Positions 1 to 64,000 of a stretch of 64,000 bases of DNA are shown piece after piece. The DNA lies in NCBI GenBank assembly GCA_913061435.1, contig CAJXUK010000009.1, positions 1 through 64,000 on the forward strand, written 5' to 3'. The notes below the pieces were generated by a model, which was given only the letters and a program-made list of their open reading frames with translations, did no database searches and was not told the DNA's origin. Both the position numbers and the translations under genes were made by a program. How positions within the stretch are numbered: position 1 is the first letter of the stretch; every line of letters begins with the position of its first letter. The DNA comes from an uncultured Thalassolituus sp. (GTDB taxonomy: Bacteria; Pseudomonadota; Gammaproteobacteria; Pseudomonadales; Oceanobacteraceae).

Positions 1-1
1 T

Positions 2-1573
2 CCAACTTATACTCACTTGTTATCTTCTTTGCGTGAGCAAAACCAGCTTTCATTACTTGGGCATATCCAGCGCGGTATTGAAAAAGAAGGATTACGCTGC
101 GAGCCAGATGGCCGTTTAAGCCAAACGCCTCACCCGCAAACATTAGGGTCTGCGCTAACACATCCAAGCATCACCACCGATTATTCTGAATCGTTATTAG
201 AATTCATCACTCCGGTTTTTGATAACGCCAAAGACACCCTTGATTTCATGCAAAACCTGCATCAATACACTTACCAGAACATTGGTGATGAATTGATTTG
301 GCCTGCGTCTATGCCTTGTATCATCAATGGTGAGAAAAGCATTCCAATTGCACAGTATGGCTTTTCCAACGTAGGCCAACTTAAGCACGCCTATCGTCAT
401 GGCTTATGGCATCGTTATGGTCGCACCATGCAAGCAATTGCCGGTATCCATTACAACTTCTCCATGCCAGATGCGTTATGGCCAGTGATTTATGCACAAG
501 AACATCAAGCAGAAGCCTCGCCTGAACAATTAAAAGATTTTATCTCGGCTAAGTACTTCGGCCTTATTCGTAACTTTCGTCGTAATTCTTGGTTGCTGCA
601 CTATTTATTTGGCGCCTCACCAGCGATTTGTGGCTCTTTCTTAGAAGGGCAGCAGCACGACTTGGAAACCTTCAAAGAACACACACTGTATCTACCTTAT
701 GCCACCTCATTGCGTATGAGCGATTTGGGTTATCAAAATAATGCTCAGGCTGAACTAGTGGTTTGCTATAACAGTATCGAAAACTACGTTGCGACGTTAT
801 CAAAGGCCATCGCATTACCCGTACCTGATTATGAAAAAATTGGTATGCAAGATGAATCCGGCCAGTACAAGCAGCTGAATACCAGCTTGTTACAAATTGA
901 AAATGAGTATTACAGCGACATTCGCCCTAAACGCATTGGTAATGGTGATGAAAAACCCCTACAAGCACTGGCTAATCATGGGGTTGAATACATTGAAGTG
1001 CGTTGCACCGACATCAACCCATTTTTAACGCTGGGCATGGATGAAACTCATATTCATTTCTTAGATTTATTTTTAACGCACTGCTTATTTATTGATAGCC
1101 CAGACATTGAGCTAGAAGAATGCCAAGTCGTTAAGGATAATCAAAATGCCGCAGTAATGCGCGGCAGAGACCCGGCATTAACCCTTAACAATCAGGGTAA
1201 AGAAGTGGCTTTACGTGAATGGGGAGATGAGTTACTTAGCGCTATGGTAACGTTGGCTAAAACCATGGATGAAGCCGTTGGTAATAATCAGTACAGCAAC
1301 GCATTAGCGCAACAACAAGCGAAAATCGAAGACGACTCTTTGACACCGTCTGCGCAATATTTAGCAAGAATGAAAAATGAAGATTTAGAATTTTCTCAAC
1401 TAACTTTACAGTTAGCAAAAGAGCGAGCTGCTGAACTTAAAAAGCCTTTAAATGACCAATTGAAGCAAGAAATGCAACAGCAAGCTCAACAAAGCTTGGT
1501 GCAGCAAGCTGAAATTGAAGCGGGTGACACTCTTGATTTCCCAACATTCTTAAAAAACTACCTCGTTCGCTAA
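2..1573 (+). CDS. gshA: Glutamate-cysteine ligase, 5' end outside window
   Basis: Catalyses ATP-dependent joining of L-glutamate and L-cysteine, the first step of glutathione synthesis, in the cytosol. The protein is co-linear with the proteobacterial GshA family (E. coli GshA, about 518 residues): GIQRG-like start (HIQRGIEKEGLR), SALTHPSITTDYSESLLEFITP and later the EVRCTDINPF segment. The first in-frame start candidate is a TTG at 17, but the frame is open back to base 2 and the E. coli protein has a few more residues before this point, so the real start most likely lies upstream of the window. The gene is followed by a hairpin and a convergent FliL-like gene. Family assignment is firm; only the start is unknown. 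Confidence 0.95.
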   Translation, partial: PTYTHLLSSLREQNQLSLLGHIQRGIEKEGLRCEPDGRLSQTPHPQTLGSALTHPSITTDYSESLLEFITPVFDNAKDTLDFMQNLHQYTYQNIGDELIWPASMPCIINGEKSIPIAQYGFSNVGQLKHAYRHGLWHRYGRTMQAIAGIHYNFSMPDALWPVIYAQEHQAEASPEQLKDFISAKYFGLIRNFRRNSWLLHYLFGASPAICGSFLEGQQHDLETFKEHTLYLPYATSLRMSDLGYQNNAQAELVVCYNSIENYVATLSKAIALPVPDYEKIGMQDESGQYKQLNTSLLQIENEYYSDIRPKRIGNGDEKPLQALANHGVEYIEVRCTDINPFLTLGMDETHIHFLDLFLTHCLFIDSPDIELEECQVVKDNQNAAVMRGRDPALTLNNQGKEVALREWGDELLSAMVTLAKTMDEAVGNNQYSNALAQQQAKIEDDSLTPSAQYLARMKNEDLEFSQLTLQLAKERAAELKKPLNDQLKQEMQQQAQQSLVQQAEIEAGDTLDFPTFLKNYLVR

Positions 1574-1598
1574 GCGCCTTGAATGCAGCGATTACTAT

Positions 1599-1642
1599 CA
1601 CACCCTATTGTTATTGCATCGCGCTTTAACGAATAAGGTGTG
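1599..1642. terminator. Hairpin between convergent gshA and FliL-like gene
   Basis: Inverted repeat with arms CACACCCTATT (1599-1609) and AATAAGGTGTG (1632-1642), 10 of 11 positions pairing, filling the 72-base gap between two convergent stop codons. There is only a weak T run on either side, so a termination role is inferred from position. Confidence 0.4.
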
Positions 1643-1645
1643 CTA

Positions 1646-2050
1646 TTAGTTTTGCACAACAAAATTCTCGAAATACAAATCATCAATAAATGCCTCGCCT
1701 TCTAATTCGGTCATTAACGCTCTTACTTCATCAAGCGCTGCTTTGCGTAAATTCTCTCGGCCTAAACTGGTATTAACGACGTCACCATCTTGAGCCGTCA
1801 GCAAAAACACCAAATTATTACGAATATAAGGCCGGTGAGATGAAACCGCCGACGCCGCTCGCCCACCCGATACCTTGAGTGCAATTTCTGTGCGCAAATA
1901 CTTCATTCGCCCTGTACTACCGTAATTAACCACAAATGCAGGGGTTAAATGGATATACTTAGTTTGAGGCTGGCTAACTTCTGGGTCCTCACCATAACTA
2001 GAAAGACTTATTAAAATAAATCCCACTAACGGCAAGAAAAATTTGAACAT
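1646..2050 (-). CDS. FliL-like exported protein
   Basis: A 134-residue protein with an N-terminal hydrophobic export signal (about residues 1-20, ending near SSYGED) followed by one compact domain. The order of elements, including PAFVVNY, MKYLRTEIAL, HRPYIRNNLVFLL and an acidic C-terminal helix ending in EAFIDDLYFENFVVQ, matches the periplasmic domain of FliL, the flagellar basal-body protein that associates with the stator. No flagellar genes lie near it, so it is an orphan paralogue; its role in motility is not shown. It is convergent with gshA and divergent from dsbB, with 93 bases for both upstream regions. Assignment rests on motif recognition. Confidence 0.65.
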   Translation of the reverse strand: MFKFFLPLVGFILISLSSYGEDPEVSQPQTKYIHLTPAFVVNYGSTGRMKYLRTEIALKVSGGRAASAVSSHRPYIRNNLVFLLTAQDGDVVNTSLGRENLRKAALDEVRALMTELEGEAFIDDLYFENFVVQN

Positions 2051-2143
2051 TTTTAATACTCCAACATCTCAATACATTTAAAATAGATACTTATAGAATA
2101 GAATATATCAGTATCCATAACCACAAAGAAAAAAGGATAAAAA

Positions 2144-2656
2144 ATGCGTATTAACTTGAAAGTGCTCAGCGTATTGGGTTTTTTGACCTGTGTTGCACTA
2201 TTAGCCGGTGCTTATTATTTTGAATACGCCATGGGTATGGAACCTTGCCCTCTTTGTATTATGCAGCGTGTTGCAACATTAATGGTGGCAATCGGCTGTT
2301 TGTTAAGTTTTTTTCTGATACGTCGCCCCCTCGCTTTACTCATTGCATCGATCTGGACCCTGCTATCTTCGTTTTTTGGCATCTACCTTTCTTACCACCA
2401 CAACTGGTTGCAAAACCTGCCCGCCGATCAAGTTCCTTCTTGCGGCCCTAGCCTCGAATACATGCTGGATGCTTTCCCCGTTATGGACATAGTCACCGTA
2501 CTGTTACGAGGTAATGGTGATTGCGCTGATATCTCTTGGAACTTCGCCGGATTGTCCATGCCCGGTTGGTTAATGGTTTTCTTTATTGGCTTTGCCATTG
2601 CTTCGGCTTATGCTGTTTTTAGCGCTTGGCAAGCACGCCAAATACAACAAGCATAG
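2144..2656 (+). CDS. dsbB: Disulfide bond formation protein DsbB
   Basis: Inner-membrane oxidoreductase that re-oxidises DsbA and passes electrons to ubiquinone. The 170-residue protein shows four hydrophobic segments and both essential cysteine pairs: the CxxC pair C35/C38 in EPCPLC and the second periplasmic pair C100 and C127 (PSCGPS and NGDCAD). Arg42 of IMQR follows the first pair, as in quinone-binding DsbB proteins. A strong ribosome site (AAAGGATAAAA) precedes the ATG. rsd follows 116 bases downstream; dsbB next to algQ/rsd is also the Pseudomonas arrangement (PA5256-PA5255). Confidence 0.95.
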   Translation: MRINLKVLSVLGFLTCVALLAGAYYFEYAMGMEPCPLCIMQRVATLMVAIGCLLSFFLIRRPLALLIASIWTLLSSFFGIYLSYHHNWLQNLPADQVPSCGPSLEYMLDAFPVMDIVTVLLRGNGDCADISWNFAGLSMPGWLMVFFIGFAIASAYAVFSAWQARQIQQA

Positions 2657-2772
2657 AAATTCTGCTTTGCAAGCAAATATAATCAAATAACTTGCTTGCA
2701 ACTCACCCTCTAGGCTGACTATATTGGAGTTAATAACAAAGCGACAATATTAGAATTTAAGGAATCGCGACC

Positions 2773-3270
2773 ATGTTAGAACGTTGCAAAACAGCACAAG
2801 AGCGATGGGGTGGAGTACATAAGCTAATTGACGTTTGGTTAAACGAGCGTCAAGACGTCATTGTCCTTTTTTGTGGTATCAGCACACTTAAGCCATTTTC
2901 ACCGCGAGAAACCCCAGTATCGATAAAAATCCAAGCCTTCTGTCAGATTTTAATGGACTATTGTTCAGCAGGTCACTTTGAAATTTATCAGCAGCTACTC
3001 GACGAAGCTAAACATTATGACGATGGTGGCTTAGAACTGGCCAAACGAGCTCTTCCGGTACTCGAAGAAATGACCCAGCAATGTGTTGATTTTAACGACA
3101 AGTACGATAGCGCTGAACACTGCCTAGAAAAAATATCCGACCTCAGTAAAGATTTATCCGATTTAGGCGAAACTCTCAGTGAGCGCTTTGAGCTAGAAGA
3201 CCAGCTAATTGAAAAACTACATAACGTTCATCGTGACTTGGCTTTAGATTCTGTTCAACTAAAAGGGTAA
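2773..3270 (+). CDS. rsd: Regulator of sigma D, Rsd/AlgQ
   Basis: Binds RNA polymerase sigma-70 and so favours alternative sigma factors; called AlgQ in Pseudomonas, where it affects alginate and siderophore genes. The 165-residue all-helical protein has the family signature near the N terminus (CKTAQERWGG then LIDVWLNERQ), the SPRETP turn and a long C-terminal helix pair. E. coli Rsd has 158 residues. The ribosome site AAGGAATCGCGACC precedes the ATG. The WD40 lipoprotein gene starts 2 bases after its stop, so the two are probably co-transcribed. Pseudomonas keeps algP nearby as well, as here. Confidence 0.92.
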   Translation: MLERCKTAQERWGGVHKLIDVWLNERQDVIVLFCGISTLKPFSPRETPVSIKIQAFCQILMDYCSAGHFEIYQQLLDEAKHYDDGGLELAKRALPVLEEMTQQCVDFNDKYDSAEHCLEKISDLSKDLSDLGETLSERFELEDQLIEKLHNVHRDLALDSVQLKG

Positions 3271-3272
3271 TC

Positions 3273-4241
3273 ATGTCTTCGGTAATACGATCACTGCTTA
3301 CAAGTACGGTACTGTCAGCAAGTTTATTAATAAGTGCCTGCGGTACCGACACTCAACCAGACCACTTTGACGAACTAGCCAAACAAGGCGCTTATTCGCT
3401 ATGCATTAATCAAACTGCAAATGCTGCCTTTATTGGTTCTATCCACCATGGCGGCAGTTTTTGGCGAATAAATCCGCTGGACCGCTTGTATAACTGGAAT
3501 CATAAATCTGATGAATTTAGCAACATTTTAAGCTGTAGCTTCTCCCCAGAAGGTAATTTCGCTGCTACTACAGATAATCGCACCATTGCTTTGTGGAACA
3601 GTAAAACAGGAGAAAATTTAGGTTTGTGGAACGCCCCCGGTGATATAAAAGACATCAATTTAAGTCGTGATGGGCAGTTTGCACTGTTAGCCATGACAGA
3701 TTACACAGCCACCTATTTTAATATTAAACAAGGCGGAGTGCAGCGCACATTACGTCACGAAGGTGTGGTGTACGATGCCAGCCTAAATAGCCAAAGTACC
3801 TTAGCTGCTACTGCAAGCGATGATTTAACGGCACGAATTTGGGATTTACGCACAGGTAAAGAAATACAACGACTTATGCATAACAACCAAGTTAGGCGCG
3901 CTCAAATTTCTGCAAACGGTCGTTTTGTTTTCACATCTGCACTTTCAGAACCCGGGCGTTTGTGGGATACCCAGAGCGGTAAAATGATCCGAGAGTTTAC
4001 TATTAACAGCGGTTTTTATAATGCCATACGTTTTAATACAGATAATACACAACTCTTAACCGGAACCAGCGCCGGTAAAATTCAGCTATGGGATTTAAAA
4101 GATGGGGTAGTCATTAAATCTTGGCAAGCGATACCAAGAAATACTTGGGTAAGTAATAACGTCATGATAGAAGACGTAGCTTTTACCCCAAATAGCTATT
4201 TAGCGGGCGCTTCTAATGGTCGCTTGTTTCACTTAAATTAA
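3273..4241 (+). CDS. WD40-repeat lipoprotein
   Basis: A 322-residue protein with a lipoprotein signal (hydrophobic stretch then LISAC, lipid-accepting Cys23), so it is anchored to a membrane facing the periplasm. The rest reads as a beta-propeller: blades with typical WD-type ends such as IALWNSKTGE, ARIWDLRTGKE, RLWDTQSGK and IQLWDLKDG. Such propellers act as protein-binding platforms; no catalytic residues are apparent. It starts 2 bases after rsd and likely shares its transcript. No specific function can be assigned. A terminator-like hairpin separates it from the convergent DUF4124 gene. Confidence 0.8.
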   Translation: MSSVIRSLLTSTVLSASLLISACGTDTQPDHFDELAKQGAYSLCINQTANAAFIGSIHHGGSFWRINPLDRLYNWNHKSDEFSNILSCSFSPEGNFAATTDNRTIALWNSKTGENLGLWNAPGDIKDINLSRDGQFALLAMTDYTATYFNIKQGGVQRTLRHEGVVYDASLNSQSTLAATASDDLTARIWDLRTGKEIQRLMHNNQVRRAQISANGRFVFTSALSEPGRLWDTQSGKMIREFTINSGFYNAIRFNTDNTQLLTGTSAGKIQLWDLKDGVVIKSWQAIPRNTWVSNNVMIEDVAFTPNSYLAGASNGRLFHLN

Positions 4242-4260
4242 TCCACTCAAAGTTATTGAG

Positions 4261-4290
4261 AAAAAGGCTCGGAAGCTGAAAATCTGAGCC
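4261..4290 (-). terminator. Rho-independent terminator of the DUF4124 gene
   Basis: On the minus strand, GGCTC (4290-4286) pairs with GAGCC (4270-4266) with a partly paired interior, followed directly by TTTTT (4265-4261). It lies immediately after the minus-strand stop codon at 4292, as expected for an intrinsic terminator. Confidence 0.6.
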
Positions 4291-4291
4291 G

Positions 4292-4798
4292 TTAATTGTT
4301 AACGTCAAATTGTTTAGCCCTGCTGTCCATAATATTTTGTATATTATGGGCATCTTCTAACACCTTATGAACCTTCTCTAAAGGTATAGTCATAGGTAAA
4401 GGGATATTTGGCGAAACAGTATCTTGATTCGCGCTTTTTTCTGGGGTTGATACCTTAGCGGTTGAATCATTATCCGGCGTTTCTGGGCGTAATCCTTGAA
4501 TAAGATTTGTATTAGTATTTACCGTTACAGTTTTACTATTTCTATCAGCCGGAGCCTCGTCAGAATAATGCCAAGTCCCATCATCATCTTGCCACTTATA
4601 AAATGATTGCTCAGGGCTAGAACTGCTATTTAATCTAGATAGGATATTTGAAGACGTAATTGAAGGTGTATTTGCAGGCGATGATGACTGAAAAAAAGGA
4701 ATCTCAATAAATGCAGTCCCATCAGGTTTTTTTATAATTAAAGGGCCAACCAAAGCAATAGCCGTTAGCGTTACCAATAAATAAAGTGGGCGTTTCAT
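4292..4798 (-). CDS. DUF4124-domain protein
   Basis: A 168-residue protein with one N-terminal hydrophobic segment (residues 4-21), then a DUF4124 core at residues 67-83 with the characteristic YKWQDDDGTWHYSDEAP pattern, and a Ser/Thr/Asn-rich remainder without further motifs. DUF4124 domains occur in envelope proteins of gammaproteobacteria and have no settled function. It is probably membrane-anchored with the domain outside the cytoplasm. It is divergent from the ParA gene and convergent with the WD40 lipoprotein gene. Confidence 0.75.
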   Translation of the reverse strand: MKRPLYLLVTLTAIALVGPLIIKKPDGTAFIEIPFFQSSSPANTPSITSSNILSRLNSSSSPEQSFYKWQDDDGTWHYSDEAPADRNSKTVTVNTNTNLIQGLRPETPDNDSTAKVSTPEKSANQDTVSPNIPLPMTIPLEKVHKVLEDAHNIQNIMDSRAKQFDVNN

Positions 4799-4882
4799 CC
4801 ATGATACCTTTAGTAATTTATAATTTAGCCATTATAGCCTATGCTTATAATTATTATTTAAAATATCACACAGGTTGGATAA

Positions 4883-5629
4883 GTGCGCGTGAACAACCAT
4901 AAACCACATCATTCCTTCCAAAGTAGCGCAAGAGTTATTAACCAAGCTCGTCCTTTTAGAGTATTGCTTGCAAATGCAAAGGGCGGCTGTGGAAAAACCA
5001 CATTGGCTACCAATATTGCTAGTCATTTTGCCAGCCAAGGTGAAGGCACTGCGCTGATTGACTACGACCCTCAAGGATCTAGCAGCGACTGGCTGTCGGC
5101 ACGAAACTCAAACGCTGCAAACATTACGGGTATTGCTGCATTTAAAAACCAACATTTAAATACCACTCGTAGTTATGCGCTACGAGTTCCGGCAACAACA
5201 ACCCGCATTGTTATCGATACCCCCGCTGGTTTAACCGGCCATGGATTATCAGATATGATTCAAGCCTCCGATCTTATTATAATTCCAGTTATTCCTTCAT
5301 CTATCGATATTCGTGCGGCTACTCGCTTTATTAAAGATGTATTATTAAGCCCTTCCTATCGAACAAGAAAAAAACCGATCGCAGTTGTTGCTAATCGAGT
5401 TAAAAAAAACACCCTTATATATCAAAAACTTGAGCGATTTCTTAATAGTTTAAATATTCCTTTTATCGCTTCATTTAGAGATACACAGCAATACGTTCGC
5501 GCTTCGGAGCATGGTTTGGGATTGGCCGATTATGCACAAAAAGATAATAAAGACAGGCTTGAGTGGTTACCTATGATTGCTTGGTTAGAGCAACAAATCC
5601 GTTTACAGAATAAATTTTTAAAAAAATAA
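4883..5629 (+). CDS. Orphan ParA/MinD-family ATPase
   Basis: A 248-residue P-loop ATPase of the ParA/Soj type. The deviant Walker A motif KGGCGKTT (residues 33-40) with its signature lysine, the ALIDYDPQGS segment (near residue 60) and the IDTPAG Walker B region are present. A roughly 25-residue basic N-terminal extension precedes the fold. There is no parB or centromere-like repeat beside it, so it is not an evident plasmid or chromosome partition pair; orphan ParAs often position protein cargo. The listed start is GTG at 4883; another GTG at 4889 is possible and neither has a strong ribosome site. algP follows 110 bases downstream. Confidence 0.85.
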   Translation: MRVNNHKPHHSFQSSARVINQARPFRVLLANAKGGCGKTTLATNIASHFASQGEGTALIDYDPQGSSSDWLSARNSNAANITGIAAFKNQHLNTTRSYALRVPATTTRIVIDTPAGLTGHGLSDMIQASDLIIIPVIPSSIDIRAATRFIKDVLLSPSYRTRKKPIAVVANRVKKNTLIYQKLERFLNSLNIPFIASFRDTQQYVRASEHGLGLADYAQKDNKDRLEWLPMIAWLEQQIRLQNKFLKK

Positions 5630-5739
5630 TATCCTTAAAGGTTATTTAAATTCTAATTCTCAACTAAAATAAATGGATAGTAATGTGCTTATAAGTATAA
5701 TTACAAAATATCTCTTACTTTAGTACTCGAGGAAATTCT

Positions 5740-6921
5740 ATGGTCGCTCGCAAATCACCAACAAAAAAGCCTGTAGCTAAAAAAGCTGCTACCAAAACAA
5801 CCACCGCTAAAAAAGTTGCTACTAAAAAAGCTACTGCTAAAAAAGCACCGGCCAAAAAAGCTACTAGCAAAAAAACTCCAGTCTCTAAAGTAACGTTAAA
5901 TCCTGCTGAACTTTTACAGAAAGAAATTACAGCACTTGAAGTAAAACTAGAAAAAGCGCGCCAAAAAATGATGGCTGATGCTGATAAGGCATTAGCAAAA
6001 GCCAAAACAGCACAAACTAAAGCCGCGGCTGCTCTTACCAAAGCAAACGCAGCAAAGAAAAAAGCTGCTGACAAAGCAAAAGCCAAAGCGACTGCAGCAA
6101 CCACTAAAGCCTTAGTAAATGCTAAAGAAAAAGTCGAGCTAGCAAAACAGAATGTAGCAGAAACCAAGCAAGCCTATTTAAATGCCAAAGCTGATGCCAA
6201 GGCATTCAAAGAAGAAGCATTAGCCGCTGCTAAAATTGCAAAAGCTAAAGCCGCTGCAGAAAAAACACAACAAAAAGCCGCTGCCGCTGCCGCTAAAAAG
6301 CAAGCCGCTGCAGAAAAAAAAGCAGCCACTGCTGCAAAGAGAAAAGCGTTAGCAGAAGCCAAAAAGGCAGAAGCTAAAGCTAAAAAAGCTGCTGCGATGG
6401 CAAAAAAGAAAGAAGAAGCAAAAGCAAAAAAAGAAGCTGCAAAAGCTAAGAAAGCTGCTGCAAAACTAGCTAAAAAAGCGCCGGCTAAAAAAGCTCCAGT
6501 AAAAGCCACAAGCACTGCAGCAAAAAAAGCGACTGCTAAGAAAGCACCTGCTAAAAAAGCTTCGGCAAAGAAAGCTCCGGTAAAAAAAGCGACTGCTAAA
6601 AAAGCCCCTGCTAAAACAGCAAGTAAAACTGTCGCTAAACCAGCAGCAAGCAAAAAAGCACCTGCTAAAAAAGCACTTGCAAAGAAAACGGCAACCAAGA
6701 AAACAACTGCAAAAAAAGCGACTGCCAAAACCGCTGCAGCCAAGCCAGTAACAGCCAAGCAAGACACTCCAGTGGTAACCCCAGCGGTTAAACTACCAGT
6801 TACTGAAAAGCCAATAGATAAAACAGCTTCTCAAACTAGCCCAGCACCTGCGAGTGAAGCGAAAGCAACTAGCGATACGCCAGCTTCAAAGCCTAGCGGT
6901 TTGTTTGATCAAAACAGCTAA
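5740..6921 (+). CDS. algP: AlgP, histone H1-like Ala/Lys-rich protein
   Basis: A 393-residue protein made almost entirely of Ala, Lys, Pro and Thr, with many AKKAPAKKA-type repeats at both ends and an Ala-rich predicted coiled coil in the middle (about residues 60-235). Pseudomonas AlgP has the same layout and is a histone H1-like DNA-binding regulator linked to alginate expression. Binding to DNA through the lysine-rich tails is expected from composition. The start has a good site (CGAGGAAATTCT) and a strong terminator follows the stop. Low-complexity coding makes this locus prone to length variation. Long open frames on the opposite strand are artefacts of the GCT/AAA codon bias. Confidence 0.85.
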
Positions 6922-6935
6922 TCGCAGCTTCAACT

Positions 6936-6982
6936 AAAAAGCCCAATTAGCTGCTTAATTTAAGCGCTAATTGGGCTTTTTT
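6936..6982. terminator. Strong terminator after algP
   Basis: Long hairpin: AAAAAGCCCAATTAGC pairs with GCTAATTGGGCTTTTTT, with an inner GCTTAA/TTAAGC stem. It ends in a T run on the plus strand and begins with an A run, so it can serve both algP and, in reverse, the convergent symporter gene. Confidence 0.85.
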
Positions 6983-7042
6983 ATTCACGTTTATTTATCT
7001 CTGAACATTTGATTAGTTTTATTGTTAACTCAGACCGCGTCT

Positions 7043-9148
7043 TTAATCTACTTTACCTTCTATCCAATAGGTAAATAGCTTTTTAATCGTCTTATCCTTT
7101 TGCTTCATCTTAATCCAATTTCTCATAAACAACTCAAACGAAAGATCATCTTTATTAATTGGATACGCCATTGTTAAAGCGGGAATCAAAGGTTTGGGCG
7201 TAACCACGGTATAAGTTGGATTCAATAGAGTCCAAGCCGAAGCTGTGGGTGCACCAAATAACATAGCATCGATATGTTTATACTCATCTTTAAAAAAGAG
7301 CCTTGGGGTTGATATTTTCCAGGCTTTACCATTAATAAAATTCTGTGCTATGGCTTTCTCGTAAAAGAACTTTTCTGGAATACCAATAATTAAGTCCTTA
7401 CGACTTATAATTTTTTCCCATTCAACAAATTCAGCACGGCGCTCATCTTTAACCACAAAGGCTATATGCTGCGTGCTATACGGCAGTGATAGCGAGAACT
7501 CCTTCATGTTGTCAGGAATTACCGGAATCCCAGTTGTAATATCCAAATAACCCGAGGCCAGTAATGGCGCAGCTTGTTTACGAAAAATACGAACAAACTC
7601 AATACCAACACCTAAATCCCCTGCTAACTGATTCATAATTTCAATATCAAAACCCACCAACTTGCCGTCGCTGTTGTTAAAAGAATACGGTAGGTCGTCT
7701 CTGAAATAACCCACTCGTAAAAAACCTCTTTCTTTAACTCGGTACAGCACTTCGCTAAATGGTTGGACTACGGCACTATCAGGGCTGGGCTCTAAGACAT
7801 ACTTAGTGGGGATATCATCTAATAAAAAATCGCGATTAATAAATTTACTATAGCCCTCGTATTGATAACTAATGGCTTCAAATGTGTGTTTTAAAGCAAT
7901 TAACGAAGATACACAGATCAACGGAATAATGATCATGTTGCGGCCAAATTGACCCCACTTAAAGGTAAATCCTTTAATCATGCTGGTTGCAATTAACAAA
8001 GGCATACATACAGCAAAAATCACGGATAGTAAGGCTGAGAAGCGAGCAACTACTAGATTCTCAGCAACTAAAAAGAAATCAAACATAGAACTGGAAACAT
8101 TAAACAGCTCCAATAAATTCGGTACCGCAATAATACTGGTGCCAAATAACTGTGGCAGGCCCGCAATAATCAAGGTGACGTAATCATTAAATGAAATATG
8201 TGCACCAGAAAACCATGCAGCGAATAAAGCAAACAGCAGAGCTAACAACTTACCACCTACGGGAAGGCTGTAGGTAATGGGCACAATGATGCTAGGAATT
8301 TGGGCAACCTCTTTATTACTAGCATTTAATTCTGCGATCAGTAGTTTTGTTTTTTCTACAATCACGGGGATCACCACAAAAAAACTGCCGGTAGCAAATG
8401 CCGTCACCATAGCTTCGCGCGAAGCTCTCATTATTTGTCGATAACCAAAAGGGGTAACGATCGCAACGACTGTGGGCAAAACAACAAAGGTTAGCAAAAA
8501 TACCAACACTGCAGAGGTCACAATATAAACCAACAAGCCATCAACATCAGAAGGGTCAACGGTTGCTGCAGCTCTTAATCCAATACAAAAAATGCCAAGC
8601 GGTGCAAAGCGCATAACAATAATATTCACATTAGCAACCGCGGTCTGTAGATTTCCCAACAGTAATAACGAGTGTTTTTTTCTATGCACAGTCATAAGAC
8701 CAATTCCCATAAAAATACTGAACGTCACTACAGAAGGAATGAGGGCATTAGCAAATGAATGAAACGGGTTTGAAGGTATAAACAGATCAACCAAATTAAA
8801 CTCTTTGCTCACCTTAACGGTTTCAACACTGTAAAACTCAGCCGTAACCCAGTCTGGAAAAGCTATTGGCGACAAAAAGATAAACACAAGCACAATCGCT
8901 ACCGCAATTACTAAAATCAATAAACTTTGCCTAAACGTACTGCTTAACCCTGTTGCAGATAAACCACCAATACCTACGATTAACGACAGTGAAATATAGG
9001 GCAAGGCGGTCATTTGCAGCAGCATAACAAATGCATTGGCAATGGCATCAACCCCAAAAAAAACCGTAGAAGTATAGGCACCAATAACTAGCCCAAAAAC
9101 CATAGCTAACAGAATACGAATAAACGGAGGGATTTTTTCAAACAGCAT
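7043..9148 (-). CDS. Dicarboxylate/amino acid:cation symporter fused to SBP_bac_3 domain
   Basis: A 701-residue fusion. Residues 1 to about 425 form a DAACS/GltP-type symporter: repeated membrane segments, a re-entrant region near AFATGSFFVVIP, and NLLELFNV. About 45 linker residues follow, then residues 470-700 are a family 3 solute-binding domain with the hallmark start GFLRVGYFRDDLPYSF and GKLVGFDIEIMNQLA. The binding domain has no signal of its own and would be held outside the membrane by the last helix, presumably feeding or gating the transporter. The ATG at 9148 is chosen because TTTAGGACTAAT precedes it; the frame is open to 9235 but that would overlap the divergent gene. The substrate is unknown; dicarboxylate or amino acid is inferred from family. 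Confidence 0.85.
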   Translation of the reverse strand: MLFEKIPPFIRILLAMVFGLVIGAYTSTVFFGVDAIANAFVMLLQMTALPYISLSLIVGIGGLSATGLSSTFRQSLLILVIAVAIVLVFIFLSPIAFPDWVTAEFYSVETVKVSKEFNLVDLFIPSNPFHSFANALIPSVVTFSIFMGIGLMTVHRKKHSLLLLGNLQTAVANVNIIVMRFAPLGIFCIGLRAAATVDPSDVDGLLVYIVTSAVLVFLLTFVVLPTVVAIVTPFGYRQIMRASREAMVTAFATGSFFVVIPVIVEKTKLLIAELNASNKEVAQIPSIIVPITYSLPVGGKLLALLFALFAAWFSGAHISFNDYVTLIIAGLPQLFGTSIIAVPNLLELFNVSSSMFDFFLVAENLVVARFSALLSVIFAVCMPLLIATSMIKGFTFKWGQFGRNMIIIPLICVSSLIALKHTFEAISYQYEGYSKFINRDFLLDDIPTKYVLEPSPDSAVVQPFSEVLYRVKERGFLRVGYFRDDLPYSFNNSDGKLVGFDIEIMNQLAGDLGVGIEFVRIFRKQAAPLLASGYLDITTGIPVIPDNMKEFSLSLPYSTQHIAFVVKDERRAEFVEWEKIISRKDLIIGIPEKFFYEKAIAQNFINGKAWKISTPRLFFKDEYKHIDAMLFGAPTASAWTLLNPTYTVVTPKPLIPALTMAYPINKDDLSFELFMRNWIKMKQKDKTIKKLFTYWIEGKVD

Positions 9149-9206
9149 ATTAGTCCTAAATTTTAACAGCACACATCTACGGATTATCATCAAGCCTACA
9201 AGGCTG

Positions 9207-11618
9207 GTGCTTTGTGCTATATTATATATCAACACGTCTATTATTATTGGCTCTTACGTGACTCTGATAACACATATTTTTCGATTATTATTGCTATATC
9301 TTTGCGCTGCTCCAGCAATCGCTGAAGACATTTCAATTCACCTCAAGTGGTACCACAAATTTCAATTTGCGGGTTACTATGCAGCACAAACACAAGGTTA
9401 TTTTGAAGAAGAAGGCTATCAAGTAACCTTATTAGAAGGTGGTCCTGAAACTAATCACATACACAGCCTCATAAACAACACCAGTGAATACGCTGTATTT
9501 AGCAGCGAATCCTTAAACTCGCTGGCTCTAAATGCCCCTATTGTGATTGTTGCTTCCATATTTCAACACGCTCCCGAAGCATTAATTACACTCAAAGACA
9601 ATAATGTGGAAAGTCTGACCGACTTTCGTGGCAAAACACTCATGCTAGCCGACCCTAACATATCAGGTCATATTGCATCCATGTTGTTAAAAAATGGATT
9701 ACACCCTGGTGATTATAAAAAATTAGATTATGACGGTGACGTACGCCGCTTAATTAATGGGGATGTGTTTGCGATCTATGGCTATGTGAGCAACGAGCCT
9801 TTTAGCATTGAACAGCTGGGTTATGAGGTTGATGTCTTTCGGCCCCAAGATTTTAATATTAACTTTTATGGCGATAGCTTAGTAACATCCCAATCAGAGC
9901 TAGATGAGAATCCAGAACGTGTTGCTGCAATCCGCAGAGCAGTTATTCGTGGTTGGAGCTATGCAATTAAAAATACCGATGAAATCATCCAACATATTCT
10001 AAGCCTTCCAACCGAAAACCCTGCGCCCTTTAATCTTGAGCATCAGCGCTTTGAAGCAAACGCAACCATAGACCTAATTGATGCCAATCAAATCCCTATC
10101 GGTTTATCCAGCCCAACAAGATGGGCGGCTATGATCGACACATACAATCAAGTTAATAATGGCCAAGCAGTCTTCAAACCAGGCACTATTTACAATGAAT
10201 TTCATCAAGATAAGCAATGGGTACAATACTTTTTTATCTCTTTGGCCATTGCTATTGTCCTTATTACCACTCTTTATTTTTGGAACAGAACGCTAAAGGC
10301 ACGGCTAGATGTTGCTATAGAAAGTTTAGAAAAAGCCGTATTTGAAGACAATCTAACCAGTATGAAAAACCGCCCTGCATTGATTTTATTTATTGAAGAA
10401 TGCCGATTAAAACAACATAAAAATGAATATTTAGCCATTTTAGATATTAGCGGCTTGCAAAAAATTAACAAAGAAAAGGGCTTTCGTGAAGCTGATCAAT
10501 TAATACGTAAAGTCGCAGAAGGCTTAACCGAGCATCGGTTTAAATCTAGCAAGGTTTACAGCTTATATGCAGGGAAATTTGCAGTCGTTGCTAAGTCGAG
10601 TCAGTACGAGAAGTTTGCAGCCAATATCAATAATTTAGTTGCTAAAATCACACAAGACATCAATACCATTTCGCTACGCTCAGGGGCTGTTAAGCTTGAT
10701 TTAACACTCGACAACTCAAGCCTAACCACTCGTGCAGAATTAGCCTTACAACACGCTAAAGACACCTCAGCAGAAACCCTCGTTTTCTTTGATCAATCGT
10801 TTGCAGAGCGCATAGAAAAGCGAGAAGCCCTACTTGTAGATGTTCTTCGTGGCATCGAAAACAATGAATTTGTACCTTTTTATCAACCCAAGATAAATTA
10901 TAAAACGGGCACAATTCAGGGAGTAGAAGCACTGGTACGCTGGAATCACCCTGAACAAGGGCTTCTCCTGCCGGGTCAATTTTTACCTGTAGTTGAAACA
11001 GCACCAGAGATAATGAATAAACTGGAAGTTGCTATCTTTAATGGTGTAATGACAGAAGCTCCCAAATTAATAGCGTACTTTTCTAAAAATTCAGACTTCC
11101 GAATTTCAATCAACTTATCCTCCATCCAATTCAATCGCACCAACCTAGTGCACGACTTGCTTGAAGGCTGTAAATTTCATGGAGTTCACCCTAGCCATAT
11201 TGAATTCGAACTTACTGAAAGCCTGATGCTTGAAAACCTCAGCATGGCCATTGAAATTAGTGGTGAATTACAAGCAGCAGAATTCAGTGTTGCTTTAGAT
11301 GATTTTGGTACTGGTTACTCATCACTTGCGTATATACAAAACCTACCGGTTAATGTAATTAAATTAGACTACTCTTTTGTTAAGAAAATACCTGCAGACA
11401 AGCGCTCAGGGTTTGTGGTTGAGCACATTATTTCACTGGCGCACAAACTCAATTTAGAAATCGTAGCGGAAGGTGTAGAGCAAAAAGTTCAACTGGATTA
11501 CCTAGGTAACTTGGGCGTTGATATTATTCAAGGCTTCTATTTTTACAAACCTATTGCGTTAGTTGATTTGTGTATGCTTGAGCGTGAAGTCAACGTGGAC
11601 AGTTATAAAATATCATGA
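9207..11618 (+). CDS. NMT1/THI5-like binding domain, degenerate GGDEF and EAL protein
   Basis: An 803-residue membrane signalling protein. A signal segment (about 20-39) leads to a periplasmic NMT1/THI5-like substrate-binding domain (about 41-330, start HLKWYHKFQFAGYYAAQ), one membrane helix (341-360), a GGDEF-like domain (about 378-530) and an EAL domain (about 545-790). The GGDEF signature is replaced by YAGKF near 453, so cyclase activity is not expected. The EAL domain keeps EAL (EALVRW), DDFGTGYS, KLD and AEGVE, consistent with active c-di-GMP phosphodiesterase. A periplasmic ligand, perhaps a pyrimidine- or thiamine-precursor-like molecule by family, may control it. Start is GTG 9207 or GTG 9258. 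It is coupled to the next gene by ATGA. Confidence 0.88.
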   Translation: MLCAILYINTSIIIGSYVTLITHIFRLLLLYLCAAPAIAEDISIHLKWYHKFQFAGYYAAQTQGYFEEEGYQVTLLEGGPETNHIHSLINNTSEYAVFSSESLNSLALNAPIVIVASIFQHAPEALITLKDNNVESLTDFRGKTLMLADPNISGHIASMLLKNGLHPGDYKKLDYDGDVRRLINGDVFAIYGYVSNEPFSIEQLGYEVDVFRPQDFNINFYGDSLVTSQSELDENPERVAAIRRAVIRGWSYAIKNTDEIIQHILSLPTENPAPFNLEHQRFEANATIDLIDANQIPIGLSSPTRWAAMIDTYNQVNNGQAVFKPGTIYNEFHQDKQWVQYFFISLAIAIVLITTLYFWNRTLKARLDVAIESLEKAVFEDNLTSMKNRPALILFIEECRLKQHKNEYLAILDISGLQKINKEKGFREADQLIRKVAEGLTEHRFKSSKVYSLYAGKFAVVAKSSQYEKFAANINNLVAKITQDINTISLRSGAVKLDLTLDNSSLTTRAELALQHAKDTSAETLVFFDQSFAERIEKREALLVDVLRGIENNEFVPFYQPKINYKTGTIQGVEALVRWNHPEQGLLLPGQFLPVVETAPEIMNKLEVAIFNGVMTEAPKLIAYFSKNSDFRISINLSSIQFNRTNLVHDLLEGCKFHGVHPSHIEFELTESLMLENLSMAIEISGELQAAEFSVALDDFGTGYSSLAYIQNLPVNVIKLDYSFVKKIPADKRSGFVVEHIISLAHKLNLEIVAEGVEQKVQLDYLGNLGVDIIQGFYFYKPIALVDLCMLEREVNVDSYKIS

Positions 11619-13366
11619 TTATAAACAACACAGCAGGTCGTAATGACTTTCATAGCCTAGAGCAACAATTTAAACATTTTGTTTTGTCTGACCCTGATAC
11701 CAGTATCGGTTTAGGTGATGCGGATTATCTTGATCAACTGGGCAACCCCAGTCTACAAGCATTAAAAACAAACACTGCTAAAGCTAAAGAATTATTGCTG
11801 GCGATTGAATCATGCGATGCGAAAGCATTCGATGATGAAATTTTTAATCGTCAACTCGATCTAGACTTAATGGCGCGTTATTTAAAACAAGAGATATTCT
11901 TTGCCGAACTCGAACAAGATGGTCAACCACAACGCTGCCGCAAACCCGGTGGCGTAGATGGAATTAGTGAAGGTATATTTCAGCTTTTTGTTAATGACGA
12001 AAGAACCGCCGAAGCGCGCTTAGACAATATTCTATCTCGCCTCCAGCAAGCTCCAAACTATCTAAAAATCGAAGCGAGTGTGATTACTCAGCCGATTAAA
12101 CGCTGGCGTGATATAGAAGTAGAGCAAGGCGAAGGCTTGCCTGATTTATTCGCCACGATTTATAACTGGGCCAAAGATACCGACTATCCAAATGCCGACG
12201 ATTTGCAACAAGCAATTAGCGCCTGTAATACTGCACTCGAAGTCTACTTAAACGACTTAAAAACTCGTGACTGCCTAACTGATTTTACCATTGGTGAAGA
12301 CAAGGTTATTGAACTATTAGCACTGCGTAATATCAAGCAATCCCCTGGCGAACTGATTCAAATGGCCCGTGGCTTTATGGCCGATACCCAAGGCTTATTA
12401 ACCAGTCTAAATAAGCGCCTGTGCAAAAAGTATGAGCTGGCTGCAGATACCAGCGATGAACAACTGCATGAGTTTTTAAATGAGAAGTTCGCCGCCAAAA
12501 TAAAAGAAGGCAAACTAGACTCTGTACTGGATTATTATTCTGATCAGATTCAATCGATCAATAACTTCATCGAACAGCGCCACTTATTTGCCATTCCAGC
12601 GCAGCAAGAAATTCGCCTTTTACAAACCCCGAGCTTCTTAGAACCGGTTATACCTGCTGGCGCAATGTGGCCACCATTAGCACTTCGCCCGGGCAAGAAA
12701 ACCAGCCTAGTCTATTTAACGCTTAAACAAGATCAGCTAGCAGAACATACCGAACTGGGCATTCCGGTAATGATGATTCATGAAGGCATCCCAGGACACC
12801 ACTTACAGTTTGCCACCGCCGCACAGCACCCGTCTTTCATTCGTCGAATCTTTTCAGCCAACGAACACGCCGAAGGCTGGACCACCATGCTAGAAGACTA
12901 CATGCTCGATGTTGGCTACATCAGCGACGATTTAGTCGACGAAGTGCGCTTCATCGCCAAGCGTGAAATGTCTCGCTTAGTTGCTCGCGTTGGCATCGAC
13001 TTATACTTCATGACAGGTGAACGTGATTATTTAAATGTTGGCTTAGATCTTGGCTTTAATTCAGCAGACGATTACAGCGAAGATGTATTTGAAAACGCCG
13101 CCAAACTGCTAAAAAAAGCCACAGGCTTTACCGACGGTCGTGTACAAGCCGAACTAAACTGGTACAGCACCGAGCAAAGCTACCCGCTGAGCTACCTAAC
13201 GGGCAACCGCTTAGTGTGGAAATTAAAGCAAGACATCCAAGCAGCCAATAAAAAAGACCTCGACGCCCTAGAACTCGACCAAGCCTTCCACAAAGTGTAC
13301 TTAGAGTCTGGCTGCATGCCGGTAGAAAGCTTACGCTTAGTATTTGAACACGAAGGTTTTTTATAA
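11615..13366 (+). CDS. DUF885-family putative metallopeptidase
   Basis: A 583-residue protein of the DUF885 family. It carries a zinc-site-like HEGIPGHH motif near residue 388 (MIHEGIPGHHLQ), followed by a conserved EGWTTMLEDYM segment about 40 residues later that could supply the third metal ligand. Family members are thought to be metallopeptidases related to thermolysin-like carboxypeptidases, mostly uncharacterised. There is no signal peptide, so it is probably cytosolic. The start ATG overlaps the stop of the EAL gene (ATGA), implying translational coupling. The substrate is unknown. Confidence 0.85.
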   Translation: MIINNTAGRNDFHSLEQQFKHFVLSDPDTSIGLGDADYLDQLGNPSLQALKTNTAKAKELLLAIESCDAKAFDDEIFNRQLDLDLMARYLKQEIFFAELEQDGQPQRCRKPGGVDGISEGIFQLFVNDERTAEARLDNILSRLQQAPNYLKIEASVITQPIKRWRDIEVEQGEGLPDLFATIYNWAKDTDYPNADDLQQAISACNTALEVYLNDLKTRDCLTDFTIGEDKVIELLALRNIKQSPGELIQMARGFMADTQGLLTSLNKRLCKKYELAADTSDEQLHEFLNEKFAAKIKEGKLDSVLDYYSDQIQSINNFIEQRHLFAIPAQQEIRLLQTPSFLEPVIPAGAMWPPLALRPGKKTSLVYLTLKQDQLAEHTELGIPVMMIHEGIPGHHLQFATAAQHPSFIRRIFSANEHAEGWTTMLEDYMLDVGYISDDLVDEVRFIAKREMSRLVARVGIDLYFMTGERDYLNVGLDLGFNSADDYSEDVFENAAKLLKKATGFTDGRVQAELNWYSTEQSYPLSYLTGNRLVWKLKQDIQAANKKDLDALELDQAFHKVYLESGCMPVESLRLVFEHEGFL

Positions 13367-13378
13367 TTTAAGATTATT

Positions 13379-13424
13379 ACGCAATTGATAACAATTCAAT
13401 TAATTGCAATTGCGTATAGTTATC
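13379..13424. repeat. Nested inverted repeats upstream of RCC1 gene
   Basis: Arms ACGCAATTG (13379-13387) and CAATTGCGT (13407-13415) are perfect inverted repeats; a second pair GATAAC (13387-13392) and GTTATC (13419-13424) interlocks with them. The AATTG core also recurs between the arms. It could be a terminator after the DUF885 gene or an operator; there is no T run. Confidence 0.4.
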
Positions 13425-13439
13425 ATTTAGATTAACATC

Positions 13440-13457
13440 TCCGGAAATTCATCCGGA
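13440..13457 (+). promoter_or_regulatory. Hairpin over the probable ribosome binding site of RCC1 gene
   Basis: TCCGGA occurs at 13440-13445 and 13452-13457 separated by AATTCA. Because TCCGGA is self-complementary, the two copies can pair as a 6-base stem with a 6-base loop. The GGA at 13455-13457 is the only Shine-Dalgarno-like sequence before the ATG at 13469, so the stem would mask it. Translational control, for example by an RsmA/CsrA-like protein that reads GGA, is inference. Confidence 0.35.
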
Positions 13458-13468
13458 CGATCTCACTT

Positions 13469-14998
13469 ATGCATGTCTTACAAACCTTAATCTCAAGTAA
13501 TACTAAAATCAGCGCACTCCTAACGGGCACATTAATTCTTTCAGCTTGCGGTGGCAGTTCTAATGATGACAACACAAACCCAAGCATCAGCGATGTTGTA
13601 CCCAACAACAGTGTAATGCACTCTAGAAGTGTCACCATCCGTGGCTTAGCCTCCGATAATAAAGAATTGAAGTCTGTTGGTATTAGTCATAACAAGCAAT
13701 TAATCAATGCTGATTTAGAGCAAGATTCATTCTCAGCAACTATTGAAGCAATTGCCGGTATCAATGCTTATACAGTCATTGCAACCGATACTGCGGGTAA
13801 TGAAACGACTCATGAAGCAAGTTTTTATTATGGCTCTCAAGCCACTGCTGGCGGTGCGCACTCGGCCATTATTAAAGATGAAAAAATATACGCATGGGGC
13901 AGAAATAATAAAGGGCAGGTAGGCATTGGTGCTGTAACAAAAATAAGTGATGATCCAGAAACTGCTACCGCAGAACACCCGATCATACCTACACTAATAA
14001 CTAATCAAGCTGATACAAAATTTGTCTCTTTAGCATTTAACCAAAATGCTTCGTCAGCATTGGATGCGAATGGACATGTCTGGAGCTGGGGCGATGGCGA
14101 TGATGGCCAGTTAGGCTTAGGGATTGCTAACGATAATGTGATTGATGAAACTGATTACAGCAACCCACAAAAAATTAAAAACCTTACGGATATTGTTGCG
14201 ATTAACCGCGGCTATGATCACATGCTTTTATTGAAAAATGATGGCAGCGTTCTGGCTTTTGGCAATAATAAAAATGGTCAACTGGGTGATGGAAGCTCCG
14301 CAAATAGTGACACCGCCGTTACAGTGCAAGGCCTTTCTGAAGTTGTACAAATTTCAGCCGCCGTTAGTTCTTATGCTGTTGATAAAGATGGCCGTTTGTG
14401 GGCATGGGGAAACAATAAATACGGACAATTGGGCCAAGGTACGTCCGATAATGAAGTGCATAACACACCGGTTGAGGTGGTATTTGATGAAGCAGTTATC
14501 AGCGTTGCCAGTGGCAAAGGTCATGCTTTAGCCCTCACCCAATCCGGGAAAGTATACGCTTGGGGCTTAAACGCAAGCAGTCAAGTGGGTATGAGACCCA
14601 GAGACACGAGTACCATTGATGAACCATGGGAAAACTTTGTACTTACGCCAAAACTTATACCTGGGCTAGACGATGCCGTCGCCATATGGGCCAACGGCAA
14701 TCAAAGTTTTGTGAAACGAGCCGATGGCAAAATTTATCCGTGGGGACAAAATATGCTAGGCACTTTAGGTATTGAAGAAGATGGAAATGTTATTGAGCCA
14801 GTTAGCCCGATCTTAGAACTGAATAATGTTGTCGATTTAGGTAATGGTGCTCTGCACACGCTGGCAATTCGTAACGACAATACACTCTTTGCATGGGGCT
14901 GGAGTTTTGAAGGTTCTTTAGGGGGCAAAGATCTCCTTAACGCTTGGACATACAGACTGCCGCTAACAATATCCACAGAGGCGCCATTGACAGAATAA
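13469..14998 (+). CDS. RCC1-repeat lipoprotein
   Basis: A 509-residue exported lipoprotein: the signal ends in LILSACGG, giving a lipidated cysteine. An Ig-like region with DTAGNETTH-type strands (about residues 35-125) precedes a seven-bladed propeller of RCC1 repeats, whose blade ends are visible as IYAWGRNNKGQVG, VWSWGDGDDGQLG, VLAFGNNKNGQLG, LWAWGNNKYGQLG, VYAWGLN, IYPWGQN and LFAWGWSFEGSLG. Bacterial RCC1 propellers are of uncertain function and commonly act in binding. The upstream region has inverted repeats and a hairpin over the ribosome site. Confidence 0.85.
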   Translation: MHVLQTLISSNTKISALLTGTLILSACGGSSNDDNTNPSISDVVPNNSVMHSRSVTIRGLASDNKELKSVGISHNKQLINADLEQDSFSATIEAIAGINAYTVIATDTAGNETTHEASFYYGSQATAGGAHSAIIKDEKIYAWGRNNKGQVGIGAVTKISDDPETATAEHPIIPTLITNQADTKFVSLAFNQNASSALDANGHVWSWGDGDDGQLGLGIANDNVIDETDYSNPQKIKNLTDIVAINRGYDHMLLLKNDGSVLAFGNNKNGQLGDGSSANSDTAVTVQGLSEVVQISAAVSSYAVDKDGRLWAWGNNKYGQLGQGTSDNEVHNTPVEVVFDEAVISVASGKGHALALTQSGKVYAWGLNASSQVGMRPRDTSTIDEPWENFVLTPKLIPGLDDAVAIWANGNQSFVKRADGKIYPWGQNMLGTLGIEEDGNVIEPVSPILELNNVVDLGNGALHTLAIRNDNTLFAWGWSFEGSLGGKDLLNAWTYRLPLTISTEAPLTE

Positions 14999-15040
14999 AT
15001 AATATGAGATTCCAGTCATTTTAATGGCCTATCTAAAAAT

Positions 15041-15082
15041 AACAGCACCGTTTTGCTACCGAATATAACGGATGGTGCTGTT
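15041..15082 (+). terminator. Terminator-like hairpin after RCC1 gene
   Basis: AACAGCACC (15041-15049) pairs perfectly with GGTGCTGTT (15074-15082) around a 24-base loop, between the RCC1 stop and the next gene. It is followed by TCAAAATTATT rather than a clean T run. Confidence 0.45.
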
Positions 15083-15156
15083 CAAAATTATTACCGACTT
15101 AAACACATAAAAGACACGTGCTGTTTTTAATCTCATACCCTCACAAGATCAACGTA

Positions 15157-16533
15157 ATGAAAAACCCTTATCTCTTTATTGCCATTTTTATCATGTTAAG
15201 TGGCTGTCAGTTCTCTAATAAAAAAAGCGATGACAGTCATAATGCTTCAACGAATACCCCAGGAAATACTAACCCGCCACTGAACTCTGAAACGATCAAC
15301 TGGAAGCCTGTAGCAGGAAATGCAACTGTAGAATTTGATCCCAGCTTTTCATTTTTACAATTTATCCCAACCCTCGATTTAGCTGAGCTAGATAACGCTT
15401 CCAAAGGCCGCGAGTTATTCATAGGTGAGTGGACTGCGGCGCCTGGCTCAAGACCCCTCTTAGATGGACTAGGGCCATTAACCATCGCTACTGCATGCAG
15501 TAGCTGTCACTTTGTATCCGGTCGAACGCCAAGTTTAGAAGCCAATGGCGAAGTCGGTTTAGGTTTATTGTTTCGCTTAGGTGATGAATTGGGTAATCAC
15601 GACCCTTATTACGGCGGGCAACTGCAAACCGCAGCCACCACAGGCAGCAGTGAAGGTCATGTGAGCTGGCAGTTTGATGCTAACAAAAAACCTGTATTTA
15701 CCCTCACAACCAATCAAATGGAGTTGGCAAAAGGCATTAGCCTTGGCCCACGTTTATCACCACAATTGGTCGGTATTGGTTTATTAGACTTAGTTTCTGA
15801 GCAAGATATTTTAGCCCGCGAGGATGAATTCGATAGCAACAACGACGGCATTTCTGGGCGAGCACACTGGCGCAGCGTTAATGGCGAAAAAGTATTAGGT
15901 CGTTTTGGCTGGAAAGCCATGCAACCCTCTTTAGAGCACCAAAGCGCCGGCGCATTTCAACAAGACATGGGGTTAACTACCAGTATCAATCCCAACGAAC
16001 CTTGTACGCCTTTGCAAACAATCTGTGCAGAGCAACCTAATGGCGGCAGCCCAGAAGTTTCTGACGCATCCTTATTTGCCATCAACGACTTTTTAACCTT
16101 ACTGGCGGTACCGGCAAGACGTATTAATGATCAAAATGAATTCGATCAGGGGTCTCGCATCTTTGCTGACATTGGCTGTGCCCAATGTCACCAACCCACT
16201 CTGACCACTTCAGATTCTAAGCAATATCCGTTATTAGCCAAGCAATTAATTTATCCTTATACCGATTTGTTACTGCACGATATGGGTGAAGACTTGAGCG
16301 ATAACGTGAAAGAAGGTGATGCTAATCCCCGCGAATGGCGCACCCCGCCTTTATGGAGTTTAGGCTTAATCGAAAAAGTGGAAGGCTCTCGTTTCTTACA
16401 CGATGGTCGCGCAGCCACTATAGAAGAAGCCATTCTGTGGCATGGTGGAGAAGGCTCAGCCGCTAACAATAATTTTGTAAAACTAGCGCCCGCCGAAAAA
16501 GAAAAGCTATTAAGTTTTTTAAGATCAATCTAA
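15157..16533 (+). CDS. Di-heme oxidoreductase lipoprotein (DUF1111)
   Basis: A 458-residue envelope protein of the DUF1111 di-heme oxidoreductase ('thiol oxidoreductase') family. It has a lipoprotein signal ending in LSGC and two c-type haem motifs, CSSCH (first Cys near 114) and CAQCH (first Cys near 341). The C-terminal part contains the conserved WRTPPLWSLGL and FLHDGRAATIEEAILWHGGE segments. The protein should transfer electrons in the periplasm; the natural substrate is unknown. ATG 15157 is chosen because the signal begins there; an upstream in-frame codon at 15118 would add 13 non-signal-like residues. Family relatives often sit beside imelysin genes, none of which is present here. Confidence 0.85.
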   Translation: MKNPYLFIAIFIMLSGCQFSNKKSDDSHNASTNTPGNTNPPLNSETINWKPVAGNATVEFDPSFSFLQFIPTLDLAELDNASKGRELFIGEWTAAPGSRPLLDGLGPLTIATACSSCHFVSGRTPSLEANGEVGLGLLFRLGDELGNHDPYYGGQLQTAATTGSSEGHVSWQFDANKKPVFTLTTNQMELAKGISLGPRLSPQLVGIGLLDLVSEQDILAREDEFDSNNDGISGRAHWRSVNGEKVLGRFGWKAMQPSLEHQSAGAFQQDMGLTTSINPNEPCTPLQTICAEQPNGGSPEVSDASLFAINDFLTLLAVPARRINDQNEFDQGSRIFADIGCAQCHQPTLTTSDSKQYPLLAKQLIYPYTDLLLHDMGEDLSDNVKEGDANPREWRTPPLWSLGLIEKVEGSRFLHDGRAATIEEAILWHGGEGSAANNNFVKLAPAEKEKLLSFLRSI

Positions 16534-16562
16534 CGACTGCAGCTTAAAAATCACAACCGAAC

Positions 16563-17096
16563 TTAATTTGAAAAAATTCCGAGTAATTTTAATATCGACT
16601 CTGGCGATATTTTAAAATGCTCGGCAATATTGATCAAATTACTAGGCAATACATCTTTCCTTTTCTGATTCGCACCGTAAACAATATTGGCTTGTTGGAA
16701 TAGCATCGCCAACGCGTATTGCTCGGCCTGCAATTCCAATTTTTTTACCTGCTGGCGAAAATCTTCAAATCCCAAGCCACGTTGCTCTACCCACTGTGTT
16801 TTTAAACGTCGGCGCATATTACGGATAGGAATCACCTGCTCTGTGACCCACGGCTGATAATCGTCAGGAATACATTCAGGTATCCATTCAACACCTTCAC
16901 TGGCTAGCCACAAGGCTTGCAGAATCAGATTGATATCTGCGCCATGTTCATCCTGTAAAACAAGCAGCTCAGCTTCCACCCCCGCTTGCGAATACACCCC
17001 GCAGGCATAGTCCCATAGCGGGTTTTGAAGTGGGATAACAGCTGGATTTGTGGCAAACTGCGCGTCAGTTATTGAGTCTTCTTTTGATTCAGCCAA
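16563..17096 (-). CDS. TIGR02444-family protein
   Basis: A 177-residue protein with the TIGR02444/DUF2390 pattern near its start: NPLWDYACGVYSQAGVE, LLVLQDEHGADINLILQALWLA. The C-terminal half is helical. Function is unknown. It is divergent from the ABC-F gene with a 39-base gap, and neighbouring an ABC-F ATPase is a familiar context for this family in gammaproteobacteria. It converges on the di-heme oxidoreductase gene. Confidence 0.75.
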   Translation of the reverse strand: MAESKEDSITDAQFATNPAVIPLQNPLWDYACGVYSQAGVEAELLVLQDEHGADINLILQALWLASEGVEWIPECIPDDYQPWVTEQVIPIRNMRRRLKTQWVEQRGLGFEDFRQQVKKLELQAEQYALAMLFQQANIVYGANQKRKDVLPSNLINIAEHFKISPESILKLLGIFSN

Positions 17097-17135
17097 AGCG
17101 CTACACCCTCTTTTATAAAAGTATTTTGAAAGATT

Positions 17136-19091
17136 ATGATCGAATTTAATCAGGTTTCATTACATCGTGGTATCAAACCTCTGCTTAAACAAGCAGATTT
17201 GCGCATTCATGATGGTCAAAAGCTCGCGCTTATCGGCCCCAATGGCGCAGGTAAATCCAGCTTATTTGCCCTGCTATTAGGCGAACTGGGTGTTGAAGAA
17301 GGTGATTTGTACTTACCCACAGGCTGGCGCATTGCCCACATGGCGCAAGAAGTTGAAGCCAGTGAACGCTGTGCGGTTGATTATGTGATTGATGGCGACA
17401 AGGTGTATCGCGAAATTGAACACGGCATTAATACGGCCACTTGCGATAACGAGCTGGCCGAATGGCACGGCAAGATGGACGCTCACAATGGCTACAACAT
17501 TAAAGTGCAAGCCGAGCAGTTATTACACGGCTTAGGTTTTAAACAAAGCGACATGGTGAAGCCGGTTTCTGGCTTCTCGGGTGGCTGGCGTATTCGTTTG
17601 AACCTCGCCCAAGCCTTGATGACTCCGTCGGATTTATTATTACTCGATGAACCCACCAACCACTTAGATTTAGATGCAACCTTGTGGTTAGAGCAATGGT
17701 TAAATAAGTATCAAGGCACCTTGGTATTTATTTCTCACGATCGCGATTTTATTGATGGCGTTGCTGATCACATCGTACATCTACACCAATTAAAATTAAC
17801 CAGCTACCCGGGCAACTACAGTGCTTACGAGCGCATTCGCGCCGAGCGTTTAGCCCAGCAACAAGTGATGCACGACAAACAACAAGTACGCATCGCCGAA
17901 ATTGAAAAATTTGTTACTCGCTTTAAAGCCAAAGCCAGTAAAGCCAAACAAGCCCAAAGCCGGGTAAAAGAATTAGAACGTATGGAACTGATTGCACCCG
18001 CTCATGTGGATTCGCCGTTTAGTTTTACTTTTCCGTGCGCCGAAAAAGTATCAACCCCGCTATTAAATCTTGAAGATGCCGACATAGGTTATGCAGGAAA
18101 AGAGAGCGGAAAGCCCGTTGCTATTTTAAACAAGCAAAATGTTTCGTTAGTACCCGGCCATCGCATTGGTTTATTAGGGGCAAACGGCGCTGGCAAATCA
18201 ACCTTAATTAAAACCTTATGTGAAGAACTACCGCAGCTTTCAGGTTTGCGTCACGAAGGTGAACATTTAAAACTGGGCTATTACGCCCAGCATCAACTTG
18301 AAACCTTGGATGTCAAAGCCAGCCCTGTATTAATGATTCAGCGCATTACGCCGTCGGCGACCGAACAAGAAGTGCGTAACTTTTTAGGCGGTTTTGATTT
18401 TCGCGGGGATAAAGCCCTAGAAGCGTGTGAACCATTTTCTGGGGGTGAAAAAGCACGCCTAGCCTTGGCGTTAGTTGCATGGCAAAAACCTAATTTATTA
18501 ATTATGGATGAGCCGACCAACCACCTTGATATTGAAATGCGCGAAGCACTCACCATGGCGCTACAATCCTTTGCCGGTGCCATTGTCTTGGTCAGCCACG
18601 ACCGCCACTTATTAAAAGCGACTGTAGATGAATATTGGCTAGTGGAAGATGGCAAGGTTGAATTGTTTGAAGGTGACTTAGACGATTACCACAAACACGT
18701 TCAAGCCAAGCAAGCGGCGTCTGGTTTTAATGCTGGCCAGCTAGCCACCAACCCCAATTCTGCCGACAGCAAAAACTCAGGCAATAGCGAAAACAAAACC
18801 GCGGGCGCAAGCGCTCAAGATCGTAAAGAACAAAAACGTTTAGACGCCGAACGTCGTGCACGTTTAGCCCCCATGCGCAAAGAATTAAATAAACTTGAAA
18901 GCCGTATGGAAAAATTACAAAGCACTTTAGAAGAGTGTGAAAACCAACTGGCCGATACTTCTCTTTACGAGGCCGCACGCAAAGCCGACTTGCAAAAAAT
19001 ATTGCAACAACAAGGCGAAGCAAAAAGCGAATTAGAAGAAGTAGAAATGGAGTGGATGGAACTCAGTGAAGAAATGGAAGCGGCTGAATAA
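17136..19091 (+). CDS. yheS: ABC-F ATPase, YheS type
   Basis: A 651-residue cytosolic protein with two ABC ATPase domains and no membrane part, close in length to E. coli YheS (637). First domain: Walker A GPNGAGKSS, signature SGFSGGW, Walker B LLLLDEPTNHLD. Second domain: GANGAGKST, FSGGEKARLALAL, LLIMDEPTNHLD. Between them is the ABC-F linker (KFVTRFKAKASKAKQAQSR), and the C terminus is a charged coiled coil (about 560-650). ABC-F proteins act on ribosomes, relieving stalling. The hemW start overlaps the stop (TAATG), so the two are coupled. Confidence 0.9.
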   Translation: MIEFNQVSLHRGIKPLLKQADLRIHDGQKLALIGPNGAGKSSLFALLLGELGVEEGDLYLPTGWRIAHMAQEVEASERCAVDYVIDGDKVYREIEHGINTATCDNELAEWHGKMDAHNGYNIKVQAEQLLHGLGFKQSDMVKPVSGFSGGWRIRLNLAQALMTPSDLLLLDEPTNHLDLDATLWLEQWLNKYQGTLVFISHDRDFIDGVADHIVHLHQLKLTSYPGNYSAYERIRAERLAQQQVMHDKQQVRIAEIEKFVTRFKAKASKAKQAQSRVKELERMELIAPAHVDSPFSFTFPCAEKVSTPLLNLEDADIGYAGKESGKPVAILNKQNVSLVPGHRIGLLGANGAGKSTLIKTLCEELPQLSGLRHEGEHLKLGYYAQHQLETLDVKASPVLMIQRITPSATEQEVRNFLGGFDFRGDKALEACEPFSGGEKARLALALVAWQKPNLLIMDEPTNHLDIEMREALTMALQSFAGAIVLVSHDRHLLKATVDEYWLVEDGKVELFEGDLDDYHKHVQAKQAASGFNAGQLATNPNSADSKNSGNSENKTAGASAQDRKEQKRLDAERRARLAPMRKELNKLESRMEKLQSTLEECENQLADTSLYEAARKADLQKILQQQGEAKSELEEVEMEWMELSEEMEAAE

Positions 19092-20275
19092 TGACTGTTT
19101 CGTTGTCTAATCAAAAAATGAGTTTACCACCTCTGTCACTTTATATTCATGTGCCTTGGTGTGTGCGCAAGTGTCCTTACTGTGATTTTAACTCGCATAA
19201 GGCTGAAGAGAACATTCCAGAAGCAGAATATGTGCAGGCGCTATTAGAAGACTTAGAAGCCGACCTTCCTTACGTGCAAGGGCGCGAGATTCACACCATT
19301 TTTATCGGCGGTGGTACACCGTCGTTATTAAGCGTTGAAGCCTATAAAACGTTACTGGCAGGCTTACAAAAAAAAGTAAGCTTTGTTAAAGACATCGAGA
19401 TTACCATGGAAGCCAATCCTGGTACGTTCGAAGCAGAAAAGTTTGTTGGCTATCGCAAGCTCGGCATTAATCGCCTTTCAATTGGTGTGCAAAGTTTTGC
19501 CGATAAACAGCTAAAACATCTAGGTCGTATTCACAATGGTCAGCAAGCGGTTGCCGCAATTAACATGGCGAAAGAAGCGGGCTTTAATAACTTTAATATC
19601 GATCTAATGCACGGTCTGCCCGACCAATCGCAGGCACAAGCATTAGCCGATATTCAACTAGCCATCGACCTTGGCCCAACGCATTTATCTTGGTACCAAT
19701 TAACCATTGAACCCAATACCGAATTTTTTAAACGCCCGCCGGTTTTACCCGAAGATGAAACCTTGTGGGATATTCAAGAAGCTGGGCAAGCCTTATTAGC
19801 ACAGCACGGTTTTGTGCAATACGAAGTATCGGCTTACGCCCAAGCCGGCAAACAAGCAAAGCACAATCTAAACTACTGGCAGTTCGGGGATTACTTAGGC
19901 ATTGGTGCAGGCGCTCACGGCAAGATTACTGATCTGGTAAATACTCCAAAAAGCCTAACCGCATCAGCAGTTTTTAGAACCTGGAAAACCCGCGCACCCA
20001 AAGATTTTTTAAACGCGGAAAAACAATTTTTAGCGGGTAAAGAATCCATTCAGAATGAAGACTTAGGGTTAGAGTTTTTGATGAATGCATTGCGCTTGCA
20101 AGATGGCTTTGATTTGAATTTATTTGAACAACGCACCGGCTTTTCTCTCGATACCATAGCCGAAGGCATCGATGCCGCGATTGAAAAAGGTTTGTTAATC
20201 AAGCAAGGTTCACAAATTAAAACGTCAGCAAAAGGCAGCCTATTTTTAAATGAAATTTTAGCTTTCTTTATGTAG
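19091..20275 (+). CDS. hemW: HemW, radical SAM haem chaperone
   Basis: A 394-residue radical SAM protein related to HemN. The cluster motif CVRKCPYC (C24, C28, C31) is preceded by YIHVPWC; GGGTPS and the SIGVQSF segment follow, as in HemW. HemN-specific N-terminal residues needed for coproporphyrinogen oxidation are not present and HemW proteins act in haem insertion instead. The ATG overlaps the last base of the yheS stop codon. It ends 13 bases before a convergent hydrolase gene. Confidence 0.9.
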   Translation: MTVSLSNQKMSLPPLSLYIHVPWCVRKCPYCDFNSHKAEENIPEAEYVQALLEDLEADLPYVQGREIHTIFIGGGTPSLLSVEAYKTLLAGLQKKVSFVKDIEITMEANPGTFEAEKFVGYRKLGINRLSIGVQSFADKQLKHLGRIHNGQQAVAAINMAKEAGFNNFNIDLMHGLPDQSQAQALADIQLAIDLGPTHLSWYQLTIEPNTEFFKRPPVLPEDETLWDIQEAGQALLAQHGFVQYEVSAYAQAGKQAKHNLNYWQFGDYLGIGAGAHGKITDLVNTPKSLTASAVFRTWKTRAPKDFLNAEKQFLAGKESIQNEDLGLEFLMNALRLQDGFDLNLFEQRTGFSLDTIAEGIDAAIEKGLLIKQGSQIKTSAKGSLFLNEILAFFM

Positions 20276-20288
20276 TTTTTCTTATTTT

Positions 20289-21224
20289 TTATTTCTTCAA
20301 CATGAAATTGTTAATATGAAATTCTAAAAAATATTTCAGGACTTCATTTGGTGCTTCTAGTTGCGGATAATGGCCAACCCCTTTCAATTCAATAACATCT
20401 GGTTTGTGAATTAAATGTCGATATCGCCTAACCATGTGTGCACCAGAAATAGGGTCATCTAAGCCATCGATTAAACGAATCGGCACAGTACTAGTTTGTA
20501 ATGCTCCTACCCAGCGCTCACGGAATATTTTACGTTCGCGCATGTAATTAATTAGCTTGGCTAAAATTGGCTTACCTTGGTTAAAATTCAGCAACTCCCA
20601 TAATATTTTTATTTCTTTTTCAGGTAAGTGACGCGCACAAATATAATCAAAATTTTTCTTAAATTTTTGATAGCTGGCTAAATTAGCAATCAACGAGCCA
20701 ATGGGGCTAAGTAACAGTTTCTGTAAAATCAAAGCTTTGTGTGTTTCTGGAAATAGCCCACCATTAAGCAAGCATACACTTAGAACTTTTATCCCTTGTT
20801 GAGTCGAGTCATTAAGCTGGTGGTCTATTTCTAGACTGCGGGCCAACAATTCCTGAGCGACCGTATCACCATAATCATGACTCAAAATATGCGTTTCTGT
20901 TATACCTAAATGGTTAAGTAAAGCGCTAAAAATATCAGCTTGAGAATGAATACTGTATTGAACGCTTGAATGTTTACTCAAGGTTCGCGGTTTATCACTA
21001 AACCCAAAACCCAGCATATCTAGGGTGATCACACGAAAATGCTTAACCAAGGTAGGCCATTGATAATGCCAATCCCAACTAGCACTTGGGTAGCCATGAA
21101 TCAATATTAAAGCTGGTTGTTCTACTGCACCTTCAACTTGGTAAAAGATACGCTGTCCAGCAAACTGAAAATAGTCTCCACTGGCCTGCCATTGTTGCAA
21201 TGAATTAAGTGATACTTTACACAT
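20289..21224 (-). CDS. Alpha/beta hydrolase, MEST/epoxide hydrolase-like
   Basis: A 311-residue alpha/beta hydrolase. The oxyanion loop is ILIHGYPSASWDW and the nucleophile elbow reads SHDYGDTVAQE, placing Asp117 rather than Ser at the nucleophile position, as in epoxide hydrolases, haloalkane dehalogenases and the MEST family, which shares the SHDYGD sequence. The acid (DGLDDP) and histidine (GVGHYPQLE) are present. No signal peptide. Substrate unknown. It is monocistronic and more AT-rich than its neighbours. Confidence 0.8.
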   Translation of the reverse strand: MCKVSLNSLQQWQASGDYFQFAGQRIFYQVEGAVEQPALILIHGYPSASWDWHYQWPTLVKHFRVITLDMLGFGFSDKPRTLSKHSSVQYSIHSQADIFSALLNHLGITETHILSHDYGDTVAQELLARSLEIDHQLNDSTQQGIKVLSVCLLNGGLFPETHKALILQKLLLSPIGSLIANLASYQKFKKNFDYICARHLPEKEIKILWELLNFNQGKPILAKLINYMRERKIFRERWVGALQTSTVPIRLIDGLDDPISGAHMVRRYRHLIHKPDVIELKGVGHYPQLEAPNEVLKYFLEFHINNFMLKK

Positions 21225-21343
21225 ACTGCCTCTTGATAAGCATTTTTAAATGAGTTTACGCTGCAATGCTTTGTTCAAGCAACGGCTGATTCTAAACACT
21301 CATTTTTCTGCTAATATTAATATACGTTATATGAGATATTATT

Positions 21344-22147
21344 ATGCCAAAATTTTTCGTCGTTAAGTTGCTATCCTTGCTGGCTGCTTCACTCTTGCCT
21401 TGCATTAGCTATGCAAGTCCTAACAACCCAGTGAGCACTCATGAGACAACGCCGAAAATTCTTAATTTTGGCGTGGAAATCACTAACTACCAGCCTTATT
21501 ATTTTTTGGATAAAAATAAAAATTATCAAGGTGCTGCCCGTGAGATTTTAGATTTATTTGCAGAAACCATTAATTATTCTAGCAACTACACACCCGTGCC
21601 TGTTGCTCGACTGTTTAATAAATTTTTAAATGGTGACATTGATTTTAAATTTCCTAGTAATCCAATCTGGTCTGATAACCTTAAAAAAAATGCTAATGTT
21701 TTTTACAGCGAACCTATATTCAAGGTCAAAGAAAACGTGTTGATACTGGAAAGTTTTGCAAAAGAAAAAAATCAGTTTAATAAAAAAAAGCAAAACACAG
21801 TCAAAGATATTGGTACTATTTTGGGATTTACTACCCCAGGAATCGATAAAAACATTGAGAATAAAGAAGTCAGATTAATTCAAGCAAAATCAATCGAGCA
21901 ACTTATTCACATGCTGGTATCAGAGCGTGTGCAGGGAGTGTATTTTAATGAAAAGGTTGCTTTGCTATTAGCAAAAAAAATGTACCCAACTATTAACATT
22001 ATAAGCTCAACTAAATTTCAGCCCTTTATATATGGCTACCATTTATCAAGCATTAATCACCCAGAGTTGATTGACACATTTAATCTATTTTTAAATAGCC
22101 ATGCTAAAGAGATTGAAAAAATTAAAAAACGCTACGGCCTAAATTAA
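21344..22147 (+). CDS. Periplasmic solute-binding-like protein
   Basis: A 267-residue protein with a signal peptide (residues 1-25, ending YASPNN) and the shape of a family 3 extracellular solute-binding domain: FGVEITNYQPYYFLD, YQGAAREILDLFAE and a ligand-cleft pattern. The hinge-and-lobe order is typical but similarity is low. No transporter gene is adjacent, so it may be an orphan sensor or binding protein. The gene is AT-rich with many AAA/TTT codons. Confidence 0.65.
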   Translation: MPKFFVVKLLSLLAASLLPCISYASPNNPVSTHETTPKILNFGVEITNYQPYYFLDKNKNYQGAAREILDLFAETINYSSNYTPVPVARLFNKFLNGDIDFKFPSNPIWSDNLKKNANVFYSEPIFKVKENVLILESFAKEKNQFNKKKQNTVKDIGTILGFTTPGIDKNIENKEVRLIQAKSIEQLIHMLVSERVQGVYFNEKVALLLAKKMYPTINIISSTKFQPFIYGYHLSSINHPELIDTFNLFLNSHAKEIEKIKKRYGLN

Positions 22148-22175
22148 TTGTACCGCAGCGCATTTTTTTGAGATA

Positions 22176-22469
22176 TTAAGCTGCGCCTGATTCTTTTAAT
22201 AGCGCAGCAAATTCACCACCTTTGGGGTGACTAGCAATAATGGAATAAGCAGTTTCACCTGCCTCATTTTTTGCATTTACATCGCCGCCTTTTTCTTTTA
22301 ACAATGTCAAAAAATCTGCAAACGATGCTGGCATCATATGACGATATGCACGGATTATAGATGTGAAATCCGCAGTTTCACCAGGGTAGTCTTGCTCAAC
22401 CAAAAACTCTTCTAACTGCTCTTGGCTCCACTCGCCACCAAATACTTTTTCTTTATCTTTTTTAGTCAT
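22176..22469 (-). CDS. PA4642-family small protein
   Basis: A 97-residue cytosolic protein. The layout of a charged N terminus, a central helical part with RAYRHMMPASFADFLTLLKEKG and an ankyrin-like DVNAKNEAGETAYSII segment resembles the PA4642 family of Pseudomonas relatives, of unknown function. The ankyrin-like part suggests protein binding. A long palindromic element lies between its start and trmB. Identification is by memory of family pattern. Confidence 0.55.
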   Translation of the reverse strand: MTKKDKEKVFGGEWSQEQLEEFLVEQDYPGETADFTSIIRAYRHMMPASFADFLTLLKEKGGDVNAKNEAGETAYSIIASHPKGGEFAALLKESGAA

Positions 22470-22529
22470 TTTAAAATCCCATAATCTTTATTCGTTAATT
22501 GTACTGTTTGATCTTTTGCTTTTAAATTC

Positions 22530-22662
22530 AATAACATTTCTAGGAATGTTATTGAGGCCGAGGCAGCAAGGAAAAAAACACTGAAAAGCGGAGTTTAGCC
22601 CGCTAAATGAGCATTTTGAATGTGTTTTTTAATACCGCTGCATCAACGTAAATAATTCCTAG
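22530..22662. repeat. Imperfect palindromic intergenic element
   Basis: A roughly 130-base palindrome between trmB and the PA4642-type gene. Outer sequences CTAGGAATGTTATT (22540-22553) and AATAATTCCTAG (22651-22662) are inverted; inside them GCAGC/GCTGC, AAAAAACAC/GTGTTTTTT and the core TTTAGC-CC-GCTAAA mirror each other. An additional perfect hairpin AATAACATT/AATGTTATT occupies 22530-22553. Such elements resemble the dispersed palindromes of marine gammaproteobacteria; copy number cannot be judged here. Confidence 0.6.
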
Positions 22663-22665
22663 CTG

Positions 22666-23469
22666 CTAACTAATTTTTTCGAAGAAAAGATCCCACACCC
22701 CATGGCCAAGTTTCTCGCCACGCTTTTCAAACTTGGTTAGCGGGCGGTGATCAGGGCGCGGGGTATATTGGCCTTCACCTGCTTGGTTTGTAAACCCTTC
22801 CGCGGCGCTCAGTACTTCCATCATATGTTCTGCATACGGCTGCCAATCGGTCGCCATATGAATAATTCCGCCGGGTTTCAATTTGGCACGAATCATTTGT
22901 ACAAATTCTTCGTTAACAATACGGCGCTTATTGTGACGTTTTTTATGCCAAGGGTCAGGAAAAAACAATTGTAGGCAATCAAAACTTTCATCCGCAATTT
23001 GCTGCTTTAATACTTCAATTGCATCGTCTTCACTGATGCGAATATTAGTTACACCCTCTTCATCGGCCATACGTAAAGCAGAACCCACACCGGGGGTATG
23101 CACTTCAATACCAATAAAGTTTTTTTCTGGTGCCGCTTTTGCCATTTCTATCAGCGACTGCCCCATACCAAAACCGATTTCTAACACGGTATAGGCATCG
23201 CGGCCAAAAGCCTTGGGGAGATCAAGCTCACCATCGTCTAATGAAAATCCCAACTTATCCCATTGGCGATCATAACCCAGCTGCTGTCCTGCAGTTAAAC
23301 GCCCGGTACGACGAACAAAAGAACGTATGCGTCGCTTTTGACCTTCTATTATTTGCTCTTCTGTCAAAGTTTCTGCCTGGGTTTCTGTATAGGTATCTTC
23401 TGCTTTCGGCTTATCTTGTTCGGTCACTATATTGTTCTCTTCATCAATCATAAACGAGTTATTGCTCAT
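22666..23469 (-). CDS. trmB: tRNA (guanine-N7-)-methyltransferase TrmB
   Basis: Forms m7G46 in tRNA using S-adenosylmethionine. The protein (267 residues) has a long acidic N-terminal extension of about 50 residues, then the [10 protein letters not shown] segment, SAM-binding [21 protein letters not shown], and the active-site [15 protein letters not shown], then a C-terminal [12 protein letters not shown]. The ATG at 23469 is preferred over an in-frame TTG one codon earlier. It overlaps the end of the DUF423 gene by 11 bases, so the two are coupled. Confidence 0.95.
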
Positions 23470-23872
23470 CAAGTGGCAGCTTCAACGCAGCAACCATTAT
23501 AAGTATCCAGCCCATTATAAAGGCTAATCCACCAATTGGGGTAATAGGGCCTAACCAACTTGGAAATCCGCCAGACAGTGACATAAATGTCATGGTGTAT
23601 AAACTGCCGCTGAACAACATAATGCCCAAGATCATAAAGTTAGCACTCCATTTAATGAGCCGCTTTAATCTTTTTACCGCAGGCAGTAACAATAAAATTG
23701 CTAACGCTAATAAAACCAAACTGTGGATAAACTGATATTGCACACCCGTTTGATAAACGGTCAGCATGTCTAAGCTAACCACTTTTTTTAATCCGTGGGC
23801 ACCAAAAGCTCCAAGCGCTACACTCATAAAACCACTAAAGCCACTGGCTGCCAGATAAAAACGAGAACTCAT
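23459..23872 (-). CDS. DUF423 membrane protein
   Basis: A 137-residue inner-membrane protein with four hydrophobic helices and the DUF423 start pattern [19 protein letters not shown]. coli YgdD is a homologue; function is unknown. The gene overlaps trmB by 11 bases and should be transcribed with it. Confidence 0.85.
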
Positions 23873-24003
23873 AAACTAAAACCTTTAAAAAGTCGTATAA
23901 AGCCTAATTAAGCGACATCTTATGGACATAAGATTAGAAATCAACCGCATAGCCCTTTATGATAGGGCCATCCATCTCATTCGTGATCAGACACAGGCTA
24001 CTC

Positions 24004-25467
24004 GTGAAATATAAAGATCTGCGTGACTTCATCAAACAACTGGAAAAAAAAGGCGAGCTTAAACGCATCAGCTATCCGGTTGATCCTCACTTAGAAATGA
24101 CCGAAATCGCCGACCGTGTATTGCGTGCAGGCGGTCCAGCATTATTATTTGAAAACCCAAAAGGCCATAGTATTCCAGTTCTTGCCAACTTATTTGGTAC
24201 ACCAGAACGGGTTGCTTTAGGAATGGGTGAGTCATCAGTTGAAGCCTTACGTGGTGTTGGTGAATTGCTGGCTTTTTTAAAAGAACCAGAGCCGCCCAAA
24301 GGCATTAAAGATGCTTGGAGCAAGCTACCTATTTTTCGTAAGGTTCTAAGCCTTAGCCAAAAAGAAGTAAAAAAAGCAGCTTGCCAAGAAATTGTACACG
24401 AAGGTGATCGTGTTGATTTAAGTAAATTCCCGATTCAGCATTGCTGGCCGGGTGATGCAGCACCGCTAATCACTTGGCCGTTAGTCATCACCAAGGGCCC
24501 TAACAAAGATCGCCACAATCTTGGCATTTACCGAATGCAGGTTATTGCTAAAAATAAACTGATCATGCGCTGGTTAAGTCACCGCGGTGGTGCACTGGAT
24601 TTTCGTGAATTTCAACAGCAGAATCCGGGCAAACCGTATCCTGTATCCGTTGCTTTAGGGGCAGACCCAGCAACGATTTTAGGCGCTGTAACCCCAGTAC
24701 CGGATACCTTGTCAGAATATGCATTCGCCGGCTTACTGCGCGATAGCCGCACCGAAGTAGTGAAAAGCCTAGGCAATGACCTCATGGTGCCCGCCTCTGC
24801 CGAAATTATTTTAGAAGGCTTTATTTACCCCGATGAAATGGCCGACGAAGGGCCGTTTGGTGACCATACAGGTTATTACAACGAAGTAGACAGTTTCCCA
24901 GTATTTACCGTTGAGCGCATTACGCACCGTAAAGATCCTATTTATCACAGCACTTATACCGGCCGTCCACCAGATGAGCCGGCGATTTTAGGCGTGGCGT
25001 TAAACGAAGTCTTTGTGCCTATTTTGCGTAAGCAATTTCCAGAAATTACCGACTTTTACCTGCCGCCAGAGGGTTGCTCTTACCGTATGGCAGTGGTCAC
25101 TATCAAGAAGCAATACCCTGGTCACGCCAAACGCGTAATGATGGGAGTTTGGTCTTTTTTACGCCAGTTTATGTACACTAAGTTTGTCATTGTCACCGAC
25201 GACGATATTAACGCTCGCGATTGGAATGACGTAATTTGGGCTATTACGACCCGTATGGACCCAACCCGTGATACCACTTTAATCGACAATACACCGATCG
25301 ATTATCTCGACTTTGCTTCACCTGTGTCTGGTTTAGGCTCAAAAATGGGTTTAGATGCTACCAATAAATGGCCCGGTGAAACCGATCGTGAGTGGGGTGA
25401 ACCCATTGTCATGGATGAAAAGGTCAAAGATAAGGTAGACGCTATGTGGAAAGAACTAGGTCTTTAA
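24004..25467 (+). CDS. ubiD: UbiD, 4-hydroxy-3-polyprenylbenzoate decarboxylase
   Basis: Decarboxylates 4-hydroxy-3-polyprenylbenzoate in ubiquinone synthesis, using prenylated FMN. The 487-residue protein aligns over its full length with E. coli UbiD (497): [41 protein letters not shown], and the conserved [10 protein letters not shown] with its active-site acidic residues. The start is GTG 24004, preceded by CACAGG and aligned with the E. coli N terminus; the frame extends 15 codons upstream. The reductase gene follows after 4 bases, mirroring ubiD-fre in E. coli. Confidence 0.95.
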
Positions 25468-25471
25468 TCTT

Positions 25472-26539
25472 ATGGCCAAAGATTCTAATACGCAGTCTTA
25501 CATAGTAACCTTTAAGCCATCGAATTTAACCATTCAGGTGGCTGCAGACCAAGCCTTGCAAGAAGCTTGCTATGAACAAGGGATTATCCTTCCTTTAAGT
25601 TGCGAAAATGGTGCTTGTCAGATTTGTGAAGCGCAGCTTTTGTCCGGTACCCTAGATCAGCGGCAAGGGTACCAAGTTGATCTGCAAAAAGGCCAAATAC
25701 TTGAGTCGCCTAATCAGGTATTATTATGTTTAACGTATCCGCTTTCCGATTTAGAGATTTATATGCCAGAGATTTATGCACCCGGTCACTCTCCAGCAAC
25801 AACACTTGCCTGCCAAGTATCGAGTGTCGAGGCCTTAAATGCATCCGTTTATCGGATTGAGTTATTAGCCCCTGCTGGCAGTAAACTTAACTATTTACCC
25901 GGCCAGTATTTAGAACTTCATGTTGCTGACCAGCAACTGCCTTATTCAATTGCTAATGCACCGGACCCAGAAAAACCACGTCGCTTAGAGCTGCAAATTT
26001 CAGATCATAATGACGTCACGGCTAGTATCATTGCTGAACTGAAAGCCGCGGCAGATAATCGCACCACCGTAAAAGCAACACTGGCAAAAGGCGAATGCTT
26101 TTTAGCTGAGCTGCCAAAACAACCTATTTTATTGGTATGCGCCGGCACTGGTTTTTCTCAGATTCAGTGCCTAGCCGAAGCGATTTTAATGCAAGACCCA
26201 GAACACGAAGTTCATCTGTATTGGTCTAACCGCACCTTGGATGATTTTTATCTATATGACACACCAAGACAATGGCAAAGCCAGCACACCAACTTTACCT
26301 TTCACCCTATTTTAGAGACCAAGCTAGAAGGCAATGCCAACAGCTGGCAAGGGCGGGCAGGTTGGATATATGAAGTCATTCATGAAGACTTTAATGATCT
26401 TAGCCAAGTGCAAATGTACGCTTGTGGATCACCTAATATGATTCACGGCACCCTTGATCAACTCGAAAAGCTAGGTTTAAGCGAAAATAACATGCACAGC
26501 GATGTGTTTAGTTATGCACCGCGTAACAAGAAAAACTAA
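25472..26539 (+). CDS. 2Fe-2S/FAD flavin reductase (Fre-like with ferredoxin domain)
   Basis: A 355-residue NAD(P)H reductase. Residues 1-95 form a plant-type 2Fe-2S ferredoxin domain with C44, C49, C52 and C86 in the CxxxxCxxC...C arrangement; the rest is an FAD-binding domain (PGQYLELH, LPYSIANAP) and an NAD-binding domain (LLVCAGTGFSQI, YACGSPNMI). Annotated relatives are called CDP-6-deoxy-glucoseen reductase, but the position directly behind ubiD is that of fre, the flavin reductase of E. coli, and Pseudomonas has the same pair (PA5237-PA5236). A role supplying reduced flavin or electrons near UbiD is inferred. Confidence 0.8.
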   Translation: MAKDSNTQSYIVTFKPSNLTIQVAADQALQEACYEQGIILPLSCENGACQICEAQLLSGTLDQRQGYQVDLQKGQILESPNQVLLCLTYPLSDLEIYMPEIYAPGHSPATTLACQVSSVEALNASVYRIELLAPAGSKLNYLPGQYLELHVADQQLPYSIANAPDPEKPRRLELQISDHNDVTASIIAELKAAADNRTTVKATLAKGECFLAELPKQPILLVCAGTGFSQIQCLAEAILMQDPEHEVHLYWSNRTLDDFYLYDTPRQWQSQHTNFTFHPILETKLEGNANSWQGRAGWIYEVIHEDFNDLSQVQMYACGSPNMIHGTLDQLEKLGLSENNMHSDVFSYAPRNKKN

Positions 26540-26554
26540 TTTATGCGATCTACT

Positions 26555-26592
26555 CAACACTAATAGCGATGAATTTACTGCTGTTAGTGTTG
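26555..26592. terminator. Hairpin between convergent reductase and MFS genes
   Basis: CAACACTAATAGC (26555-26567) pairs with GCTGTTAGTGTTG (26580-26592), 12 Watson-Crick pairs and one G-T. The 13-base stem fills the gap between two convergent stops. No long T run. Confidence 0.5.
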
Positions 26593-26599
26593 CTTATAA

Positions 26600-27853
26600 T
26601 CATGTCATAGAGCGCTTTACCGCAACGCGAGAACTGAGCAACGATAACAAAAAGCCCATCGCCATCAATCCTGAAGCAATAAAAAACAACCAATAATAGC
26701 TTTCAAAGTATCCGTATAGCGCCGACATAACATAACCCGATAGCGCTTGCGCTAAAGCAAAGATAGCCGTTGCCCAACCCCAATACTTTTTATGCTCAAC
26801 CGGCCCTACTAATTCGGCGATACGTCCAGATGTTAACGATACAACCCCTGGTACCATAGCGCCGAAGATAAATGACGAAACACTGTATTTAACTAAATCT
26901 AATGCCGTGTACTGAACCAACACTACAGGCAATATAATGGCAATTGCCTTGGCTAGATAAGCCATATTTAAAGTCTTAGACCAGCCAAAATTTTGTGCTC
27001 CATAGCGTACAATAAAAGGCCCACACATTGCACCTAAGCCAAACAGCGCCCACTGTAACGACGCAACATAAGTACCTAAACCTTGTTCACGAGAAATGAA
27101 ATCTGCCCAAAAAATGGTATGGGGTATAAAACCTAAGGCATCAAAACCATAAGCAACCAATACACACAACACAATCAAACTAAAACTCGATACTGATGAT
27201 GCTTTATCTTTGCTTGCAGCCTTAGCACTATCCGGCAGCTGCGAGCTAGATGATTGTGAGCTTGATGGCTGTGAGCTAGATGGCTGGCTCGTCAGTAATT
27301 TGCGCAGATTAATATCGTTAACCACTGCTGCTACTACACTCATTGCAGCTAATACAATCCAAGTTGCTACCAAACTGGTTTGAACTAGTAACGGAATAAT
27401 GGTGGCGGCCATTAAAGCGCCAATACCAATGCCAGTGAACATTAAAGTCCCCACACTGGCGCGGCGATCAACCGCAATAAAGGCGATCACACTGGCTGGG
27501 CCAACAACCATTAAAATAGCACCGGCAACACCAGAAACTAAGCGCCATATAAAAAACCATTCAAGGCTTAAAGGCACAGCGCAACCGATAAAACTTAATA
27601 TAACGGCAACAAAACAGGCATTCATAAGAAAACGTAAAGGCAACTTTTCTGAAATTTGATGAGCAGCAATCGCACCAAGAAAATAGCCCAAAAGGTTTGC
27701 TGCACCCAGATAAACTGCCTGATTAGCGGTAAACCATTCCTGATTAATTAACTCTGGTAATAATGGCGTATAAGAAAATCTAGCTAAACCTATACTAACG
27801 ATGGTGCTCATAATCCCCACCAATAACGCAGGAACATCTTGCTTAATAATCAT
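26600..27853 (-). CDS. MFS transporter, YbfB/YjiJ-like
   Basis: A 417-residue major facilitator with twelve predicted membrane helices. N-terminal GLARFSYTPLLPELI and the overall length match the YbfB/YjiJ group (DUF1228-type MFS). Between helices 6 and 7 lies a Ser/Gln/Pro stretch built from 15-base DNA repeats, then an Ala/Ser/Lys-rich cytoplasmic loop. Substrate unknown. It converges on the ubiD-reductase pair and has no operon partner. Confidence 0.75.
   Translation of the reverse strand: MIIKQDVPALLVGIMSTIVSIGLARFSYTPLLPELINQEWFTANQAVYLGAANLLGYFLGAIAAHQISEKLPLRFLMNACFVAVILSFIGCAVPLSLEWFFIWRLVSGVAGAILMVVGPASVIAFIAVDRRASVGTLMFTGIGIGALMAATIIPLLVQTSLVATWIVLAAMSVVAAVVNDINLRKLLTSQPSSSQPSSSQSSSSQLPDSAKAASKDKASSVSSFSLIVLCVLVAYGFDALGFIPHTIFWADFISREQGLGTYVASLQWALFGLGAMCGPFIVRYGAQNFGWSKTLNMAYLAKAIAIILPVVLVQYTALDLVKYSVSSFIFGAMVPGVVSLTSGRIAELVGPVEHKKYWGWATAIFALAQALSGYVMSALYGYFESYYWLFFIASGLMAMGFLLSLLSSRVAVKRSMT
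27238..27282. repeat. 15-base tandem repeat inside MFS gene
   Basis: Three imperfect 15-base units, 27238-27252, 27253-27267 and 27268-27282, each of the form GCTGTGAGCTAGATG. On the minus strand they encode repeated SSSQP/SSSQS units in the central cytoplasmic loop. In-frame unit length means expansion would not break the gene. Confidence 0.7.
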
Positions 27854-27959
27854 AGGTTGAAACGCCTTAACTTACCGTTTGATAGCTTTCTGCACGGTAG
27901 CTTGATATTTAGTTGATAATTTTATTTATTGAATAATAAATGGGTGCCATTACTCGCAC

Positions 27960-27984
27960 AAAAAAGCCGCTTCAACAAGCGGCT
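27960..27984 (-). terminator. Terminator of the algZR-hemCDXY unit
   Basis: On the minus strand AGCCGCTT pairs with AAGCGGCT around GTTG and is followed by a six-T run. It lies about 50 bases after the hemY stop and is a typical intrinsic terminator for everything upstream from algZ. Confidence 0.85.
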
Positions 27985-28032
27985 CGTATCATTTCTACAC
28001 CAAAGTACAAAGCTCAGTAAAGGCGTTAGTAA

Positions 28033-29235
28033 CTAAAACAGGGCTTTATTAAAATGCTCACACGCGCCTTCAAAGTCACCCTGCTTGGTCAGCAAATCAC
28101 CTAATTCCGCATGAATCTCCGGCAGTGCTTTAATACTGGCCGCCGCCACTAAATATTCTTTTGCTTTATCTGCATTACCGGCACGATTAGCAATGCGCCC
28201 CAAAGCCAGTAAGAGCATAGGATCATTAGTTCGCTCGGTTAATTGCTGCTCAGCAAACAATAGCTGACGCTGAGTGTCGGCAGCATCAATGCAACCATAC
28301 AAGTTAATCAGATCATCGTGCCATACCGAAGATAGGGCTCCACGTAGCACATGCTCTGCTTTGCTAGGTTGCTTTAGTTGTAATAATAAATCGACATAAC
28401 AACGCAATACATCTTCCGATAAGCGCACGGCTTTAGGGGCATCATTATAGATTTCAGCAATCACGTCAGCCTGTCCAGTAGCCGCGGCTACACTTGAACC
28501 ATAGCTTTTAGCAGCGCGATGCATTAACTGAATAACCACCTTCTCTTCCAACTCTTTCAGCTTGTCTTGCGGGATGAGTTTCGCCAACTTACGCACAGTG
28601 GGCAGCAACTCTTTTAGTGCAATCCAATCTTCCAGTTCGGTCAAAACTTTAATATGCATTTTCAACAAATGCTTATGCTTAGGATTTTTCTTGCGTAGAC
28701 GTAGCACAACTGCCAACGCTTGCTCAATTTGTCCACGAGAAATCAATAATTGTATTTGAGTAATGGCAACGGCTAACTCAGCTCCCTTGGTACTTTGGCT
28801 GGCTTCTTTTAACCAGTGCTCAGACTTATCCATATCTCCTTGCTCGTATGCTGCTCGAGCTGCGCCCAAGTAGTTAATCAACGGATTGTCGCCCAAAGTT
28901 GCTGCCTGAGTAAGCTGGCGCTCCGCTGTGTGCCACTGACCTTGCGCTAGGCTCAAAAAACCACGCGTAGTTTGCCGCTGGCCACGCACAGAACGACGTT
29001 TTTTACGCCATTCATTAATACGCCAATCGCTACCAATCAATAGCAACACTAAACGTAATACCAAATATACCGAAACAAAAAATAGCGCCAGCATGACCAC
29101 AAAAAACCAAAAGCTGGTTTCTAAAGTGTAATGACTCCAGCTAAACAACACATAACCAGAGTCGAGACTAATCATATAACCAAAAGACAAACCCACCAGC
29201 AAAAAACCAGCGACTAAGATAACGAGTTTTTTCAT
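28033..29235 (-). CDS. hemY: HemY, TPR membrane protein of haem gene cluster
   Basis: A 400-residue protein with two N-terminal membrane helices (about 4-24 and 38-64) followed by TPR-like helical repeats in which AARAAYEQGD and ALGRIANRAGNADKAKEYL are recognisable. The HemY N-terminal domain is typical of proteobacterial haem clusters. It is not the protoporphyrinogen oxidase also called HemY. It is probably a scaffold at the inner membrane. Last gene of the unit, 13 bases after hemX, followed by a terminator. Confidence 0.9.
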   Translation of the reverse strand: MKKLVILVAGFLLVGLSFGYMISLDSGYVLFSWSHYTLETSFWFFVVMLALFFVSVYLVLRLVLLLIGSDWRINEWRKKRRSVRGQRQTTRGFLSLAQGQWHTAERQLTQAATLGDNPLINYLGAARAAYEQGDMDKSEHWLKEASQSTKGAELAVAITQIQLLISRGQIEQALAVVLRLRKKNPKHKHLLKMHIKVLTELEDWIALKELLPTVRKLAKLIPQDKLKELEEKVVIQLMHRAAKSYGSSVAAATGQADVIAEIYNDAPKAVRLSEDVLRCYVDLLLQLKQPSKAEHVLRGALSSVWHDDLINLYGCIDAADTQRQLLFAEQQLTERTNDPMLLLALGRIANRAGNADKAKEYLVAAASIKALPEIHAELGDLLTKQGDFEGACEHFNKALF

Positions 29236-29248
29236 TGTTTAATCCTCG

Positions 29249-30373
29249 TTACTTAACAGTTTGATTAGTATTAGACTGCAACGGCAAGGCCGCATCACGG
29301 CGCTGCTGTTGCTGCAATTGGCGTAAAGTATTTAGCGAATCACTGATATCAGGCAATGCAGGGGCCACTTGCCAAGCTTGCAATTCTGTTAATGTAGCCT
29401 TAATTGCAGTAGCACTGTCACTTTCAACCATCACGTACTGATCAAGCCATTGCTTTGTTCTAACAATGCTCTGCTGATACAAATCATGTTGTTGACGCAC
29501 CAGAGCCACTTGAGCTTGCTCTAACATTAAGTGCATATTTTGCTGTAAATAATATTGCTGGTCGGGTGTCAACGGCGCTGGTAAAGCAGACTCATGCTGG
29601 CGAATGCGAACAACGGCACCAATACCAGTCCAAGCCTTATTTAAAAACTTTTGCCATGGGTTTTGCTCTAAAGGCGCGACCGGTTCATCGGCTACTTTTT
29701 GTGCGGGCAAGGTCCGAGGCATCCATTCAAGTTGTGCAATTTGATTTTGCACAGCCTGTATACGCGCGACAGCACCTGTAGTATCCACAGCGGGTACACT
29801 TTTTAACACCTGAATTTCTGTCGCTACGCGCTGACGCACAGGGAACAGTAATGGGCTATCAGTTTCTGCCAGCACCTTATCGGCAGCCCTTAAAATTGCC
29901 AAAGAACCTTGCACATCCGTTTCTAATACCAAGCGCTGATTAGCCAAACGTAATAAATACTCCGCTTCTGCTAACAACCAATCATTTCGATCTGCACCAG
30001 GCAACTGCGCTAAACGTTCACCATTGTGTTGGACTTGCTGGCTTTGCAAACGCGCTTGTTTTTCAATATTTGCGAGTTTTTGCTGCAGGGAAATTTTGCT
30101 ACCTTCACTATTACGCAGGTCTTGATCTAGGTTGGCCACTCGTTGAGACAATTCATAGCCTTTCCATGCCAAACCGCCAATCGCCGCCAACGATAAAAAG
30201 ACCAATAACAAGGCAACAACCGCGATAACCGTACCAGTCTTCGATTTAGTTGAAGGTTCTGTCGATTTTTTTTTCGGTGCTTTATCTGTTTTAGCAGAAG
30301 CAGTTTCAGCGGCCGGCTTACTAGCGCCTGCTGGCGTTGTCACTGCTGGGGATTGTTCCACGTTATCAGTCAC
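29249..30373 (-). CDS. hemX: HemX membrane protein
   Basis: A 374-residue protein: a Thr/Ala/Lys/Pro-rich cytoplasmic N terminus (about 1-48), one membrane helix (about 48-70), then a long coiled coil (75-120) and a helical periplasmic domain with DWLLAEAEYLLRLANQRL, the HemX family hallmark. The name comes from its position; the uroporphyrinogen methyltransferase activity once proposed is not supported by the sequence type. It lies between hemD and hemY with short spacing, in the same order as in Pseudomonas and E. coli. Confidence 0.9.
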   Translation of the reverse strand: MTDNVEQSPAVTTPAGASKPAAETASAKTDKAPKKKSTEPSTKSKTGTVIAVVALLLVFLSLAAIGGLAWKGYELSQRVANLDQDLRNSEGSKISLQQKLANIEKQARLQSQQVQHNGERLAQLPGADRNDWLLAEAEYLLRLANQRLVLETDVQGSLAILRAADKVLAETDSPLLFPVRQRVATEIQVLKSVPAVDTTGAVARIQAVQNQIAQLEWMPRTLPAQKVADEPVAPLEQNPWQKFLNKAWTGIGAVVRIRQHESALPAPLTPDQQYYLQQNMHLMLEQAQVALVRQQHDLYQQSIVRTKQWLDQYVMVESDSATAIKATLTELQAWQVAPALPDISDSLNTLRQLQQQQRRDAALPLQSNTNQTVK

Positions 30374-30393
30374 AAATATTTTCCTTCAAATTA

Positions 30394-31209
30394 TTATTGG
30401 TTCTTATCTTGCCAGCGCTTTACAGCAGCCAACATATCAACATCTAAAGCGCTGTCGGCCATTTCAATATGAGCAACACCCAGTGATTGGGCCAGATCGG
30501 CCACACGTTGACTGGGGGCAATAATGCCACGAATATGATCAGCAATATTTGGCTGTTGCGACACTACGGCTTCTAACCCTTGGCCACTGCTCACCATTAA
30601 CAAAGGTGATTGTGCAAGTACCTGCCGCCATTGCTGATCACTATAATCTGGCACAAGGCGCTGATAAAGCTCAGAATAAAACACTTCTGCACCACGCTCT
30701 CGTAGGGTAGAAGCCAGCTTTTCACGGCCACCGACTCCTCGCCAGATTAATACTTTTTTACCTGCAACATTTGTTAATTCAGGCATTACCAGCGCACTTT
30801 CACTATCAAACCGGCTAGCCGGTATTTTCACATCCAAACCTTGCTCACGCATCACACGCGCTGTCACAGGACCAATTGCTACCCAATCTATTCCCATAGG
30901 GCCACTGACATTAAATTGCCCTAATGGCCAATACTGATCAAGATGAGATAAGCCAATTTCTGCAGCATTACTACTAATCACAATCACCACATCGTAGCGA
31001 TCAATGTTCATAAATTGTGACTTAATCGCCGGCGTTTCATCCAGTGCTTTAATTTCTAACATGGGGTGGCGAATGACTTCGCAATCCAAGGCGGTTAAAG
31101 CATTGCAAATATCTGCAGCCTGTGTCGAAGGTCTAATCACCAGCACAGGCAGCAGCAGTGAGCTTGTAGATACATTAAAATTGGGCGAGTTCAAATTAGG
31201 CTTGTTCAT
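30394..31209 (-). CDS. hemD: Uroporphyrinogen-III synthase
   Basis: Converts hydroxymethylbilane to uroporphyrinogen III with inversion of ring D. The 271-residue protein has the HemD pattern: [11 protein letters not shown] at the start, [31 protein letters not shown] and [13 protein letters not shown]. Sequence conservation in this family is low, but the position behind hemC is decisive. ATG 31209 overlaps hemC by 14 bases; a GTG at 31236 would overlap by 41. Neither has a strong ribosome site, consistent with coupling to hemC translation. Confidence 0.9.
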
Positions 31210-32128
31210 AAACTTCTGCAAGAATTTTATCAGCACCCTGACTAATTAAATCTTCCGCGGCACGAATACCCAAGGCTTCTGCTTCTGCTGCTGGGCCACG
31301 ATATTCAGTGGTTAGCATCTGCTTACCGTCTACACTGCCAACTAGGCCACGCAACCAAAGCTCACCTTCTTTCTCAATCGCATAACACGCAATGGGTACC
31401 TGGCAACCACCTTGCAGGCGCTTGTTCATTGCACGTTCAGCCAACACACGAGAAGCAGTAACATCGTGCTGTAACGGTTTCAGTAACGCTAACGTTTCGG
31501 CATCGTTTGAACGTAGCTCGATACCTACCGCCCCTTGACCACCTGCTGGAAGTGATACTTCAGGCTCTAAATATTGGGCAATGCGTGAATCCATTTCTAA
31601 ACGCAACAAACCTGCCGACGCTAAAATAATGGCATCAAACTCACCGGCATCTAATTTACCCAAACGAGTTTGCACGTTGCCACGCAGTGAACGAATGACT
31701 AAATCCGGGCGTAGGTTCTGTAGCTGACATTGACGACGCAAGCTCGACGTACCAACTACGGCACCTTGCGGCAGCTCTTCTAAGGTTTTGTAGTGGTTTG
31801 AAACAAATGCATCACGGGGGTTTTCACGCTCTAAAATAATGCCTAGCTCTAATCCTTCTGGGAATTCCATCGGGACATCTTTCATTGAGTGAACCGCAAT
31901 ATCAGCATCACCGGCCAACATAGCCACTTCTAATTCTTTAACAAATAAACCCTTACCACCAATTTTAGACAATGGTGTATCCAATAAAATATCGCCTTGC
32001 GTTTTAAAAGTAACCAACTCAACCGTTAGGTCGGGATTTAACTCTAATAATCGTGCTTGAACATGCTCAGCCTGCCACATGGCAAGCGGGCTTCTTCGTG
32101 TGGCAATTCTGAGGGTACGGGCAGACAT
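31196..32128 (-). CDS. hemC: Hydroxymethylbilane synthase
   Basis: Polymerises four porphobilinogen molecules in haem synthesis. The 310-residue protein is standard size (E. coli 313) and has [14 protein letters not shown], the conserved [30 protein letters not shown], and the cofactor cysteine in [10 protein letters not shown]. Start ATG 32128 is chosen for the ideal AAGGAAATCTT before it; the frame extends six codons upstream. It follows algR by about 100 bases. Confidence 0.96.
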
Positions 32129-32229
32129 AAGATTTCCTTTGCACAATAAACAAAAATTTGGTCAATGATACCAGTTTTTATAATGTTATTAAGGCTTGAG
32201 CACGGAATAGCGGTTTTATGACAAAGGGA

Positions 32230-33009
32230 TTAAATTTCTTTCATCAGTTTACGGACTTGCGATAAGTGACGACGGCTAACATGCATGCCTTCACCATGGC
32301 CTTTTAGATACAACAAATGCATACGGCTATCAGCACTTTCTAGCCGTTCAATCTTACTTTTAGCCACCAAAGCATTACGGTGAATGCGAATAAAGCTCTG
32401 CTCAAACTCTCGTTCTAAGACTTTTAATGGTTCATCAATTAACACTTCTGCCCAAATCACCTCATGAATACCATCGTGAATTTGATAGCACACCGTCGTG
32501 TATTTTTGATCAGCCTGAAAACTATCAATATCGGCTATCGGTATTAATTGCAGGCCCTGGTGGGTTTTAGCACTTATATGAGTTCTGGCATGAACCTGTG
32601 AAGATAGCAAAGGTTCAGAGTCGGTTACTGATTGCTGCTCAAGCCAACGCTGAGCTTTTAATAAAGCCTTACTGAAATCTTCTTTTCGTATAGGTTTTAA
32701 TAAGTAATCGACGGCATCAACTTTAAAAGCATGAAAAGCATACTCGTCATAAGCCGTACAAAAAATAATAGCGGGAGTAACTTCACTAGCTTCTTGTGCT
32801 AATGCTTTAGCAACATCGAGCCCCGTTAAGCCAGGCATTTCTATATCCAACAACACAATATCGGCTTTATGTTGACGCAACCAATCAAGAGCCGCTTGGC
32901 CGTTGGCAGCTTCTGCAACCACATCAAAATCATCATGCTCGGCTAACAAACGCAAGATACGTTGGCGCGCAAGGGGTTCATCATCAACCAATAAAATACG
33001 TAAAGTCAT
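32230..33009 (-). CDS. algR: LytTR response regulator AlgR
   Basis: A 259-residue response regulator. The receiver domain (about 1-120) has the acidic pair in LVDDEPLAR, phospho-acceptor Asp55 in LLDIEMPG, a Thr in CTAYDEYA and Lys in LLKPI. The C-terminal LytTR DNA-binding domain (about 155-259) has HRNALVAKSKIERL. In Pseudomonas AlgR controls alginate, twitching and virulence genes. No alginate genes are in the window, so targets here are unknown. It lies 25 bases after algZ and before hemC, exactly as in Pseudomonas. Confidence 0.9.
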   Translation of the reverse strand: MTLRILLVDDEPLARQRILRLLAEHDDFDVVAEAANGQAALDWLRQHKADIVLLDIEMPGLTGLDVAKALAQEASEVTPAIIFCTAYDEYAFHAFKVDAVDYLLKPIRKEDFSKALLKAQRWLEQQSVTDSEPLLSSQVHARTHISAKTHQGLQLIPIADIDSFQADQKYTTVCYQIHDGIHEVIWAEVLIDEPLKVLEREFEQSFIRIHRNALVAKSKIERLESADSRMHLLYLKGHGEGMHVSRRHLSQVRKLMKEI

Positions 33010-33034
33010 TGGACCTCCTATTGCTGCTAGCGGT

Positions 33035-34141
33035 TTAACTATTAAGCGCTTTCGTTGTTACTTCATTATATTGTGGCAAACTAATTGTCACAGAGAACTG
33101 GTTAGCAGTTTGCTGGCAGTGCAAAGCTGCATCTGCTGAAAAAATTGCTTCTAGCCTCATCGCAATATTGGGCAACGACACACGATGACCATCGCTTGCG
33201 ACGCTTTGTTCGGGCTTATCATTACGAATCTCTAATTGCCAAACCGTTAACGCACTAGGTTTTGATACTTTACTCACGGGCATTTTTTGTAAGCTAATGA
33301 CCAAATCGCCCCCGTTAACCAATGGCTGAACCCCATGATAAACCGCATTTTCTAATAGCGGCTGCAAAATCAACTGCGGCACCTGTATTTTCGGCAAGGT
33401 GCTGGGTAATTGCCAGCGTACCCGCAAACGCTCACCTAATCGCTGTTGTTCGATACTTAAATAACGCCGCCCCAATTCAATTTCTGCAGCTAGATCAACT
33501 TGAGCATCTTGGTCTTTTAAAACCACACGAAATAACGACGACAAATCCACCAGCATAGTTTCGGCTTTTTCAGGGTCCACCATAATTAAAGATGCAACCG
33601 TATTTAAACTATTAAAAAAGAAGTGCGGACGAATTCTTGCCTGCAGTGACTGCAAACGGGATCTTAGCTCTGCTTGGCTTTTTAAGCGCCACTGACTTTG
33701 TACATAAAAATAACGCAAAGCCATACCGCCAAAAATAACACTGATCAACATGTTACGGATAACCCAAGCCACAACATTAGAGGGCACCAAGCTCTGCGAC
33801 CCATTTAATGCTGCACCGGGGATCAAGTATAAAGCACCCACACTCACACTAAAGGACACCAACAGCAGTAAAAACATGGCCCAAATCACAGCCCAAACCA
33901 AGTTAAGCCGGGCCATAAACCTGCGGGTTTGGCACAATAAAGCAACCGACAACAAGGCTACCCATTGCACAAAGTAAGACAAAGTAGCAAAACGCTGCCA
34001 TTGAAAATCCATCAAACCGCTGTCGATTAACACCAAGGCAATAACCAAGCTTTCACACAATAAAATAAGCACCAAGATAGCGCGTACATTGCATAAATCG
34101 GGCAAGAAAAAAGATTCGAGTTTATTATTCTGTTTTGTCAT
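33035..34141 (-). CDS. algZ: LytS-type sensor histidine kinase AlgZ/FimS
   Basis: A 368-residue membrane sensor kinase. Six hydrophobic segments occupy about residues 15-155, then a short helical linker and the His_kinase domain with RPHFFFNSLNTVASLI, in which the histidine is the phospho-acceptor, and an ATPase domain with QLILQPLLENAVYHG. The lack of a classic GHKL G2 box is usual in the LytS/AlgZ group. It is the likely partner of the adjacent AlgR and is divergent from argH with 156 bases between. Confidence 0.88.
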   Translation of the reverse strand: MTKQNNKLESFFLPDLCNVRAILVLILLCESLVIALVLIDSGLMDFQWQRFATLSYFVQWVALLSVALLCQTRRFMARLNLVWAVIWAMFLLLLVSFSVSVGALYLIPGAALNGSQSLVPSNVVAWVIRNMLISVIFGGMALRYFYVQSQWRLKSQAELRSRLQSLQARIRPHFFFNSLNTVASLIMVDPEKAETMLVDLSSLFRVVLKDQDAQVDLAAEIELGRRYLSIEQQRLGERLRVRWQLPSTLPKIQVPQLILQPLLENAVYHGVQPLVNGGDLVISLQKMPVSKVSKPSALTVWQLEIRNDKPEQSVASDGHRVSLPNIAMRLEAIFSADAALHCQQTANQFSVTISLPQYNEVTTKALNS

Positions 34142-34297
34142 TACTTGAGTGTATCAAACCTCTCCCAATCCAACGACTAACTAGTGCACACATTAGAGCA
34201 CACGTTACACTGCTAGCCGCCAGCCCATCAGAAGGCTATAATTCGGCCATTAAATTTTCGCTTTTCTTTTTAGCCCTTCTTTTTAGCCGAGGTATTC

Positions 34298-35689
34298 ATG
34301 TCCGATCAAACTAACTCTTCTTGGGGTGGCCGTTTTTCTGAGCCAACCGATGCATTTGTTGCCCGTTATACAGCATCAGTTGATTTTGATCAGCGTATGT
34401 ACGCTCAAGACATTCAAGGCTCTATTGCTCACGCCAAAATGCTCACCAAGGTTGGCGTGCTAACCCAAGCTGAATGCGACGATATTTTACGCGGCCTAGA
34501 AGAAGTGCGTATAGAAATTGAGCGCGGCGAATTCAACTGGTCGGTTGAACTAGAAGACGTTCACATGAACATCGAAGCCGCGTTAACCGCTAAAATCGGC
34601 ATCACGGGTAAAAAACTGCACACAGGCCGTTCGCGTAACGACCAAGTCGCAACCGATATTCGTTTATACCTGCGTGACGAAATTGATAACATCACAACAG
34701 AATTAACGCGCTTACAGCAAGGCCTAATTGGTTTAGCAGAAGCTAACTCCGACACTATTATGCCGGGCTTCACCCACCTGCAAACCGCTCAGCCAGTGAC
34801 TTTTGGCCACCACATTTTGGCATGGAACGAAATGTTAGAACGTGATTACGAGCGTCTATTAGATGTACGTAAGCGTTTAAACCACTTGCCATTAGGTGCT
34901 GCAGCATTAGCAGGTACGACTTACCCAATCGACCGTCACTATACCGCTGAATTATTAGGTTTCACCGCGCCGACTGAAAACAGCCTAGATTCGGTTTCTG
35001 ACCGTGACTTCGCCATTGAATTCACCTCTGCTGCGGCCATCATCATGATGCACATGTCGCGTTTTTCAGAAGAATTGGTGCTTTGGGCTTCGGCACAGTT
35101 TCAGTTTATTCACTTGCCAGATCGCTTCTGCACCGGCTCTTCTATTATGCCGCAGAAGAAAAACCCAGATGTTCCTGAGTTGGTGCGTGGTAAATCTGGC
35201 CGGGTTTATGGTCACTTAGTTTCTCTTTTAACCTTGATGAAATCACAGCCACTGGCGTACAACAAAGACAACCAAGAAGATAAAGAACCGTTGTTTGATA
35301 CCGTTGATACCTTGCGTGACAGCATCCGTGCATTTGCCGATATGGCCCCACATCTTGAGCCCAACAAGCCGTCTATGTACGAAGCCGCCCGTCGTGGTTT
35401 CTCAACTGCAACCGACCTTGCTGACTACGTGGTAGTAAAAGGCATTCCATTCCGTGATGCTCACGAGATTGTCGGTAAAGCGGTAGCTTATGGCATAGAA
35501 ACCAGCAAAGACCTCAGTGAAATGACCTTAGAAGAGCTACAGCAGTTTTCTGATCAAATCACCGCTGACGTATTCGACGTACTAACCCTCGAAGGTTCTG
35601 TTGCTGCTCGCGACCATATTGGTGGCACCGCACCTAAACAAGTATTGGCTGCGGCAAAGCGTGCTAGCGAACGTTTAGCACAACGCTAA
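34298..35689 (+). CDS. argH: Argininosuccinate lyase
   Basis: Final step of arginine synthesis: argininosuccinate to arginine and fumarate, in the cytosol. The 463-residue protein shows [27 protein letters not shown], the [10 protein letters not shown] catalytic His region and the flexible loop [12 protein letters not shown] containing the catalytic Ser. E. coli ArgH has 457 residues. It is divergent from algZ, as in Pseudomonas, and is followed by a hairpin. Confidence 0.97.
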
Positions 35690-35736
35690 CAATGCCTTTA
35701 ATTGCGTTGCTTAACATTTCATTGGTTTGCTAAAGG

Positions 35737-35764
35737 GTACAGCTAAATTCATTTTTAGCTGTAC
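35737..35764 (+). terminator. Hairpin after argH
   Basis: Perfect 11-base inverted repeat GTACAGCTAAA (35737-35747) and TTTAGCTGTAC (35754-35764) about 48 bases after the argH stop. The loop is 6 bases; there is a T run inside the stem side rather than after it. GATCTGT is repeated just downstream. Confidence 0.5.
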
Positions 35765-35895
35765 TTGATCTGTGCTGGATCTGTACTTTAGTCGACCAAG
35801 TAGACCTTTTGCGCCACATTCCTATATTCCACTAGAGTTATGTCTGTTTTTGAGCTATTACTAAGATACTGGCAGATTAATTCAGGAATAAAACA

Positions 35896-37188
35896 ATGGC
35901 GCATATCGTAGTGTTAGGAGCAGGTACCGGCGGAATGGCTGGAGCCTATGAAATTAGAGAAGCTCTGAATAAAACAGAACACAAAATCACCTTAATTAAC
36001 GAGCGTGAAGAATTTCAATTTGTCCCGTCAAATCCTTGGGTTGCCGTAGGCTGGCGTGATGAAAAAGAAACCACCATCCCGATTAAGAAATATGTCAATA
36101 AAAAGGGCATTGATTTTATTGCCGCCAGAGTCGATGAGATCAAACCTGAAGAAAATCAGCTACTGCTTAACACCGGCGCTACGGTTGATTACGACTATCT
36201 AGTGATTGCAACAGGTCCAGACCTTGCCTTTGACCAGATTCCTGGTGCTGGCCCCAAAGGTTTCACACAATCGGTTTGTACAGTATCCCACGCCAAAGAA
36301 TGCTATGAGGATGTTAAACAACTCATGGCAAACCCCGGCCCGGTTATCGTAGGTGCATTCCAAGGCTCTAGCTGTTTTGGCCCTGCTTATGAATACGCCT
36401 TTATTTTAGAAAAAGCCCTGCGCGATAAAAAAATCCGCGACCGCGTCCCCATGACTTACGTCACCAGCGAACCCTACATCGGCCATCTAGGTTTAGGCGG
36501 TGTGGGCGATTCCAAAAGCATGCTCGAAAGCGATTTAAGAAATCACAGCATTAAGTGGATTTGCAACGCCAACGTGACAAAGGTTGAAGATGGCACCATG
36601 TTTGTGGATGAGTTCAACGAGCAAAAAGAACTAATAAAACAGCACGAACTGCCTTTTAATCACAGTATGTTAATTCCACCTTTTAGAGGAGTACCTGCGG
36701 TCGCTAACGTCCCCAACCTGTGTAACCCAAAAGGCTTCGTAATTGTTGATGAATACCAGCGCAGCCCTACCTTTAAAAATATTTATTCCGCAGGCGTGTG
36801 CATCGCCATTCCACCAGTTGAAGACACTCCTGTTCCTACGGGCACCCCCAAAACAGGCTACATGATCGAATCAATGATGACCGCGATCACCGAAAACCTA
36901 GCCCACGCAGTTAAGGGTGAAGAACCCAGCAAAAAAGGCTCATTAAGTGCAATCTGCTTAGCGGATATGGGTGATACCGGCGCAGCATTCGTCGCTATTC
37001 CGCAGATTCCACCACGCAACGTTACTTGGTTCAAAAAAGGCAAGTGGGTTCATTACGCTAAAGTCGCGTTCGAGAAATACTTTATGTATAAAATGAAAAA
37101 AGGCACTAGTGAACCTATTTACGAGAAATACACCCTAAAAGCGCTTGGTATTGAGCGGTTAAAAGAAGACGAAAGTGATAATCGTTGA
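35896..37188 (+). CDS. sqr: Sulfide:quinone oxidoreductase
   Basis: A 430-residue FAD-dependent membrane-associated enzyme that oxidises sulfide and reduces quinone. N-terminal FAD fold VVLGAGTGGMAGAYE, then VIATGPDLAFDQIPG. Three cysteines match the catalytic set of the Acidithiobacillus ferrooxidans enzyme in position and context: C128 (SVCTVSHA), C160 (SSCFGPAYEY) and C354 (AICLADMGD). The quinone-side C-terminal amphipathic helix (KVAFEKYFMYKMKKG) is conserved. It stands alone between argH and cyaA, suggesting sulfide detoxification or supplementary respiration rather than a sulfur-oxidation operon. Confidence 0.9.
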   Translation: MAHIVVLGAGTGGMAGAYEIREALNKTEHKITLINEREEFQFVPSNPWVAVGWRDEKETTIPIKKYVNKKGIDFIAARVDEIKPEENQLLLNTGATVDYDYLVIATGPDLAFDQIPGAGPKGFTQSVCTVSHAKECYEDVKQLMANPGPVIVGAFQGSSCFGPAYEYAFILEKALRDKKIRDRVPMTYVTSEPYIGHLGLGGVGDSKSMLESDLRNHSIKWICNANVTKVEDGTMFVDEFNEQKELIKQHELPFNHSMLIPPFRGVPAVANVPNLCNPKGFVIVDEYQRSPTFKNIYSAGVCIAIPPVEDTPVPTGTPKTGYMIESMMTAITENLAHAVKGEEPSKKGSLSAICLADMGDTGAAFVAIPQIPPRNVTWFKKGKWVHYAKVAFEKYFMYKMKKGTSEPIYEKYTLKALGIERLKEDESDNR

Positions 37189-37271
37189 TTACGAACCAAC
37201 TGCGTTAACAGCGCCACAGTTTCAATAAATTATCACAGTGGCCTTGGTCGAATTTGTCTATACTTTGTAAT

Positions 37272-40097
37272 ATGCCAAACGTTAGTATGTCAAATTCGTC
37301 CACCACAGGTTCTTCTGCATTGCCTATCAAAAAGAACGATATCCAGCTGCCCTCTGCTGCGCAGATAAACCAATGGCGTCAATCGTTTAGCGCCCTTAAT
37401 AGCGCTCGCCTCAAACAAGCTCGCAGTCTATTGTTTGAACGCCAAACTCGGGTGCTCGACGTCTTACCGTTATTGATCCATTTAAATCATCCACAACTCC
37501 CCGGCTTTATTAACAACAAAGTACCAGCAGGTATTGAGCACTATGTGCCACATACTGATTCACTCAGCGCTCTGCGGTCTGTAGCGAAAAGTATCCAAGT
37601 ACCTCGAATGGGTTCTGAGCGCTCCATCAAAGCCCTATTTTTAATGGGGAGCTTAGGCACATTGGCACAAGCCACTGATAGTGATTTAGACGTATGGTTA
37701 TGCCATGACGAAGACTTAGATCCAGAAAGCCTCTCGTTGCTTGCAGAAAAATGCCGCTTGATTGAAAAGTGGGCCGACAGGCAAAAAGTTGAACTGCACT
37801 TTTTTTTAATGAACGCAACGGATTTTCGGCAACAAAAACAGCAAAATAATGTCGACAGCGAACACTCGGGGTCAACTCAACATCTTTTATTATTGGACGA
37901 ATTTTATCGAGCTTCACTCTGGCTTGCAGGCCGCCAACCCAGCTGGTGGTTGGTGCCCTCACAATACGAGCAGCACAGCCAATATGTATTAAACCAACTG
38001 TCAGATCAGCAACTCATAAACGATGCCCAATGGATCAACTTTGGCAGCATACCGACCATTCCGGCGGATGAATTTATTGGTGCAGGGTTGTGGCAACTCA
38101 ATAAAGGCCTAAAAAACCCCTATAAATCTCTCTTAAAACTGTTGCTCACTCAACACTACGCCAGCCAGTACCCCAATATCCGGCCGCTGTGCTGGGATTT
38201 AAAAGATAAAGTACAAGCAGGTGATACAGCTCCGCTGCACTGTGACGGTTACGTCTTAATGCTTAATCGAGTTAGCCAACAAGTGGCTGGCGAGCACGAT
38301 CAAAAGCGCCTCGAATTATTGCGCCGAGCTTTTTATTTTAAAGCCAACCTTCCCATAACCAAAGCCAACCAAGGGCAGCAACGCCAATGGCGATATCAAG
38401 AGTTAAAGCAAATAGTCGATAGCTGGCAGTGGAGTCACGCCCAGCTACTGCACCTTGACCACAGAGACGAGTGGCAAGTACAAGAAGTTCAAGCCGAACG
38501 CAATGCCTTGGTCAACGAGATGCTAACTAGCTATCGTTACCTCTCGGCTTTTAGTGACAAGTACGCTAAAAAAATCCAAATAAATCGCCAAGACCTAACC
38601 TTATTAGGCAATCAACTGTATGCGATATACGATGCCAAACCAGGCAAAATACTAACCGTTAACCCAAATATAACCGCGAGTTTGGTGCAAAATAAGATAA
38701 CGTTAATACTAACAGAACAGCGACGCTGGCAAATGCTGTCTGGCACTTATATAAAAGACAGTAACCAAGCAATTATTAAACAATCGCCTAGCTTGGTTGA
38801 GTTGCTTTGTTATGCGCACTTTAACGGCCTTATCGATAACAATACCCATTTTGCTATCTATCCCGATGACGATAGTCTTAATAAATACGAACTGCGCGAA
38901 TTACTGCAAGTCGTGCGCAGCTTAGAATTACCTTATGGTATTGATGCCCAACATTTTTTACGCCCCAGCCAACCCGTTCAATGGCAATTATTCATTAACG
39001 CTGGCGTTGATCCTCTGCATCATTTCACCCGCCGTGGTATGCAAAAATTAAGTAGCCGTGATGATTCTCTAGGATTTAGTGGGTTAAAAGAAAACCTAGT
39101 ACAAACACTCGAACTACTTACTATCAACAGCTGGGGAGAGTGGCAAATTCAGCACTTTAAAGGTCAAAACGCACTGGCCGAGTGTCTTAATATACTCTTA
39201 CAATATGCACCACTGGCCCGCAAACAAAGCTGGCCTCTACTACAGAGTCATTGCTTTTGTGCCAGCAGGGCTGGTGCTATTGGCTTGCGAGTAAAACAAA
39301 TTTTAGCGGATATTACCCAGCACGTGGTTGATCAACCCAAGGTCGATTACATATTGGAGGCAGGAAATAAATGCCACATTTGGCGACAAGAAAAATCATC
39401 AGTATCATTAATAACAACAGAAACTGTTGCTCAGTTTCTTAATTACATCGCCCAACCCAGAGAGCATTACGCCTATTACCAACTAGACGATCAAGCACTC
39501 CTACGCAGCCCACTAAGACCTATTTTTGCACACCCCAAACCCGGTGCTTGGCAACTGTATTTTTGGCACAAAGAAAAGCGCTACTTTTGGTATTTACTGG
39601 ATGAAAATGGGGTTCTCCTGCACCGTCAGCAACATGCACAGTCTGATAGCGAAGTGCTTATTCCTATTATTCGCTTTTTACGTCAGGTCGACCAACGACT
39701 TCAGGGCCGCCTTGTTCGCCAGCGCGCTCGCCCGCTTTACATGTTTGAATTACATCGCAAAAGCATCACCGCAGAATATGAACGCATACCAAGACGCTTA
39801 CCCCCATTGCAAGAACAAAGTAGTCACATTCAATTAAATGCTGTATTAGACGATCAAGACCAGGTCACCATCTACTGCAATGGCGAAGAATTTAGCATTT
39901 GGGAATGGGGTGATCAGTTGTATCAGAAAGTAGCTGAAACTCTGTGGAACATGCGTAAAAACAAAGAAACCTATCCGGTTTATTTAACCGACTTAACCCT
40001 TTTTGACGATCAAAGCATTATTCAGCACATCAAATTTAAACAAGTCATCGAAAAGGAACTCAACCACGCCCTAATGGCTCTATCGAGTACCCGCTAA
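37272..40097 (+). CDS. cyaA: Class I adenylate cyclase
   Basis: Makes cAMP from ATP. The 941-residue protein has the class I N-terminal catalytic domain, with GSLGTLAQATDSDLDVWLC carrying the nucleotidyltransferase-type acidic residues, then the long C-terminal regulatory region typical of enterobacterial and pseudomonad CyaA (E. coli 848 residues; Pseudomonas about 940). The first in-frame start is TTG 37254; ATG 37272 or ATG 37287 are more likely, though none has a clear ribosome site. LptM gene follows after 35 bases, as in the Pseudomonas order cyaA ... lppL-lysA. Confidence 0.93.
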   Translation: MPNVSMSNSSTTGSSALPIKKNDIQLPSAAQINQWRQSFSALNSARLKQARSLLFERQTRVLDVLPLLIHLNHPQLPGFINNKVPAGIEHYVPHTDSLSALRSVAKSIQVPRMGSERSIKALFLMGSLGTLAQATDSDLDVWLCHDEDLDPESLSLLAEKCRLIEKWADRQKVELHFFLMNATDFRQQKQQNNVDSEHSGSTQHLLLLDEFYRASLWLAGRQPSWWLVPSQYEQHSQYVLNQLSDQQLINDAQWINFGSIPTIPADEFIGAGLWQLNKGLKNPYKSLLKLLLTQHYASQYPNIRPLCWDLKDKVQAGDTAPLHCDGYVLMLNRVSQQVAGEHDQKRLELLRRAFYFKANLPITKANQGQQRQWRYQELKQIVDSWQWSHAQLLHLDHRDEWQVQEVQAERNALVNEMLTSYRYLSAFSDKYAKKIQINRQDLTLLGNQLYAIYDAKPGKILTVNPNITASLVQNKITLILTEQRRWQMLSGTYIKDSNQAIIKQSPSLVELLCYAHFNGLIDNNTHFAIYPDDDSLNKYELRELLQVVRSLELPYGIDAQHFLRPSQPVQWQLFINAGVDPLHHFTRRGMQKLSSRDDSLGFSGLKENLVQTLELLTINSWGEWQIQHFKGQNALAECLNILLQYAPLARKQSWPLLQSHCFCASRAGAIGLRVKQILADITQHVVDQPKVDYILEAGNKCHIWRQEKSSVSLITTETVAQFLNYIAQPREHYAYYQLDDQALLRSPLRPIFAHPKPGAWQLYFWHKEKRYFWYLLDENGVLLHRQQHAQSDSEVLIPIIRFLRQVDQRLQGRLVRQRARPLYMFELHRKSITAEYERIPRRLPPLQEQSSHIQLNAVLDDQDQVTIYCNGEEFSIWEWGDQLYQKVAETLWNMRKNKETYPVYLTDLTLFDDQSIIQHIKFKQVIEKELNHALMALSSTR

Positions 40098-40132
40098 CTG
40101 CTTTATAATGACCGCAAATTCGGGAGACTGAC

Positions 40133-40309
40133 ATGCGTTTTTTCTTTTTACCAGCCTTGGCAGGCTTGTTTTTGATCATGGGGAGCTTAATAGGCTGTGG
40201 GCAAAAAGGGCCACTTTATATTCCTAAAGAGACCAATAACCAAGAAACCCGCTCTGTGTTTGCCTCTGAAACAATCGCACTTCAGCGAACCGACAACTTT
40301 TTAGATTAA
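40133..40309 (+). CDS. lptM: LptM/LppL-type lipopeptide
   Basis: A 58-residue lipoprotein: hydrophobic signal, lipobox LIGC with Cys22, then the family signature GQKGPLYIP. LptM (YifL) in E. coli assists oxidative maturation of the LPS translocon LptD; the Pseudomonas homologue upstream of lysA is LppL. The ribosome site GGGAGACTGAC precedes the ATG. lysA starts 7 bases after the stop, so the gene is in the lysA-dapF unit. Confidence 0.9.
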   Translation: MRFFFLPALAGLFLIMGSLIGCGQKGPLYIPKETNNQETRSVFASETIALQRTDNFLD

Positions 40310-40316
40310 AAATACC

Positions 40317-41579
40317 ATGACTATATTTGACTATCACAATGGTGTATTGCACGCCGAATCTGTTTCTACTGTAGACATTGCAAACCAATATGGCACACCC
40401 TGCTATGTATACTCACGCAAAGCCTTTGAAGATCATTATTTGGCCTACGAAAATGCCTTAAAAGATCGCGATCATCTTGTATGTTACGCCATGAAGGCCA
40501 ACTCTAACTTAGCCGTTCTGAACGTATTAGCCAAATTAGGTGCTGGGTTTGATATTGTCTCTATTGGTGAATTAGAGCGCGTTATTGCCGCTGGCGGTGA
40601 CCCCAAAAAAGTTGTGTTTTCTGGGGTGGGTAAAAAAGCAAACGAGATTCGCCGCGCTCTAGAAGCTGGGGTTTATTGCTTCAATATCGAATCAGAAGCC
40701 GAGCTAGATCGCGTTAACGACGTTGCCGCCGACATGAACCTACAAGCGCCAATTTCAATTCGCGTAAATCCCGATGTTGACGCACAAACACACCCATACA
40801 TATCAACAGGGTTAAAAGAAAACAAATTTGGTGTCGACATCGATGATGCACCGCGCATTTATGCCAAAGCTAACGCCATGTCGAACCTAAATGTTCAAGG
40901 TGTTGATTGCCACATTGGCAGCCAGCTCACCGAAACAGCGCCTTTTATGGATGCACTAGACCGGGTATTAGCCTTGGTTGATATCCTTGCCGATCAAGGC
41001 ATTGAAATTAGCCACCTAGACCTAGGCGGCGGTTTAGGCGTAACGTACGATAATGAAGTGCCACCGACACCCGGCGAATACATTGCCGAATTAACTGAAC
41101 GCTTAGGCGATCGTCAAATTAAATTAATTTTTGAACCTGGCCGCTCTATAGCCGCTAACGCCGGTATCTTTTTAACAGAAGTTGAATTTTTAAAATCCAA
41201 CGAAGAAAAGAACTTTGCCATCATAGACGGTGCCATGAACGACCTAATTCGCCCTGCCTTATACAGCGCATGGCAGGCTATTGTGCCAGCCGTTCAGCAT
41301 AGTGATAGAAAGCCAGCAGAAACAAAAGCATGGGATTTAGTCGGCCCAGTGTGCGAAACCGGCGACTTTTTAGGTAAAGACCGTCAGCTTAATTTAAAGC
41401 AAGGTGACTTACTGGCAGTAAAATCGTCGGGGGCTTATGGTTTTGTCATGGCATCGAATTACAACAGTCGCCCACGCCCAGTAGAAATAATGGTCGATGG
41501 TGATACGAGTTATGTCGTGCGCAAACGCGAAACCATTGCCGACTTATACGCTGGCGAACAGCTATTGCCATCGAACTAA
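40317..41579 (+). CDS. lysA: Diaminopimelate decarboxylase
   Basis: PLP enzyme making L-lysine from meso-diaminopimelate. The 420-residue protein has the PLP lysine in VCYAMKANSN, HIGSQL, the glycine loop DLGGGLGVTY, FEPGRSIAANAG and the active-site GPVCETGDFLG of fold III decarboxylases. It lies between lptM and dapF, the standard gammaproteobacterial arrangement, so lysine and peptidoglycan precursor genes are linked. Confidence 0.97.
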   Translation: MTIFDYHNGVLHAESVSTVDIANQYGTPCYVYSRKAFEDHYLAYENALKDRDHLVCYAMKANSNLAVLNVLAKLGAGFDIVSIGELERVIAAGGDPKKVVFSGVGKKANEIRRALEAGVYCFNIESEAELDRVNDVAADMNLQAPISIRVNPDVDAQTHPYISTGLKENKFGVDIDDAPRIYAKANAMSNLNVQGVDCHIGSQLTETAPFMDALDRVLALVDILADQGIEISHLDLGGGLGVTYDNEVPPTPGEYIAELTERLGDRQIKLIFEPGRSIAANAGIFLTEVEFLKSNEEKNFAIIDGAMNDLIRPALYSAWQAIVPAVQHSDRKPAETKAWDLVGPVCETGDFLGKDRQLNLKQGDLLAVKSSGAYGFVMASNYNSRPRPVEIMVDGDTSYVVRKRETIADLYAGEQLLPSN

Positions 41580-41608
41580 GCTAGACGTGCATAAAAAGGT
41601 TAACAAAA

Positions 41609-42451
41609 ATGTGGATTAAATTTAATAAAATGCACGGATTAGGTAACGACTTTATGGTCGTTGACTTAGTCACCCAGCATGCTTACCTCACGCCAATGCA
41701 AATTCGTCACCTCGCGGATCGTAATTTTGGCGTAGGCTTCGATCAACTGCTATTGGTTGAAGTGCCAACCAATCCAGATGTCGACTTTAAATACCGCATT
41801 TATAACGCCGATGGTAGCGAAGTAGAAAATTGTGGCAATGGGGCACGCTGTTTTGCTCGCTTTGTCTATGAACAAAAGCTTATTGGCCGTCGTAACATTC
41901 GTGTTGAAACAGCCAGCGGCAATATGACATTGCAATTAACCCCAGAAAACGACGTTATCGTTAATATGGGGCCTCCTATTTTAGCCCCCAAAGATGTGCC
42001 GTTTGTTCCTGAAAGTAATGACAAATCTCAGGCAGCTAGCTACAACATAAATGTTGCAGGCCACGGCAGTATTGAGCTTGGCGCTGTTTCTATGGGCAAC
42101 CCCCATGGCGTTATTTTAGTTAACGACATTGAAACCGCCGCCGTTGAAACACTGGGGCCGCTCGTCGAGTCGCACACCAGCTTCCCGCAAAAAGTGAATG
42201 TAGGCTTTATGCAAGTAGTTAACCGCAACCACATAAAGTTGCGTGTTTTTGAACGTGGTGCAGGCGAAACCAAAGCCTGTGGAACCGGAGCTTGTGGCGC
42301 TGTTGTTTCGGGTATTATACGAGGCCTGCTAGACCACAAGGTTCAAGTTGACCTACCTGGCGGATCATTAACCATAGAATGGGACGGCCAAGGTGATGTC
42401 ATCATGACAGGCCCTACTGCCAATGTATTCGAAGGCCGGGTCAACATTTAA
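41609..42451 (+). CDS. dapF: Diaminopimelate epimerase
   Basis: Interconverts LL- and meso-diaminopimelate for lysine and peptidoglycan. The 280-residue protein has KMHGLGNDF at the start and the two catalytic cysteines: C75 in ENCGNGARC and C224 in ETKACGTGAC. Length and motifs are standard (E. coli 274). It is 29 bases after lysA and 10 before the DUF484 gene. Confidence 0.97.
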   Translation: MWIKFNKMHGLGNDFMVVDLVTQHAYLTPMQIRHLADRNFGVGFDQLLLVEVPTNPDVDFKYRIYNADGSEVENCGNGARCFARFVYEQKLIGRRNIRVETASGNMTLQLTPENDVIVNMGPPILAPKDVPFVPESNDKSQAASYNINVAGHGSIELGAVSMGNPHGVILVNDIETAAVETLGPLVESHTSFPQKVNVGFMQVVNRNHIKLRVFERGAGETKACGTGACGAVVSGIIRGLLDHKVQVDLPGGSLTIEWDGQGDVIMTGPTANVFEGRVNI

Positions 42452-42461
42452 GGAAAAAACC

Positions 42462-43133
42462 ATGAGCGAGTCATTACGACTAACCGATGCAGATGTTGTG
42501 CAGTTTTTGCAAGATAACCCTGATTTCTTTATCGCCAAAGATAATCTATTAGCCAGCTTGCGCATTCCCCATGACTCAGGGCAAGCCACCAGCTTAATCG
42601 AGCGCCAACTGGCCGTTTATCGTGAACGCAACGTCGAACTGAGACAGCGCTTATCCGATTTACTCGAAAATGCCCGACGCAACGACAAACTTTTTGCCAA
42701 AACTAAACGCTTAGTTCTCAATTTAATAAGTGCGAACAACTGGATTGATATTGAAGCGGCATTAGACGACAGCTTGCGCCAAGATTTTAAAGTTGATCAC
42801 TGGAGCCTGCTCTACTTCAGCGAGCAACACCTTGAATACCCGCTACGCAGCATCAGCAATAAAAATAAACAACGCGACATTCATCGCTTATTTAAAGGCC
42901 ATCGAGCTTTTTGTGGACAACTGACCGACGAAGCGATGGACTTACTGCTAGACGAACACCACAGCAGTGCTGAATCTATTGCTGCTGCACAAATTAGGCA
43001 TGGCCAGCAGATTGGTGTGATTTGCGTTGCCAGTGATGACCCCAAGTTTTATCGCAGCTCAATGGACACTTTATTTTTAGACTATATTGCTGATGTTTTA
43101 GGCCTAATCTTGCCCAACTTACCGCAGAACTAA
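42462..43133 (+). CDS. DUF484-family protein
   Basis: A 223-residue cytosolic protein with a helical N terminus (DVVQFLQDNPDFF, the DUF484 start) then a coiled coil and a GAF-like domain. In E. coli and Pseudomonas the homologue sits between dapF and xerC. Function is unsettled. ATG 42462 has AAGGAAAAAACC in front; the frame extends 13 codons further upstream into dapF, which is not needed. The expected xerC is absent: a HAD gene follows after 4 bases. Confidence 0.85.
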   Translation: MSESLRLTDADVVQFLQDNPDFFIAKDNLLASLRIPHDSGQATSLIERQLAVYRERNVELRQRLSDLLENARRNDKLFAKTKRLVLNLISANNWIDIEAALDDSLRQDFKVDHWSLLYFSEQHLEYPLRSISNKNKQRDIHRLFKGHRAFCGQLTDEAMDLLLDEHHSSAESIAAAQIRHGQQIGVICVASDDPKFYRSSMDTLFLDYIADVLGLILPNLPQN

Positions 43134-43137
43134 TACC

Positions 43138-43833
43138 ATGACTCTGAAGTTGATCACCTTTGATTTAGATAACACCCTATGGCACACCGACCCGGTAATT
43201 GTTAAAGCTGATCAAGTACAATGGCAATCTATTTTAACACTCTGCCCAGAAGCAGAAACTTTATACACAGCCAACACACTCAAACAATTAACCGCTGGTG
43301 TGGCCGCCGAAAAACCCGAACTAAAACATAAATTAAGCTTACTAAGACAAGAAATTTTATTTCGATTTTTTATACAATGTGGGTTTAACAAAGCACAAGC
43401 AGAGCAATACTCACAGCAAGTGTTTGCTGATTTCTTGCATGCAAGAAACCAAGTGGAGCTATTTCCGGGGGCATTAGAACTGTTACAAAACCTGCAATCG
43501 AAATATCAGGTTATTGCATTAAGTAATGGCAACGCAGACTTAACAAAAATAGGGCTAGACTCTTTATTCAACGCGCATTACCACGCAGAAAATGTAGCTC
43601 GCCCAAAACCCTACAAAGACATGTTTGTAGCCGCACTTGATCACTCTAAGGTCAAACCAGAAGACACGCTACACATTGGCGATCATCCAGAGCAAGACGT
43701 AACCGCAGCAAAAAAGATGGGGTTTCAAACAGCGTGGGTCAATATTATAGAACAAGCTTGGCCTAGCCAGTTTGACAAAGCCGACCACGATATAAGCCAC
43801 CTAAACCAATTAAGCGACTTACTTGATAAATAA
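43138..43833 (+). CDS. HAD-family hydrolase
   Basis: A 231-residue phosphatase-like protein of the haloacid dehalogenase superfamily: motif I FDLDNTLW (D9 nucleophile, D11), motif II LSNGN, motif III KP (ARPKPYKD) and motif IV HIGDHPEQD. E. coli YigB and Pseudomonas PA5281 occupy the same place near dapF and xerC, and YigB acts on FMN and related phosphates. Specificity here is inferred from position. Confidence 0.85.
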   Translation: MTLKLITFDLDNTLWHTDPVIVKADQVQWQSILTLCPEAETLYTANTLKQLTAGVAAEKPELKHKLSLLRQEILFRFFIQCGFNKAQAEQYSQQVFADFLHARNQVELFPGALELLQNLQSKYQVIALSNGNADLTKIGLDSLFNAHYHAENVARPKPYKDMFVAALDHSKVKPEDTLHIGDHPEQDVTAAKKMGFQTAWVNIIEQAWPSQFDKADHDISHLNQLSDLLDK

Positions 43834-43838
43834 AAAGC

Positions 43839-43943
43839 TTAACCAGTAAGCAATATCATCGCCAGCAAAGCCAGTAAACCAAATGCCACGGGCAATGCAT
43901 GCAGCCGACGACGAATTTTTTGATGGGAAGCGATCTTAGCCAT
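43839..43943 (-). CDS. Candidate 34-residue membrane peptide
   Basis: Reading the minus strand from ATG 43943 to TAA 43839 gives 34 residues: a basic N terminus (AKIASHQKIRRRLH) and one hydrophobic helix (LPVAFGLLALLAMILLTG). A strong ribosome site, AAGGATACTCTT, sits 5-8 bases before the ATG. The net positive, single-helix form fits a small inner-membrane protein. It lies 5 bases from the convergent HAD stop. No homologue is recognised. Confidence 0.5.
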   Translation of the reverse strand: MAKIASHQKIRRRLHALPVAFGLLALLAMILLTG

Positions 43944-44094
43944 AAGAGTATCCTTGCACTTCAATGTGCTTGTTCCGTTGATGTCCATTCAGTTTAAGAC
44001 TATTTTTTGAAACCTGCGCAACCAATAAGCTAAAGTGTGATCAAGTTAACGCGTTTAACAATTTAAATCTTAACGTGCATTAATTAATACTAGT

Positions 44095-44358
44095 TTAAAT
44101 CGGACGACTGCCATAATTTGATTCCGGTTTTTTAGGTGGATCTGCGCGCAAGTTATCTTCAACTTTAGTAATACCACCGCCTTGAGCTAAAAACGCTTCA
44201 ACCTCTGAGGCAACTTGATTACGTAATCGTTCACGCTCAGCAATAGTTGCACTGTTAGGCATGTCTTCATTATGGCTATGATAGCCTTCAGCTTGAACTT
44301 TTGGTGCTTCACTTTTTTCTTTACTTACCGGTAATTCCGTTTTTTTTTGCTCAGTCAT
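44095..44358 (-). CDS. sutA: SutA, RNA polymerase-binding regulator
   Basis: An 87-residue protein whose C terminus ADPPKKPESNYGSRPI is nearly identical to Pseudomonas SutA, which binds RNA polymerase and aids transcription in slow-growing cells. The core ERERLRNQVASEVEAFLAQGG also fits. The N terminus is shorter and lacks the long run of Asp/Glu seen in the Pseudomonas protein (about 105 residues). The location near amtB-glnK also matches Pseudomonas (PA5285, PA5287-PA5288). Confidence 0.85.
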   Translation of the reverse strand: MTEQKKTELPVSKEKSEAPKVQAEGYHSHNEDMPNSATIAERERLRNQVASEVEAFLAQGGGITKVEDNLRADPPKKPESNYGSRPI

Positions 44359-44462
44359 AATGTTGGTCCTTTTATATTTATTAACATTTAATCCTGCAAA
44401 TAGGCTGTGAATATATATAGACCAGATTCAAATAATTGCCAATTTTTATAACTTTTTTACTA

Positions 44463-44528
44463 AAAATAAAAAAGTCCTCATGCCTCCTTTTACTGAAAAT
44501 TTCTCAGCAAAAAATGACATAAGGACTT
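44463..44528 (-). terminator. Terminator of amtB
   Basis: On the minus strand AAGTCCTTATG (44528-44518) pairs with CATGAGGACTT (44482-44472), 10 of 11, with an inner CTGA/TCAG hairpin, followed by TTTTTTATTTTTA. It begins 37 bases after the amtB stop and marks the end of the nitrogen operon. Confidence 0.7.
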
Positions 44529-44564
44529 GTTAAACACACAGCATTGCTAATATTTTAGTGAAGG

Positions 44565-45830
44565 TTACTTGCTGCTAAATTCTGGATACGCTTCCATACC
44601 GCATTCGGTAATATCCACACCTTCGTATTCTTCTTCATCGCTAACTCGAATACCCATTACCGCTTTTAGAATCTTCCAAGTAACAAAAGAAGCACCAAAT
44701 ACCCAAACAAAAATCGTTAATGCACCCACTATTTGGCCAACAAACGAAGCGCCATCGTTAGTAAAAGGCACAACCAATAGGCCAAACAAGCCGACTACAC
44801 CGTGAACAGAAATCGCCCCCACTGGATCATCAAGCTTCAGCTTATCTAAGGTCAAAATAGACACCACCACAATCAAACCACCCACAAAACCGATCAACGT
44901 AGCTTGTAATGGGCTAGGAGTAGAGGGTTCTGCAGTAATAGCAACCAAACCGGCCAACGCACCGTTGAGCGCCATAGTAAGATCCGCTTTTTTAAACAAG
45001 ATGCGTGCTAGCAATAAAGCACCGATTAAACCACCCGCCGCTGCTGCGTTAGTGTTCATAAAGACCACCGCAACCGAATGCGCACTGTCGATATCACCTA
45101 GCTTTAAAACAGAGCCACCGTTAAAGCCAAACCAACCCATCCAAAGAATAAAAGTACCCAAGGTTGCCATAGGCAAGTTAGCGCCAGGAATCGCATTGAT
45201 TTCGCCATTTTTACCGTACTTACCCTTACGCGCCCCCAGTAATAAAACACCGGCTAATGCTGCTGCTGCACCGGCCATGTGAACGATGCCAGAACCAGCA
45301 AAGTCAGAGAAACCAAAATCGGCTAACGAATATAAGCCAAATACAGACTGTCCGCCCCAAGTCCAAGAACCTTCTAAAGGATAAATAACCCCCGTCATCA
45401 CCACGGCAAAAGCAAGAAATGCCCACAGTTTCATACGCTCAGCAACAGCGCCCGAAACAATCGACATAGCCGTGGCAACAAATACTACCTGAAAGAAGAA
45501 ATCAGACGCCCCAGAATAAATAGACCCTCCATTAAAACCCTCTTCACGCTGCGCGTAATCGTTTAGCACGGCGCTAGAGTCAATGTTGGTTATACCCGAT
45601 AAAAATAATGTGCTGTCATACATAATTGCATAACCGCAAATCAAATACATGGTGCAAGAAATTGCAAATAAAGAAATGTTTTTAGTAAGAATTTCGGTAG
45701 TGTTTTTAGAGCGAACCAGACCCGCTTCTAACATGGCAAAACCCGCTGCCATCCACATAACAAGTGCACCGCACACCAAAAAATAAAAGGTGTCCATTGC
45801 ATACTGCAACTCAAAAATTTGGTTTTCCAT
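44565..45830 (-). CDS. amtB: Ammonium transporter AmtB
   Basis: An inner-membrane ammonium channel, 421 residues with eleven predicted helices. Conserved features: MAAGFAMLEAGLVRSKN, DFAGSGIVHMAGAAAALAG (first pore His) and SVHGVVGLFGLL (second pore His). There is no signal peptide at the N terminus. The cytoplasmic C terminus (RVSDEEEYEGVDITECGMEAYPEF) is the GlnK-interacting tail. It lies 108 bases downstream of glnK in the same direction. Confidence 0.96.
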   Translation of the reverse strand: MENQIFELQYAMDTFYFLVCGALVMWMAAGFAMLEAGLVRSKNTTEILTKNISLFAISCTMYLICGYAIMYDSTLFLSGITNIDSSAVLNDYAQREEGFNGGSIYSGASDFFFQVVFVATAMSIVSGAVAERMKLWAFLAFAVVMTGVIYPLEGSWTWGGQSVFGLYSLADFGFSDFAGSGIVHMAGAAAALAGVLLLGARKGKYGKNGEINAIPGANLPMATLGTFILWMGWFGFNGGSVLKLGDIDSAHSVAVVFMNTNAAAAGGLIGALLLARILFKKADLTMALNGALAGLVAITAEPSTPSPLQATLIGFVGGLIVVVSILTLDKLKLDDPVGAISVHGVVGLFGLLVVPFTNDGASFVGQIVGALTIFVWVFGASFVTWKILKAVMGIRVSDEEEYEGVDITECGMEAYPEFSSK

Positions 45831-45938
45831 AGAAAGCCCTCCGCATTAGGCTTAGTAATGAATCAGTAAATGTGATTCAACATATTTTGGCTTTATTTCT
45901 TTTGACTGGTTGGCTGGCTCAAACTGAGCGCAAGCAAA

Positions 45939-46336
<398 letters not shown>

Positions 46337-46376
46337 ATTGTATGCCTAAGTGAGATTAAATTCAGGCACTTATTTT

Positions 46377-47027
46377 TTAGAACGATTTAGCAACCGTAAT
46401 AAAGAATTCGTTTTCACCGTCCTCTTTATCTGTTGCAGTAAAGCTAAAATCGAATTCTGGCAGTGATTTTGTTACAGAAATCAAAGCATCGTATTTGTCC
46501 GCTTTGTTATCTTTATTATCGGCATCAAAGGTATGACCCGCCGCTAAATCCAACGTTAAATCGTCTGTGAGTCCTAAGCTGTAACCCAAAGAAAGATAAG
46601 ATGCGTCATCCGTTGTTTTATCATCATCGCTATCATCAACTTTTTTATAGTAAGTCAGACTCGCGTCAGCAAAACCAACACCCACAAACGCTTCCACAAA
46701 ATCTGCAGGGTCATTATTGTAGTCATAAGCAATAACACCCAACTGGTAAGAAAAATCCCCTGATTCACCCGCGAATGATGCGTAATAATCTGTCTCGGTA
46801 TCGCCATCTAAACTTGAAGTCCACACACCCACTGCTGCTCCACTTTCATGCTCATAATCAACCCCACCCTGGAGTGCCGTTGTATCTGAACCTTGAGCAT
46901 CACCACGCCATACATAGTTAGAAGTCACCGCTGCGTTATAAGAAACTTCAGCATAAGTCGTTGACGTTGCCGCTAAGCCTGCTGTCATTGCGGTAGCTAA
47001 TGCGATTGCTTGAGATAACTTAGTCAT
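46377..47027 (-). CDS. TorF-family putative porin
   Basis: A 216-residue outer-membrane beta-barrel with a signal peptide (residues 1-26, ending TTYAEV). The N-terminal strand SYNAAVTSNYVWRGDAQG and strand-wise spacing match the TIGR02001/TorF family, and the C terminus ends in Phe as for outer membrane barrels (EFFITVAKSF). It is first in the glnK-amtB unit, so it may admit nitrogen compounds under starvation. The Pseudomonas homologue PA5289 lies beside glnK. Confidence 0.88.
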   Translation of the reverse strand: MTKLSQAIALATAMTAGLAATSTTYAEVSYNAAVTSNYVWRGDAQGSDTTALQGGVDYEHESGAAVGVWTSSLDGDTETDYYASFAGESGDFSYQLGVIAYDYNNDPADFVEAFVGVGFADASLTYYKKVDDSDDDKTTDDASYLSLGYSLGLTDDLTLDLAAGHTFDADNKDNKADKYDALISVTKSLPEFDFSFTATDKEDGENEFFITVAKSF

Positions 47028-47087
47028 TTTCTATTCCTTCTCTCTACTTGGTGTCATTTAATAATTATCTTGATGTACCCAAGCCTT

Positions 47088-47103
47088 TGCATCGGCTATG
47101 CCA
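47088..47103 (-). promoter_or_regulatory. Sigma-54 promoter candidate for TorF porin-glnK-amtB
   Basis: On the minus strand TGGCATAGCCGATGCA: GG at -24 and GC at -12 are exactly spaced as in TGGCACG-N4-TTGCW, with 5 of 5 in the first block. The porin ATG lies about 60 bases further on. Nitrogen-regulated glnK-amtB units usually use sigma-54 with NtrC. Confidence 0.6.
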
Positions 47104-47252
47104 AGTTTAAACGCCACAGAGAAACTAAAAAATAAATCCATTTAAAATCAACAACTTACATAAAAATAAACTAGTTTAAACTAAACTTTTATCAATCTTT
47201 TTAATCTAAAAATTTCACGTATGCGCTCTTGCGGTGCACTCTTTTAAACACC

Positions 47253-47268
47253 TGCACCAGATTGTGCA
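47253..47268. promoter_or_regulatory. NtrC-like site
   Basis: TGCACCAGATTGTGCA is an inverted repeat of the NtrC half-site TGCAC, but with 6 rather than 7 bases between halves. GGTGCA at 47233-47238 is a third half-site. About 165 bases upstream of the sigma-54 candidate, a plausible enhancer distance. Confidence 0.35.
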
Positions 47269-47468
47269 TCACGAAGAACCCCTTTTAAAAACCATTAAAA
47301 GAGCTCTTAAATAAGGCATTAAAAAAGCCATTAACAAGCACCCATCTATAAGCTCAACGAATTTCAATTAATCTATAATATTCAGTTAATGAATGATGAA
47401 ATTTTAACTACACTGCTTATATTGGAATTTTTGTTAACCCTAATAATTACGCCTGTGAGAGCACAATC

Positions 47469-48239
47469 ATGACTGTAGAAAACTTATTTAGCCTAAAAGA
47501 CAAAGTAGCCCTAGTAACCGGTGCAAGCCGTGGTATTGGTGAAAGCATCGCCAAACTACTAGCCAGTGCGGGTGCTCACGTGATTGTTTCTAGCCGTAAA
47601 ATTGATGGCTGCCAAGTCGTCGCTGATGAAATTACCGCCGCAGGTGGCAGCGCAGAAGCCATTGCTTGCCACATTGGCGAGATGGATCAAATCGAAAACT
47701 GCTTTAAGCAAATTGAAGAAAAACACGGCAAGCTAGATATTCTAGTGAACAACGCTGCGGCCAACCCTTATTTTGGTCATATCTTAGATACCGACCTTAA
47801 TGCCTTCCAAAAAACCACCGACGTAAACATTCGCGGTTACTTCTTCATGTCGGTTACCGCTGGCAAAATCATGAAGAAACAAGGTGGCGGCAACATCATT
47901 AACGTAGCATCTGTAAATGGCGTGATCCCAGGTGACTTCCAAGGTATTTACTCGATCACAAAATCTTCTGTGATCGCTATGACTAAAGCCTTCGCGAAAG
48001 AATGTGCGCCACAAGGTATTCGCGTAAATGCTTTATTACCGGGCTTAACCGATACCAAGTTTGCCAGTGCATTAACCAAAAACGATGCCATCATGAAGCA
48101 AGCACTGATGCACATTCCGATGAAACGTGCCGCCATGCCAGACGAAATGGCCGGCACCGTGTTGTACCTAGCCTCAGAAGCCTCTAGCTACACCACAGGT
48201 ACGTGCATTAATGTTGATGGCGGTTATTTGCTGGTATAA
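47469..48239 (+). CDS. SDR-family oxidoreductase
   Basis: A 256-residue classical short-chain dehydrogenase. Cofactor motif GASRGIGESIAKLL, NNAA, the catalytic Ser in NVASVNGVIPG, and YSITK with the active Tyr and Lys, then the C-terminal GTCINVDGGYLL. VSSRKIDG after strand 2 suggests NADP preference. The overall form resembles DHRS4-like or 3-oxoacyl-ACP reductase-like SDRs; substrate unknown. It is monocistronic, divergent from the nitrogen operon. Confidence 0.82.
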   Translation: MTVENLFSLKDKVALVTGASRGIGESIAKLLASAGAHVIVSSRKIDGCQVVADEITAAGGSAEAIACHIGEMDQIENCFKQIEEKHGKLDILVNNAAANPYFGHILDTDLNAFQKTTDVNIRGYFFMSVTAGKIMKKQGGGNIINVASVNGVIPGDFQGIYSITKSSVIAMTKAFAKECAPQGIRVNALLPGLTDTKFASALTKNDAIMKQALMHIPMKRAAMPDEMAGTVLYLASEASSYTTGTCINVDGGYLLV

Positions 48240-48249
48240 TCGAGAAAAA

Positions 48250-48409
48250 TTGGAATCTGAAGTTATCTAAAAGCATAACAGCCAGATCACCTATTATTGA
48301 ATGTTGGGACGCAGCAAGTACATCCCTGTATGCTCATCGATCTCATCCCTGAGATCGGATGCCCTTATTCATTAATAGGTGATTTGGCTTTGTCTCACTC
48401 AGATTTCAA
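48250..48409. repeat. 160-base palindromic element with TCCC mini-hairpins
   Basis: Outer arms TTGGAATCTGA (48250-48260) / TCAGATTTCAA (48399-48409), 10 of 11. Inner arms at 48281-48302 and 48367-48388 match at 20 of 22. The centre has two small hairpins with a TCCC loop: TACA-TCCC-TGTA and CGATCTCA-TCCC-TGAGATCG. It separates the SDR gene from ubiK. The form suggests a dispersed palindrome of REP/MITE type; no transposase or direct flanking repeat is recognised. Confidence 0.7.
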
Positions 48410-48439
48410 CATCGATAACCTAACAAAGAAGGTGACACC

Positions 48440-48703
48440 ATGCTTAACCCAACACAAATAAAAGGCCTTGCCGACAAGTGGATGCAAGGTTTAAGCGAAA
48501 AAGGTTTACCCGGCCAAGCGTTTAGCGAAGAAATGAAAATGATGGCCAAAGCCCATTTTCAACAACTGCTCGTGCAAGCCAACTTAGTCACCCGCGAAGA
48601 ATTTGATGTACAAGCAGAATTGCTAATACGCACACAAGATCGGTTAGCAAATTTAGAACAGCAACTTGCCGAGTTAACTGCTGAACTAGAAGCAAAAGAT
48701 TAA
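48440..48703 (+). CDS. ubiK: UbiK, ubiquinone biosynthesis accessory factor
   Basis: An 87-residue helical protein of the BMFP/YqiC family that helps the aerobic ubiquinone assembly through UbiJ. The central LVTREEFDVQAELLIRTQDRL is highly conserved with E. coli YqiC/UbiK and the C terminus is a coiled coil. A good AAGAAGGTGACACC lies before the ATG. The Pseudomonas homologue PA5286 likewise sits next to amtB. Confidence 0.9.
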   Translation: MLNPTQIKGLADKWMQGLSEKGLPGQAFSEEMKMMAKAHFQQLLVQANLVTREEFDVQAELLIRTQDRLANLEQQLAELTAELEAKD

Positions 48704-48740
48704 TTGAAGTTTAGTTTTTCCTGGAAGATTAAATGAACAA

Positions 48741-48775
48741 AAAAAAGCCGAGCAATTAAATTGCTCGGCTTTTTT
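48741..48775. terminator. Bidirectional terminator, ubiK/katG
   Basis: Perfect hairpin AAAAAAGCCGAGCAATT / AATTGCTCGGCTTTTTT with a one-base centre, 37 bases after the ubiK stop and 26 bases beyond the minus-strand katG stop. A and T runs at the two ends allow termination in both directions. Confidence 0.9.
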
Positions 48776-48801
48776 AATACAACGACTTATTGACTATCGC
48801 T

Positions 48802-51000
48802 TTAAATATCGAAACGATCCAGCATCATTACCTTGTTCCAGGCAGCAATGAAATCGTTAACGAACTTCTCACGACCATCGTTAGCAGCATACACTTCAAC
48901 CACGGCACGTAATTCAGAGTTAGAACCAAAAATCAGATCAGCAGGCGTTGCTGTCCACTTTAATTCACCACTTGCGCGATCTTTACCTTCATACAAGCCT
49001 TTCGTGCTAGCTTTCGACCAAACAGTAGACATATCAAGCAGGTTAACGAAAAAGTCATTATTCAAAGTACCTGGCTTACTGGTGAATACACCGTGTTTCA
49101 CGCCATTACTATTAGCATCAAGCACGCGTAAACCACCAACCAATACCGTCATTTCAGGTACACTTAAACTTAATAAACGAGCTTTTTCTATCAAGGCTTC
49201 TGCTGGGGCAGACATGCTTTCTTCATTAAAGTGGTTACGGAAACCATCGGCTTTCGGCTCCAATACAGCAAACGATTTAACATCGGTTTGAGCCTCAGAA
49301 GCATCCATACGGCCAGGTGTAAATGGCACACTGACGTTATGACCCGCATCTTTCGCTGCTTTCTCAATCGCTGCGGCACCCGCTAATACAATAACATCAG
49401 CCATCGATACTTTTTTGTCGCCTTTTTGCGACTTATTAAAGCTCTTTTGTATTTTCTCTAGCCTTGCTAGTACCTTTTTCAACTCATTCGGATTATTCAC
49501 CTGCCAATTGATCTGAGGTTCTAAACGTAAACGTGCACCATTAGCACCACCACGCATATCGGTATCACGGAACGTCGACGCAGAAGCCCAAGCAGTACCA
49601 ACCAAGTCTGCTACTGACAAGCCAGATTTTAAAATGTCAGCCTTCAATTTCTCGACATCTTTAGCATTAACCACTGGGTGATCCAGTGCTGGAATAGGAT
49701 CTTGCCAAAGCATATCATCTGTTGGCACATCATTACCTATGTAGCGTGCTTTTGGACCCATATCTCGGTGAGTCAGTTTAAACCATGCTTTAGCAAACGC
49801 AGTTTCAAACTCAGCAGGGTTATTCAAAAAGCGCGTAGTGATTTCACGGTATGCGGGGTCTTCTTTCAAAGCAATATCAGTAGTAAACATAATCGGCGCA
49901 TGACGCTTGTTAGGGAGATGAGCATCCGGCACTAAATTGGCTGCTTTACCATCAGCAGGAATCCACTGAATAGCCCCTGCAGGGCTCTTAGTTTGCACCC
50001 AATCAAAGGTATACAACCACGTTAGGTATTCCATAGTCCACTTAGTTGGATTAGACGACCATGCGCCTTCCAAACCACTGCTAACAGTATCTTCAGAGTG
50101 CCCTTTACCACACTTATTTTTCCAACCCAAACCTTGTTGCTCTAGCGGTGCGCCCGCTGGGTCAGCCCCTACACACTTGCTTGGTTTATGAGCACCGTGT
50201 GCTTTACCAAAGGTGTGACCACCAGCAATTAGCGCAACTGTTTCTTCATCATTCATCGCCATACGTGCAAAAGTGTCACGAATCTCCTTGGCCGAAGCAA
50301 GAGGATCAGGTACACCGTTTGGACCTTCAGGGTTAACATAAATTAAACCCATTTGAGTCGCCGCCATTGGCTTAGCTAACTCACCCGTTTTGCTGTGGCG
50401 TTTGTTATCAAGCCATTCTTTTTCTGCGCCCCAGTTAACCATTTCGGCTTCCCAGTCGTCTTCACGACCACCCGCAAAACCATAGGTCTTAAAGCCCATA
50501 TCTTCTAATGCCACGTTACCGGCTAAAACAATCAAATCACCCCAAGAAATACCCGCGCCATATTGCTGCTTTAGCGGCCACAACAAACGACGAGCCTTAT
50601 CTAAACTAACGTTATCTGGCCAACTGTTTAGCGGCTCAAAACGCTGTTGACCGCCACTGGCGCCACCGCGACCATCAAAAATACGATACACCCCTGCACT
50701 GTGCCAAGCCATACGAATAAAGAAAGGACCATAGTGGCCATAATCAGCCGGCCACCAAGGTTGAGAAGTCGTCAACGTGGTGCGCATGTCTTCTTTTAAA
50801 GCAGCCATGTCGATCTTATTAAAAGCCTTCTCGTAATCAAAGTTGGCACCATAAGGATTAGATTCAGCATTGTGCTGACGCAATATTTGAAGATTCAGCT
50901 GCTCTGGCCACCAATCGCGGTTGATGGTCGTATCTGCCGACACAACAGGGGCAAAGAATGAAGCCGCTACAATAGCCGCTACAATTGAGGTTTTTTTCAT
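48802..51000 (-). CDS. katG: Catalase-peroxidase KatG with signal peptide
   Basis: A 732-residue bifunctional haem catalase-peroxidase. Signal peptide [22 protein letters not shown] gives a periplasmic enzyme, like KatP of pathogenic E. coli and some marine KatGs. The distal Arg/Trp/His region is [11 protein letters not shown], the crosslinking Tyr is in [10 protein letters not shown] with Met in ARMAMNDEE, and the proximal His is in [12 protein letters not shown]. The second, non-haem half is also present. The ATG at 51000 follows AAAGGTATTAAGC. Upstream ATAG-N7-CTAT sequences suggest OxyR control. Confidence 0.95.
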
Positions 51001-51315
51001 GCTTAATACCTTTCTCATTGACGATCAGAATTAGTCGATTAACCAGCCATCTTTAAAAAGTGAACCGATTAACTAACACATAGCCTATACCTATTAAAAT
51101 ATTTAGTTTAATTTAATAAATTAATAGGCCTGATAGGTTAATACTACTTACATCAGTTTTGATATTGCTATTGAAAAAAATAATCATAATTAGCAGCAAG
51201 AACTAGAACCAAAAGATTAATTTTTAGCAATACAAGTTACGACTATCGCCCCACGGCATTTTTGTAACAACTCACCTAAACTGGCTAATGAAAATCAATT
51301 CTACGGAAAGAATTC
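51001..51315. other. Divergent intergenic region katG / comM
   Basis: A 315-base A/T-rich gap. It carries two OxyR-like half-elements on the katG side (51080-51147) and CCTATTAA/TTAATAGG inverted repeats. On the comM side I see only AT-rich sequence and an AAAGAATTC ribosome site before the ATG at 51316. Confidence 0.5.
51080..51147. promoter_or_regulatory. OxyR-like half-sites upstream of katG
   Basis: ATAG-N7-CTAT occurs exactly at 51080-51094, and ATAG-N7-CTAC at 51133-51147, resembling single OxyR half-elements. The second half of each full OxyR site is poor, so binding is plausible but unproven. Confidence 0.3.
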
Positions 51316-52833
51316 ATGTCATTAGCCATTGTTCATACCCGCGCTCAGGTGGGCATTCAAGCCCCACTCGTTACCGTTGAAGTTCATCTTTCAAACGGCT
51401 TGCCCGCGATGAACATGGTGGGCCTACCCGAAACCGCCGTTAAAGAAAGCAAAGATCGCGTGCGCAGCGCCATTCTTAATAGCAACTTTGAATTTCCTGC
51501 AAAAAAAATAACCATCAACCTTGCCCCTGCCGACCTTCCTAAAGAAGGTGGTCGCTACGACCTAGCCATCGCTATAGGCATCTTGGCCGCTGCGGGTGAA
51601 ATACCTGAAGCTCTGCTAAAACAGCACGAATTCATTGGCGAACTTGCTCTTAGCGGCGAACTAAGGCCCATTCGTGGCATATTAAGCGCTGCCATTCAAA
51701 CCCAGCACGCTAATAAAATTCTAATATTGCCCAAAGATAACGCCGAAGAAGCCTCACTCTGCCAAGGTGCACAACAAAAAAGCGCCACCAGTTTGTTAGA
51801 GGTATGTGCTTATTTGTGTGGCCAAGCAAGCCTAGAAGAGATAGAAAACTTAGAACTACCAGAGTTCACCGCCGAGCATGCCGACCTCAACGAAGTGCGC
51901 GGCCAAGCCCAAGCCAAACGCGCCCTAGAAATTACCGCAGCGGGTAAGCACAACCTGCTTTTCATTGGCCCACCCGGCACAGGCAAAACCATGCTCGCCA
52001 GCCGTTTGCCCGGCATATTGCCACCCATGTCAGAAGCAGAAGCCCTTGAAAGCGCTGCTATTCACTCTATAAGCCAACAACAAACAGTTTGGCTAAAACA
52101 ATGGAAACAACGCCCTTTTCGCAGCCCGCATCACACCGCATCTGGCATCTCATTAGTGGGCGGTGGCGGCAAACCCAAACCCGGTGAAATATCATTAGCC
52201 CATGGTGGAATCTTGTTTTTAGACGAATTGCCCGAGTTCAGCCGTAAGGTATTAGACGTACTACGCGAACCCTTAGAAAGCGGAGAGATTTGCATTGCCC
52301 GCGCCACACAACAAGTCACCTACCCAGCTCGATTTCAATTAGTCGCCGCCATGAACCCTTGCCCTTGCGGTTACTACGGTGATTCATCCAGCAAATGCAC
52401 CTGCACCGAAGACCAAGTAAAACGCTACCAAGGGCAAACCTCAGGGCCCTTGTTAGATCGCATCGATTTGCAAGTCGAAGTACCCCCCATTTCAATTTTA
52501 GAACTGCAAAAAACTCACTCCAGTTCTCAAGAGAGTAGCGCTACCGTGCAAGCACGGGTATTAAAAGCTTGGCACACACAAACTAGTCGCCAAGGTTGCA
52601 GTAACGGCCAGCTCAGCAATGCGCAAGTAGAAGTACATTGCCGCCTTAGTGAAGAAAATGAAAACTTGCTACGCCTTGCCATTGAAAAACTAGACCTCAG
52701 CGCCCGCGCCTACCATAGAGTGCTTAAAATATCCCGCACCATCGCTGATCTGGACGAAAGTGAACACATACAAACCGGCCACATCATGGAAGCACTAAGC
52801 TACCGCAAACTCGAGCGTTACCGGCAGAGTTAA
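51316..52833 (+). CDS. comM: ComM/YifB Mg chelatase-like AAA ATPase
   Basis: A 505-residue AAA+ ATPase with a lon-protease-like N-terminal domain (about 20-140, starting VEVHLSNGLPAMNMVGLPE), Walker A GPPGTGKTM, Walker B LFLDELPEF, and the zinc-binding NPCPCGYYGD. ComM helps branch migration during natural transformation in Vibrio and Acinetobacter; the family name Mg chelatase is by sequence only. Pseudomonas PA5290 has the same neighbourhood. Divergent from katG. Confidence 0.9.
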   Translation: MSLAIVHTRAQVGIQAPLVTVEVHLSNGLPAMNMVGLPETAVKESKDRVRSAILNSNFEFPAKKITINLAPADLPKEGGRYDLAIAIGILAAAGEIPEALLKQHEFIGELALSGELRPIRGILSAAIQTQHANKILILPKDNAEEASLCQGAQQKSATSLLEVCAYLCGQASLEEIENLELPEFTAEHADLNEVRGQAQAKRALEITAAGKHNLLFIGPPGTGKTMLASRLPGILPPMSEAEALESAAIHSISQQQTVWLKQWKQRPFRSPHHTASGISLVGGGGKPKPGEISLAHGGILFLDELPEFSRKVLDVLREPLESGEICIARATQQVTYPARFQLVAAMNPCPCGYYGDSSSKCTCTEDQVKRYQGQTSGPLLDRIDLQVEVPPISILELQKTHSSSQESSATVQARVLKAWHTQTSRQGCSNGQLSNAQVEVHCRLSEENENLLRLAIEKLDLSARAYHRVLKISRTIADLDESEHIQTGHIMEALSYRKLERYRQS

Positions 52834-52935
52834 CACCCCTCACAACCCGCTATTTTCTTCATGCCATTAAGACGTGCCGCTATCAAATTTCGTCATCATT
52901 GTTAGAATAGCGACCTCAACGAGAGAGGAATACGC

Positions 52936-54963
52936 GTGGTCGATTTAAGTCATTTAAACCCTAGGCAAAAAGAAGCTGCAAAATACATCGACGGTCCATT
53001 GTTGGTATTGGCGGGTGCTGGCTCGGGTAAAACCAGTGTGATCACCCGTAAAATCGCCTACCTAATCGAAAGCTGTGGCATCAAAGCCCAACACATCGCT
53101 GCGGTTACCTTTACCAACAAAGCCTCGCGTGAAATGAAAGAGCGCGTTAGCCAACTGCTACAAGGTGGTACAGGTCGTGGCTTAACCGTTTCGACCTTTC
53201 ACAATCTAGGTCTTAATATTATTCGTGCAGAGTACAAGGTCGCTGGCTACAAAACTGGCTTTTCGATCCTTGACCAAGACGACGCTAAAAACATCATAAA
53301 AGACATTATGATGCGCGACCACAACCAAGATGACGACGCCTTAGACATGGTACAAAGTGCCATTTCGAATCTTAAAAACGACATGCTAGAACCCGAACAA
53401 GCCATTGCCATGGCCACCAACCCGCAAGAAATGATGATTGCTCAATGCTACTCGGTCTATCAGCGCACTTTACGCGCGTACAACGCAGTGGATTTTGACG
53501 ACCTTATCTGGGTACCCACCATGTTGTTCAAAAATTACCCCGAAGTGCTGCAGCGCTGGCAAAATAAAATTCGCTACCTGCTGGTAGATGAATACCAAGA
53601 TACTAATACCAGCCAGTACGAACTGATTAAAATGCTACTGGGCAACCGCAGCGGTTTAACTGTAGTGGGCGACGACGACCAATCTATTTACGCCTGGCGC
53701 GGCGCACGACCAGAAAATCTCAATTTATTAAAAGTCGACTACCCACACTTAAAACTGGTTAAGTTAGAGCAAAACTACCGCTCTACCGGCTTAATTCTAA
53801 ACGCGGCTAACAAAGTTATTGATAACAACCCACATGAATTGATCAAAAAACTGTGGTCGGATAAAGGCTACGGCGACCCAATTAAAATCTTAAAGTGCAA
53901 AAATGACGAAATCGAAGCCGAACGCGTAGTAACAGGCATTGTAGAGCGGCGCTTACGCACTGGTGGAAAATACTCCGACTTTGCCGTTTTATATCGTGGT
54001 AATCACCAATCACGTATTCTAGAAATGAAACTACAAGCCTACCAAGTGCCTTATAAACTCAGTGGCGGGCAGTCATTTTTTGGCCGCAGCGAAATCAAAG
54101 ATATCATGGGATATTTACGCTTACTGATTAACCCTACCGACGATGCTGCATTTTTGCGCGTGATCAACACACCGCGCCGTGAAATTGGCCCCAGTACCAT
54201 CGAAAAACTCAGTGAATACAGCGCCCGCCGCGGTATCTCGATGATGGCGGCTACCACCGAATTAGGCCTTGAACAATTTTTAACCCCAAAAGCCTTAGAT
54301 AAACTTAAGCGTTTTGGTCACTGGCTTACAAACATTACCCGCATGGCTTACGCCGACGACGCCGTGGCCGCCGTTAAAGAAATGATCGAAGACCTTGATT
54401 ATGAAACTCACCTACACCTAACCAGTGGCACACCACATCAAGCTGAACGCCGCATGAGCAACGTTTGGTATCTGGTAGATTCGATCGCTAAAATGATTGA
54501 AAAAGCCGATGAAGTAGGCGATGAAGTCACCATCGAAGACGCGGTTAGTAAACTTATCTTACGCGACTTGCTAGAACGACAAGCCGACGAAAACGAAGAA
54601 GACCAAGTGCAACTCATGACCCTGCACGCCTCAAAAGGTTTGGAATTTCCACACGTTTACATGGTCGGGCTAGAAGAAGAACTGATGCCACACCGCAACA
54701 GTATAGAAGCCGACACCATAGAAGAAGAACGCCGCTTAATGTACGTAGGCATCACCCGCGCCCAGCGCACACTCACTCTTACTTACGCAGCCAAACGTAA
54801 ACAATTTGGCGAAATATTAGATACCACTCACAGCCGTTTCTTAGACGAACTGCCACCCGACGACATTGAATGGGAAGGCCGAACCGAGATATCAGCAGAA
54901 GAACAAAAAGCCCGCGGCCAAGAAACCTTAGATAGCCTAAGAAACTTAATGGCAGATTTCTAA
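52936..54963 (+). CDS. rep: Rep, ATP-dependent DNA helicase
   Basis: A 675-residue SF1A 3'-5' helicase. Motif I AGAGSGKTSVI, motif II VDEYQDTN, motif III GDDDQSIYAWRGA, motif IV EQNYRST, and motif V LMTLHASKGLEF are present. The start is GTG 52936 with GAGAGAGGAA before it. E. coli Rep (673) and Pseudomonas PA5296 are of similar size; the C terminus lacks the UvrD extension. It acts at stalled replication forks. Confidence 0.95.
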   Translation: MVDLSHLNPRQKEAAKYIDGPLLVLAGAGSGKTSVITRKIAYLIESCGIKAQHIAAVTFTNKASREMKERVSQLLQGGTGRGLTVSTFHNLGLNIIRAEYKVAGYKTGFSILDQDDAKNIIKDIMMRDHNQDDDALDMVQSAISNLKNDMLEPEQAIAMATNPQEMMIAQCYSVYQRTLRAYNAVDFDDLIWVPTMLFKNYPEVLQRWQNKIRYLLVDEYQDTNTSQYELIKMLLGNRSGLTVVGDDDQSIYAWRGARPENLNLLKVDYPHLKLVKLEQNYRSTGLILNAANKVIDNNPHELIKKLWSDKGYGDPIKILKCKNDEIEAERVVTGIVERRLRTGGKYSDFAVLYRGNHQSRILEMKLQAYQVPYKLSGGQSFFGRSEIKDIMGYLRLLINPTDDAAFLRVINTPRREIGPSTIEKLSEYSARRGISMMAATTELGLEQFLTPKALDKLKRFGHWLTNITRMAYADDAVAAVKEMIEDLDYETHLHLTSGTPHQAERRMSNVWYLVDSIAKMIEKADEVGDEVTIEDAVSKLILRDLLERQADENEEDQVQLMTLHASKGLEFPHVYMVGLEEELMPHRNSIEADTIEEERRLMYVGITRAQRTLTLTYAAKRKQFGEILDTTHSRFLDELPPDDIEWEGRTEISAEEQKARGQETLDSLRNLMADF

Positions 54964-55014
54964 TTCGATTAGCTAAAATGATAAGAATTACAAAGGCATA
55001 AAACAAAAAAACAT

Positions 55015-55053
55015 AAAAAAAGGGCCTAAAGCAAATGCTGAAGGCCCTTTTTA
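55015..55053. terminator. Bidirectional terminator between rep and cytochrome c5
   Basis: AAAAAAAGGGCC pairs with GGCCCTTTTT around a 16-base loop, between two convergent stops (rep 54963, cytochrome 55077). A and T runs at both ends fit a bidirectional role. Confidence 0.8.
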
Positions 55054-55076
55054 TTAACTGCTAACAACAATATTTG

Positions 55077-55496
55077 TTATTTAGCAGACATGTACTTAAT
55101 CGCTGCGCCGATTTCATCGTCAGAACAATCCATGCACAAACCTTTAGCAGGCATCGCATTAATACCGTTGATCGCATTCGCCAAAGTAGCATCAAAACCC
55201 TTCGCTAAACGTGCATCCCATGCAGCCACATCACCAATAATAGGAGCGCCAGCAACACCCACTGCGTGGCAAGCGGCACATGCAGAATTATAAACTTCCT
55301 CACCCGAACGTGGGCCAGCAGCTACCGCCACCACAGGGCCACCGCAATCATCGCCCTTAATGCATACTTCAGCCACAGGCTTAATACGCTCACGGATCTT
55401 TTCAGCTTGCGCATCCGTTAAGGCGTCGGTCGCAGCGTTTGCTTGAGCCATCACTAAAGTGGCGACGAATAACATCATTGCTTGTAACATTTTCAC
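55077..55496 (-). CDS. Cytochrome c5-family protein
   Basis: A 139-residue periplasmic monohaem cytochrome c with a signal peptide (residues 1-22, ending AQANAAT) and the haem motif CAACH in YNSACAACHAVGVAGAP. The C-terminal disulfide region KGLCMDCSDDEI and the MPAKG axial Met are typical of the c5 family, as is GDVAAW. Pseudomonas cycB (PA5300) is near rep too. It shuttles electrons to terminal oxidases. Confidence 0.9.
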   Translation of the reverse strand: MKMLQAMMLFVATLVMAQANAATDALTDAQAEKIRERIKPVAEVCIKGDDCGGPVVAVAAGPRSGEEVYNSACAACHAVGVAGAPIIGDVAAWDARLAKGFDATLANAINGINAMPAKGLCMDCSDDEIGAAIKYMSAK

Positions 55497-55736
55497 AGAA
55501 AAGTCCTCTCAGCTATCACGGTTAATCCGTGTATTTTAAAATTCTGGCGCAGATTATAGCGACATTTCGCAGCGGATAAAAATCTTTCAACACATTCTTT
55601 AAAAAAACGTATAAAAAAGTTGATATAACAATCGATTCCACGCCCAATAAAATCAGATAAAACAAGAACATAACGACTTTTTAAGCAAGATACTAGACGC
55701 AGCAGCCAGAACCACATACCATTGCTTTTTAAATAC

Positions 55737-55813
55737 CCGCTCATAGCTCAGTTGGATAGAGTGTCGGCCTCCGAAGCCGAAGGTCGCAGGTTCGATTCCT
55801 GCTGGGCGGGCCA
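55737..55813 (+). tRNA. tRNA-Arg(CCG)
   Basis: A complete 77-base cloverleaf with encoded CCA. Acceptor CCGCTCA pairs with TGGGCGG with one G-T; D arm GCTCAGTTGGATAGAGT; anticodon loop CTCCGAA with CCG at 55771-55773; T arm GCAGGTTCGATTCCTGC. The anticodon decodes CGG arginine codons. Frames across it on the minus strand are artefacts. Confidence 0.95.
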
Positions 55814-55871
55814 TATCCCCAAATGCTTTTCTTAACCCAAACACGGCATTAGCTTGGGTAAAAAACTTACA

Positions 55872-56300
55872 TCAAATCAAACCCAACTCTCTCAGTCTAG
55901 GAAGCTCAATTGCTGGGCATTTATCCACAACAATCTCAATACCACTTTTTTCAGCGAGTTCAATAGCGCTATCATCTACAACACCTAGCTGTGTCCATAT
56001 CGTATCTATTTTTAGCGAAATAGCATCATCAACAATTTGGCGAAGAAATGAAGCGTTTCGAAACACATCAATCATATCGATTGTTTCTGGTATATCTGCT
56101 AACGAGCCATATACTTTTTGGCCCAGTAATTCACGACCACTCAACACTGGGTTTACAGGAAATACGGTGTATCCATTTTCCAAAAGATAGTTCATCACCT
56201 TATAACTTGGTCGATGCGTCTTATGGCTAGCGCCAACCAAAGCAACTGTTTTTACTCGCTTTAATATTGCTGCAAGAGCTTGATCATTTGAAATAGACAT
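55872..56300 (-). CDS. CoA-binding domain protein, YccU-like
   Basis: A 142-residue Rossmann-fold protein with the CoA-binding domain pattern: VALVGASHKTHRPSYKVMNYL and FPVNPVLSGRELLGQKVYGSL, and the cysteine in VVDKCPAIE. E. coli YccU is a homologue. A ligand-binding rather than catalytic role is expected. It is the last gene of a three-gene minus unit with the enoyl-CoA hydratase and a hydrolase, 6 bases apart. Confidence 0.85.
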   Translation of the reverse strand: MSISNDQALAAILKRVKTVALVGASHKTHRPSYKVMNYLLENGYTVFPVNPVLSGRELLGQKVYGSLADIPETIDMIDVFRNASFLRQIVDDAISLKIDTIWTQLGVVDDSAIELAEKSGIEIVVDKCPAIELPRLRELGLI

Positions 56301-56306
56301 AAACCA

Positions 56307-57119
56307 TTATACTCCACGCCATTGGGGTTCTCTTTTTTCAAAGAATGCTGATGTACCTTCTTGAGCATCGGATGATGTCATCGCTTTGATCATCGATTCA
56401 TTGGCAAATTCAAATGCCTCTGCAAGTGGCATATCTATTTGCTTATAAAAATCTGACTTTCCAAGCCTAATTCCCATTGCCGATTTGGATGCAATACGCT
56501 CAGCCAGCTCTCTAACGCAGTCAACTAAATCATCATGTTCTACGGCGGTATTAATTAAGCCAATTTTTTCTGCTTCGTGTGCGTTAATAGCATCCCCTGT
56601 CAGAGCCAATACCATCGCATGCTTTCTGTGCATGTTTCGCCCAACACCCACTAAAGGCGTTGTACAAAATCCCCCTAGGTTAACGCCTGGCGTACAGAAC
56701 TTGGCTTGATCTGAAGCGATTGCTAAATCACACGCCGATACCAACTGGCACCCTGCCGCCGTTGCTGTACCTTGCACGCATGCAATGATGGCTTTCGGTG
56801 AATGGGGGATCTTAATCATCAGTTTAGAGCACTTTTTTAGTATGCCGCGCATTCGAGATTGTTGATCTCCCAACGATTCTCCAGCCTGCTTTCCCATTTC
56901 TTTTAAATCATGACCCGCAGAAAAAACGGGCCCACTACTCGCAATAACAATAGCCCGCACAGAGGCATCGTTTTCGGCTTCCGTTAACGCAGATGTCAGC
57001 GCGTCAATCATGCTAATCGATAAGGGATTTCGTTGCTTAGGTCGGTTTAAAGTGATCCAACGAACGTGATTTTTAGTTTCCTCGAGTACATAAGGTGCAG
57101 TTTTTACAGTTGTATTCAT
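56307..57119 (-). CDS. Enoyl-CoA hydratase/isomerase
   Basis: A 270-residue crotonase-fold protein. The oxyanion hole comes from SSGPVFSAGHDLKE and CVQGTATAAGCQLVSACD. Of the two usual glutamates in crotonase the first is replaced by a glycine-alanine context (TAAGCQ), which resembles ECHDC3-type proteins rather than classical enoyl-CoA hydratases, so the reaction is unknown. The C terminus has QEGTSAFFEKREPQW typical of the family. It lies between the alpha/beta hydrolase and the CoA-binding gene. Confidence 0.85.
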   Translation of the reverse strand: MNTTVKTAPYVLEETKNHVRWITLNRPKQRNPLSISMIDALTSALTEAENDASVRAIVIASSGPVFSAGHDLKEMGKQAGESLGDQQSRMRGILKKCSKLMIKIPHSPKAIIACVQGTATAAGCQLVSACDLAIASDQAKFCTPGVNLGGFCTTPLVGVGRNMHRKHAMVLALTGDAINAHEAEKIGLINTAVEHDDLVDCVRELAERIASKSAMGIRLGKSDFYKQIDMPLAEAFEFANESMIKAMTSSDAQEGTSAFFEKREPQWRGV

Positions 57120-57123
57120 GTAT

Positions 57124-57846
57124 CTACTCCAATTCTGACGCTAAGGCTTTAGGTATCGATAAGACGCTTGTTAAAAAGTCTTGAATGGTCTTGTTTACTA
57201 ACTCTGCGCGTTCTGCAAAAACCATATGCGTGGCATTTTCAATAATAGTAAGCCTTGCGTTAGGCAATAGCTCTTTTAAGTAAGAGGCGTACTTTAATGG
57301 CGTCATCTGATCTTTATCACCAACAATAACCTGCGTTGGAATATTCAGCTGAGCCAGTTCGTCCATCACATCAAACTTATCGCACGCAGTGAAATCATTG
57401 AGTAGAACATTGACGCCATTGGCCTTGATTGATTCATTGATATTAGATTTGAACGGCTCTGGAATTTGTTGATTAGCTGCCAATAAGAAGTCCGGTAAAA
57501 CTGCATTAGTTTTAACTAAGTCTGTTAAAGTGCTTAAAAGCTGCGGCATCACTTTAAGTCGAGCACCGGCTCCAATTAATATCAACCCTTTAAACAACTG
57601 CGGCTCGTCCAACACTGCTTGCATCGCAACGGCACTGCCTAATGAGTGGCCGACTAACACAACATCAGATAGATTCTTCTCTTTAATGGTTTCAATTAAC
57701 CAAGCAGAAAGTGCAGACACATCATCTAAAACAGCGCCTTCTGGATGCCCAGGAAAGTTAAGGGCCAAAGAACCTTCAAAGAATTCAAGCTGTTGCTCCC
57801 ACACAACACTAGTACAGCCTGATCCATGCAAAAATACTAAGGTCAT
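57124..57846 (-). CDS. Alpha/beta hydrolase
   Basis: A 240-residue serine hydrolase: oxyanion region FLHGSGCTSVVWEQQ, nucleophile elbow VGHSLGSAVA with the Ser, an acid in VGDKDQMTP and the histidine in ENATHMVFAERAE. No signal peptide. It is first in the minus-strand unit with the crotonase-fold and CoA-binding genes, suggesting hydrolysis of a thioester or ester, but no substrate can be named. Confidence 0.85.
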   Translation of the reverse strand: MTLVFLHGSGCTSVVWEQQLEFFEGSLALNFPGHPEGAVLDDVSALSAWLIETIKEKNLSDVVLVGHSLGSAVAMQAVLDEPQLFKGLILIGAGARLKVMPQLLSTLTDLVKTNAVLPDFLLAANQQIPEPFKSNINESIKANGVNVLLNDFTACDKFDVMDELAQLNIPTQVIVGDKDQMTPLKYASYLKELLPNARLTIIENATHMVFAERAELVNKTIQDFLTSVLSIPKALASELE

Positions 57847-58050
57847 CTTAATTCTCCAATATTTGTTCGTACTTGTGGTATGACATACGACCTCAATTTA
57901 AGAATATTATCAATAAAAATAGATTGATTCGTAAACTTAACCACACAAACTTAACTAACTATTTTGCTAACCACTACACTCTACTATTAACCCGTTGTAT
58001 AGTCAGGGAGTGTTTAGTGAACTAAAACAATTCAATATGAGAGCGTTAAT

Positions 58051-58158
58051 ATGGAAATAACCATCATCTTTATGGTCGTTGTCGCAGTGCTTGCTGTAAG
58101 CACTTACATAGGACATAAACAAAAACAAGATCGTACAAAAATTAGCGAAGAAAACTAA
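58051..58158 (+). CDS. Candidate 35-residue membrane peptide
   Basis: ATG 58051 to TAA 58158 encodes one hydrophobic helix (ITIIFMVVVAVLAVSTYIG) followed by a charged tail (HKQKQDRTKISEEN). A ribosome-like GAGAGCGTTAAT lies in front and a terminator hairpin directly after, which supports a transcribed gene. It resembles small single-helix membrane proteins. No homologue is recognised. Confidence 0.5.
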   Translation: MEITIIFMVVVAVLAVSTYIGHKQKQDRTKISEEN

Positions 58159-58168
58159 ATTAGTGAGT

Positions 58169-58186
58169 GTTGCCCTGAAGGGCAAC
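58169..58186 (+). terminator. Terminator after the 35-residue ORF
   Basis: GTTGCCCT (58169-58176) pairs with AGGGCAAC (58179-58186), two-base centre, then CTACTTTTTG. A short but GC-rich stem with a T run, ten bases after the stop. Confidence 0.65.
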
Positions 58187-58232
58187 CTACTTTTTGTTAG
58201 TTGTTACGTTAAAAAGGCAACCTACTTTTTGT
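58181..58232. repeat. 17-base direct repeat
   Basis: GGCAACCTACTTTTTGT occurs at 58181-58197 and again at 58216-58232. The first copy includes the right arm and T run of the terminator. The spacing of 35 bases suggests a local duplication. Confidence 0.7.
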
Positions 58233-58235
58233 GTT

Positions 58236-58847
58236 TTAATTTTTGGCAATCATTCTAAAGGTTAAGTTTATTCTGGGTGCGCTGACTTTTTTGGTCGGTG
58301 GCAGGCTGTGTTTCCAGTAGCTTTGTGTGGTGCCTTTCATGACTAATAAGCTGCCGTGTTCTAGCATCACGGATACGCTTTCTTTCGTTCTGTTGTGTTT
58401 AAAGCTAAATTTTCTTTCTGCACCTAGGCTTATCGAGGCAATTGCGCCGTTCTGTTTAAGTTCTTTTTCATCGTCATTATGCCACGACATGGCTTCGCTG
58501 CCATTGTGGTATAGATTAAGCAAGCAGGCGTTGAATTGTTCGCCCGTTATCTGTTCTACCAGTGACTTTATTTGTTGTAATTCGGGTGTCCAGGGTTGTG
58601 CTTTTTTGGTGGTGTTTGAGTAGGTGTAAGTAAAAGGTTGGTCGCCATGCCAAGCTACTTTGCGCTTGGTGATGATGTGTTTGCCGTAAATAAATACTTC
58701 GTCGGGCTGCCAGTTTATGCTGGTTAAGAGTTGTTTAAAATAATGGTCGGCTAATTCTAACGACATAACAGCACCGTGGTAGTTAACGATGCCGTCTTGC
58801 GGCAGTAGATTTTCTGGTTGATCAATGAATTGTCTAAATAAATCCAT
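58236..58847 (-). CDS. AlkB-type 2-oxoglutarate/Fe(II) dioxygenase
   Basis: A 203-residue enzyme of the AlkB/ALKBH2-3 type that repairs alkylated bases oxidatively. Iron ligands: HxD in SWHNDDEKE and distal His in YWKHSLPP; the 2-oxoglutarate arginine and second arginine in APRINLTFR. Preceded by the AlkB-typical SISLGAERKFSF. ATG 58847 is chosen; an in-frame TTG at 58877 would lie inside the palindrome upstream. It is alone on the minus strand. Confidence 0.85.
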   Translation of the reverse strand: MDLFRQFIDQPENLLPQDGIVNYHGAVMSLELADHYFKQLLTSINWQPDEVFIYGKHIITKRKVAWHGDQPFTYTYSNTTKKAQPWTPELQQIKSLVEQITGEQFNACLLNLYHNGSEAMSWHNDDEKELKQNGAIASISLGAERKFSFKHNRTKESVSVMLEHGSLLVMKGTTQSYWKHSLPPTKKVSAPRINLTFRMIAKN

Positions 58848-58869
58848 AATATGCTGACTTTCTTCGCTA

Positions 58870-58891
58870 TTAGGCAATTGTTATTGCCTAA
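58870..58891. promoter_or_regulatory. Perfect palindrome upstream of AlkB-like gene
   Basis: TTAGGCAAT (58870-58878) and ATTGCCTAA (58883-58891) form a perfect 9-base inverted repeat with a 4-base centre, between divergent alkB-like and exported-protein genes. It could be an operator; no regulator is known. Confidence 0.45.
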
Positions 58892-58958
58892 TATATTAAT
58901 ACCATTACCATGAGCGCCCTAAATATTCGTTTATATACTTTAAGGAAGATTATTAAAA

Positions 58959-60563
58959 ATGAAATCCCTTTTGCCGCTTTTGGTCACCTCACTAACGCTG
59001 TTCAGTTCTACTCAGGTGAATGCTTTTGAATTCTCAGACCTTTTTTCTTCGAATAAGGCTGAAGATAAGCAAGAAGCTCAACAGCCTGTTGCGGCTAAGA
59101 AACCTAAAAAACAATCTGCAGCAGGTGATATGCCCGATTACCGCGCATGTGCCGCCACTCAGTCAGACGCTTTTATTGCTTTAGCCGGGCAGATTCGTAC
59201 CACGGTAAGCAGCGAAGTTAATACCGATGCCTCTGAGCAAAAGTGGGCTTTTTTTAGTTTAGCTACTAAAAGCGACAGTGTTAACCAATCTGTTTCTAGC
59301 AGCGCCGACGTTATTGGTGCAACGATCGAGAAGCAAGACAACGGCGAAATTTGTGTGTCATTAACCGCGACCGACGCGCTTAAATCAGCCAATACTCATA
59401 TCGACGATGTACTTAAAATCAATAAAGATATGGGTAAGTACAGCTTTGAGCAAAAAGTTGATTATGCCAACGAAATTATCACTTTGGTGCGCAAGGGTGG
59501 CAATTTAGTGGTTGCTAGCAGTCATTACGATCGTCTTGATGAAGACCGTGTTGCTCAGTACGAAACAGCGGTCAAGTTCGCACAGGATTTTTTAACCAAG
59601 GGCGCATTGCGTTTTACTGGCTCTAAGCCAAATCAATTAATCGTTGATGGTAAAGCAGCAGTGTATGGCGAGACCTTGTACATGCCTTCTGGCCAATATT
59701 CTTATAAGGCGTCTTACAACAATGCCTGCTCTCAGTCTGAAACCTTTACGATAGAGAAAGGCGATGAAGAAGTTATTGAGTTAGCAAGAAACGAGTTTCC
59801 AAGTGTTCGTTTTAATGCTCCGGGAGTTGCTGCAAATGCGGTTACGTTAAAATTAGACTCTAAGCGCATTGCCATTGCCGAGCTAAAAACCATTAATACT
59901 AAGCTCAACGAAAACTGCGAAGTAACATTAAGCTGGCACGCAACGGCTCACGGCCAAACGTTGTCGGGTGATGTGTCTTTAGAAGCAGGGGATAATAAAG
60001 AGATTACTTTGGATTTTATTAGCCCTGAAACCATGAATAGCATTGCTAAGTTGAGTGCCGCATGGCAGAGCGGTCATGTGATTGAGTTAGCCGGTGGCGG
60101 TTGGGTTCCTAGCCATGAGGATGATACTAAAACTGGCGAAGAAATTGGCAGTGCTTTTGCCAATATTCAGGCTTCTTTTTTAACTTTACACAATGTAGTT
60201 GCTCATGGGCCAACGTTTGATTATTCAACGTTTAATGATGCAGAGAGCTATCACTTGGGTTATCAGTTACGTTTGCGTTTGACCCGAACAGGGAAAGACA
60301 ACATGCCTTTCCATTTATTTGAATTACCGATCATTCCGTTCATTTATGGGCAGGCGTCGGTGGGTTACATGAGTTACACCAACGATTTAGACGAAGACGT
60401 TCGAACCGATCAAGAAGGCTGGAAAAACGTTGGTATGACCTCTTTAGGTTTGGGTACGTCTTACATTTTAAGCCAAGATTTTGCATTGGTAGCAAAAGTG
60501 CAAAAGAACTTTTTCTTGGATGAAGGTGTAAGTACTTATTTAGGTGCGTCTGTTCGCTTTTAA
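58959..60563 (+). CDS. Exported protein of unknown function
   Basis: A 534-residue protein with a signal peptide (residues 1-22, ending TQVNAF). Residues about 60-160 have an LPP20-like pattern (YRACAATQSDAFIALAGQI, then alternating strands and the ADVIGATIEKQ segment); the middle contains beta-rich repeats, and the last 150 residues alternate strands and end in aromatic Phe (LGASVRF), suggesting an outer-membrane beta barrel. I do not recognise the family. The gene has its own upstream region with a palindrome. Confidence 0.65.
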   Translation: MKSLLPLLVTSLTLFSSTQVNAFEFSDLFSSNKAEDKQEAQQPVAAKKPKKQSAAGDMPDYRACAATQSDAFIALAGQIRTTVSSEVNTDASEQKWAFFSLATKSDSVNQSVSSSADVIGATIEKQDNGEICVSLTATDALKSANTHIDDVLKINKDMGKYSFEQKVDYANEIITLVRKGGNLVVASSHYDRLDEDRVAQYETAVKFAQDFLTKGALRFTGSKPNQLIVDGKAAVYGETLYMPSGQYSYKASYNNACSQSETFTIEKGDEEVIELARNEFPSVRFNAPGVAANAVTLKLDSKRIAIAELKTINTKLNENCEVTLSWHATAHGQTLSGDVSLEAGDNKEITLDFISPETMNSIAKLSAAWQSGHVIELAGGGWVPSHEDDTKTGEEIGSAFANIQASFLTLHNVVAHGPTFDYSTFNDAESYHLGYQLRLRLTRTGKDNMPFHLFELPIIPFIYGQASVGYMSYTNDLDEDVRTDQEGWKNVGMTSLGLGTSYILSQDFALVAKVQKNFFLDEGVSTYLGASVRF

Positions 60564-60644
60564 AACCCAGCGGGTTATGTTTCAGCTTGAGTAGCATCCG
60601 TAAATAAAGGTAAGGTAAGCGTTCAATATTTAGGTTAAGCCGTT

Positions 60645-63600
60645 ATGGATAGTGAACGTTTATTACTGACAGTTATTTTTTATGGCATTTTGCTATTTAC
60701 CATTGCTTGGGTAACTGAGCGCTATGGTTACAAGCTAAAACAGGCCTGGTTAAGGCCGTTAGTTTATACCCTGTCGATTGGCGTTTATTGCAGTTCTTGG
60801 ACTTTTTTAGGAGCTGCAGGCCAAGCATCCAATAAAGGCTGGCATTATTTGCCGTTGTATTTGGGCCCTGTTTTATTAATCGTTTTGGGCTGGCCTTTTC
60901 TTCATCGCTTAATCACGATGAGTTCGCGCAACAAAATCACCTCTATTGCCGACTTTATTGGCTCTCGCTATGGTAAGTACCAACCCTTAGCCGCCGCCGT
61001 TACCTTGGTACTGGTGATTGGTACTTTGCCTTATATCGCACTGCAACTAAGAGCTGTTGATATTGCTTGGAACAGCACCGACTGGAGTAATGATAGCTTC
61101 CTTGCCGAAGAATTCAGCTCCGGGGTTGTAACAGCGATGATTATGGCTTGGTTCGCGATTATCTTTGGTACTCGTGTCATCAATGGCCCCAATAAGTTAC
61201 GTGGCTTAATGGCGGTTATTGCTACCGAGTCGGTGATTAAATTATTAGCTTTTGTCGTGGTTGCTTTATTTGCTTGGAGCCTGTTGTACGAAGCGGATAT
61301 TTCGTTACTTGCGCATCAGCCTCAGTTCAGCATTGACCAGTTATTTTCACCTCGCTTTTTTACCGAAATGGTTTTATCGGCCATTGCCATTGTCTGCTTG
61401 CCACGGCAGTTTCATGTGATGGCCGTGGAATATCAGCGCGAAAGTGATTTGCGCTATACGCGCTGGTTATTACCACTTTATTTGGGCTTATTTGCTGTAT
61501 TGGTGTTGCCTATTGCTCAGGCTGGGTCGGTGTTTTTGGCGGATTCTGGCTTACCAGCAGACAGTTATGTGTTGATGCTTCCGCACTGGAATGACCAGCC
61601 TTTTATTCATGCTTTTGCTGTTATTGGTGCTTTATCTGCGGCGACGGGTATGGTCGTTGTGGCAACGATTGCATTGTCGATTATGATCTCAAACGAACTG
61701 ATTGTGCCGGTTTGGCTGCGTTTGAGTTCTCGCCAAAAAGAGCAGCCTTCGGATCTTGCTGATTCGTTGCGTTTGATACGACGTATTTCTATTATCACCA
61801 TTATTGGCTTAGCCTGGTGGTTAGAGGGTATTTTAAACAACAACGGCAGTTTAGCCGGTATTGGCTTAATTTCTTTTGCTGCTTGTGCACAGTTAATTCC
61901 TTCGATTTTGGCTGCTTTATATTGGCAAAAAGCCCATCGTAATGGTGTGATGGCTGGCTTAATTGCCGGTTTATTGGTTTGGTTTTATTGTCTACTTTTG
62001 CCGCTTATGCTTCCTGCAGACTCGTCTTTGGTGAATCAAGGTCTATTCCAAATAGCTTGGCTGAAACCTTACGATCTGTTTAATACAGGCTTCTGGGATA
62101 CTTTAACCCACGGTGTATTTTGGAGTTTAACGTTCAACAGTTTAATTTTTATTTTGGTTTCTAAGTGGTCGGCATTGACCAATTTAGACGTACGCCAAGC
62201 CAATGCTTTTTTGCAGTTTAAAGATGAACACTTTGGTTACGATACACCCTTAGATCCTAGTCCTTCTGGCATTGAAGTGCATCAGCTGCAATCACTTGTT
62301 CATCCACTTTTTGGTGAAACCCGCAGTTCAAAAATGTGGAGCGCTTTTGAACAACAGTTGGGGCATCGTTTACTGCCTAACGATAAAGCGCCACGCTTTG
62401 TAGTAACCGCTATCGAAAGTGATTTAGCCGCTATTATTGGTGCCGTGTCAGCACGTAAAGCCATTCGTTTATTGATTGGTAAGCAACCGCTGTTTTTGCA
62501 AGATTTCGTCTCGTTAGTGAGTGGTAGTTCACGCCAGATTCAGTTTAGTCAAACCTTATTGCAAACGACCCTAGATACCATCCCACAGGGTATTAGTGTA
62601 GTCGATAAAGATTTAAAACTGGTGGTTTGGAATCAGCAGTATCAAGAGCTTTTTGATTACCCGCAGCGCTTACTTTATATCGGCTGTGATATTTCAAAAG
62701 TCTATTATTACAACGCGGTACGAGGCTACTTAGGCAATGACGACGACCCCGTTGATGCCATTGTTGCCAAGCGCATTAAACAACTCGCTTCGGGCAAACC
62801 CTATCGCTTAGAGCGCCGCCTGCCCAACAATAGAGTCATTGAAACTTGTGGTACGCCGCTAGAAAACGGGGGTTATGTCACCACATACACCGACATAACC
62901 GACTTTGATAACATGCTCAGCCAGTTAGAAAATAACAAACAGCTACTAGAGCACAGGGTTAAAGACAGAACGTCTGAATTACAGCAAGTAAACGATTCTT
63001 TGTTACGTGAAAATGAATTGCGTGGCCGTGTTGAGTCCGAACTTAAATCGGTTAACGAAAGTAAAAACCATTTTATGGCGGCAGCCAGCCATGATTTGTT
63101 GCAACCGATCAATGCGGCAAGGCTTTTTACATCGTCGTTAATTCAAATGACAAAAGATGAAGCCCATCAGCCATTAAAACAAACGGTTGATCAACTAGAT
63201 GATGCCTTGTTACAAGCCGAGCATTTGATTAACTCGCTGCGTGATATTTCTCGTCTTCGCTCGGGTAAAGAAAGACCCAGTCGCGAAAACTTTTCTTTGC
63301 ATCAACTTTTAAAATCGCTTGCTGCAGAGGCAGGCATTATTGCTCAAGATAAAAACCTAGAGTTTCATTGGGTTGATTGCCAGCAATGGCTGTTTACCGA
63401 TCGCCACTTATTGCGCCGCATTGTGCAAAACTTTTTATCCAATGCTTTACGTTATACACAAGAAGGCAAAGTGCTGCTGGGCTGTAGAAGAAAGCCTGGG
63501 GCTATAACGATTGAAGTATGGGATACAGGCCCAGGAATTTCAGAAGAAAATCGTCAGCGCATTTTTGAAGAATTTGAACGTCTGCCAGGCAGTACCCTGC

Positions 63601-64000
63601 AAGGCTTAGGTTTGGGTTTATCTATTGCAAAAAATATCTCTCTGCTTTTAGGACATGAAATTTCATTAGACTCTAAACTGGGTCATGGTTCAGTATTTCG
63701 TGTCACAGTGCCGCTAGGGACAAAACAAGCAACCACTCAGCAAAAACGTTTGAGTGACCCCAACCTAAACGGCGTTAAGGTGCTGTGTGTTGATAACGAA
63801 GCACGTATTCTTGCCGGTATGCAATCTTTATTGGAACAATGGGGCTGTGAAGTAACAACCGCTTTTAACTTGCGGCAATCATTAGATTTATGGAAAAAAG
63901 AGCAAGCTCCACAACTGGTATTGGCCGACTTCCACTTAGATAATGAAACTGGTTTAGATATTTTAGAAGCATTGCAGTATCACTGGCAACAGCCGCTGGC
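60645..64000 (+). CDS. SSS-type hybrid sensor histidine kinase, CrbS/MxtR-like, 3' end outside window
   Basis: The first 1118 codons of a large membrane kinase. Residues about 1-505 have a sodium:solute symporter fold (SSRNKITSIADFIGSRYG and PRQFHVMAVEY), then a linker of the STAC kind, a PAS domain (640-755, DTIPQGISVVDKDL), HisKA with phospho-His about 816 in AAASHDLLQP, an ATPase domain (NFLSNALRY, DTGPGIS, GLGLGLSI) and the start of a receiver domain with Asp about 1095 in VLADFHLD. This order matches CrbS of Vibrio and MxtR of Pseudomonas, which control acetate use. The frame is open to the last base. Confidence 0.9.
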   Translation, partial: MDSERLLLTVIFYGILLFTIAWVTERYGYKLKQAWLRPLVYTLSIGVYCSSWTFLGAAGQASNKGWHYLPLYLGPVLLIVLGWPFLHRLITMSSRNKITSIADFIGSRYGKYQPLAAAVTLVLVIGTLPYIALQLRAVDIAWNSTDWSNDSFLAEEFSSGVVTAMIMAWFAIIFGTRVINGPNKLRGLMAVIATESVIKLLAFVVVALFAWSLLYEADISLLAHQPQFSIDQLFSPRFFTEMVLSAIAIVCLPRQFHVMAVEYQRESDLRYTRWLLPLYLGLFAVLVLPIAQAGSVFLADSGLPADSYVLMLPHWNDQPFIHAFAVIGALSAATGMVVVATIALSIMISNELIVPVWLRLSSRQKEQPSDLADSLRLIRRISIITIIGLAWWLEGILNNNGSLAGIGLISFAACAQLIPSILAALYWQKAHRNGVMAGLIAGLLVWFYCLLLPLMLPADSSLVNQGLFQIAWLKPYDLFNTGFWDTLTHGVFWSLTFNSLIFILVSKWSALTNLDVRQANAFLQFKDEHFGYDTPLDPSPSGIEVHQLQSLVHPLFGETRSSKMWSAFEQQLGHRLLPNDKAPRFVVTAIESDLAAIIGAVSARKAIRLLIGKQPLFLQDFVSLVSGSSRQIQFSQTLLQTTLDTIPQGISVVDKDLKLVVWNQQYQELFDYPQRLLYIGCDISKVYYYNAVRGYLGNDDDPVDAIVAKRIKQLASGKPYRLERRLPNNRVIETCGTPLENGGYVTTYTDITDFDNMLSQLENNKQLLEHRVKDRTSELQQVNDSLLRENELRGRVESELKSVNESKNHFMAAASHDLLQPINAARLFTSSLIQMTKDEAHQPLKQTVDQLDDALLQAEHLINSLRDISRLRSGKERPSRENFSLHQLLKSLAAEAGIIAQDKNLEFHWVDCQQWLFTDRHLLRRIVQNFLSNALRYTQEGKVLLGCRRKPGAITIEVWDTGPGISEENRQRIFEEFERLPGSTLQGLGLGLSIAKNISLLLGHEISLDSKLGHGSVFRVTVPLGTKQATTQQKRLSDPNLNGVKVLCVDNEARILAGMQSLLEQWGCEVTTAFNLRQSLDLWKKEQAPQLVLADFHLDNETGLDILEALQYHWQQPL

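Follow-up and report, generated by a model that had tools for sequence, protein, structure and literature searches.

A predicted GltPh-fold elevator fused to a family-3 binding domain and its gene neighbourhood in marine Oleispira

Binding-protein-dependent transporters and related sensors

To our knowledge, the published SBP-dependent secondary transporters comprise the TRAP, TTT and TAXI-GltS systems. Binding proteins of the ThiY type are partners of importers, and RmcA of Pseudomonas aeruginosa contains GGDEF-EAL. In the available parts of a 2025 paper, SBP-dependent secondary transport is proposed for TAXI-GltS and BP0403-GltS, in which a glutamate transporter, modelled as an elevator, shares one chain with a binding protein or is translationally coupled to it (PMC12344293). 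The same text asks why binding proteins do not pair with more kinds of secondary transporter and considers that an elevator mechanism may be a prerequisite for such pairing, which further classes would permit to be tested (PMC12344293). The NMD motif of the GltPh/DAACS (SLC1) fold is described as highly conserved and as the nexus of solute binding, and the uncoupled ancestor AncInt transports independently of Na+ and retains both the Na+-binding residues and this motif, as far as the accessible sections of PMC12668577 report. On the signalling side, RmcA carries a PBP-clan periplasmic domain, an SBP_bac_3 that senses L-arginine, and among 27 PBP-clan families SBP_bac_3 alone had been studied in c-di-GMP networks, according to the portion of a 2022 review that was available (PMC8846402).

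Domain architecture of the locus

Three genes of the window, the whole stretch of 64,000 nucleotides analysed here, can be compared with these systems (Table 1).

Table 1. Genes, domains and promoter-like element of the locus
Feature	Position	Strand	Basis
SDF-SBP_bac_3 fusion, 701 aa	7043..9148	-	PF00375 and PF00497 above the Pfam cut-off; ATG 9148
SBP family 3 binding domain, aa 466-698, presumably periplasmic	7055..7753	-	Profile match to 5t0w
Extra helix, aa 398-425, which would bring the C-terminus to the periplasm	7874..7957	-	Model; topology inferred
GltPh-fold membrane domain, aa 8-392 (HP1, broken TM7, HP2, TM8)	7973..9127	-	AlphaFold model
Promoter-like element TTTGTGCTATATT	9211..9223	+	Upstream of the EAL gene; four of five copies share TTGTGCTATATT
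NMT1-TM-GGDEF (degenerate)-EAL protein, 786 aa	9258..11618	+	Pfam; start GTG 9258 from orthologue alignment
NMT1/THI5-like domain	9360..9983	+	Pfam, 151.3 bits
Degenerate GGDEF domain (YAGKF)	10344..10769	+	Pfam, 35.8 bits
EAL domain, expected catalytic residues present	10842..11552	+	Pfam, 201.3 bits
DUF885 putative zinc peptidase, 583 aa	11615..13366	+	Pfam, 170.7 bits

The unusual object of the locus is the minus-strand fusion, in which a predicted GltPh-fold elevator, an extra helix and a presumably periplasmic SBP_bac_3 domain are combined in one chain. Its Pfam scores (SDF, 130.4 bits against a cut-off of 27.9; SBP_bac_3, 61.2 bits) agree with the domain content given in the initial annotation, as do the matches to NMT1, GGDEF and EAL in one plus-strand gene and to DUF885 in the other. 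In the AlphaFold model (pLDDT 83.5, pTM 0.75) the membrane domain resembles AncInt (9bgy; VIA Z 39.0, 369 residues at rmsd 3.0) and GltPh (6uwl; Z 33.9), including HP1, the TM7 break and HP2. A profile of 80 fusion rows matches three canonical paralogues with 99.6% probability over 355 columns, and the binding domain matches AncCDT-1 (5t0w, E 2e-46). Since SDF and SBP_bac_3 are the only Pfam matches at E 0.001, the protein does not belong to TRAP, TTT or TAXI-GltS, and no description of an SDF-SBP_bac_3 protein was found in the parts of the open-licence PMC literature that could be consulted, although InterPro may list the architecture.

By predicted fold, the fusion joins a binding protein to an elevator membrane unit, as is proposed for TAXI-GltS and BP0403-GltS, but the available text of PMC12344293 places TAXI at the N-terminus of GltS, whereas family 3 stands here at the C-terminus after the extra helix; it lists 14 TAXI-GltS fusions in InterPro, against hundreds of candidates for the present architecture (512 stretches, with full length confirmed for part of them only). 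The relatives span several phyla, and some come from named Colwellia and Thalassotalea strains; a full-length copy was found in none of 28 genomes from other genera of the same family. Trees suggested lateral transfer into Oleispira from within Colwelliaceae, which the AU test did not support: a grouping of 22 chosen Colwelliaceae/Alteromonadaceae rows, picked after the first tree, was not rejected (p 0.231). The first tree held 151 of 152 rows, one of at most 600 aa being left out, and the second held 37 chosen rows.

In the NMT1-GGDEF-EAL protein, a signal sequence and a transmembrane segment are recognized by inspection. All five copies have a degenerate GGDEF motif (YAGKF or YGGKF), so that only the EAL half is likely to be catalytic, and the residues E574, N636, E668, D698, D699, K719, E755 and Q775 (803-aa numbering), which we take to be the catalytic set of EAL domains, are invariant in these five. 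The c-di-GMP-lowering activity proposed earlier for this gene is thus predicted from its residues as well. The combination of NMT1, GGDEF and EAL in one chain is that of RmcA, a PBP-clan domain on a GGDEF-EAL protein, with NMT1 instead of SBP_bac_3 in the Oleispira protein. Among solved structures, the NMT1 domain is closest in sequence to 3ix1 (E 2.2e-15), a stand-alone ThiY-type FAMP-binding protein and not a signalling protein, whose ligand is not transferable at such a distance. Binding of a ligand to NMT1 would alter EAL activity via the transmembrane helix and the degenerate GGDEF domain.

The third protein matches DUF885 (PF05960; profile match to 3u24, E 5e-22), a family placed in a zinc-peptidase clan in the sections available of PMC12572635. 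HEGIPGHH and E417/E420 are invariant in nine sequences, and inspection revealed no signal peptide on the protein, which is probably cytoplasmic.

Motif loss and possible function of the fusion

In canonical members the NMD motif of TM7 serves the Na1, Na2 and Na3 sites and the substrate. Across 151 relatives of the fusion, its N position (N310) is Pro in 149, the D position is not Asp in at least 148, and the T314 position is Lys in 116 and Thr in 31; the Ser-rich HP1 motif is lost as well, whereas the five canonical paralogues that could be read retain NMDGT. Arg or Lys occupies residue 369 of TM8 in 147 relatives (133 and 14, respectively). The TM8 columns printed hold no well-conserved Asp or Asn, in a register that is uncertain relative to D394/R397/N401: the sequence lets R369 stand for R397, and R397 falls near residue 371 when the structural alignment is read from its end points. 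The term symporter, applied to the fusion in the initial annotation, is thus upheld by the SDF profile and the fold and contradicted by the missing hallmark ion/substrate motif. In this loss the fusion departs from TAXI-GltS, as described in the accessible part of PMC12344293, and from AncInt (PMC12668577, available sections), in that the N310 position holds Pro, the T314 position holds Lys or Thr, and the chain also carries a binding domain.

On the preferred reading, the fusion is a self-contained, probably sodium-independent importer of an anion other than an amino acid. The family-3 domain, tethered through the extra helix, would take up a scarce solute and deliver it to the membrane unit. 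With both N and D of the NMD motif lost and K300 and R369 well conserved in their place, we infer that the cargo is probably an anion other than an alpha-amino acid and that coupling probably bypasses the classical Na1/Na3 sites. Several points count against this assignment of cargo: K300 is not universal (31 Thr), the Arg position of the binding domain is still Arg in 54 of the 151 relatives, and a survey predicts, in its available portion, that SBP_bac_3 proteins specifically bind amino acids (PMC9602780). That prediction, together with scores above cut-off for both PF00375 and PF00497, would suit an ordinary Na+/acidic amino-acid symporter that chanced to gain an amino-acid-binding domain, but the Pro at N310 and the intact NMDGT of the canonical paralogues render this highly improbable. 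The loss of both the NMD and the Ser-rich HP1 motifs could also mean that the SDF part no longer transports and instead anchors or oligomerises a receptor made from the binding domain. We consider this unlikely, if with some room for it, given that HP1, the broken TM7 and HP2 remain in the model, that all 151 relatives keep P290 and W312 and 148 of them keep G299, and that dN is low in the SDF part (0.087-0.112 among Oleispira copies, against 0.061-0.142 in the binding domain; dS is saturated in most comparisons, so that dN/dS was set aside and only dN is usable).

A possible co-evolution of K/T300 in the elevator with N/R547 in the binding domain (K with N, 70; K with R, 24; T or S with R, 29) proved uninformative, with only two independent pairs on the tree.

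If the importer reading holds, the pairing of elevators with binding proteins would have arisen on at least one further independent occasion besides TRAP/TTT and GltS, and the resulting class would repeatedly stand opposite a c-di-GMP sensor; we regard this reading as tentative, with the balance tipping slightly against it. The family offers naturally occurring versions of the glutamate-transporter fold that lack the classical ion motif, and, as a single polypeptide with the well-studied GltPh fold and members in named strains, it makes the elevator proposal, in the form given in the available text of PMC12344293, directly testable.

Gene neighbourhood and regulation

A Met at the start chosen for the fusion is common to four Oleispira copies. 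For the EAL gene, GTG 9258 is a more likely start than GTG 9207, since two of four orthologue ORFs start exactly at the GTG 9258 codon and a third starts one codon before it; the ORF of G003 is the only one to extend further upstream. This revises the divergent region from the 58 bases first reported to 109, as compared with 304 in G001 and 457 in G005. The ATGA overlap described between the EAL and DUF885 genes does exist, at 11615-11618, but was seen in this genome alone; their spacing is 12 bases in G001, G003 and G005. In the present genome, the DUF885 gene may be carried on the phosphodiesterase transcript.

We lean modestly towards viewing the fusion, the ligand-gated c-di-GMP phosphodiesterase and the DUF885 protein as an Oleispira neighbourhood and not one evolved module. 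The trio is a marine Oleispira arrangement, seen together in some of these bacteria only: all three genes occur in four of six genomes and are adjacent in three (G000, G001, G005), while in G003 a distance of 3.9 kb separates the fusion from DUF885, on the far side of the latter. The fusion is missing from G002, and both the EAL gene and this DUF885 are absent from G004, a genome that is 71% complete. The initial annotation had proposed that the three jointly sense, import and process a single extracellular nutrient and should stay together across genomes, a check that the trio does not pass. Adjacency in three genomes, and of EAL with DUF885 in four of the five that hold both, speaks for such a module, but 15 of 16 ORFs are collinear between G001 and the window across 19 kb, so that adjacency there is ordinary synteny. 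Outside Oleispira, neither an NMT1-EAL nor a DUF885 gene stands beside the fusion in any of 77 loci (flanks of up to 8 kb, less near contig ends), and no close copy of this DUF885 is present in 19 fusion-bearing genomes, two of which hold distant matches (E 2.3e-15 and 6e-11); conversely, neighbours of the DUF885 orthologues in G011, G019 (two) and G023 match neither NMT1-EAL nor the fusion. With no signal peptide recognized on DUF885 by inspection and the fusion elsewhere in G003 and missing from G002, a common response to one nutrient is very unlikely, and the neat divergent layout of one genome is mostly a neighbourhood accident.

A narrower link, in which the fusion is tied to a divergent c-di-GMP enzyme recruited repeatedly with differing sensor domains, has a small but real chance of being correct. 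In three lineages a gene for a cyclase or a phosphodiesterase stands next to the fusion in divergent orientation, each time with an unrelated sensor: NMT1 for Oleispira, dCache-GGDEF for a Thalassotalea clade (10 rows, one copy in pieces) and CHASE4-GGDEF for two type-B loci. This pattern is suggestive only. Such a gene occupies the divergent -1 position in 14 of 145 loci, whereas the nine remaining positions up to five genes away give 4 of 1089; these counts place a cyclase in pieces (L088) at -3 rather than -1 and include the EAL gene of G003 (L052) at +5. Among 60 loci fetched after the idea arose, two gave the new CHASE4 case, and a binomial test on 3 of 35 divergent families yields P 0.008 at a background of 1.2%, which is our own estimate from genes per genome and 33 GGDEF matches in G000. 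Against this, the hypothesis is post hoc, the family-level Fisher test gives P 0.019 (2/34 vs 2/542), the binomial value becomes 0.015 at a 1.5% background and 0.056 or 0.094 when 72 families are counted, and the outputs are opposite, a phosphodiesterase versus cyclases with GGEEF. As a general rule the adjacency was rejected, since none of the last 20 loci fetched (19 from the order of the present genome and one from G439) showed it, and it is retained here as a rival explanation only.

A generic promoter scan returned 7 sites, fewer than the mean of 17.1 in shuffled sequences, and was not used. The sequence TTGTGCTATATT at 9212-9223 recurs at the matching position in G001, G003 and G005, that is, in four of five copies with the window included, and GTG 9207 would sit upstream of the likely transcription start. 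As G003, whose fusion is located elsewhere, also keeps this element, a shared divergent promoter was rejected. The comparison gives no support for a common control region; the EAL gene would have its own promoter and be controlled independently of the fusion.

Gene layout and start sites

The initial annotation proposed that the SDF-SBP_bac_3 fusion, the NMT1-TM-GGDEF-EAL gene (EAL gene) and the DUF885 gene could read one extracellular nutrient through transport, lowering of c-di-GMP and peptide processing. The domain make-up of these genes, the divergent arrangement and the ATGA coupling of the EAL and DUF885 genes were borne out in the window. The 58-base divergent gap it described rests on GTG 9207 as the EAL start; a gap of 109 bases is more likely, because GTG 9258 is favored both by the orthologue ORF starts (two of four at this codon, one a codon before it, and that of Oleispira genome G003 extending further upstream) and by the TTGTGCTATATT element ahead of it in four of five EAL gene copies, the window counted in. 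This gap spans 304 bases in G001 and 457 in G005, two further genomes of the genus. In G001, G003 and G005 a spacer of 12 bases separates the EAL gene from DUF885; the overlap was observed in the window alone.

Features in the window and at other fusion loci (locus positions follow the locus name)
Feature	Position	Strand	Remarks
Lys/Ala-rich histone H1-like protein, 393 aa	5740-6921	plus	HC2 match under cut-off
Antisense ORFs	5715-6167, 6174-6767		probably mirror artefacts of H1-like gene repeats
SDF + C-terminal SBP_bac_3 fusion, 701 aa	7043-9148	minus	Pfam domains
NMT1-TM-GGDEF-EAL protein	9258-11618	plus	divergent from fusion; Pfam domains
DUF885 gene	11615-13366	plus	ATGA overlap with EAL gene
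RCC1-repeat protein, lipoprotein-like N-terminus	13469-14998	plus	RCC1, 182.4 bits; collinear in G001, G003, G005
Di-haem oxidoreductase	15118-16533	plus	DHOR, 251.5 bits; collinear in G001, G003, G005
Distant fusion homologues of G004	L045:8235-10388, L046:8085-10277
Colwelliaceae fusion setting	L055:5462-11333
Broken membrane GGDEF gene by fusion	L088:7135-7806 and next two ORFs	minus	decay or assembly error
RimK-like ATP-grasp gene	L104:3239-4240

Conservation of the three genes

In a sample of 55 genomes, six of them from the genus of the window, Oleispira, the full-length fusion was found in seven, the full-length EAL protein in at least five and the DUF885 subfamily of the window gene in eight. 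Among the six, G000 (the genome of the window), G001, G003 and G005 carry all three genes, side by side in each of these but G003. Since 15 of 16 ORFs in a 19-kb stretch of G001 match window genes, adjacency there reflects ordinary synteny. In G003, the fusion lies 3.9 kb past DUF885 with three intervening genes, while G002 lacks the fusion and has two genes separating the EAL gene from DUF885. The EAL gene and the DUF885 gene of the trio are both absent from G004 (71% complete), which holds two distant fusion homologues of other subtypes (31-32% identity) in place of the orthologue.

A search for fusion relatives returned 512, with full length checked for some only; 80 loci were kept, and the fusion is a single ORF in 79. 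Neither the NMT1-EAL nor the DUF885 gene was detected at the 77 non-Oleispira loci (flanks up to 8 kb, shorter at contig ends); one of these loci, L074, has a different GGDEF-EAL gene three genes from the fusion. When 19 genomes that bear the fusion but belong to other genera were searched with a DUF885 profile, none gave a close match and two gave distant ones (E 2.3e-15 and 6e-11). The neighbors of DUF885 orthologues in three genomes (G011, G019 and G023) resemble neither trio partner. The idea of one conserved unit therefore fails the genome-neighborhood test (adjacency in 3/6 genus genomes and 0/77 loci beyond), and the three-gene unit was rejected as rarely adjacent in relatives, the ground for refutation that the initial annotation itself had named. 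Moreover, eight of nine DUF885 rows lack a signal sequence by inspection, which is at odds with the processing of an external nutrient; the ninth (L048) has a hydrophobic stretch ahead of an internal Met. The trio is mostly a neighborhood accident.

Across 152 distinct fusion loci, MetG (named by its sequence start) occupies position -1 in 32, RcsF +1 in 47 and TrmO +2 in 47. Many Colwelliaceae carry the fusion in another setting, where it stands in one line between MetG, which precedes it, and RcsF and TrmO, which follow. A RimK-like gene lies near the fusion in seven loci titled Deltaproteobacteria/Thermodesulfobacteriota (L104, L114, L116, L117, L119, L129 and L130).

Distribution and origin of the fusion

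The full-length fusion was found in 0/28 genomes from other genera of the same family, in 17/293 genomes of the order and, at E 1e-40, in 10/369 of the class; it is present in 57/246 genomes of the family of G433 and 2/55 of the class of G439, both outside the genus. Trees cluster the Oleispira copies with Colwelliaceae, nesting inside this family not being established (AU p 0.231). The fusion has likely undergone transfer between lineages.

c-di-GMP genes opposite the fusion

In the set of 152 distinct fusion loci, a GGDEF or EAL gene occupies the divergent -1 position in 14/145, compared with 4/1089 for the nine other positions up to five genes away. These divergent genes form three lineages whose sensor parts are mutually unmatched (best E 0.011): the Oleispira genes carry NMT1, those of a Thalassotalea clade (ten rows, one of them in pieces) dCache, and those of two type-B loci CHASE4. 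The dCache match is under the Pfam cut-off, with no dCache report in three scanned proteins. Taken with caution, this may hint at a recurrent placing of c-di-GMP genes opposite the fusion. However, the pattern was noticed post hoc, the family-level Fisher P is 0.019, binomial values run from 0.008 to 0.094 with the denominator and background chosen, GGDEF is common (14 to 59 matches per genome in 10 genomes), and the last 20 loci fetched contain no such gene.

In the NMT1-TM-GGDEF-EAL protein, the EAL domain retains all eight expected catalytic residues, and none of the five copies has kept the GGDEF motif. Its NMT1 domain most closely matches the pyrimidine-precursor binding protein 3ix1 (E 2.2e-15). 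Within the PBP clan, a 2022 review describes SBP_bac_3 alone as studied in c-di-GMP networks at that time (PMC8846402).

Fold and proposed function of the fusion

A profile built from 80 fusion rows could be aligned to three canonical paralogues of the SDF family across 355 columns, at a probability of 99.6%. The predicted model (pLDDT 83.5, pTM 0.75) shows HP1, a broken TM7, HP2 and TM8, followed by an extra helix ahead of the binding domain, and its membrane part resembles 9bgy (Z 39.0, 369 residues, rmsd 3.0) and GltPh 6uwl (Z 33.9). The NMD motif, described in the literature as highly conserved and as the nexus for solute binding (PMC12668577), is gone, with Pro at the N position in 149/151 relatives. 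At the T314 position, 116 of the relatives have Lys and 31 have Thr, and at residue 369 in TM8, 133 have Arg and 14 have Lys. The nearest solved relatives of the binding domain are AncCDT-1 proteins (5t0w, E 2e-46). Proteins of this family usually grip an amino acid with an Arg and an Asp; among the 151 relatives, the Arg position is Asn in 70 but still Arg in 54, and the Asp position is Gly, Ser or Thr in 142. Low dN in both the SDF part and the binding domain argues for both being in use.

We infer that the fusion is an importer to which its binding protein is tethered, that its coupling is altered and that it carries an anion other than an amino acid. The amino-acid specificity predicted for SBP_bac_3 proteins in a survey (PMC9602780) counts against such cargo. 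The fusion may add a new variant to SBP-dependent secondary transport, a reading directly open to testing.
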